DNA of 33,612 nucleotides from Candidatus Hydrogenedentota bacterium (lineage in GTDB: Bacteria > Hydrogenedentota > Hydrogenedentia > Hydrogenedentales > CAITNO01). How positions within the stretch are numbered: position 1 is the first letter of the stretch; each line of letters starts with the position of its first letter. The stretch is from assembly GCA_012730105.1 (NCBI GenBank), contig JAAYBJ010000047.1, forward strand, positions 1 through 33,612, read 5' to 3'. Positions 1-33,612 of this stretch are shown in pieces. Under the pieces are notes generated by a model. The model was not told the origin of the DNA, did no database searches, and worked only from the letters and a program-made list of their open reading frames with translations. Both the position numbers and the translations under genes were made by a program.

Positions 1-1406
1 AGCAGCAGCAGCGTGTCATAGGGCTCGATGCGTGTCTGCCCGCGAGGCACCACGAACTCCTCTCCCCGGCCGATCAGGAGGACCAGCACGTCCGGCGGCA
101 GCACGAGGTCCGCCACGGTATTGCCGGCGGCTGCCATGTGGGGGAGTACCTGCACTTCGCGCGTTTCGCCCTGCGCCTGGCCCGCCCGCGCAATTTCGAG
201 TGAGTAAAGGGGTTTCGAGGCCAGCGGTTCGTCCACTTTCAACAGGCGTGCCAGGGGCATCAGGAACGTGCCCTGGATCAAGACGGAGGTGAGCACAATG
301 AAGAAGACGATATTAAACAACATGCTGGAATGTTCGAACCCGGCAAGCAGGGGAAATGTGGCGAGGACAATGGGCACCGCCCCGCGAAGGCCCGTCCACG
401 CAGCCAGTGTCCTTTCCCGCCAGGAGAAGGAACTGCCCATCAAGCCTATGCCCACTGCGATAGGCCGGGCAACCAGCATGAGGAACAGAGAAACCAGTAT
501 GCCTTGGGAGGCAATAGAGGGCAGGCGGGACGGGTTAACCAGAAGCCCCAGTGCGAGAAACATGAATATCTGCATAAGCCACGCCAGGCCGTCATGAAAC
601 TTCTCCACGTAGCGTTTGAACGCGAAATCAGATCCGTTGAGCATCATACCGCACAGGTAGACGGCCAAAAAGCCGTTTCCCTTGAGTACCTCCGCGGCCC
701 CGAAGGTTAACAGGACCAGACTCAAGCTGAGCACAGGATAAAGCCCGTCATATTCCAGGCGGATCCGGTTGAACAGGAACACGGCAACCTCGCCCACGGC
801 AAAGCCCACGAACAGGCCGCAGGACATATTTAACAGAAAGAGGGGAAGAAGATGGGGCCATGAAAAATCAGGAAGGGTTAGCACCTGTGTCAGTCCCAGC
901 GTCAGGAATACGGCCATAGGGTCATTGCTGCCGGATTCCAGTTCGAGAAGCGGCCTGAGTTCGCCTTTCAGGCTTACACCACGGCTCCGCAGAATGGAGA
1001 AGACCGCCGCCGCATCTGTCGAGGAAATAATGGATCCGAGCAGCATGCTGGTCAGGATCGTGAAGCCCAGAATGTACCACGCGAACAGGCCGACCAGGAC
1101 AGCTGTCAGTACCACGCCGAAAGTTGACAGAATGATAGCGGGGACGGCCACGGGGCGCATAATGCGCCAGTTGGTGCTGAGTCCGCCTGAAAAAAGGATG
1201 AAGGCCAGCGCGAGGGTTCCGATAAAATTTGCGGCTGCGGCGTTGTCGAATTCTATGCCGCCGGGACCATCCGTGCCGGCAAGCATGCCGATACATAGAA
1301 ATACAATTAGCGCCGGAACGCCAAGTCGTTCAGATGCCCGGCTTGCAAGAATGCTCATCAATACGAGAAACCCGACGGCCAGAAGTATCAGGGCAGGACT
1401 CAACAT
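1..1406 (-). CDS. CPA1 family K+/H+ or Na+/H+ antiporter, NhaP2/CvrA type (C terminus outside window)
   Basis: An integral membrane cation/proton antiporter; about 468 residues are visible and no stop codon occurs before base 1. The N terminus (MLSPALILLA...) runs into a series of hydrophobic segments. It contains the NhaP2-like motifs RLGVPALIVFLCIGMLAG (about 27-44), SSTDAAAVFSIL (128-139) and ESGSNDPMAVFL (157-168). The N161-D162 pair is the ion-binding site expected in CPA1 exchangers. LRGAVPIVLA follows later. After the membrane domain, from about residue 400, a soluble stretch with GNTVADLVLP and an Arg-Gly-rich turn resembles an RCK_C/TrkA-C regulatory domain, which fits the NhaP2 subfamily (E. 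coli protein about 578 residues). The ATG at 1406 aligns with the family's start but has no clear Shine-Dalgarno sequence; a small ORF with a good one overlaps it. Whether it carries K+ or Na+ cannot be read from the sequence. Confidence 0.9.
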   Translation of the reverse strand, partial: MLSPALILLAVGFLVLMSILASRASERLGVPALIVFLCIGMLAGTDGPGGIEFDNAAAANFIGTLALAFILFSGGLSTNWRIMRPVAVPAIILSTFGVVLTAVLVGLFAWYILGFTILTSMLLGSIISSTDAAAVFSILRSRGVSLKGELRPLLELESGSNDPMAVFLTLGLTQVLTLPDFSWPHLLPLFLLNMSCGLFVGFAVGEVAVFLFNRIRLEYDGLYPVLSLSLVLLTFGAAEVLKGNGFLAVYLCGMMLNGSDFAFKRYVEKFHDGLAWLMQIFMFLALGLLVNPSRLPSIASQGILVSLFLMLVARPIAVGIGLMGSSFSWRERTLAAWTGLRGAVPIVLATFPLLAGFEHSSMLFNIVFFIVLTSVLIQGTFLMPLARLLKVDEPLASKPLYSLEIARAGQAQGETREVQVLPHMAAAGNTVADLVLPPDVLVLLIGRGEEFVVPRGQTRIEPYDTLLL

Positions 1407-1441
1407 GGCAGGGCAGTCTGGGATGAAATTATTGCGGGCAT
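1400..1441 (-). CDS. possible 13-residue leader ORF overlapping the antiporter start
   Basis: An ATG at 1441 has a good ribosome binding site (CAGGAG, about 6 bases upstream). It opens a frame of 13 codons (MPAIISSQTALPC) whose TGA stop overlaps the antiporter ATG at 1406. The antiporter ATG has no Shine-Dalgarno sequence of its own, so initiation could depend on termination of this small ORF. The alternative is that the ribosome site serves the antiporter directly and the small ORF is incidental, or that a base was lost in assembly. Confidence 0.3.
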   Translation of the reverse strand: MPAIISSQTALPC

Positions 1442-1535
1442 AGGGTACTCCTGAAAAAACGACCGCCAAGCGGCGGGGAAAGGCGGCTGGACAATGTGCC
1501 GGGAAATGCCGCCAATTTATATGCTTATAGCCTGT

Positions 1536-1541
1536 ATTATA
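1536..1541 (-). promoter_or_regulatory. possible -10 box for the antiporter
   Basis: A perfect TATAAT on the minus strand lies about 95 bases upstream of the leader ORF, in an AT-rich patch of the 288-base divergent intergenic region. No good -35 box is found at 16-18 bases, so this is weak. Confidence 0.25.
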
Positions 1542-1729
1542 TGCCAAAATGAGACGCTGTGGACACTTTAAGGTCAACCGGGAAAAATGGTACCTGCTGT
1601 GACAGCCGCTTTCGGGTTGCCGGTGCCAGTGTTTTGTGAATGCTCACCATTTGCCGGTGGCTTTGATCCGCACACAGGCGGTATAGTCTCCTCAAGCGCT
1701 GGAAGCGGCGGCATTGAAAGGAAAATGTC

Positions 1730-4669
1730 ATGTGCTCTCGTTGTACTTTCGCGGTGATACTATTCTGCATTGCGCTAGTGGCTCGACCGGCGGTTTCGGC
1801 AACCCCCGAATTTCTCGTGCAGGGCGATATGCTTCATATCATGAATGCTGATACGGAACTGAGCGTTTCCCTGCGTTCGCCGAAACTCCGATTTCGTGAT
1901 TATGACGGCTGGCAGGGTGATCTTCCACCAACGAGTATTGAAGGTGATATTGCCGCCGGGGAAATCGTCATTGTCACGTACGCGCCCCTGAACGTGGGGG
2001 AAACGGCAGCCCTTGATCTTCAACTTCAGCTGCAATGGTTCCGGGACGAGGGGGTGCTGCGCAAATGGATGAAATTAAACGTGGTAGATACAGAAGCACC
2101 GCTGTTGCTGGAAGAAGTGCTGCTGGACACATTCAACGCGGCATTGCTGGTGGAGGTTCCTCGTATTTCACCTCCCCGGAGCATGCCCGTCTTCCTGCCA
2201 GGTTTCTTTGCGGGGATTGAATATCCCGTGGCCGCCACGCGCGTGGAGGAAACATCTCTGTATGTGGCGCATCGCCCCATGGCTCTCTTGTCGGCGGGCG
2301 CGACTTATGGAAGCAGGTGCGCGGTGTACGGGATGGCGGCGCCTGGCAGGGAACGCGAGGCATTTCACCGCTACATCGAGTCCCATCGCCCAGCGCCCCA
2401 CGGGCTGCATTTCAATTACAACAGCTGGTGGACGTCGCCGGTGCCTTTTTCGGAACAGGACATTCTCGGACTGATGGCCGTGTTTGAAAAAGAACTCTAC
2501 CAGGCGCACGGCGTCGCGCTGGACAGTTTTACCATTGACATGGGCTGGTCCAATCCCCAAAGCATCTGGGAGATCGACGCGAAACTCTTCCCGGAAGGCT
2601 TCTCCCGCATCCAGGCCGCGGCGGAGCGGATGGGCGCGCGCCTCGGTCTGTGGGTCTCGCCGTCTTCCTTCTACAGTCCCGCCCTGGACCCGGCATGGGC
2701 GCGGGAACAGGGCTATGAATCCTTCGATTTTTCCGTGCCCTGGAGCGCGAATCCGGTGCGGCTGCTGAGCCTGGGCGGGGAACGCTACGCGGCCCGGTTC
2801 CGGGAACGGCTGACGGAGATGGTGTCCCGTTTCGGCATCCGCCAGGTGAAGTTAGACGGGTATTATCTCGGCGATGACACCTTTGAGGCCGGCCCCCACA
2901 GTTCCGAGTCGACGGCAGCCGGTGGCATTGCCGCCTTTGAAGCCGTGCGCGCCGTAGCGCCCGACGTCTGGTTTGAGGCCACCTTCGACGCCAATGCCAG
3001 TCCATGGTGGCTGTTTTACCTGAATTCCGTGATCGGCGGCTTTGGTGATGACTCCCCGTACGGCCGTGTGCCGTGCCCGGTTTACCGGGAGAGTTACACC
3101 ACCGCCCGGGACTACTATAACCTGCAGTCCGCCGACCGACTCTTCTCGCCTGTTCCCGCGCAGGAGATCCTGGGCATCATCCATCAGAGCAACGACCCGT
3201 TCATGAACGATGCGGTTATGTGCCTCCTCCGGGGGAACGCGTTCGTGTCGCTGTATATCAACCCGAAGCACATGAATGAAGCGCGTTGGAAACGACTCGC
3301 GGAAACCCTGCGCTGGGCCCGCGCCAATGAAGACACCCTGGTGAACGCGCACACCGTGCCGTTGCGTCCGGACGCGTGGCTGCGTGACGGCATCCCCTGG
3401 CAATCCCACGACGCGCCCATGCCCAGAACGCCTTACGGCTACGCTCACTGGACCGATTCCGGTGGGTTGATCGCCCTGCGCAATCCCTGGGCTGCGCCGC
3501 AGTCCTATCGCCTGGCGCTGCCCGAAGGGGCGGGCGCGGGGCTGGACCTGATCAGTCTCTACCCGGAACCGCGCGTTTACGGGCGGAATGTAAATCCTGG
3601 GGATACGGTGGAGATGCCGCTCGCACCTTATGAAACCATTGTGTTGAGTGTGCGGCCCGCTACCGATGAAAGTGATGGCCTGCCCGGTGCGGATGCCTGT
3701 GTGAAAAACCGGGTTGTTGTGAATTCCTGTACCAGCCGCGTGACCCGGGTGTCTTTCCAAGAAGAAACGGCATCCTTGGGGCCGGACTGGACTGATGCGG
3801 AGGGCTTTGATGCCGGTATGCTTGAAACGACGCTGGATACCCGTGTGGTCATCGACGAGGCGGAAGGGCGCCTGCTGGTGCTGGCGGAAGGTGGGGACGC
3901 GCCGCCCCGGCTTTCAGGGAAGCTTATCGTAAATGACGCGGCGGTAGAAACGCGCGCAACAGGCTCAGGACAGGGCTTTGCCGCATCGACCGCCCCGCCT
4001 CCGGAGCATTGGAATTTCCTGGAGGCGGCACTGCCCTCGGGGGAATCCACCCTGAAACTGACCGTTTCCGCGGATATGGACGTGTCCGATATTTCCGTGT
4101 GGGTGTGGGCGCTGAAACCGGGAACCGGAAAACCGGACTTTCCGAATGCGCTGCCTGCGCCCGAATGGATCTCCCTGGGAGGTGCGGCCTTGCTGGCGCC
4201 GGGTGCTTTTGCAGTGGACCTTAAACAGGAAACGCGTCCGCGCCGGGTGGAACGGATAAACGGCCTTTTCCTCGATGTCTTGGAACCCCTTTCCGAGCAG
4301 CAGGGCTGGGGAAAACTACAGCGAAACCAAAGCGTTTGGGAAAAGCCCATGACGATTGCCGGACGCCATTTCCGACGCGGCTTGGGCGTGCATGCGGTAT
4401 CGGAGGTGGTCTATGCCCTCAATGGCGGGTACACAACTTTCGAGGCGCTGGTGGGGATGGACGGCGCCAACCGGGGCACAGGCGACTTCGAAGTGTGGGT
4501 GGACGGAACGAAGCGATGGGAATCCGGCAGAATGACCTGGGAGGACGCGCCGCAGGCTGTGCGTGTGGACATTTCCGGCGGATTGGAATTGCGACTTCGG
4601 GTAGGCGATGGCGGTGACGGCATCACAGGCGATCATGCTAACTGGGCTGAGGCAAGGCTGCTGCGATAA
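1730..4669 (+). CDS. secreted GH36/GH27-like (clan GH-D) glycoside hydrolase with C-terminal NPCBM domain
   Basis: A 979-residue exported glycosidase, probably an alpha-galactosidase or relative. Residues 1-24 form a signal peptide ending near VSA|TPEF. A beta-rich N-terminal domain precedes a TIM barrel at about 220-560 with the melibiase-like stretch FTIDMGW...LFPEGFSRI...GARLGLWVSPSS. The expected nucleophile is D376 in VKLDGYY. An Asp pair D440-D441 in GGFGDDSP is in the right place for the acid/base. A beta-sandwich follows. Residues 845-979 match an NPCBM/NEW2 carbohydrate-binding domain (RRGLGVHAVSEVVYAL, then DGANRGTGDFEVWVDG). The ATG has GAAAGGA about 8 bases upstream. The next gene, 190 bases on, is a secreted deacetylase, so both may act on the same external glycan. 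The substrate is not fixed by the sequence. Confidence 0.85.
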   Translation: MCSRCTFAVILFCIALVARPAVSATPEFLVQGDMLHIMNADTELSVSLRSPKLRFRDYDGWQGDLPPTSIEGDIAAGEIVIVTYAPLNVGETAALDLQLQLQWFRDEGVLRKWMKLNVVDTEAPLLLEEVLLDTFNAALLVEVPRISPPRSMPVFLPGFFAGIEYPVAATRVEETSLYVAHRPMALLSAGATYGSRCAVYGMAAPGREREAFHRYIESHRPAPHGLHFNYNSWWTSPVPFSEQDILGLMAVFEKELYQAHGVALDSFTIDMGWSNPQSIWEIDAKLFPEGFSRIQAAAERMGARLGLWVSPSSFYSPALDPAWAREQGYESFDFSVPWSANPVRLLSLGGERYAARFRERLTEMVSRFGIRQVKLDGYYLGDDTFEAGPHSSESTAAGGIAAFEAVRAVAPDVWFEATFDANASPWWLFYLNSVIGGFGDDSPYGRVPCPVYRESYTTARDYYNLQSADRLFSPVPAQEILGIIHQSNDPFMNDAVMCLLRGNAFVSLYINPKHMNEARWKRLAETLRWARANEDTLVNAHTVPLRPDAWLRDGIPWQSHDAPMPRTPYGYAHWTDSGGLIALRNPWAAPQSYRLALPEGAGAGLDLISLYPEPRVYGRNVNPGDTVEMPLAPYETIVLSVRPATDESDGLPGADACVKNRVVVNSCTSRVTRVSFQEETASLGPDWTDAEGFDAGMLETTLDTRVVIDEAEGRLLVLAEGGDAPPRLSGKLIVNDAAVETRATGSGQGFAASTAPPPEHWNFLEAALPSGESTLKLTVSADMDVSDISVWVWALKPGTGKPDFPNALPAPEWISLGGAALLAPGAFAVDLKQETRPRRVERINGLFLDVLEPLSEQQGWGKLQRNQSVWEKPMTIAGRHFRRGLGVHAVSEVVYALNGGYTTFEALVGMDGANRGTGDFEVWVDGTKRWESGRMTWEDAPQAVRVDISGGLELRLRVGDGGDGITGDHANWAEARLLR

Positions 4670-4859
4670 AGGAAGTCCTTTAGTCGAAGTGTTATCTTTG
4701 TATTTCTGAATTGCACCGATAAAGAGTTGTGCTCGTGAGTTCCATTTCAGGTTGCGGCCTTTGAAATCGCCAGGTGTGTTCGTTACACTGTCTGCCTGAA
4801 GATACAGCAAGGTGGCGCACTTACTGGCTCCGCTGGCAAACCCTAAAAAGGAATACCCC

Positions 4860-5837
4860 ATGAAACACTTTTCCATGATACTTCTGACCCTGTGCGCACT
4901 GACTTTTTTCGTAGCGCAGTATGTTGCGGCCGAGGAGGCGCCTACCTATGCCGAGCGTCTGGGCTTTCCCAAGGACGCGCGGGTCGTTATCTTCCACAAC
5001 GACGACGCGGGCCTTTCCCACGAGTCCAACGAGGCGAGTATTCGCGGGGTGGAGGAGGGCCTGATCACCTCGTGGAGCGTGATGATGCCCTGCGCATGGG
5101 TGCCGGAAATTAATGCATATCTGAAAGAACATCCGGAGACCTGTTCCGGACTGCATCTCACCCTGACTTCGGAATGGGACAAATACCGGTGGCGTCCCTT
5201 GTCCTGCGTGGAAAACCACCCGGGTCTGGCGGATCCGGACGGTTTCCTGTGGGACAATGTGCGGTTGGTGGCGGAGCATGCCTCGGCGGACGAGATTGAG
5301 GCGGAAATCCGGGCGCAGATCGCCGCGGCGGAGAAAATGGGCATGCCCATCAGCCATCTGGACACGCACATGGGCACCGTGTTCGCCACCGAAGCGTACA
5401 TGCTGCGGTATGTGGCCGTAGGCATTGAAAAGCAGATCCCCATACTGCTGCCCGGGGGACACATGACCGAACTGCGCCGGGAAGACCCGGACCTGGCGGA
5501 AAAGGCCGATGCCATCCGTGTCGTGGCGGAAACGCTCTGGGCTGCCGGGCTTCCCGTCATCGATGACGTGCATACTGATTCCTACGGCTGGAACGGTCCG
5601 GACAAGACGGACAAGTTTATTGAGACGTTGCGTGCCATGAAACCGGGGATCACCCAGGTGATCCTACACGCCACGGTGCCGACCCCCAATTTCGACCAGA
5701 TCTCCGAATCAGGCGTCAAACGCGGGGGAGACCTCAATGCCATGCTCGACCCGAGGCTGAAGGAAGTCATTAAGGAAGAGGGAATTATCCTGACGTCCTG
5801 GCGGGAACTGATGGCACGGCGGAAGACGGTGGAATAA
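4860..5837 (+). CDS. secreted ChbG/YdjC-family carbohydrate deacetylase
   Basis: A 325-residue protein of the YdjC/ChbG family (PF04794), metal-dependent enzymes that remove acetyl groups from chitooligosaccharides or related amino sugars. Metal and catalytic motifs are intact: HNDDAG with D48-D49, GLHLTLTSEW with H99, and HLDTHMG with H166 and H170. Unlike cytoplasmic E. coli ChbG it begins with a signal peptide (residues 1-24, ending YVAA|EE), so it should act outside the cytoplasm. The ATG at 4860 was chosen because AAAAGGAA precedes it at good spacing and the signal peptide starts there; an upstream in-frame ATG at 4812 would spoil the signal sequence. It follows the NPCBM glycosidase in the same direction. 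An inverted-repeat arm begins a few bases after its stop. Confidence 0.88.
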   Translation: MKHFSMILLTLCALTFFVAQYVAAEEAPTYAERLGFPKDARVVIFHNDDAGLSHESNEASIRGVEEGLITSWSVMMPCAWVPEINAYLKEHPETCSGLHLTLTSEWDKYRWRPLSCVENHPGLADPDGFLWDNVRLVAEHASADEIEAEIRAQIAAAEKMGMPISHLDTHMGTVFATEAYMLRYVAVGIEKQIPILLPGGHMTELRREDPDLAEKADAIRVVAETLWAAGLPVIDDVHTDSYGWNGPDKTDKFIETLRAMKPGITQVILHATVPTPNFDQISESGVKRGGDLNAMLDPRLKEVIKEEGIILTSWRELMARRKTVE

Positions 5838-5879
5838 GATTTTTAACCACGGAATTCACGGAATTTCACGGAAAGAAAA
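5838..5879 (+). repeat. CACGGAA repeat arm, left side of the GxxExxY unit
   Basis: This arm holds three short tandem units, CACGGAATT, CACGGAATTT and CACGGAAAG, preceded by GATTTTTAAC. It is the inverted counterpart of the arm at 6314-6358; the core AACCACGGAATTCACGGAA is shared exactly. It begins immediately after the ChbG-like stop codon. Confidence 0.85.
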
Positions 5880-5922
5880 CAATAGTGTAAAGTCTCATTT
5901 CTGAGGATATTCTGGCCGATTC

Positions 5923-6300
5923 TTACAACACCATCCGCACTATTTCTACGCCGGGATAATGTCCAAAGTCTATCAGCAAACCCGCGTTGAAACCTGTTGC
6001 TTTCAAATAATTAAGTAGTTGTACCTTATGCTCATCGGAGACTTCTTTTATTGCTTTCAATTCCACAATTATTTTCCCAAAGCAAATTAGATCCGGGATA
6101 TATTTCTGTTCAAGCGAATTCCCTTTATAATAAACGGAAAGTCGTTTCTGCGATTCAAACGGAATACTACACGAGGCGAGTTCTTTTTCCATGCATTCCT
6201 GGTAAACAGATTCAAGATAACCGTTGTTCATCTCTTTATATACTTCAAAGGCTGCCTTTCGAATCTGATAGGTCTCCTGCTCGTATAATAGTCCAGTCAT
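5923..6300 (-). CDS. GxxExxY family protein (PD-(D/E)XK nuclease-like fold)
   Basis: A 125-residue protein of the GxxExxY family (TIGR04256 type). The naming motif is present as GYLESVY, with G27, E30 and Y33. A nuclease-like core follows: D70 in YIPDLICF, then E80-L-K82 in IIVELKA, and Q94 in HKVQLLNYLKATG. This matches the D...ExK...Q layout of the PD-(D/E)XK superfamily. The biological role of the family is not established. The ATG at 6300 is preferred; a GTG at 6312 would add four residues and neither has a strong ribosome site. The gene lies between two inverted CACGGAA-rich arms and is AT-richer than its neighbours, which suggests that gene and arms arrived together as a unit. Confidence 0.85.
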   Translation of the reverse strand: MTGLLYEQETYQIRKAAFEVYKEMNNGYLESVYQECMEKELASCSIPFESQKRLSVYYKGNSLEQKYIPDLICFGKIIVELKAIKEVSDEHKVQLLNYLKATGFNAGLLIDFGHYPGVEIVRMVL

Positions 6301-6313
6301 TGCACTGTTCACA

Positions 6314-6358
6314 TTTCTTTTTCCGTGTATTTCCGTGAATTCCGTGGTTGAAAAATTC
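6314..6358 (-). repeat. CACGGAA repeat arm, right side of the GxxExxY unit
   Basis: Read on the minus strand this is GGAATTTTTCAACC followed by CACGGAATT, CACGGAAATA and CACGGAAAAAG. It mirrors the arm at 5838-5879 across the GxxExxY gene and ends two bases before the stop codon of the HDAC-like gene. Confidence 0.85.
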
Positions 6359-6360
6359 CC

Positions 6361-7272
6361 TTATTCCATCAGCGCCTGGACATGCTCCGCGGCGCTTTCG
6401 CCCAGCGCGTCGAGATGGTACCCCCCTTCCAGGAAAGAAATAATCCGGCCGTCCGCGATGTGTTTTACCATCCGTGTGATCTCCCCGAAATGCTCCGATT
6501 CCAGCCGCTGGTTGCCCAGCGGGTCCAGGTGGTGCGCGTCGAAGCCCGCTGACAAGAGCAGGAAATCGGGGGCGAAGGTCTCCAACTGGGGCACGGCAAT
6601 GTCCCGAATGGTATTCAGCCACTGTTCCGGGGGACAGCCGGGCGGCATCTGGAAGTTCAGATTCGTGTTGTTTTTGCCCAGCTCGTAGGGATAGCCCGTG
6701 CCCGGAAACAGCGGGTATTCATGCAGGCTGATGAAGAGGACGGTGTCATCGTCGTAAAACGCGTGCTGGGTGCCGTTGCCGTGATGCACGTCAAAATCCA
6801 GGATACCGATTTTCTTCGCCGCGCCATTCGCCTGCAACCAGCGGGCCGTGACGGCGATATTGTTGAACAGGCAGAACCCGAGGGCCGCGTCATGTTCGGC
6901 GTGGTGTCCCGGTGGGCGCATGATCACGAAGGCATTGTCGATCTGGCCGTCCAGTAGCGCTCTGGCCGCAGTGATGCCCGCGCCGGCCGACAGCAACGCC
7001 GCGTCCCAGGATCCCGGCCCCATCACCGTGTCCGGGTCCGGGTATTCCTCGCCGTCGAGACACGCGGCTTTTATCAGGTCGATATGGTCCCGCGAGTGGT
7101 TGCGCAACAGGTCTTCCACGGTTGCCGCTTCGGGGCGCAGTTCTGGCACATCCATTCGGCGATCCCGCAGCGCCTGCCGTATTGCCGGTGGGCGTAGGGA
7201 TGATTCGGGATGGTGTCCGCCGGTGTCATGATTTGTCGCCTCTTCGCAATATACCAAGGCAGTCTTTGTCAT
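6361..7272 (-). CDS. histone-deacetylase-like (AcuC/HDAC superfamily) amidohydrolase
   Basis: A 303-residue cytoplasmic zinc hydrolase of the HDAC/AcuC/acetylpolyamine amidohydrolase superfamily, which removes acyl groups from amines or acyl-lysine. All key motifs are intact: RPPGHHAEH with H123-H124, GFCLFNNIA, DFDVHHGNGTQ with zinc ligands D161 and H163, SAGFDAHHLDPLG with zinc ligand D245, and the active-site tyrosine Y285 in LEGGYH. The length is typical of class II-like bacterial members. The ATG is fixed by AAGGAGG five bases upstream. It lies 67 bases downstream of a ferredoxin gene on the same strand and may be co-transcribed with it. The substrate is unknown; protein lysine or polyamine deacetylation are both possible. 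Confidence 0.92.
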   Translation of the reverse strand: MTKTALVYCEEATNHDTGGHHPESSLRPPAIRQALRDRRMDVPELRPEAATVEDLLRNHSRDHIDLIKAACLDGEEYPDPDTVMGPGSWDAALLSAGAGITAARALLDGQIDNAFVIMRPPGHHAEHDAALGFCLFNNIAVTARWLQANGAAKKIGILDFDVHHGNGTQHAFYDDDTVLFISLHEYPLFPGTGYPYELGKNNTNLNFQMPPGCPPEQWLNTIRDIAVPQLETFAPDFLLLSAGFDAHHLDPLGNQRLESEHFGEITRMVKHIADGRIISFLEGGYHLDALGESAAEHVQALME

Positions 7273-7339
7273 TACGGCCTCCTTATATCAGGGTACCGCG
7301 GACATTGTAGCCGACCCCGGTGCGGGATTCAATCCGCCC

Positions 7340-7594
7340 TCAGAACGTGGCGACCACTGTTCCTGACTTGATAATCGCCTGGCAGGCCAGGCGCTGATCA
7401 TCCGCCAGTCCCATGTCCTCCTCCTCCGGCGTCTTCGGTTCCAGATTCTCCATCCCTTCCTGCACCGTGATGATGCACGTGCCGCACATCCCCGCCCTGC
7501 AGGCGAAAGGCACGCCCAGGTCCTCGCACGCGTCCATGATCGGCGAGCCGTCCGCTACCTGTTGCTCTTCTCCGTCAATGATAATCGTGGCCAT
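7340..7594 (-). CDS. plant-type [2Fe-2S] ferredoxin
   Basis: An 84-residue single-domain electron carrier. The cluster ligands are C32, C37, C40 and C71, a CX4CX2C...C arrangement within ACRAGMCGTC and RLACQA. This is the hallmark of plant/adrenodoxin-type [2Fe-2S] proteins. There is no signal peptide, so it is cytoplasmic. A GGGAG about 10 bases before the ATG serves as ribosome site. No reductase or oxygenase partner is nearby; the downstream co-directional gene is the HDAC-like hydrolase. The upstream region is shared with the divergent dmeF gene. Confidence 0.9.
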   Translation of the reverse strand: MATIIIDGEEQQVADGSPIMDACEDLGVPFACRAGMCGTCIITVQEGMENLEPKTPEEEDMGLADDQRLACQAIIKSGTVVATF

Positions 7595-7686
7595 GATATT
7601 CTTGCTCCCACAGTAAAAAATAGTTGAAGACAGTGTGTGTAATCAACATACGTATCCCGCAGCGCGTTAGTATAACAAAAAACGAC

Positions 7687-7715
7687 TTTACAGTACACGC
7701 GGTCTTGTGGATAAT
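7687..7715 (+). promoter_or_regulatory. sigma70-like promoter for dmeF
   Basis: TTTACA (7687-7692) and GATAAT (7710-7715) are separated by exactly 17 bases and lie about 36 bases upstream of the dmeF ATG. This is the best promoter match noticed in the window. No metal-responsive operator was recognised. Confidence 0.5.
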
Positions 7716-7750
7716 AGCGTTTCAGACAAGAAGAGAGGATTGTGTCATCA

Positions 7751-8704
7751 ATGAATACAAAACAACAGGCTCTCGGGGTGCACGATCATAAATTTGGTCA
7801 GGACCGTCGGCGACCGGGTGAAAAACGCACGATATTTGTCGTGGTAATTACCCTCGTGACCATGGGGGTGGAAATCGGGGCGGGGCTGGCGTTTGGCTCC
7901 ATGGCGCTGCTGGCGGACGGGCTGCATATGGGTTCCCACGCGGTAGCGCTGGGGATTGCCGTGTTCGCCTATGTATACACGCGGCGACATGCCCGGGACG
8001 GGCGGTTCAACTTCGGCACGGGCAAGGTGAACGCTTTGGGCGGTTTCACGGGGGCTATCTTGTTGGTGCTGTTCGCGGTGATGATGGCATGGGCCAGTCT
8101 TGAACGACTGTTATTCCCGGTTGCGATTGCCTTTAACCAGGCCATTCTGGTGGCTGTGGCGGGTTTGATTGTTAATGGAATTTCCGTGTTTATCCTTGGA
8201 GGCCGGAATGAGGAAGAGGAGTATGGCCATCACCATAATCATGTACACGGGCACGAACACGGCCACACGCATGACCACAACCTGCGTTCAGCCTACCTGC
8301 ATGTACTTGCCGACGCGCTGACCTCCGTGTTTGCCATTATCGCCTTGTTGAGCGGCAAGTATCTGGGCTGGGTCTGGATGGACCCGTTCATGGGTATTGC
8401 GGGTGCGGTGCTGGTGGGCGTGTGGTCCCGGGGCCTGGTACTTTCGACAACGCGGGTGCTGCTGGACATGCAGGCCCCGGATGCCATTGTAGCGGCGGTC
8501 CGAAACAGCCTGGAACAAGATGGTGAGGCCCGGGTGACGGACCTTCATGTGTGGTCCATCGGCCCTTGTCTGTATGCGGCCGCGATTAATCTAGTAACGT
8601 CGACACCGAGGCAGGCTGAGTACTACCACGATATGATTCCCCCGGAACTGGGGCTGGTTCATGTGACGATTGAGGTTATTCAGGCGGAAGGGGCATGGGA
8701 ATAA
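7751..8704 (+). CDS. dmeF: CDF family divalent metal efflux transporter, DmeF type
   Basis: A 317-residue inner-membrane cation diffusion facilitator exchanging divalent metal for protons; DmeF members export Co2+ and Ni2+. Six transmembrane segments are apparent. Family signatures include LADGLHMGSHAVALGIAVFA near TM2, carrying a metal-site Asp, and the TM5 HxxxD motif in HVLADALTS. GWVWMDPFMGI in the C-terminal half is typical of DmeF rather than ZitB/CzcD. The loop between TM4 and TM5 is strongly histidine-rich, with ten His among residues 160-176, and is probably a metal-binding loop. The ATG at 7751 is preferred over a GTG at 7742 because the purine-rich site GAGAGGA ends 11 bases before the ATG but only 2 before the GTG. 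A good promoter lies upstream. Confidence 0.88.
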   Translation: MNTKQQALGVHDHKFGQDRRRPGEKRTIFVVVITLVTMGVEIGAGLAFGSMALLADGLHMGSHAVALGIAVFAYVYTRRHARDGRFNFGTGKVNALGGFTGAILLVLFAVMMAWASLERLLFPVAIAFNQAILVAVAGLIVNGISVFILGGRNEEEEYGHHHNHVHGHEHGHTHDHNLRSAYLHVLADALTSVFAIIALLSGKYLGWVWMDPFMGIAGAVLVGVWSRGLVLSTTRVLLDMQAPDAIVAAVRNSLEQDGEARVTDLHVWSIGPCLYAAAINLVTSTPRQAEYYHDMIPPELGLVHVTIEVIQAEGAWE

Positions 8705-8744
8705 GGATTTACAGAACGGTACGGGAATGCAGATAAGAGAAGAG

Positions 8745-8780
8745 GCAACCACGGAATACACGGAACACACGGAAAAAAGA
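8745..8780 (+). repeat. solo third copy of the CACGGAA repeat arm
   Basis: GCAACC is followed by CACGGAATA, CACGGAACA and CACGGAAAAAAGA. This is the same consensus as the two arms around the GxxExxY gene about 2.4 kb away, but here no GxxExxY gene and no second arm are present. It lies between the convergent dmeF and URO-D-family genes. Confidence 0.8.
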
Positions 8781-8858
8781 AGAGGAGCTTGTACTATACA
8801 CCAGGTCGTAGGGTAGAAGGGGATGACGGTTTTTTATGGCACACACGCGGATAGCATA

Positions 8859-9944
8859 TCACGCGTAGGTTCCGAGTTCGAGTCCCCGGTCCACAAAGTA
8901 GCGGTAGGTATCGTAGGACACGGTATTCGGAATGGAATGGTCCGAATGGAGAATATACCCGTAGTTTTCCTTGATCACGGGAATCTTGGCGCTGAGTTCA
9001 CGTTGCACCGCTTCAAGGTTGTTGGAATAGAGGACGCGCACGTCCATGCCGCCCATGAAGGACAGGCGGTCGCCAAACTGCCGGTAGAGTTTCAGCAGGT
9101 CCATGCCCGCCTTCACCTCGATGACCTGCAGGCAGTCGATACCGGCCTCGATCATACCTGGTAACAACGGCTCCACATAGCCGCAGGAATGCATGATGAC
9201 CGGCAGGCCCCGTTCCTTCGCCCAGCCCACGGTGCGCTGGTGTCCCGGCAGAATCAGTTCCCGGTACATGTCCGGCGACATGAAAGGGCGGTTCTTGAAG
9301 CCCATGTCTTCGTAGAACCAGATGCCGTCGGGAACGCCCTCCTCGGCGAAGAGGATTTCCCACAGTGCCACGGTAACCGTTGAAAAGGTGTCCACCATAT
9401 CCCGTACCCAGTCCGGGTCCAGAGCCATGCCTGTCAGCATGTGCTGGTGCCCGCAAACCGGGTGCATCAGTTCGAACACATTGGTGCCGCACCAGGCGAA
9501 GAATCGGTTCTGGTCCCGGGCTGCGCGGCGCGCCTCCCGGTAGCCCTGGAAATTGATGCGGGCGCGGTCCGCGGTGATGAGCGGCTTGATGTGTTCCTCC
9601 CAGCCCGCCCGGTCTTTGACGAGGAAATCCACGTGTTCCGGGGTGCCCTCATGGGTCTTGTAGCGACGCAACAACGCCCCGTTGCCGTCCCGGGCCAGCA
9701 CGGTCTCCTCGGTCTCCTCGACGACTTCGGGCACAAAACCCAGGTGGGCGGTGAAATCGAAAGGCCAGCAAAGGCGGAGGTCGTGGCTGAAGTGATCTTC
9801 CAGGCTTTCCCTGTCACGGATATGGCCTTCGGCGGTCCATCTCGCAACGGTGTCCCCCCAGAAATGCTCAAACACACCGATACGGTCCACAGGCTTTCGC
9901 GCGAGGATGTTGTACACACGTTCCACACTTGTCATCGGCATCAT
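8859..9944 (-). CDS. uroporphyrinogen decarboxylase family protein (MtaA/CmuA-like, metal motif intact)
   Basis: A 361-residue cytoplasmic protein with the URO-D fold. It is more like the corrinoid-dependent methyltransferase branch (MtaA/CmuA) than HemE. The metal-binding pair H252-x-C254 is present in MHSCGYVEPLLPGMIEAG, with a further C271 shortly after; GYRE and FMGGMDVRVLYSNN are other family-like stretches. No corrinoid protein or haem gene is adjacent, so haem synthesis is unlikely. The family is expanded in Hydrogenedentota and Lentisphaerota with unknown substrates. The start ATG at 9944 has AAAGG about 8 bases upstream. It begins 50 bases after the hisC stop on the same strand and may be the last gene of that run. 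A second, divergent family member lies at 30329-31321. Confidence 0.85.
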   Translation of the reverse strand: MMPMTSVERVYNILARKPVDRIGVFEHFWGDTVARWTAEGHIRDRESLEDHFSHDLRLCWPFDFTAHLGFVPEVVEETEETVLARDGNGALLRRYKTHEGTPEHVDFLVKDRAGWEEHIKPLITADRARINFQGYREARRAARDQNRFFAWCGTNVFELMHPVCGHQHMLTGMALDPDWVRDMVDTFSTVTVALWEILFAEEGVPDGIWFYEDMGFKNRPFMSPDMYRELILPGHQRTVGWAKERGLPVIMHSCGYVEPLLPGMIEAGIDCLQVIEVKAGMDLLKLYRQFGDRLSFMGGMDVRVLYSNNLEAVQRELSAKIPVIKENYGYILHSDHSIPNTVSYDTYRYFVDRGLELGTYA

Positions 9945-9994
9945 GGCTGGGCCTTTACGTCACATGGAGGCATGGAGAATACGATGAGGAACTA

Positions 9995-11050
9995 TTACCG
10001 GGTGATGATGTCACGCAGGGCGTCGATCAGGCGATCGCATTCCTCGTCGGTGCCGATGGAAATGCGCAGGGCATTTTTCAGGCGCGGCTGCGGGAAGTAG
10101 CGCACGAGCACATGGTGTTCCCGGAGCGCTTCGAAAAGGGCAGCGGCGCTCGGCGTGCCGTTCCAGCGGGCAAGCAGAAAGTTGCTGCTGGACTCGGGCA
10201 CCAGAAAGCCCATATCCAACAGGGCGTCGCGCAGGCGTGCGCGGCTGGCGCGGATTTGGGCCGTCCGCATTTTCATATAGTCCTGGTCTTCAATGGCCGC
10301 CAGCCCGGCCGCCTGGCTGAAGGTGTTCAGGTTATACGAGTCCTTGATCTTGACGAATTCACGGATCAGTTCCGGACGCGCCACGGCCGTGCCGATGCGT
10401 AGTCCGGCCAGGCCGTAAGACTTGGAGAAGGTGCGCGTGACGATGACATTGTCGAACTGTTCGGGGAAGTCCATGCAGCTATCGTCGCCAAAATCGACGT
10501 AAGCCTCATCGATCAGAACAATGCCTTTGAATGCGTCGCAGAAGCGTTTGACTTCCTCCCTTGGATAGGCCACGCCGGTGGGGGCATTCGGCCGGGTGAG
10601 GAAGCACAGGCGCCCTCGCGCCGCGTAAAATTCGGGCGTCAACTGAAAGTCATCGTCCAGCGGAATATAGTTCAGGGAGCAGCCGTGCAGTCGGCACAGC
10701 ACTTCGTACAGGGTGTAGGTGGGATACGCGGCGACAATGGTGTCGCCGGGATCGACGAAGGCGCGCAGCGCCATGGCGAGGATTTCGTCCATGCCATTGC
10801 CAACAACCACCCAGTCTTCGCCCGGCACGCCGTAACACCTTGCACAGGCGCGGCGCAGGGCGGTGGCCATGGGGTCCGGGTACTTGCGCAGATCGGCCAT
10901 GTCCATCGTCTGAATGGCTTCGAGCACCTTCGGAGAGGGCGGGTAGGGGTTCTCGTTGGTGTTCAGTTTGACGAAGCCGCCTTCCCGGGGCTGTTCACCC
11001 GGTGTATAGCCGTCCACATCCGCCAGTATTTTACGTCCGTACTTGTTCAT
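9995..11050 (-). CDS. hisC: histidinol-phosphate aminotransferase
   Basis: A 351-residue fold-type I PLP aminotransferase, converting imidazole-acetol phosphate and glutamate to histidinol phosphate in histidine synthesis. Visible landmarks are LNTNENPYPPSP (29-40), GNGMDEIL (84-91, cofactor phosphate site), NAPTG (155-159), DEAYVDF with D181, and TFSKSYGLAGLRIG carrying the Schiff-base lysine K210. The length is normal for HisC. The hisD stop and the hisC ATG overlap by one base (TAATG), indicating translational coupling. Some HisC proteins also act on aromatic amino acids, but adjacency to hisD supports the histidine role. Confidence 0.95.
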   Translation of the reverse strand: MNKYGRKILADVDGYTPGEQPREGGFVKLNTNENPYPPSPKVLEAIQTMDMADLRKYPDPMATALRRACARCYGVPGEDWVVVGNGMDEILAMALRAFVDPGDTIVAAYPTYTLYEVLCRLHGCSLNYIPLDDDFQLTPEFYAARGRLCFLTRPNAPTGVAYPREEVKRFCDAFKGIVLIDEAYVDFGDDSCMDFPEQFDNVIVTRTFSKSYGLAGLRIGTAVARPELIREFVKIKDSYNLNTFSQAAGLAAIEDQDYMKMRTAQIRASRARLRDALLDMGFLVPESSSNFLLARWNGTPSAAALFEALREHHVLVRYFPQPRLKNALRISIGTDEECDRLIDALRDIITR

Positions 11051-12366
11051 TACCGCACATCCCTGATCCGGACAGTCACCGATTCCGCGTGGGCCTCGAG
11101 TCCTTCCAGCGTTGCCAGTTCCTCGATGTCATGGGCGTCGCGCATCAGCCGCTCCCGGGAATACTGCATAATGTTGGTCACCTTGCGGAAGTCGTCCGCG
11201 GAGAGGGGGGAGGCGTAGCGTGCGCGGCGCATGGTGGGCAGAATGTGGTTCGGCCCGGCGTAATAATCGCCCACGGCCACGGGGGTCATGGCGCCCAGCA
11301 TGATGGCGCCCGCGTTGACGATCTTGTCCGCGTCCCGGGGCGCGTATTCGGTTTGCACGCTCAAGTGCTCCGGCGCGGCCAGGTTGGCCAGTTCAATGGC
11401 GGTTTCCATGTCCGGGGTAACGACCACCGCTCCGAAGTTGCCTAGCGCCTTTTCGATGATGGCGGCGCGCGACAGCACCCGCATGCGTTCCTCGACCCGT
11501 TTCATTACGGCTTCCGCCAGTTTTTTTGACGGTGTGAACAACAGGCACAGCGCCTCTTCGTCATGTTCCGCCTGGGCGAGCAGTTCCGCTGCCACGTGGT
11601 TCGGGTTCGCGGTTTTATCCGCGAGCACCACCACCTCGGACGGCCCGGCCTCGCTGTCAATATCGACAATACCGCGGACGAGCGCCTTCGCCAGGGTGAC
11701 GTAGGCGTTGCCCGGGCCCGTGATCTTGACGACCGGCGGGATCGTTTCCGTGCCATAGGCCAGCGCCGCGATCGCCTGCACCCCGCCCACGCGGAACACG
11801 CGGGTAGCGCCGGCCAGGCGCGCCGCGGCTAGCACGGCCGGGTGTATCGATCCGCGGAATGACGGGGGCGATACCATGATGATGGTTTTCACGCCTGCTA
11901 CGCGGGCAGGCACGATGTTCATGAGCACGGAGGAGGGGTAAAAGGCCTTGCCGCCCGGCACGTACACCCCGGCCGTTTCAATGGGCGTGATGCGCTGTCC
12001 GTACATCGAACCGTCCGGCAGTGATTCTTCCCAGGATTCGCGCAGGTTTTTGGCATGGAAGGCGCGGATATGCTCATGGGCGCGTTCGAGCATGGCAATG
12101 ACCCGCTTGGGTACCACGGCCAGGGCCTCCGCGATTTTGGCCTCGTCCAGTTCAATCTGTCCGGGCTCCAGTTTCACATGATCGAAACGCTCGGTGTACT
12201 CCAGCAGGGCGGCGTCGCCCCGGGCGCGCACGTCCTCGATAATGGCCTCCACCGATTTGCGGCGCTCCTTTTGCGGGCCGCCATCGCCGACACGTTCGGC
12301 GGTCGCGAGGATATACTGCTTCACCTCCGCGAGGTGTTCTGAGGATGTGATTTCAAAAAATTTCAT
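11050..12366 (-). CDS. hisD: histidinol dehydrogenase
   Basis: A 438-residue enzyme catalysing the last two steps of histidine synthesis, the NAD-dependent four-electron oxidation of histidinol. Zinc ligands expected from E. coli HisD are all present: Q265 and H268 in LLAQAEHDE, D367 in VGDYYAGPNH, and H426 in EGLEAHAES. The catalytic pair E333-H334 is in APEHLSVQ. ITGPGNAYVTLAK and DSEAGPSEVVVLAD are standard family blocks. It lies 29 bases after murA and overlaps hisC by one base. hisG, which accompanies murA, hisD and hisC in many proteobacteria, is absent here. Confidence 0.96.
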   Translation of the reverse strand: MKFFEITSSEHLAEVKQYILATAERVGDGGPQKERRKSVEAIIEDVRARGDAALLEYTERFDHVKLEPGQIELDEAKIAEALAVVPKRVIAMLERAHEHIRAFHAKNLRESWEESLPDGSMYGQRITPIETAGVYVPGGKAFYPSSVLMNIVPARVAGVKTIIMVSPPSFRGSIHPAVLAAARLAGATRVFRVGGVQAIAALAYGTETIPPVVKITGPGNAYVTLAKALVRGIVDIDSEAGPSEVVVLADKTANPNHVAAELLAQAEHDEEALCLLFTPSKKLAEAVMKRVEERMRVLSRAAIIEKALGNFGAVVVTPDMETAIELANLAAPEHLSVQTEYAPRDADKIVNAGAIMLGAMTPVAVGDYYAGPNHILPTMRRARYASPLSADDFRKVTNIMQYSRERLMRDAHDIEELATLEGLEAHAESVTVRIRDVR

Positions 12367-12395
12367 GATTGTTTCCTGCGGGCGCCGTTTAAACG

Positions 12396-13649
12396 CTATT
12401 CCCGGACCCGCCGTATGTCAGCGCCCAGCGCGGCCAGGCGCTCTTCAATGCGTTCATAGCCGCGATCGATATGATATACGCGCTGCACCAGGGTTTCACC
12501 GCGCGGTGCCGAAAGCCCGGCAATCACCAGCGAAGCGCTGGCGCGCAGATCGCTTGCCATGACGGGGGCGCCTTTCAGGTAGGGCACGCCCCGGATAATC
12601 GCCGTGTTGCCGCTCAATTCGATGTCGGCGCCCATGCGGTTCAGTTCGGCCGCCTGCATGAAGCGGTTTTCAAACACGGTTTCCTTAATTGTACCATTTC
12701 CGTCGGCGCAGGAGAGCAGCGCCATCATTTGGGCCTGCAGGTCCGTAGGAAAACCGGGGTAGGGCTGTGTGATGAGGTCCACTGCGCGCAAATCATCGCG
12801 CGCGTTTACACGGATGTCGTTCCCGCAGGATTCCACTTCCGCCCCGGTGGCGCGCAATTTTTCCAGGAAACTGGTCAAATGCGCTTCGCGCGCATCCAGC
12901 ACCGTCACATCGCCGTGGGTGACCGCGCCCGCAATCAGGAACGTGCCCGCCTCAATCCGGTCCGGGATGACCGTGTGCTCCACCCCCTTCAGTTCAGGCA
13001 CCCCTGTAATGGTCACCGTGTCCGTGCCGGCTCCGGCGATTTGTGCGCCCATGGCATTCAGGAAATCGGCGAGATCCTCTATTTCCGGTTCCCGTGCCGC
13101 GTTGGTGAGCCGTGTGACGCCTTCGGCCCGGGAAGCCGCCATAATCAGGGTTTCCGTGGCGCCCACGCTCGGGAAATCCAAGGAAAACGAGGCGCCACGC
13201 AGACGGCCTTCCGCGATGACATAGCCCTCGTCCAATTCAATGGAGCAGCCCAGCGCTTCCAGCCCTTTCAGGTGAATGTCCACGGGCCGCGTGCCGATGG
13301 CGCAACCGCCCGGCAGGGATACCCGCGCGCGCCCGAAACGCGCCACCAGCGGTCCGAGGACAAAGAAGGACGCCCGCATCTTGCGGACCAGATCATAGGG
13401 CGCGTAGGGCGTGGTGATGGGCGTTGTGTCCAGGGTCATGTACCGTCCGGTAAACTCTGTGATAGCGCCCATGTGGGACAGCAGTTTGTCCATGGAAAAA
13501 ATATCGTGCAGGCAGGGCACATTGTGGAGGACACAGGGGGATTCCGCCAGTATGGAGGCTGCCATAAGGGGCAGCGCGGCGTTTTTGGCGCCGCGCAGGT
13601 GGACGCACCCGCGTAGCGGCCGGCCGCCGTGAATGACTATGGTGTCCAT
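12396..13649 (-). CDS. murA: UDP-N-acetylglucosamine 1-carboxyvinyltransferase
   Basis: A 417-residue cytoplasmic enzyme that transfers enolpyruvate from PEP to UDP-GlcNAc, the first committed step of peptidoglycan synthesis and the target of fosfomycin. K22 lies in RGAKNAALPL and the catalytic cysteine C116 in SLPGGCAIGTRPVD, so the fosfomycin-sensitive Cys form is present, not the Asp variant. The length matches E. coli MurA (419). The ATG at 13649 is chosen because GAGGA lies 8 bases upstream; an in-frame TTG at 13664 would add five residues. It is 29 bases upstream of hisD. A terminator-like hairpin lies between it and secG. Confidence 0.96.
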   Translation of the reverse strand: MDTIVIHGGRPLRGCVHLRGAKNAALPLMAASILAESPCVLHNVPCLHDIFSMDKLLSHMGAITEFTGRYMTLDTTPITTPYAPYDLVRKMRASFFVLGPLVARFGRARVSLPGGCAIGTRPVDIHLKGLEALGCSIELDEGYVIAEGRLRGASFSLDFPSVGATETLIMAASRAEGVTRLTNAAREPEIEDLADFLNAMGAQIAGAGTDTVTITGVPELKGVEHTVIPDRIEAGTFLIAGAVTHGDVTVLDAREAHLTSFLEKLRATGAEVESCGNDIRVNARDDLRAVDLITQPYPGFPTDLQAQMMALLSCADGNGTIKETVFENRFMQAAELNRMGADIELSGNTAIIRGVPYLKGAPVMASDLRASASLVIAGLSAPRGETLVQRVYHIDRGYERIEERLAALGADIRRVRE

Positions 13650-13671
13650 GATGCTGTTCCTCAACAGTGCG

Positions 13672-13711
13672 CGTTAAAAAGTAAAGCCCAAAGCGAAGCG
13701 CGCCTTGGGCT
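13672..13711 (-). terminator. intrinsic terminator after secG
   Basis: On the minus strand, 20 bases after the secG stop, AGCCCAA pairs with TTGGGCT (7 bp). After one mismatch, a further GCG/CGC pairs, leaving a 5-base loop. The hairpin is followed by TTACTTTTT. The murA start is only about 35 bases from the hairpin, so murA is served by readthrough or by a promoter overlapping this element. Confidence 0.55.
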
Positions 13712-13730
13712 GAAACAAAGATATCAAAAA

Positions 13731-14372
13731 TTACTGTGCCGCGGCATCCGCAGCAGGCGCCGCTTCCACCGGTGCGGCATCCGCAGCGGGAGCCGCCTCT
13801 GCGGGAGTCACCTCTATCGGAGCCGCTTCCGCCGGCGTTGCTTCCACAGGCGTTACTTCCACAGGCGTTACTTCCACCGGGGTCGCTTCGGCTGGAGCAG
13901 CTTCCACGGGCGTTACTTCCACCGGGGTCGCTTCGGCTGGAGCGGCTTCCACGGGCGTTACTTCCACCGGGGTCGCTTCGCTTGAAACGGCTTCCCCTTC
14001 GACGACCGTTGCCGCAGCCTCGGTGGCGGGCGCCTCTCCCTCAGTGAAAAGGGATTCCATGGAGATTGCGGGCGTTGCATCGACGAGTTCCGGCGCGGCC
14101 TGCCGTCCGACCCTGCCGGACAGGATGGACATGACCAGCGCCAGCATCATGAAGATGCCCGCGGAAGCGTAAGTGATTTTCTGGGGCAGGCTTTTCGAGG
14201 AACGCGGCCCGAATATGGTATCCATGCCGCCGCCCATGCCGAAAGCGCCTGCGAGCCCCTGGCCCTTGCCCTTCTGGAGCAGCACAATGATAATCAGCCC
14301 GAAACAGGCCGGGATGTACAGCAGAAGGATGAGCCACCACAAGGTGTTCAGACTGAAGATGATGTCTAGCAT
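13731..14372 (-). CDS. secG: preprotein translocase subunit SecG with long low-complexity tail
   Basis: A 213-residue inner-membrane subunit of the SecYEG channel. The first part is ordinary SecG: a transmembrane segment at about 10-32, the signature VLLQKGKGQGLAGAFG at 30-45, FGPRSSKSLPQKIT, and a second transmembrane segment at about 67-85. SecG is usually 70-115 residues long. Here about 100 extra residues follow, composed almost only of Ala, Pro, Glu, Val and Thr in repeats of EATPVEVTPVEAAPA type. By E. coli topology the tail would be periplasmic. It lies 64 bases downstream of tpiA and is followed by a likely terminator. SecG beside tpiA is a common bacterial arrangement, which supports the call. 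Confidence 0.92.
   Translation of the reverse strand: MLDIIFSLNTLWWLILLLYIPACFGLIIIVLLQKGKGQGLAGAFGMGGGMDTIFGPRSSKSLPQKITYASAGIFMMLALVMSILSGRVGRQAAPELVDATPAISMESLFTEGEAPATEAAATVVEGEAVSSEATPVEVTPVEAAPAEATPVEVTPVEAAPAEATPVEVTPVEVTPVEATPAEAAPIEVTPAEAAPAADAAPVEAAPAADAAAQ
13881..13970 (-). repeat. 45-bp tandem repeat encoding the SecG tail
   Basis: Two adjacent 45-bp copies (13881-13925 and 13926-13970) differ by a single A/G change, and diverged partial copies extend on both sides. Each copy encodes a 15-residue Glu/Ala/Thr/Pro/Val unit in frame. The near identity suggests recent expansion by slippage or unequal recombination. Confidence 0.85.
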
Positions 14373-14436
14373 ACCCTCGATTTTCCTTTTCGTAGACGCG
14401 GCCCGGGGTTATTCAATCCGCCGCGCTTGCGTTATT

Positions 14437-15198
<762 letters not shown>

Positions 15199-15587
15199 AA
15201 AATACCTCTTTTTCAATTAGAATGGCTTGGGAACAAAGACATGCGCACCCCGCTTCCACGGCCATGTGCGCGGATATGGCGGGCAGACGTCCCTTGACAC
15301 ACGCACCGCTGAACCACAAGAATACCATAGATAGGCGAAAAAATGCAAACGCCTCCCGCTTTATATTTCGTAATCTGTCCCTGTTTTACCCTGCAGGCTA
15401 GTTTCCTGAATCCCTACATGGGATTCCGCTGAAAACCCTATCGGGCAACAATGAACCCTCACCAACACTTGTGGATAATGACAAGAGTAGAACTTGGAAA
15501 CGAGCGCAAAGACGTCCATCCCACTACAGAACAAGAAGGTAGCTAATTCTCGGAGGGAAAAGGAAGATGGACCCGAGGTAACAGAAC
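15199..15587. other. 389-base gap between tpiA and the 436-residue protein gene
   Basis: No gene is supported here; the reading frames that exist have no coding character. The only signal noticed is a possible tpiA promoter close to its left side, listed separately. The rest could include the 3' untranslated part of the envelope cluster, but no terminator hairpin was recognised. Confidence 0.5.
15319..15348 (-). promoter_or_regulatory. possible promoter for tpiA and downstream genes
   Basis: On the minus strand TTGCAT (15343-15348) and TATTCT (15319-15324) are 18 bases apart and lie about 120 bases upstream of the tpiA start. The match is moderate and the position plausible. Confidence 0.35.
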
Positions 15588-16898
15588 CTACAGCTCCTGT
15601 GGTGTGGATTCGTTCGTCTGAACATCCTCCTGTGGAATTTCCTCCGGGGTGACTGGCAGTGATTCCACGTTGTCCAGAGGCGGTTTGGCGACAACCGGCC
15701 CGAATCCGCGGGCAATCAGGGCGATTCGCTTTTTCTCGGGATCCAGGATGCAAATTTGGTCTTTTCCAAGCAGAAAAACAGCATAATCACCTGCGATGTG
15801 GGTGCCGTTTCTTACTGGCCACTGTACAAAAAAGGGGAGTATCTCATAGCGTGCATGTCTGCCTTGCTCATATCGCTGTGGGGAAATGGTATAAGGGCGA
15901 TAGCCTTGCTTAATTCCGCGCACATTCAACCAACCCCAGGAATCTGAATCGAATTCCCACTTTTCGGCATCACCGAAACTCCTGAATTTTCTAAAGTCAC
16001 CCCGAGTCTTAATATCCCACCCTTCCTTATACTCGCCATCAAATAATTTAATGGCCGAGTGTGGGGAAAAATCTTCCAAGAGCAGTTTCGTCTCATACTT
16101 CCCATTAATATTCATCAGAACATACAAATCGAATCCACTTTCCCAGCAAATGCGCTGAACGGTCTTATGTTCCTTGTTGCCCGTTCCTTCCTGTATCTCT
16201 TCAGTGACTTTCCTCGGGCATGCACATAAGCGGTCCGGTATACCGTCCATGTCAAGCGTTGCGATTACTTCTTTGTCATTGCCGGCCAAATCGCTTCTGA
16301 GGACGTTTTTCCCGTCAGGAGAGATGTAATACAAATCATAGTCCTCTTTCATCTCAAAGGCTGATGCCGGGACTACCTGCAGTTCCGTAACCATGTTCAT
16401 GGATTCCTCGCCGCCGTAGGTGACGAAGAACAACCGTGAATAACTTATGCAATGCAGGAAAAGCGTTGCTGCCACCGCTTTCGGAACCAACCATTTCCGT
16501 CCGTAAAGGGCCGCGAGGAAAAAGGGAAACTCAATGATCATGGTTAGCACAAAAGTAACACATACCATGGTCCAGAATACGGGTATCAAGTTTTCGATGG
16601 TTATATCACCCATGATTTGGTCTGCATACCGACTATTGAGGAACTGCATACCAAGCCATGCGGAGGCAACGTTGGCGGCAATCATTGAGAAGAATATGCG
16701 AAACATCCAAACCCGCGGTCTCCATGCACGAAAAAGCGTACACAGCAACAGCCCTTCCACAATACCGATGATCCACGTGAGGAACAAAAGATGAAATTCA
16801 AATCGGGCGTTAAATGACGGCCCCATATTCGCATGGGCGATAGCCGGTAATATAGTGGTCAGAAACGTAATCAACACCATCTGCCGTAGCTGTTTCAT
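15588..16898 (-). CDS. hypothetical membrane protein with C-terminal soluble domain
   Basis: A 436-residue protein of unrecognised family. Residues 1-23 resemble a signal peptide or first membrane segment (ILPAIAHA). Hydrophobic segments follow near 35-60, 70-90, 105-130 and 135-160. After about 180 the protein is hydrophilic, with YYISPDGKNVLRSDLAG suggesting a propeller-like or TolB-like repeat, and ends in an acidic Pro/Glu-rich tail. The architecture suggests a polytopic membrane anchor with a large soluble domain. The ATG at 16898 has GGAG five bases upstream; an in-frame GTG 15 bases earlier is possible. It is the last gene of the minus-strand envelope cluster, about 200 bases after the SUMF1-domain gene, and may have its own promoter. 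Confidence 0.75.
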   Translation of the reverse strand: MKQLRQMVLITFLTTILPAIAHANMGPSFNARFEFHLLFLTWIIGIVEGLLLCTLFRAWRPRVWMFRIFFSMIAANVASAWLGMQFLNSRYADQIMGDITIENLIPVFWTMVCVTFVLTMIIEFPFFLAALYGRKWLVPKAVAATLFLHCISYSRLFFVTYGGEESMNMVTELQVVPASAFEMKEDYDLYYISPDGKNVLRSDLAGNDKEVIATLDMDGIPDRLCACPRKVTEEIQEGTGNKEHKTVQRICWESGFDLYVLMNINGKYETKLLLEDFSPHSAIKLFDGEYKEGWDIKTRGDFRKFRSFGDAEKWEFDSDSWGWLNVRGIKQGYRPYTISPQRYEQGRHARYEILPFFVQWPVRNGTHIAGDYAVFLLGKDQICILDPEKKRIALIARGFGPVVAKPPLDNVESLPVTPEEIPQEDVQTNESTPQEL

Positions 16899-17098
16899 GG
16901 TTGCTCCGAGCACTGGGGACAGTATGTTTATCTCTCATCTTCGGGTCGGTTTTTTTGTAGCGCAGGACGCGCCCGCAAAGCGTTTCAACATGAAGAATAA
17001 ACGCTGTGTCGCCACAGAGTTGTCCTGTCCATTGGCAATACACTATTTCAACGCTAATGTCAAGAAGTTTTTCAAGGCAATATTATGAAGGTCGTGTT

Positions 17099-18016
17099 TC
17101 ACTCTTGCATCACAAGCCTCAGCCCCACGTCTTCACGCTGGTTTTCAGGAAGTCCGGTGCCGCGAAATGCGGATCGGCAGTTCTTCGCGGGCTGCTGGAA
17201 ACTGCCTCCCCGGCGCACCCGGTTGGCGTTTTCATTGGGGTGTTCCCAGGCGGAAGCATCGCCCGGATGGTTGCCGTAATTCTCCCAATAATAATCCTGG
17301 CACCATTCATAAACATTGCCGTGCATGTCGTAGAGGCCCCAATAATTGGGTTCCTTTTCTCCAACAGGATGGTGGCCAGTGCCGCTGTTGCCGTCGTACC
17401 AGCCGCAGCGATCCAAGTCCGAAACACTATTACCGGAACAATAGGCGGTCCGGCTGCCCGCCCGACAGGCGTATTCCCATTCGGTTTCCGTTGGCAGGCG
17501 GAAAGTGCGCGGAGATACTGCATTTAATCTTTGGATAAAACGCTGGCAGTCCTCCCAGGATATATTTTCAACCGGATGCTCGTCCCCATAGCGGTATTTA
17601 GAGGGATTGTTCCCCATGACGGCCGTCCACTCGCCCTGGGTGACTTCGTATTTGCTCATCCAGAAAGATTTGGCCATGACCGCCCGGGATACCGGGGATT
17701 CATCTTTCGCGCGGGCGGGTTCGGAGTTGGGGCTGCCCATGAGGAATTCTCCGGCAGGAATACGAACGAACAGGATACCCTCTGCAAGGCGCACTTCCTG
17801 TTGTATTCTGTTTTGAACCGGCGTTGCTTTCGGAATCTCTTCGGTTGGCATGGGAACAGGTTGTGTGGCACGATTTTTTGGGGGAGTGACAGGGACTTCC
17901 GTGGGTATTTCCAACTGGGCCTGAGCCGAAACAGCAAAAACACACATGACGATAAAGGCCATCCTAAAACCAGTGGCTAGGGTTATAACGTAGAATGAAA
18001 ACTGTTTCATCTGCAT
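17099..18016 (-). CDS. secreted SUMF1/FGE-sulfatase-domain protein with QLEIP N-terminal tag
   Basis: A 305-residue exported protein. A signal peptide (1-33, ending SAQA) is followed directly by QLEIPTEVPVTPPK and a Pro/Thr-rich linker. A SUMF1-type domain (PF03781) occupies about 80-305, recognised by VRIPAGEFLMGSP, KYEVTQGEW, HPVENISWEDC, RLPTETEWEYACRAG, GLYDMHGNVYEWCQD and a final RRGGSFQQ...CRSAFRG...VGLRLV. True formylglycine-generating enzymes carry two nearby active-site cysteines (CxxxxC). Here only the single Cys in NCRSAFR is present, so a sulfatase-maturation activity is unlikely and a binding or structural role is more plausible. ATG 18016 has AGGA nine bases upstream; ATG 18010 is an alternative. 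Its neighbours 223 and 236 residues long share the N-terminal tag. Confidence 0.88.
   Translation of the reverse strand: MQMKQFSFYVITLATGFRMAFIVMCVFAVSAQAQLEIPTEVPVTPPKNRATQPVPMPTEEIPKATPVQNRIQQEVRLAEGILFVRIPAGEFLMGSPNSEPARAKDESPVSRAVMAKSFWMSKYEVTQGEWTAVMGNNPSKYRYGDEHPVENISWEDCQRFIQRLNAVSPRTFRLPTETEWEYACRAGSRTAYCSGNSVSDLDRCGWYDGNSGTGHHPVGEKEPNYWGLYDMHGNVYEWCQDYYWENYGNHPGDASAWEHPNENANRVRRGGSFQQPAKNCRSAFRGTGLPENQREDVGLRLVMQE
17876..17917 (-). other. segment encoding the shared tag QLEIPTEVPVTPPK (SUMF1-domain protein)
   Basis: This segment directly follows the predicted signal peptidase site SAQA|Q. It shares sequence at protein and DNA level with 18676-18717 and 20790-20831 in two unrelated genes of the same cluster. 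Confidence 0.85.
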
Positions 18017-18132
18017 GTTCCCTTTTCCTGTAACACAGATCCGCGATGACTCAATCAACCACCCTGATAGAACATGGGCAGTTCAGGCAGAGTATATAGA
18101 GGACCATGATGATCCCATTATGCCATTAATAG

Positions 18133-18804
18133 CTAAAATTGCAGCGCATTTTGAATTTCTCTGTCATCATCCAGGGCTGAGGTAGTGAATTCCAGAAAAA
18201 TAGCGCCGGAAGACCCGCTCTTGTCGGTCCAGCGGCCTGTCATGCCGGCACCATCCGGCTGTACATGCAACGCTATCTGATCGAGTTCGTATTGGTCGGC
18301 CGGACGCTTGTTCTTGATTACACCCGTTCCAGACAGGGTAATCTTGTCCCCCTCTTGAACTCCCCTGAAAACTTCCCAGCACGTCCATCCTTTGACGGTA
18401 CCGGCCGCGCGCAGTTCGTTTTTATCGTTCACGGCGACCTCGAGGGTAAATGTTCCGCGGGTGCCGTTGGATTTTCCCCAGTTTCCCGTCCACCTGCCGG
18501 ATGGGATGGGACCGGAATTAAAGGAAGCGCCTTTTTCCGCTTGTGTTACCCGCCTTTCGTTTCTGCTTGAAACCCTGTTCGTTTCCCTTGCCTTTGAAGC
18601 CGGTTCCGGTTCAGAGACATCGAAGTTTCCCTGCGTGGCAGAGGGCTCGGTTCGGGGAGAATCGGTGTGTTTCGCCTTGGGGCGATTGATTGGGATTTCC
18701 GAAGGTATCTCCAGTTGTGCCAGGGCGGCAGGGATACAAACCACCAACGAGAATAAAAGGACAAAAATGGTTTGCCAGTAGGGTGGATGGCATCGGTAAG
18801 ACAT
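18133..18804 (-). CDS. hypothetical secreted protein with QLEIP N-terminal tag
   Basis: A 223-residue protein of unrecognised family. The signal peptide (1-29, IPAALA|Q) is followed by QLEIPSEIPINRPK and a Ser/Thr/Pro/Arg-rich linker to about 105. The C-terminal half, from GRWTGNWGKSNGTRGTFTLE to LEFTTS, has alternating strand-like stretches and Gly-Thr turns, suggesting a small lipocalin-like or other beta-barrel domain. The start at 18804 is clear, with GAGGAG seven bases upstream; an in-frame extension to 18885 would bury the signal peptide. It lies 112 bases after the NagZ-LysM gene and about 115 bases before the SUMF1-domain gene on the same strand. Confidence 0.78.
   Translation of the reverse strand: MSYRCHPPYWQTIFVLLFSLVVCIPAALAQLEIPSEIPINRPKAKHTDSPRTEPSATQGNFDVSEPEPASKARETNRVSSRNERRVTQAEKGASFNSGPIPSGRWTGNWGKSNGTRGTFTLEVAVNDKNELRAAGTVKGWTCWEVFRGVQEGDKITLSGTGVIKNKRPADQYELDQIALHVQPDGAGMTGRWTDKSGSSGAIFLEFTTSALDDDREIQNALQF
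18676..18717 (-). other. segment encoding the shared tag QLEIPSEIPINRPK (223-residue protein)
   Basis: This is the second copy of the mature N-terminal tag, after IPAALA|Q. Differences from the other copies are conservative (T to S, V to I). Confidence 0.85.
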
Positions 18805-18916
18805 GACATTTCTCCTCGAAACATTCAAACAACTATGGCGGTTGGTCTCGAACCAGCCTGGTGCTGGTATAAATCCTTTAGACAATTTCGCAAGGGAACC
18901 GCTGTTGTCGGTCGTC

Positions 18917-20194
18917 TCATTGATCCGGTATCTTCAGTATATCACCGACACGGATCGTGTCATCGGTTTTGTTGTTGGCGTTCCGAATTGCTTCGGATGT
19001 GACACCATAAATAGTTGCCAATTTTGAAAGGGTGTCTCCCGGCCGTACCGTATGGGTGACCAGGATCACCTTTTTCTGGTTGACGATTTCATCCTTGATT
19101 TCCGGCCGCGCCGTTTCCCGGGGAAGATGGTTCGTTACAATGCGCGAGCGGAAATCTTCCAGCCGTTGTCCGCTTTTCATCAGCATATTCTGAAACTGCG
19201 GATCCTTTTTTGATTCTTCCTCTATCGCCTTCGCGATCCGGCGCAGGAGTTCCGGATTGCTGTCGCAGATTATGATGGCATCACAGCCCGCGCGAATGGA
19301 TTTCAGGGCGGCCGCCTCAAGGTCGCCGGCAACGGCCCCCATATTCAGATCATCGGTGATAACCATGCCGTCATAGCCCCAGCTTTCCCGGAGGAGACCC
19401 GTTACCATTGCGTGCGACATGGACGCCGGTTCGTCCGGATATTCAGGGTTCAGGGCGGCGCAGGCAATATGGCCGACCATGATTGCCGGGAGCCGCGCTT
19501 CCACCGCCAATTTGAAGGGCGTAAGATTCACCTGAAGCGCTTCCCCCTCGAGGTCGAGACGGGCCAACTGCTTGTGGGAATCTTCCGCAGCGCCGCCATG
19601 TCCCGGAAAATGTTTCACCACGGGCAGCCCGCCCCCTTCCATGACGCCTTCCGCAAATGCGCTGCCCAACAACCAGGCATGTTCCGGATCCTTGGCGAAG
19701 GCGCGGTCGCCGATGACGCCCCCATCACCGGGCGAACTGAGGTCAAGCACCGGCGCCAGAAGCACCTCGATACCCCTGGCCGTCGCTTCCCGGGCGTAAA
19801 AGGCGCCCGTTTCCCGTATCCGGTTCTCATCACCCCTTGCGCCCAGTGTCGCGGCGCTGGGCGCGTTTTCAAGCTTCAACCGATTGACGCGTCCGCCCTC
19901 CTGGTCAATATGGATCAGGGGCAGTTCGCCGGGGCCTGCTTTTCCGCTAACGGCTTGCTTTATCGCAAATGTCAACTCGCGCGTTTGTTCTTCGGTCCCC
20001 ATGTTTCCACCGAGCAGAATGACGCCTCCCGGCTGCAGTTCAGCGAGTAACGCTTTTTGTTCGGCGGAAAGTGTTTTGCCGGTAATGGCAACAATCAGGC
20101 TGTGCCCCGGTACGGGGGTGGGCCCGGCAGGACTTGCGATGTCTGTCTGTGATGCGCAGAGAACGAAAAAGCAAAGAAGAGAGACGGTATTCAA
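18917..20194 (-). CDS. secreted GH3 beta-N-acetylhexosaminidase (NagZ-like) with C-terminal LysM domain
   Basis: A 425-residue glycosidase expected to release GlcNAc from muropeptides or other beta-GlcNAc glycans. NagZ signatures are HIDQEGGRVNRL (95-106), KHFPGHG (194-200), the Asp-His dyad D205-S-H207 and nucleophile D281 in VITDDLNMGA. Residues 380-423 are a LysM peptidoglycan-binding domain (HTVRPGDTLSKLATIYGVTS). A hydrophobic N terminus (1-20) suggests export; E. coli NagZ is cytoplasmic and lacks LysM, so this one probably acts on the wall itself. The start is a TTG at 20194 with GGAG seven bases upstream; that ribosome site overlaps the end of the previous gene, whose stop is only four bases away, so the two are translationally coupled. 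Confidence 0.9.
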   Translation of the reverse strand: MNTVSLLCFFVLCASQTDIASPAGPTPVPGHSLIVAITGKTLSAEQKALLAELQPGGVILLGGNMGTEEQTRELTFAIKQAVSGKAGPGELPLIHIDQEGGRVNRLKLENAPSAATLGARGDENRIRETGAFYAREATARGIEVLLAPVLDLSSPGDGGVIGDRAFAKDPEHAWLLGSAFAEGVMEGGGLPVVKHFPGHGGAAEDSHKQLARLDLEGEALQVNLTPFKLAVEARLPAIMVGHIACAALNPEYPDEPASMSHAMVTGLLRESWGYDGMVITDDLNMGAVAGDLEAAALKSIRAGCDAIIICDSNPELLRRIAKAIEEESKKDPQFQNMLMKSGQRLEDFRSRIVTNHLPRETARPEIKDEIVNQKKVILVTHTVRPGDTLSKLATIYGVTSEAIRNANNKTDDTIRVGDILKIPDQ

Positions 20195-20198
20195 TGGT

Positions 20199-20909
20199 TT
20201 ACTCCACTACACGGATGGTAAGCAGACGGCAGGGAAAGCCCTGTTCATCCAGTTCAGGGCTGGTATCAGGTATATTGTGTTCCACGACGGTTTTCTTGTT
20301 GCGCAATACGGAAAAAGACGCTCGCACGCGAAGGGATGCGATTCCGGCCCGCTGAAATGTGACCGGAAACGCCAGTGTCTTTTCCGTATTGCCGGCCCAT
20401 CGCTCATCATAAACTTCCACGTGAGTAACGGCGGGATACACCACATCACGCCGGAGCCACACATTTCCGTCCTTATAGAAGCGGGCCATCTTGGTCTTGC
20501 CGTTCGGTGTCAGCATATCATATCCGCCGTCACCCGGAGGTATATAGGGATCACCGCCTTCTACGGAAGCGGCAATTGTACCGATATAAGACACGTTGAA
20601 TGGATTCTTCGCATTGATGTGAACAAAAACGCGTTCCCCCACACGCGCGGAGGAAGGGCAGTCGACAGAAATCCCGTCCGTATTCATGCCCGTTTCCTGT
20701 GTCGTAACGGTTCGTACCCGGGAACCTTGTGTACTGGTATCTGTTCTTATGGGCGCAGGCAGACTAGGCGGTTCTTCCGTTCGCTTCGGCTTGGGGCGGT
20801 TAACAGGAACCTCCGTGGGAATTTCCAACTGGGCGGCGCCCGGTCCCGGCACAAGCAGCGACACCAATACTACCAGTGAAAAAACACAGCAGAAAGACAG
20901 ATATCGCAT
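20199..20909 (-). CDS. hypothetical secreted protein with QLEIP N-terminal tag
   Basis: A 236-residue protein of unrecognised family. The signal peptide (1-26, PGPGAA|Q) is followed by QLEIPTEVPVNRPK and a Pro/Thr/Arg-rich linker to about 75. From SVDCPSSARVGERVFVHINAKNP onward the pattern resembles an immunoglobulin-like or adhesin-type beta-sandwich, with VTFQRAGIASLRVRASF near the C terminus. This fold call is from appearance only. The start is well supported by GGGAGG six bases upstream of the ATG. It lies 49 bases downstream of the 831-residue gene and four bases upstream of NagZ-LysM, clearly within one operon. Confidence 0.8.
   Translation of the reverse strand: MRYLSFCCVFSLVVLVSLLVPGPGAAQLEIPTEVPVNRPKPKRTEEPPSLPAPIRTDTSTQGSRVRTVTTQETGMNTDGISVDCPSSARVGERVFVHINAKNPFNVSYIGTIAASVEGGDPYIPPGDGGYDMLTPNGKTKMARFYKDGNVWLRRDVVYPAVTHVEVYDERWAGNTEKTLAFPVTFQRAGIASLRVRASFSVLRNKKTVVEHNIPDTSPELDEQGFPCRLLTIRVVE
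20790..20831 (-). other. segment encoding the shared tag QLEIPTEVPVNRPK (236-residue protein)
   Basis: This is the third copy of the mature N-terminal tag, after PGPGAA|Q. Its first ten residues are identical to those of the SUMF1-domain protein's copy. Confidence 0.85.
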
Positions 20910-20958
20910 GGGTATCCTCCCTTTTTCATATTTTCAAGAGGGAAAGAAAATTCCCGCA

Positions 20959-23454
20959 TCATACATCGTTGTTCGTGTCCTTCATCGGCATGGGCTGTTC
21001 CGGTTGCATCTGAACCATGGGTATCGGCGGCAGGACATGTTCCATGATCCGCATATGCTTGAGGCGGTCCTGGCTCAGCAGGGTAATTACCGCACCGGGC
21101 AAAATTAAAACCACGGTACAGCAGCATTCGAATCCGATCGTTTCTGTAAAAGTCAGGCAAAAATGGGAGAAACGGAAATCGGGGGCTGTTCTCGCGGCCG
21201 CAACCGCACGGGCAAAGGCGATCCAAAGGGCGAGCAGCAGGAGGAATATCTTGGCGGCCACCTCCGCCGCCAGGCGAAGCAACCGTCCGAGTGCCTGTGT
21301 TTCTTCCCGCCCGAGGTCGCGCCGTTTTTCCTGAAGGGAGGCCACACTTTCTTTCAGACGTTTGTTGTCCGCCGTTGCCTGGTCCAATGCCATCCGAAGC
21401 GCCAGCATGCGGGCATCCTCAGGCGCCGCTGTTTCATCCGACAAGCCGCGCAGGTGGCGCTGCAGGGTGAGCATTTCCATCGCTGTGTTCAGTCCTTCCC
21501 ATTCCGTTTCACTGTAATACTGAACGAGGGCATACATGTCATTCAAGGCCAGCAGGGGTTTTGCGCCCACCGAGTCAATAATCGTTGCCAGTTGCAGGCG
21601 AATGGTGGTTTCCAGCAGTTCCCGCGCCTTCGCAGAGGCTTGATCCTGCTGGTATAACTGGATACCCGTCCAGGTGCCCAGGGATACGGCCTCCTCCTCA
21701 TACCAGCCGGCATCGAAGCCGGCGGGCCACAAGGCGTTCACCTGGTAAAGCATCTTGTCGGGCATGGCCGACAGGCGTTCCGCCAGGGGGCCGGTTATCG
21801 CGGGAATAAGACCGTTTTTTTCGGCCGCCGCGATCAGTGCGGTAAACTCGTCCGCGCCGCCCGCCGCGGATACGCCCTTTACCAGCAGCCATTCAACGGT
21901 ATGGGGCAAATCCAGCCCCGCGGCGGTTTGGGCGATTACGAGAAGCTGATCCACGTTTTTATACCCGGCCAGAGTTTCCAACTGTTGTTTAACGCGTTCC
22001 TTGTCCGTGATTTCGTCAAGGAGGCGGACGACCTTCAGGTTATCATCCAGCTCTGGGTAAGGATTTTTGACTGCAGAATTCACTACGAATTCGGCTGCCC
22101 CTTTCTGGGTGTGTTTCAGGGCCAGCCGGGCTACATTTTCGACGACAACATAGGGTTGCTGTTCGGCAAAGAGGGTTTCCACAACGTTTTGATATTCTTC
22201 GGTGAGTTTGACTTGGTGGGCGGATTCGAGAATCAGGACTATGTCGCCTAACTTTTCCACTTTGTCAATCGCGGCCGGGATCATTTTTTTAACCTGCTCG
22301 ACCGATTGATAACTGGCGAGAAAACGCATGATTGTGGCCAATGCTTGCATATTCATGGAGGAAAGCGCTGCGCCGTCGTTTGCCAGCAGGAGCGCCCCAC
22401 CCTGTTCCACCAATTCACGCACCGTATCCCGCCCGGCAACCTCATAAAGCGACGCTTTGATGAAGTAATAGCCAATGGAACCGTAACGAACTTCTTCCGT
22501 GAAAGAAGCGCCTTGGGATTCCGGTATCTTTACAATGGGCAAGTGGCCGTGTTGTTCGGCGGATCGAATCATGGCCTGAATTACTTCGTATTCCAGGGTT
22601 AACCGAATCGTTTTCCCTTCCTGAAGCGTGTCCAGGATGTGTAAGGCACGTTCAAGGTGCGTGAAGTTTATATAGTCGACCGCCTGGCTCATTTCAGGCT
22701 GTATTGAAGGCACTGTCGCTGGTGTCTCCCCTGCTGTTTCCGCAGGGCTTGCATCGGGGTACGATGCGTCTTCGCCTTCGGATGCCTCTTCGGCGGCTGG
22801 AATGGCATCCCCTTGCTTCTCCGGGGTTGCCTCAGGAGCATCCGTTGATGATGAGACCTCCAGGTTCGGTTGTGTGGATGTCTCCGCCGGCGTTTGCGCC
22901 ATGGCGGGCAGGGCCAGCATAAGTAAAAGGCATAGAACGATCAGGAACCAGACAATTTTGGCCGCGGCACTCAGCGGGAGCGGTTGTGTCCCGCCCGACT
23001 TGCGCAGGGGAAGGGAAAAAGGAAAAGAGAAAGAAAGAACTTTGCGCGCGGAAGCGGGAAATCCGATAACCAGAATAAGCAACGCGAAAGCGCCGCAAAT
23101 GAACGCTATGTTGGCCAGTGTGGGAGAAACAAAGCGTAAAGGGGTCATGAACCTTTGGCCCCATTCCAGCATTATCGCGCGGGATTCGTAGTTACGGATG
23201 CGTTTTGCCGTTTGATCGTTTTCTTCTGAAAGCCGTTCTTCCTGTTCTGACAATGCGGTATTTTCAATCTTTAAGGACTCAATCTGTTGCTCCAGTTTGG
23301 CATACTCGGAGGGGACAGCATCGGAAGCCTGTGGTGTGGCTGTGCCCGGTTCCACGGTCGCGGATTCCGGCAGAGCCAGGTTCTCTCCCCATATCAACGG
23401 GCATGACAAAATGACCAGGATTAAAACCGATAAGCGGAACAGAAATAACTTCAC
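20959..23454 (-). CDS. hypothetical large membrane protein with coiled coils and helical repeats
   Basis: An 831-residue protein of unrecognised family, apparently first in the envelope operon. In order: signal peptide (1-23); coiled coil at about 50-93 (EYAKLEQQIESLKIEN...); transmembrane segment near 115-135; a second hydrophobic segment at 165-186 ending LPAMAQ, which looks like an internal signal peptide; an acidic Pro/Ala/Glu-rich linker at about 190-255; a long helical region to about 680 of alpha-solenoid appearance; coiled coil at 684-732; transmembrane segments near 735-755 and 770-792; and a Met/Pro-rich cytosolic or periplasmic end. A GTG at 23454 is preferred as start because GGAGGG lies seven bases upstream, whereas an ATG at 23469 has no ribosome site. 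A structural or trans-envelope scaffold role is only inference. Confidence 0.75.
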   Translation of the reverse strand: MKLFLFRLSVLILVILSCPLIWGENLALPESATVEPGTATPQASDAVPSEYAKLEQQIESLKIENTALSEQEERLSEENDQTAKRIRNYESRAIMLEWGQRFMTPLRFVSPTLANIAFICGAFALLILVIGFPASARKVLSFSFPFSLPLRKSGGTQPLPLSAAAKIVWFLIVLCLLLMLALPAMAQTPAETSTQPNLEVSSSTDAPEATPEKQGDAIPAAEEASEGEDASYPDASPAETAGETPATVPSIQPEMSQAVDYINFTHLERALHILDTLQEGKTIRLTLEYEVIQAMIRSAEQHGHLPIVKIPESQGASFTEEVRYGSIGYYFIKASLYEVAGRDTVRELVEQGGALLLANDGAALSSMNMQALATIMRFLASYQSVEQVKKMIPAAIDKVEKLGDIVLILESAHQVKLTEEYQNVVETLFAEQQPYVVVENVARLALKHTQKGAAEFVVNSAVKNPYPELDDNLKVVRLLDEITDKERVKQQLETLAGYKNVDQLLVIAQTAAGLDLPHTVEWLLVKGVSAAGGADEFTALIAAAEKNGLIPAITGPLAERLSAMPDKMLYQVNALWPAGFDAGWYEEEAVSLGTWTGIQLYQQDQASAKARELLETTIRLQLATIIDSVGAKPLLALNDMYALVQYYSETEWEGLNTAMEMLTLQRHLRGLSDETAAPEDARMLALRMALDQATADNKRLKESVASLQEKRRDLGREETQALGRLLRLAAEVAAKIFLLLLALWIAFARAVAAARTAPDFRFSHFCLTFTETIGFECCCTVVLILPGAVITLLSQDRLKHMRIMEHVLPPIPMVQMQPEQPMPMKDTNNDV

Positions 23455-23938
23455 CTCACATCCCTCCATGGTTACGATTGCGATATCTGCTTGTTATGGC
23501 TTTATTTGCGGATGTCCTAAGGGCATCCACGCTCACGCTTGTGATTATCCCGCCAAAGAAATCCTTTCGAGAGAGACGAAAATAGGGGTGCACAGTTTGA
23601 AATGGTGCCTCTGACCTCATAAAAAGCGGATAGCAGGTTGTCTTGTACTGGACGTGTACTATCAAAATAAACTGCCCCTACAATCCGTCCACCACTATCA
23701 ATACAGGCGAAATACAAAGCGTATGATATGGCTTCTCCCTTGGATATCCTTCCACACATTCTGTTAGTACAATACACCAGCAAAAAATCTGAATGCAAGT
23801 TTCTGTCAATAAATAATACAAGTGTCATTCGAGGGATTCTGTAACCTTATGCAGTAAATATGACAGAATAGTGACATCATGATGTTCATGAACCGGTTGG
23901 GGTTCGTTGACGCAGATAGAATGAAAGGATGAAGACAG
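23455..23938. other. 484-base divergent intergenic region
   Basis: This AT-richer stretch separates the envelope operon (-) and the mannose-1-phosphate guanylyltransferase gene (+) and must hold the promoters for both. A 103-codon frame on the minus strand at 23517-23828 exists but shows no ribosome site or recognisable protein. No clear promoter pair or operator was found. Confidence 0.5.
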
Positions 23939-25066
23939 ATGCCATCTTCTGAAAGACTGCGTGTTGGTGTGATCATGGCCGGAGGATCTGGTGAACGCTT
24001 TTGGCCATTATCCCGCCGTAACCGGCCCAAGCAACTGCTGCCTTTGGCGCGCCCCGACAAAAGCATGCTTGCGGAGTCGGTGGATCTCATCGGCGGAGTC
24101 GTTGGGGTTGATAATGTATTTATCATCACCGGTAAACACCTGGTGGATCCAATCCGCAGGTCCAAGCCGGAGTTTCCGGCCGAACATGTGCTTGCTGAAC
24201 CCTGTAAACGCAACACGGCTGGCGCGTTGGCGTATATGGCCGCGTGGTTGTCCGCCCAATGTTCCGGTTATAGTCCGGAAAACGTTACCATGGGCGTTGT
24301 AACCGCCGACCATCGTATTGGAGATGTCGACCGGTATCGGACCATGGTGGAGACCGCTTTCAAGGCGGCTGAAGAACAGGATGCGTTGGTGACCTGTGGT
24401 ATGCGCCCAACCCGCCCTGATACCGGATTCGGCTACATCGAGTTCGAGGCGGACACGCCCGTACTGGCGGGTCCGGCCGGCATGCCCCCGGTTTACCGTG
24501 CGAAATCCTTTCATGAAAAACCGGATAGCACCCGCGCTGCGCAGTTTCTCGCCGATGGAAACCATTATTGGAACATTGGCATGTTCTTCTGGCGGCTTTC
24601 CGTTTTTCTCGAGGAAATGAATCGCGCCTCCCCCGGCATCAAAGAGGCGATTGATACCATGACACGTGCGTTAAAAGACAACAATATGCGCGCGGTAGAA
24701 CAGGCCTTTGAATCTTTGGAGACGATCAGTATCGACTATGCCTTGCTGGAGAGGTCGGATAATGTATTGGTTGTTAAGGCCGATTTTCCCTGGGATGACG
24801 TGGGCACCTGGAATGCCGTGGTTACTCCGGACCGCTGTGACGGCAGGATGAACTACACGGTTGGCGAGCCGGTAGTTGTGGATTGCGACAACTGCGTGAT
24901 TTATAACGAGCCCGGCTGTAAGGAAATGGCGGTGGGTGTCATCGGCATGTCGGATGTGGTCGTCGTAACGACCCGGGACGGCGTGCTGGTCATGCCCCGC
25001 GATCGTTCTCAACAGGTGCGTTCTGTCGTGGAGGAACTAAAACGGCGGAATGCCCCGCAAATTTGA
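23939..25066 (+). CDS. manC: mannose-1-phosphate guanylyltransferase
   Basis: A 375-residue cytoplasmic nucleotidyltransferase making GDP-mannose from mannose 1-phosphate and GTP, for exopolysaccharide or glycoprotein synthesis. The nucleotide-binding loop MAGGSGERFWPLSR (13-26) and K31 in NRPKQLLPL are intact. Further type II motifs are EPCKRNTAGAL, VTADHRIGD and FHEKPD, with WNIGMFFWR later and FPWDDVGTWNAV near the C-terminal part. It lacks the fused phosphomannose isomerase domain found in longer ManC proteins. The ATG has AAGGA nine bases upstream. It stands alone on the plus strand, convergent with the radical-SAM-like gene. Confidence 0.93.
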   Translation: MPSSERLRVGVIMAGGSGERFWPLSRRNRPKQLLPLARPDKSMLAESVDLIGGVVGVDNVFIITGKHLVDPIRRSKPEFPAEHVLAEPCKRNTAGALAYMAAWLSAQCSGYSPENVTMGVVTADHRIGDVDRYRTMVETAFKAAEEQDALVTCGMRPTRPDTGFGYIEFEADTPVLAGPAGMPPVYRAKSFHEKPDSTRAAQFLADGNHYWNIGMFFWRLSVFLEEMNRASPGIKEAIDTMTRALKDNNMRAVEQAFESLETISIDYALLERSDNVLVVKADFPWDDVGTWNAVVTPDRCDGRMNYTVGEPVVVDCDNCVIYNEPGCKEMAVGVIGMSDVVVVTTRDGVLVMPRDRSQQVRSVVEELKRRNAPQI

Positions 25067-25093
25067 AGTTGCCTTCCGTGTTCATGGCGCCGC

Positions 25094-26734
25094 TCAGGAG
25101 AAGGAGACGGCTTTGCCCACCAGCGTGTCTTGTATATGCCCGCTGCTAAGGCTGTGGGCATTGGTATCAAGACAAGCGGCCAGTTTTTGAAGTTGTGTCG
25201 TGTCGGGGAGGCTGAGGGCTTCAAGCAGCGCGTCCAGGAAGAGTGACTCCTCCATGGTGCTGCGGGCTAAACGAGCCAGAAGGCCTAATTGCTCGGTAAT
25301 GTTGATCCGGCATCCAAGTTTTACCACGGCGGCTGACAACGAGGCCTGGGCTTGGAAGATTCGTCGCGCGTTCCATCCCCGCATGGTGTAGGGAAACGCA
25401 CCGTATATGGAATTGCCGCCGACAGCATGACGCGCATATTCCCGGTGGCTGATAAAAAAACCAAATTCGGAAGCGCGCCGGAACCAAAGCGAATCCGGGG
25501 CAAGGGCGGGTGGTTCGATGCACACGGCGTTCGGTTTTACCGCCTCGATAAACAATTCGATTTCCGCACGGGTATGATAGTCGTCGGCGGGACAAGGATA
25601 GCACATGCGGACAACGGTGTAGATGCCCGCTTCCCTGCAATGACGAAGGGAAGCGCGCATGGCGCTGATGCTGGAATGACATCCATAGAAGTCCTCCAGC
25701 ATGCGCTGACTGCCCGTGGGTATCCGAAATCCTATGGAACGGCACCCTGAAGCAAAAAGCCGTTCCGAGAGTGATTTTCCCACGCTTTCCGTAATGTCAC
25801 CGAGGCTGTAGATGGCCGCCAGATTCTGCTTGAGAAGCATGTCGGCGAAATCGGCAAGGGTATCGGCTGTAATGCAGGGCGCTGCGATGTGAAACGCCCT
25901 GGCGTTGCTATGACGTTGAAGATGGTTCATTTCTTCGATAACCGCGCCCGGAGATTTGCAGTCGTAGGGCTGCCGGCAGGAATCCTGGTAATAAAATGGG
26001 GCGGGCGACCAGTTGAATGTCAGAGGAAACAGGGGAAACTGCGTTCCTGGCTCTTTATGTTGGAAAGCGCCCAAGGTTAACGACCTCGGGACTCTGGGCA
26101 TTGATCGAAGTTCAGATCGGCAAACCACGCCCTCGGTATTCCTCAGTAACAGTCCGGGCACATCCTGCCATTGCGTATCGGAGTCCTCATTGTGAAGAAG
26201 CGCAAGTAGCGAATCGGTTAAATCACCGGTAATAACAGCATCCAGACAGGAACAATCACTTAAGGCATAGGTTCCAAAATGGATTGCGTAAGGACCCGCC
26301 AGAACGATTTTGGTTTCGTAGAGCGATGCGCGCAAACAGAGACTGTATTCTTTAAATCGCCGGTACATATCCCGGTTTTCAATCCAGAAAAGCAGAATCG
26401 ATGGGGATCCTTCGCGAAGGCGGCTCAGTTTGGTATCCACCTCCGAGTCCCCGGGTTGGATATTTCTTGTGCGCGTGATTCGGTGTAAAACTGGAAAACC
26501 GCCCCATCCCGGCTTGGTTTGGCACGCCCATCCACTTCGCATTTCCACGTTTCTTTCCAGTATATCCTGCGGACAGACGCTCAACTCCTCTAATGTGCCG
26601 AAATCCACGATGTCGGAAGCAATCGCCTCCGCCGCGAGTCGGCTTTGCAGCATCAATAGGTGGGATTTGGGACATAACGCTTCAAGAGTAATGGGGCTGC
26701 CTGGCGCAAAAACCAGTCGAACGCGCTTATCCAT
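25094..26734 (-). CDS. B12-binding/radical SAM-like protein lacking the [4Fe-4S] motif
   Basis: A 546-residue cytoplasmic protein. Its overall plan resembles B12-binding radical SAM enzymes: an N-terminal Rossmann-like part (about 1-200, with ILLFWIENRDMYRRFKEYSLCL and DAVITGD) and a barrel-like part with SPGAVIEEMNHLQRH, ASGCRSIGFRIPTGSQRML and CREAGIYTVVRMCYPCPAD. These match standard radical SAM blocks in order. However, where CxxxCxxC should precede the first of them, the sequence is DSCRQPYDCKSP, giving only C253 and C259 (CX5C), and no DxHxxG cobalamin motif is seen. It is probably a degenerate or repurposed family member without SAM chemistry. The ATG at 26734 has GGAGG four bases upstream. 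It ends 27 bases from the convergent manC stop. Confidence 0.6.
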   Translation of the reverse strand: MDKRVRLVFAPGSPITLEALCPKSHLLMLQSRLAAEAIASDIVDFGTLEELSVCPQDILERNVEMRSGWACQTKPGWGGFPVLHRITRTRNIQPGDSEVDTKLSRLREGSPSILLFWIENRDMYRRFKEYSLCLRASLYETKIVLAGPYAIHFGTYALSDCSCLDAVITGDLTDSLLALLHNEDSDTQWQDVPGLLLRNTEGVVCRSELRSMPRVPRSLTLGAFQHKEPGTQFPLFPLTFNWSPAPFYYQDSCRQPYDCKSPGAVIEEMNHLQRHSNARAFHIAAPCITADTLADFADMLLKQNLAAIYSLGDITESVGKSLSERLFASGCRSIGFRIPTGSQRMLEDFYGCHSSISAMRASLRHCREAGIYTVVRMCYPCPADDYHTRAEIELFIEAVKPNAVCIEPPALAPDSLWFRRASEFGFFISHREYARHAVGGNSIYGAFPYTMRGWNARRIFQAQASLSAAVVKLGCRINITEQLGLLARLARSTMEESLFLDALLEALSLPDTTQLQKLAACLDTNAHSLSSGHIQDTLVGKAVSFS

Positions 26735-26981
26735 TGTTCCTCCCCGCTGATACGCCCTCAACGCTAAAGGCGCAGCATTCGGTGTATATCAGTGTCGTAG
26801 TAGTTTTGTCACTAAGCCACACACAATATATAGGATAAAATTTTTTGAAAACCACTACATGTCGTCGTTATGGTATCACAGATGATTGTATATTGCAAGA
26901 AAAATTTTAATGGTTTTCTCGCTTGTCCCCCAGAATACGGGAACGACTCTTTGACGACATATCGCCCCGGGATCAATTGGT

Positions 26982-28367
26982 TCACCCTTGGCTGGGAATC
27001 GGCTCTTGCCGGGGCGTTCCGGCAAGTCTGCTGATGTTTTTCCATTCCAGGGTAAGGATGAAAGCGCAAATGAACGCTGCGATAGAATCCGCGAACGGGG
27101 CGGCAAGCCACACGCCTGTCAACCCCATCAGGGGCGGCAGGACCAAAAGCAAGGGGATGAGGATAATTACCTGGCGCAGGAGCGTTAAAAAAACCGCAGT
27201 GGAAGCCTTGCCCACCGATTGGAAGTAGTTACCCGCCACTACTTGAAAACCAATGACAGGCAACACGAGCAGAAACAACCGCATACCCTGAACCCCAATG
27301 GAAACCATTTCAGGATTCCCGCTTACAAAGGCCTTCACGATAAGTTCCGGTACCGCCTGGATGATGATCCAGGAGGCCATGGAAACAAGGGTAGCCGAGA
27401 CGATGGCGATTTTAAGCGCCTCCTTGACACGGTGAAACTTGCGCGCCCCGTAGTTGTATCCGATGATGGGTTGTGAGGCCATGTTGATGGCGATGATGCA
27501 GGTGATTACAATGAATCCCACACTTCCGATTATGCCCATTGCCCCGACCGCCAAATCCCCGCCGAACTTGATCAGATTAAGCGTAAGCAGACCTTGTACC
27601 ACGCTGTTCGCCGTCTGCATCAGAAAGGGCGATATGCCTATGGCAAGGATGGAAAGCACGATTTCAGATTGAAGTCCGATATGGCGTTTTTCCAGACGCA
27701 CCACGCAGCGGCGGCCGCGGAAATGAATCAAAACCCAGACGGACAATACCGCCATCGAAAGGATGGTGGCAAGTGCCGCGCCCTTTACTCCCATGTTCCA
27801 GTGCAGAATGAACAGGGCATCCAGGGGGATGTTGACGCCGGCGCTTATGAGCATGCTGTACATGGCAATGCGCGCATTGCCCTCGGCGCGGATTATGCCG
27901 TTCAGGGAGAATCCAAGATGATGCAGCACCGCGCCCAGCAAAATATAATTCAGGTAATCATTGGCATATTGGGAGGTCGCTTCACTTGCCCCGAAAAAAC
28001 GCAGCATGGGCTGTTTAATTAAAAAACCGAAGACGGATATTCCGAATGAAAGCAGAACTACCAGCACTATCGCGTTTCCAAGGATTTTTTGCGCCTTTTC
28101 CATATCGTTACCACCGAGCGCGAGGGATATGCGGGCGCTTGCCCCGACGCCGACCAGCATGCCGAAGGCGGTCATAATGATCATGATGGGGAATACGATC
28201 GTCACGCCGCTTAAAGCCTCCGCGCCTAAAGCTTGACCGATAAAAATCCGGTCCACAATATTATAAAGCGAATTGGCCATAATGCCGATGAAGGAGGGCC
28301 AGAAGTAACGCCACATTAAACCGCGTACGGGGTAGGTGTTTAATTCAATGATGTTTTGTTTGTGCAT
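26982..28367 (-). CDS. MATE family efflux transporter (MepA-like)
   Basis: A 461-residue inner-membrane multidrug/toxin exporter with twelve expected transmembrane helices, driven by Na+ or H+. Family blocks include WRYFWPSFIGIMANSLYNIV followed by DRIFIGQALGAEALSG near the N terminus, MLVGVGASARISLALG, and the internal repeat counterpart INMASQPIIGYNYGARKFHRV near residue 295. The length is typical. No strong ribosome site precedes the ATG at 28367. No regulator is adjacent. It follows the DUF2961 gene on the same strand after 207 bases. The substrate is unknown. Confidence 0.92.
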   Translation of the reverse strand: MHKQNIIELNTYPVRGLMWRYFWPSFIGIMANSLYNIVDRIFIGQALGAEALSGVTIVFPIMIIMTAFGMLVGVGASARISLALGGNDMEKAQKILGNAIVLVVLLSFGISVFGFLIKQPMLRFFGASEATSQYANDYLNYILLGAVLHHLGFSLNGIIRAEGNARIAMYSMLISAGVNIPLDALFILHWNMGVKGAALATILSMAVLSVWVLIHFRGRRCVVRLEKRHIGLQSEIVLSILAIGISPFLMQTANSVVQGLLTLNLIKFGGDLAVGAMGIIGSVGFIVITCIIAINMASQPIIGYNYGARKFHRVKEALKIAIVSATLVSMASWIIIQAVPELIVKAFVSGNPEMVSIGVQGMRLFLLVLPVIGFQVVAGNYFQSVGKASTAVFLTLLRQVIILIPLLLVLPPLMGLTGVWLAAPFADSIAAFICAFILTLEWKNISRLAGTPRQEPIPSQG

Positions 28368-28574
28368 GTGAAATGATTAAGCCGGAAAATGAGGCTGTAA
28401 ATGCTGCCCTTTACGGAGTCTTGCCTCCCCCGCAAACCATGAAAGCATGGATACGCTGTTTTATCCAGAAAAGGAAGACCGAAACCGCAGTTACTTATTT
28501 CAAGAGTTACCGTATTTTGATTCGTCACCCCGCCCCAAAGGGCATGTATGCAAATTTAGCCGCCTTGTTTCTTT

Positions 28575-30074
28575 TCAATCGCGTCCGGAATACCAGAAAC
28601 AAAGGCTTTTGTATTCGGCGATATGGCGGTTCGCCTCGCCATGTTCAATATGGAAATCGATAGTGCGGTCGAAGGGAACGCAATCGCTGTAGTGCCAGCG
28701 GAACGCGGCCGCGCGCATGGTGGCGGGTGTCGTGCCGTAAACGGGGAAACCATGGGATGGCAGGGTTTCCGGACCGTTCAGGCGTCCTTTAAGCGCGTAC
28801 CAGCCGCAGTTGAAATAGTCTTCCGAGCCGGTTCCGTGAATGCGCAATTCATCGTCGATGATCCAGCGATCATCGCCTTCCAGCCAGAAGGGTAATCCGT
28901 GCGGGCCCTCGGTGACCAGATAGGTGCCGACAACGTGGCCTTTCCCCGAGGCCTGCAGGAAAGGGTGGTGCTGGTCGGGAACGGTGGGCAGGCTTTCATG
29001 ATAGTGCGCTTCCAGCCTGCCGAAATCTTCCGGGGAACCGTTCAGCGGGGATTGATAGAGGGTCATTTTGCCTTTCAGGGGCAGAATGCTGTGCAGGCGG
29101 AGGGTGCAGTCTCCGGAATAGATAAAGGGCACCCGGTTGTAGCAGGCCTCCCCTACCTTTCCAAACAAAAGCGAAGCGAAGGGCTGGGCGTTAAAGGCTT
29201 GTCCGAAAAAGAACGACAGGGGCAGGCGGAGCGGCGGAACACCTTCTTCGCTGAAGGTGATTTCCACTGCGCTGCGGCGCAAAGCCTGTCCTTTGAGCCC
29301 TTCCACGGTTATGCCGTGAACAAGCATGGGCGCATCGCTCTTGAGCGTGTGGGAAAACAAGGTGTATTCCTTGCCCGCGGGATTGTGATCGATCGGGATT
29401 TCAAGGGCGGCGCCGGATTGCCGGAGGTTACCCAGGGGATCGGTCCAACGCGCCACGGCTTTTGCAAGCATCTCCCGCTCTTCGTTTGTGAGTTCCATCT
29501 GGAAGGTGTTTACCCCTTCATCGCCGGGGAAGGTGACATAATTCAGTTGATAAAAGCGCACCCCCAGTCCCTCAAGAACGACCTTGCAGGACTTGCGGTA
29601 GGGTATGGGAACATAGGAGTAGAAGCCTCCTATACCCTGTCCCGCAAGCGGATTCGGAAACCGTTCCAGGGAATTGTCGAAAAGGCTTTCCAACGGTACG
29701 TCCAGGGCAGGTTCCGCGGAATCGTCCAGGTAGATGCGAATATGTTCCCCTTTGCGCTCCAGCAGGCCGGGTTCTTCACCGACGGAATGGGTGGTCCAGA
29801 ACCGGTAGATGCAGCCGGGGCCGTTCATTTCCGCGATGACGCTATTGCCGTCCTCTTCCCGCAGTTTGGAGTAGGTGCCCGAGAACCCATCATTATTGCC
29901 GCCGGTCCGATCATAACTGGAAAAGGAAGCGGCCTTCACGCCCGGCCGCAGGCGGGGTAGCAGGGTGTCGTCATAAAGTTCCTGGAGACTTCCGGTCGGC
30001 ATCCAGGCATACATGTTGCCCATGCAACAAAATATGGATACCAGCAGAACAGTGATGGTATGTCTTTCTTTCAT
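28575..30074 (-). CDS. secreted DUF2961/GH172 family protein
   Basis: A 499-residue exported protein of the DUF2961 family (PF11175), now including GH172 enzymes acting on fructofuranose or arabinofuranose glycans. A signal peptide occupies 1-23. Two jelly-roll-like halves carry family stretches such as KAASFSSYDRTGGNNDGFSG (48-67), IYRFWTTHS, YSYVPIPYRKSCKV and WIIDDELRIHGTGSEDYF. E418 in GTGSEDYF is in the block that contributes an acidic catalytic residue in GH172. AGGAGG six bases upstream fixes the ATG. It is divergent from the URO-D-family and six-hairpin glycosidase genes across 254 bases, suggesting shared control of saccharide use. The substrate cannot be assigned. Confidence 0.88.
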   Translation of the reverse strand: MKERHTITVLLVSIFCCMGNMYAWMPTGSLQELYDDTLLPRLRPGVKAASFSSYDRTGGNNDGFSGTYSKLREEDGNSVIAEMNGPGCIYRFWTTHSVGEEPGLLERKGEHIRIYLDDSAEPALDVPLESLFDNSLERFPNPLAGQGIGGFYSYVPIPYRKSCKVVLEGLGVRFYQLNYVTFPGDEGVNTFQMELTNEEREMLAKAVARWTDPLGNLRQSGAALEIPIDHNPAGKEYTLFSHTLKSDAPMLVHGITVEGLKGQALRRSAVEITFSEEGVPPLRLPLSFFFGQAFNAQPFASLLFGKVGEACYNRVPFIYSGDCTLRLHSILPLKGKMTLYQSPLNGSPEDFGRLEAHYHESLPTVPDQHHPFLQASGKGHVVGTYLVTEGPHGLPFWLEGDDRWIIDDELRIHGTGSEDYFNCGWYALKGRLNGPETLPSHGFPVYGTTPATMRAAAFRWHYSDCVPFDRTIDFHIEHGEANRHIAEYKSLCFWYSGRD

Positions 30075-30328
30075 GACAGGCCTCCTTGAGCATTTTTTGT
30101 ATAGGACATTCTAACAGTATCTCCTGCATGGATGCACCTGCTTTCCTATTCGGTGCCTGTGGTGCCCTGTGGCTGTAAACCGCGCAAGGGGCTCTTGTTT
30201 GCCTGTGTTCCCTGCGTGTACGGTTTTCAGAGACGCCTGTGGATGCAACGCACCGGGGGGCTCTGTTACACTTTTTAACGGGATCTGGGGGCTGCAGCGG
30301 CGTGGACAATTGCGGAAAGGAACGTATT

Positions 30329-31321
30329 GTGAATCATCCGGAACGTTTTCGCGCGATCATGAATTACCAGCCGGTCGACCGCCTGCCCGTGATTGAATGG
30401 GCCATGTGGTGGGACCAGACCATTGAACGCTGGAAAGGCGAGGGGCTTCCAAAACAACTGAATGATGTGTTCGAAATATCGGAATATTTCGGCCTTGACC
30501 CCTACAAACAGTTCTGGTTCAGTACCAACCAGCCGACCATCGCCGCGGTGCAACACCATGTGGACGGCGGGGTTGCGGGGATGGATGACTATGAACGCTT
30601 TCTGCCCCATCTGTATCCGGACCATTCGGCGGCGATCGAGACTATGAAGCCCTGGGCTGCGCGTCAGGCGGCCGGAGAAGCCGTGGTCTGGATTACCCTG
30701 GAGGGCTTCTTCTGGTTTCCCCGCACGCTCATGGGCTTTGTGGGATTGATGTACGCGTTTATCGAACAGCCGGAATTGATCCACCGTATTAACGAGGATT
30801 TACTCCGGTTCAACCTGGGGCTGCTTGACCAGGTTCAGCACGCCTGTGTCCCCACCTTCCTGACCCTTGCCGAAGACATGTCCTACAATGGCGGCCCGAT
30901 GCTTGGCGAGAATCATTTTGAGGAGTTTATTGCTCCCTATTACCGGCGCCTGCTCCCGCGCGTCAAGGAAATGAACGCGATGACCATTGTGGACACGGAT
31001 GGGGATGTCACCCTGATGGTGCCCTGGCTGGAACGCCTGGGGGTGGACGGCGTGCTGCCGCTTGAACGTCAGGCCGGGGTCGATGGCATGAAACTGCGTC
31101 GGCAGTTTCCGGAACTCCGGATGATCGGCCACTATGACAAAATGGTCATGGCCGGCGGTCCTGAGGCATTGCGGGCGGAGTTCGAGCGTCTGCTTCCCCT
31201 TATGAAAAGCGGCGGGTTCATTCCCAGTGTGGATCATCAGACGCCCCCCCATGTTTCCATGGACCAATATAAAGACTACTTGAAGTTGCTGCATGAATAC
31301 GCCGTTCTGGCATGCCGGTAG
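30329..31321 (+). CDS. uroporphyrinogen decarboxylase family protein with altered metal site
   Basis: A 330-residue protein with the URO-D fold: HPERFRAIMNYQPVDRLPVIEW at the N terminus, LAEDMSYNGGPMLG, and GVDGVLPLERQAGVDG. Where relatives have HxC for zinc, this one reads VDTDGDVTLMVPWLERLGVD, with D222-T-D224, so a zinc-thiolate methyltransferase mechanism of MtaA type is unlikely. The start is a GTG at 30329 with AAAGG eight bases upstream; an ATG at 30359 is a weaker choice and would cut conserved sequence. It is followed after 41 bases by a secreted six-hairpin glycosidase-like gene in the same direction. Its function is unknown; it is clearly distinct from the family member at 8859-9944. 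Confidence 0.82.
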   Translation: MNHPERFRAIMNYQPVDRLPVIEWAMWWDQTIERWKGEGLPKQLNDVFEISEYFGLDPYKQFWFSTNQPTIAAVQHHVDGGVAGMDDYERFLPHLYPDHSAAIETMKPWAARQAAGEAVVWITLEGFFWFPRTLMGFVGLMYAFIEQPELIHRINEDLLRFNLGLLDQVQHACVPTFLTLAEDMSYNGGPMLGENHFEEFIAPYYRRLLPRVKEMNAMTIVDTDGDVTLMVPWLERLGVDGVLPLERQAGVDGMKLRRQFPELRMIGHYDKMVMAGGPEALRAEFERLLPLMKSGGFIPSVDHQTPPHVSMDQYKDYLKLLHEYAVLACR

Positions 31322-31362
31322 GTCAGTGCACGGCGCAAGCCATGACAAGGAGAGGAACAGGA

Positions 31363-33246
31363 ATGAAACACACGATAAAAGCAGGTATTTACTTTCGGGT
31401 TCTTTTTCTGGCGACGGCTTTATGCATGGCTTGTTATGCCCTTGCGGAGGAGGCCGGTGACGCGGCTGCTTTTGAATATGCCTCCTCCTATTACAGGATT
31501 CAATTGACGAATGTGCCGCCTTTTATATGCGGCCTGTCCGTGGACAGCCTGGGCAAGGGAAAACTGGATCATGACCCGATACAATGGAAACCTGTCGATG
31601 GTGGGAGCGCCTATGAATTGTGCGCGGTTTCGGATACTGAGGTGATGATTTGTCTGAAAACAGCGCCGGAACATGCCGTATGGTCCTTTTCCTTTGATGA
31701 ACAACGCTTTACCCTTGTTTCCACTGGACAGGATGTCGGCGCCGGGCAAAATGCCGCTGTTGGTTTCCGGTTCGGCAAAGAAAAGAACCATGCCACGTTA
31801 CTGGGGTTGATGGCGGCGAGAAACAAAAGCAGGCTGCCCGCCGTGCTGCATCTGCCCGATATGGGCTCCTTACAATTGGAAGCCGAACCGCCGGACTCGA
31901 TTGTCGACTATGCCGCCAGTCGAAAAGCGGGTGAGAATTTTATTTCCGTAACCCTTCCCCCCGCCTCCGGGAGGGATAGTTCCATTCATTACACTTTTAC
32001 AGCGGCGGCCATTCATCCTCGTTTTCCGGGGGTGGAATCAGAGCGGTTGGCGGGTTTCCGGCGCAATTACATCAACCTCTTTCAGGTGAATCCCATGGCG
32101 CGTGTGATTGCCAATAACTCCTGCAGTGATCCCGTCGCCTTTACCCTTTTCCTGTCGTCCATGCTGGCGCTACAGACCCCTCCCCTTGCGGGAACGCTGA
32201 CTGCGCTGGATTTGGTCCGGATGTCCATTGAACGGTATCTGGAGGACATGAAAGGATACGGGCTTGTAGGATATACCAGCGGTTATGAGGGCATGGAAGC
32301 GGCCGGATGGTCGTCGCCGAACGATTCGCTGGACTCCTATCCGTCCCTGGTCATAACGGCCTGTAATTACATAAAAGGCTCGAATGACCTTAAATGGGCG
32401 GAGCGCTATTATCCGAAAATAAAGGCGTGGATGGATGCACAAATGTTAAGGGACTATGACGGCAACGGCCTTGTCGAATATGAACTCAGCGGTGATTCCG
32501 GTTCCTGGGACGGTGTATTGCGCCCGGCAAACTGGTGGGACACCATTGGCTTCGGGCATGAAGACGCCTTCAGCAACGCCCTTACCTATGAGGCTTTGAA
32601 TCTGGCCGCTATGACGGCCGCACGTCTTGAACAGAACGAGGACGCGGAGCGATACAGGCGTTTGGCGGCACGGTTGAACGCGGCCTATTTCACTACCTTC
32701 TATAATCCTGAAACCGGGGTTTTGGCCGGCTGGAAAAGCAGGGATGGACGTCTCCATGATTATTATTTCCTCTTTTTGAACAGCATGGCAGTCTATTATG
32801 GCCTGCTGCCGGATGAGCATGTTACCCCCATTATGAAAACCCTTTGGGACAAGATGCGGGAGGAAGGGTATACCGATTTCACCCTGGGGCTTCCGGGTAA
32901 TCTGGTATCTGTCCGCAGGGAAGATTACACCCATCCGGACCGGCGTTGGGGCGGTGGTAGCCTGGAAGATGGCAGTGATGCCTTCCAACGCTATGAAAAC
33001 GGCGGCGCGTCCATCAACTGGTCCTATTTTACGGTGAAAGCCTTCAGAAAAGCCGGGCTTGAAGGTCCGCTGAATACCATTATGGGCGGTATTTTGACCG
33101 GGATTGACGCCGGCGCCTTTCAGGGTTCCTGCGACAATGGCATGACCAAAGACTGGAAGACCTGGACCGGTGAATGCTGGGGATACGAAGGTTTCCTCTG
33201 TGACGGGTACCTGGCGTTATTGGCGCTGAATCCGGATGACCGATAG
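31363..33246 (+). CDS. secreted six-hairpin (alpha/alpha)6 glycosidase-like protein
   Basis: A 627-residue exported protein. A signal peptide (1-28, CYALA|EE) is followed by a beta-sandwich N-terminal domain to about 220 and an (alpha/alpha)6 barrel to the end, similar in character to amylo-alpha-1,6-glucosidase, GH63, GH37 and GH78 enzymes. Barrel landmarks are WSSPNDSLDSYPSLV, DYDGNGLVEYE, ANWWDTIGFGHEDAFSNAL with D393 and the nearby E-D pair as acid candidates, a loop at YTDFTLGLPG, and NGGASINWSYFTVKAF. I cannot place it in a specific GH family. The ATG at 31363 has GGAGAGG seven bases upstream; the frame could extend back to 31312 but without a signal peptide at its start. It is probably co-transcribed with the URO-D-family gene before it. 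Confidence 0.8.
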   Translation: MKHTIKAGIYFRVLFLATALCMACYALAEEAGDAAAFEYASSYYRIQLTNVPPFICGLSVDSLGKGKLDHDPIQWKPVDGGSAYELCAVSDTEVMICLKTAPEHAVWSFSFDEQRFTLVSTGQDVGAGQNAAVGFRFGKEKNHATLLGLMAARNKSRLPAVLHLPDMGSLQLEAEPPDSIVDYAASRKAGENFISVTLPPASGRDSSIHYTFTAAAIHPRFPGVESERLAGFRRNYINLFQVNPMARVIANNSCSDPVAFTLFLSSMLALQTPPLAGTLTALDLVRMSIERYLEDMKGYGLVGYTSGYEGMEAAGWSSPNDSLDSYPSLVITACNYIKGSNDLKWAERYYPKIKAWMDAQMLRDYDGNGLVEYELSGDSGSWDGVLRPANWWDTIGFGHEDAFSNALTYEALNLAAMTAARLEQNEDAERYRRLAARLNAAYFTTFYNPETGVLAGWKSRDGRLHDYYFLFLNSMAVYYGLLPDEHVTPIMKTLWDKMREEGYTDFTLGLPGNLVSVRREDYTHPDRRWGGGSLEDGSDAFQRYENGGASINWSYFTVKAFRKAGLEGPLNTIMGGILTGIDAGAFQGSCDNGMTKDWKTWTGECWGYEGFLCDGYLALLALNPDDR

Positions 33247-33256
33247 GCCCGGAAAG

Positions 33257-33397
33257 CTACCGGTCGGGGCTGTGTCTTTTCTGTTTTGACCAACGGGCCG
33301 GCGGTATCAGGTGGATGTCGCTGATTAGGGCCTCTTCCGGTACATAGACGGTGCACATCGAGAAGGGGAAAGTAACGCCCTGATTTATTGACACCAT
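33257..33397 (-). CDS. doubtful 46-residue ORF
   Basis: An ATG at 33397, preceded immediately by AAGGGA, opens a 46-codon frame containing FPFSMCTVYVPEEALISD and a basic C-terminal end (WSKQKRHSPDR). No family is recognised. It could be a small protein, a gene remnant or chance; the ribosome site is too close to the ATG to be convincing. Confidence 0.2.
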   Translation of the reverse strand: MVSINQGVTFPFSMCTVYVPEEALISDIHLIPPARWSKQKRHSPDR

Positions 33398-33467
33398 TCC
33401 CTTAACAACGCGTCATTCCGGTTTTTTGCGGTGGAAAAGGGATTGGTGTCGAAGGGGACAGCCGGGC

Positions 33468-33586
33468 CGCGAAAAGACCGGAACCTATCTTCAGAAGCCG
33501 TCGGCAGGAACGGCATTGCGTGCTGTCTACCGGGATGAAGATACTTTCCTCGCGTGGCTGCAATTTGGATTCCGGTCTTTTTCGCG
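33468..33586. repeat. 119-bp inverted repeat unit
   Basis: The left arm CGCGAAAAGACCGGAA (33468-33483) is the reverse complement of the right arm TTCCGGTCTTTTTCGCG (33570-33586) apart from one extra T. The spacing of about 86 bases is long for a terminator and fits either a long RNA hairpin or a small MITE-like element. No target duplication is evident at its borders. Confidence 0.45.
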
Positions 33587-33612
33587 TTGTACAGTACCGT
33601 TCTTCGATGCTG

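Follow-up and report, generated by a model that had tools for sequence, protein, structure and literature searches.

Why should secreted proteins with different domains begin with the same few residues? The question is raised by a gene cluster in the window, a 33,612-nucleotide stretch of DNA from a Candidatus Hydrogenedentota bacterium, where three minus-strand genes read Ala followed by QLEIP[T/S]E[V/I]P right behind the signal peptide and have little else in common (Table 1). A hydrophobic segment precedes the tag in each product, and only the SUMF1 protein has a Pfam match (FGE-sulfatase), which bears out the sequence-only reading of this DNA that three otherwise different secreted proteins share a tag behind the signal peptide. 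The 236-residue protein (p236) and the 223/250-residue protein (p250) match no Pfam family, and NCBIfam offers no useful name for either of them or for p836, the membrane protein of the same locus. With belief and doubt about evenly balanced, we propose that the shared sequence is an N-terminal docking tag and that a partner from the same locus, most likely p836, reads it.

Table 1. Coordinates in the window of the tagged genes, their tags and the neighbouring genes
Feature	Position	Strand	Basis
Tagged SUMF1/FGE-sulfatase-domain protein	17099..18016	-	Pfam PF03781, 3e-46
Tag QLEIPTEVPVTPPK of the SUMF1-domain protein	17876..17917	-	Q codon at 17917; preceded by VSAQA
Tagged p250 protein, avidin-like 8-stranded beta-barrel domain	18133..18804	-	AlphaFold model
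Tag QLEIPSEIPINRPK of the beta-barrel p250 (223-aa) protein	18676..18717	-	Q codon at 18717; preceded by PAALA
Untagged exported NagZ-like GH3 glycosidase, C-terminal LysM	18917..20194	-	Pfam; same cluster
Tagged 236-aa protein (p236), globular domain without family match	20199..20909	-	Tagged homologue in G060
Tag QLEIPTEVPVNRPK of the 236-aa protein	20790..20831	-	Q codon at 20831; preceded by GPGAA
p836, candidate tag receptor	20959..23469	-	Topology, structure model and homologues

The tagged genes and their neighbours

The start of the SUMF1 gene is read from the sequence as the ATG at 18016, and the list of open reading frames has a longer version from a TTG at 18058. Its product is 39% identical to a tagged PEGA+SUMF1 protein of G060, a relative from another family. 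The barrel of p250 is modelled with a pLDDT mostly of 90-96, and its nearest folds are avidins and designed barrels (Z 10.5-12.7); tagged homologues occur in G006, a relative from the same family, where the barrel is joined to SH3b, and in G060, where it is joined to Sel1. A sequence search of the p236 and p836 families against solved structures returned nothing significant. The p236 and p250 domains are also found untagged, often in larger proteins, in genomes that lack p836. The untagged NagZ-LysM protein of the window is 51% identical to an untagged NagZ-LysM that adjoins p836 in G060. Farther along the window, at 13731-14372 on the minus strand, lies a SecG-like protein whose C-terminal tail is long and repetitive, rich in Pro, Glu, Ala and Val, with ATPVEVTPVEAAPAE-like repeats.

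How far does the likeness of the three tagged genes extend? Their DNA identity averages 78% in the tag's first 21 nt and 63% in the 9 that follow; upstream it is 24-38% and past nt 60 it is 20-34%, so the similarity is confined to the short tag part, as had been claimed. In a profile-profile comparison with hhalign, the p236 and p250 families align only over a 36-column region around the tag; the three genes are therefore not full-length paralogues.

Distribution of the tag

The tag was sought in 68 genomes of the phylum, all of one order, including the window's own genome (G000, 5.6 Mb). A relaxed pattern that drew on no sequences but those of G000 and G006 picked up three tagged genes in G060, and a search with p836 in the same step matched G060 as well. 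The pattern used later to profile the 68 genomes was built with all three spellings known, so that the relaxed scan is the less biased of the two. In all, the tag stands behind a signal peptide in 3 of the 68 genomes: G000, G006, where QLIIPNEVP occurs once, and G060, where QLIVPKE occurs ten times. The sequence-only reading had looked to the secretomes of related genomes for further copies and for a range of carrier domains, and both are found there, with at least 11 protein architectures carrying the tag in the three genomes. The one tagged protein seen in G006 is a p250 homologue, in which a signal peptide, NAQLIIPNEVPRQESP, an SH3b domain and the p250 barrel follow one another, and its gene lies directly downstream of a p836 homologue. 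The consensus over the genomes is A-Q-L-[E/I]-[I/V]-P-x-E-[V/I/A]-P.

Other matches did not hold up. Motif scans of G000 found no copy outside the three window genes; three looser matches were rejected for want of a signal-peptide context. Three congeners of G000 yielded no tag, and among 59 relatives the strict pattern gave nothing except two stray matches (G031, G021), neither of which showed the motif after A/G/S on rescanning. In the GTDB contig collection, QLEIP[ST]E[VI]P[VI] matched one sequence, from Streptococcus cristatus, where by our own estimate about one match is expected by chance. Relaxed matches in G007, G012, G035, G047, G048, G056 and G067, and further ones in G000:C57, G002, G003 and G051, fall at internal positions or in unconvincing frames, with no signal peptide ahead; those in G000:C57, G002 and G003 belong to one homologous protein family. 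In G048, eight identical matches to one pattern (L055, L061, L064, L066-L070), four of them at contig ends, are probably a repeated element.

With every copy inside one gene cluster or, for G060, on four short contigs, the tag does not qualify as a genome-wide sorting signal. Of the earlier suggestion of a sorting, anchoring or docking tag, the part that stands is a tag shared by different domains; a general role does not.

The spelling of the tag goes with the genome and not with the carrier: QLEIP[TS]E in G000, QLIIPNE in G006 and QLIVPKE in G060, with the p236, p250 and SUMF1 carriers spelled in the first way in G000 and in the third in G060. Such a pattern fits one co-evolving reader, or gene conversion. 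Could the tag instead bind itself, its N-terminal strands pairing with each other or completing the beta-fold of a neighbour, as in donor-strand exchange? The identical spelling within a genome and the alternation of hydrophobic residues would suit such self-association. The carriers, however, include unrelated folds among which no shared acceptor is evident, the conserved prolines limit strand pairing, and the adjacency of p836 would be left unexplained; we regard this as improbable.

Selection on the tag peptide

The ten tagged genes of G060 encode a PEGA+SUMF1 protein, an EF-hand protein, an NTF2-like protein (read from the sequence only), a CarboxypepD_reg+SPOR protein, a p250 barrel joined to Sel1, a PDZ-like protein (a weak Pfam match), a GH3 protein, a 297-residue protein without a name, a p236-domain protein and a product cut by a contig end. 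They are spread over four contigs of an assembly that is fragmented and 7% contaminated. Two of these contigs carry one half of p836 each and are therefore neighbours. G060 and the window have in common p836, NagZ-LysM, the p236 protein, the p250 domain and SUMF1.

Across the ten genes, the seven residues of the tag are 100% identical at a DNA identity of 82%, and all seven codons vary synonymously. Codon-pair differences number 163 synonymous and 0 nonsynonymous in the tag, and 77 and 464 in codons 8-20; the flanks are 3-28% identical in amino acids, the preceding Ala excepted. Because codon-pair counts are not independent, the probability under neutrality was calculated from the minimum of 10 synonymous changes, and is about 9e-7. 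Selection therefore acts on the G060 tag peptide, which is not merely a fresh copy of DNA. Recent exon-like shuffling of DNA, the origin first suggested for the tag, gains no support as a sole cause, with synonymous sites strongly diverged and the peptide kept.

Duplication nonetheless has had a part. Some pairs of G060 genes share the signal peptide or the linker along with the tag, which shows that gene starts were duplicated locally there as well. Might the tag be no more than a relic without function, a 5' gene segment copied among neighbours by local duplication or gene conversion? The two genes that read GIAHP before QLIVPKE are alike beyond the tag, in signal peptide or linker, the EF-hand and GH3 linkers resemble each other, and three copies of the G060 tag are identical in DNA. 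Against these stand the complete lack of nonsynonymous differences, the sharp boundary at the tag and the conservation of the motif across genera and families, and together they leave a functionless relic very improbable indeed. The tag is real, is under selection, sits on many unrelated domains and is tied to one type of locus.

The tagged GH3 protein of G060 (L073:1417-2637, minus strand) is a paralogue of NagZ-LysM in which KHFPGHG has become KVYPGVG and LysM is lost. To judge from these changes, it is probably an inactive enzyme, with the tag in place of its relative's wall anchor. An L,D-transpeptidase-like protein (L072:4228-5115, plus strand) adjoins the tagged genes and begins with GIMAQVSPKENAP, which may be a degenerate tag.

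Position of the tag behind the signal peptide

With cleavage sites placed by eye from the sequence, the tag abuts the predicted site in every G000 and G006 carrier. About 5 of the 10 carriers in G060 have it 2 to ~26 residues past the likely signal-peptidase site, as in GIA↓HPQLIVPKE (twice), ASA↓S...TTCAQLIVPKE, ALA↓A...AYAQLIVPKE and TPA↓T...RYAQLIVPKE (the arrow marks the likely cut). A mature N terminus beginning with a Gln that could cyclise had been offered as the key to the tag; as about half of the G060 tags lie past the likely site, it appears not to be a general requirement.

The same positions bear on the possibility that the motif extends the signal peptide, resembling YSIRK or a c-region element, and steers translocation or cleavage during export. 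Abutment on the cleavage site in G000 and G006 is what such an element would show, but the offsets in G060 and the divergence of the signal peptides themselves, with 0-20% amino-acid identity upstream of the tag, make it a poor prospect. The YSIRK/GXXS signal is N-terminal, lies inside the signal peptide and directs a subset of secreted proteins (PMC5962339), whereas the tag comes after signal peptides that have no motif in common.

p836 as the candidate reader

What, then, would read the tag? Towards its N terminus p836 has a signal peptide, a coiled coil (54-111) and transmembrane segments at ~121-139 and ~172-190, and a disordered linker follows. Beyond it come a modelled helical-repeat solenoid (~257-680), a long helix (684-740) and further transmembrane segments at ~741-759 and ~782-800. 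The model was built from 4 sequences, with a mean pLDDT of 65 overall and mostly 74-94 in the helical-repeat region, and its structural matches are generic helical-repeat solenoids (Z up to 10.3). TPR/HEAT-like solenoids often bind extended peptides, which makes p836 a natural candidate and, as far as its model goes, the likely reader.

A partner that co-occurs with the tag had been anticipated, and p836 answers to this: it is present in the same 3 of the 68 phylum genomes, adjoins tagged genes in each of them, and was found in no other of the 386 genomes of a wider search, which gave no relative outside the phylum. No p836 was found in viral contigs. Diverse carriers of one tag, present behind signal peptides in 3 of 3 p836-positive and 0 of 65 p836-negative phylum genomes (Fisher 2e-5), give the many-to-one profile of tag and partner, though as the tagged genes and p836 are adjacent this co-occurrence speaks less strongly for contact than the Fisher value suggests. 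It could reflect the inheritance of one operon and not an interaction, given that the genes are neighbours and that the known loci number three.

Alternatively, the tag may be a functional docking or sorting peptide with another reader, such as an envelope machine encoded elsewhere, an exporter of the outer membrane or the LysM-bearing NagZ, and p836 an operon neighbour or a client. Selection on the peptide does not name the reader, and an untagged NagZ-LysM is present in the G000 and G060 clusters. However, none was found on the G006 contig, p836 is the sole untagged gene that adjoins tagged genes in all three genomes, and no other family has been shown to track the tag. A reader other than p836 is thus unlikely, if the most serious of the alternatives.

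In the docking reading, with p836 as the most likely partner, the tagged proteins would be exported by Sec and their signal peptides then removed. The tag would come to lie near the mature N terminus on a flexible linker rich in Pro, Ser and Thr, where one partner from the same locus, probably the periplasmic part of p836 modelled as a TPR/HEAT-like solenoid, would bind it. The carriers, exported and probably periplasmic, would bring SUMF1, beta-barrel, EF-hand, SPOR, Sel1, PDZ-like and pseudo-GH3 modules together on one membrane scaffold, which the LysM-bearing NagZ of the cluster may join. We infer signal cleavage, the periplasmic location, tag binding and the receptor role of p836. The fuller proposal, of a genome-specific tag of 7-10 residues and a dedicated p836 solenoid receptor that build a modular envelope complex and change together between lineages, is more tentative, and we lean slightly against it.

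Comparison with known address tags

Is such a tag new? N-terminal tags as a kind are already known, and the tag itself appears to be undescribed: as the sequence-only reading had supposed, no motif of this kind was found in the literature searched. The accompanying view, by which every known sorting tag is C-terminal, needs correction. It is right for LPXTG, PEP-CTERM, GlyGly-CTERM and the T9SS CTD, whereas here the common motif is N-terminal and the rest of the proteins differ; the YSIRK/GXXS signal, the LES of Bacteroidetes lipoproteins and the TonB box are N-terminal. The LES, or lipoprotein export signal (K-(D/E)2 or Q-A-(D/E)2; PMC5080379), likewise addresses a wide variety of exported proteins by a short N-terminal stretch. 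In lipoproteins of that kind a lipidated N-terminal Cys stands ahead of the acidic motif, and the tagged proteins have no lipobox Cys where cleavage is predicted.

Like the tag, the TonB box of TonB-dependent transporters and colicins (PMC11658791) is short and flexible and sits close to the mature N terminus of various proteins, and its reader is the periplasmic domain of one inner-membrane protein, the part that p836 would play here. That reader is TonB, whose C-terminal domain binds the box by strand addition; the candidate here is a helical solenoid. The motifs differ, ETLTV in colicin M against QL[EI][IV]PxE, and the tagged carriers are neither plugged TonB-dependent beta-barrels nor colicins, with Pfam matches to FGE-sulfatase, EF-hand, SPOR, Sel1, SH3, GH3, weakly PDZ, or none.

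PEP-CTERM/exosortase and GlyGly-CTERM/rhombosortase pair C-terminal signals with membrane proteases (PMC1569441, PMC3237569). The likeness lies in the many-to-one arrangement of a short homology tag and one membrane protein, found in sporadic genomes; the tag here is N-terminal and p836 matches no protease family. LbcA, one of the envelope TPR scaffolds, is a lipoprotein of the outer membrane and an activator of the CtpA protease. Like p836 it is an envelope protein with helical repeats, and it is believed to recruit several clients connected with the wall, for which the part of that account consulted describes no shared tag (PMC11021448). It is among the weak fold matches of p836, which reflect a generic repeat fold only.

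Where one receptor gathers many unrelated exported proteins by a short linear tag, the cases known are mostly C-terminal signals that membrane proteases handle. If the docking reading is true, an N-terminal tag and an adjacent membrane solenoid, with lineage-specific spelling, would amount to a small code by which exported proteins dock, and would give functions to unannotated domains and to a large unannotated membrane protein.

Two details of p836 itself may be added. A frameshift near base 3102 divides the gene of its G006 homologue (L039:2741-5303, plus strand), either through an assembly error or because the gene is broken. At ~172-192, the end of the third hydrophobic segment resembles a signal-peptidase site (AMA↓Q in the window; G006 has AVA↓Q and G060 AFS↓Q), and judging by these residues p836 might be cut there into two parts.
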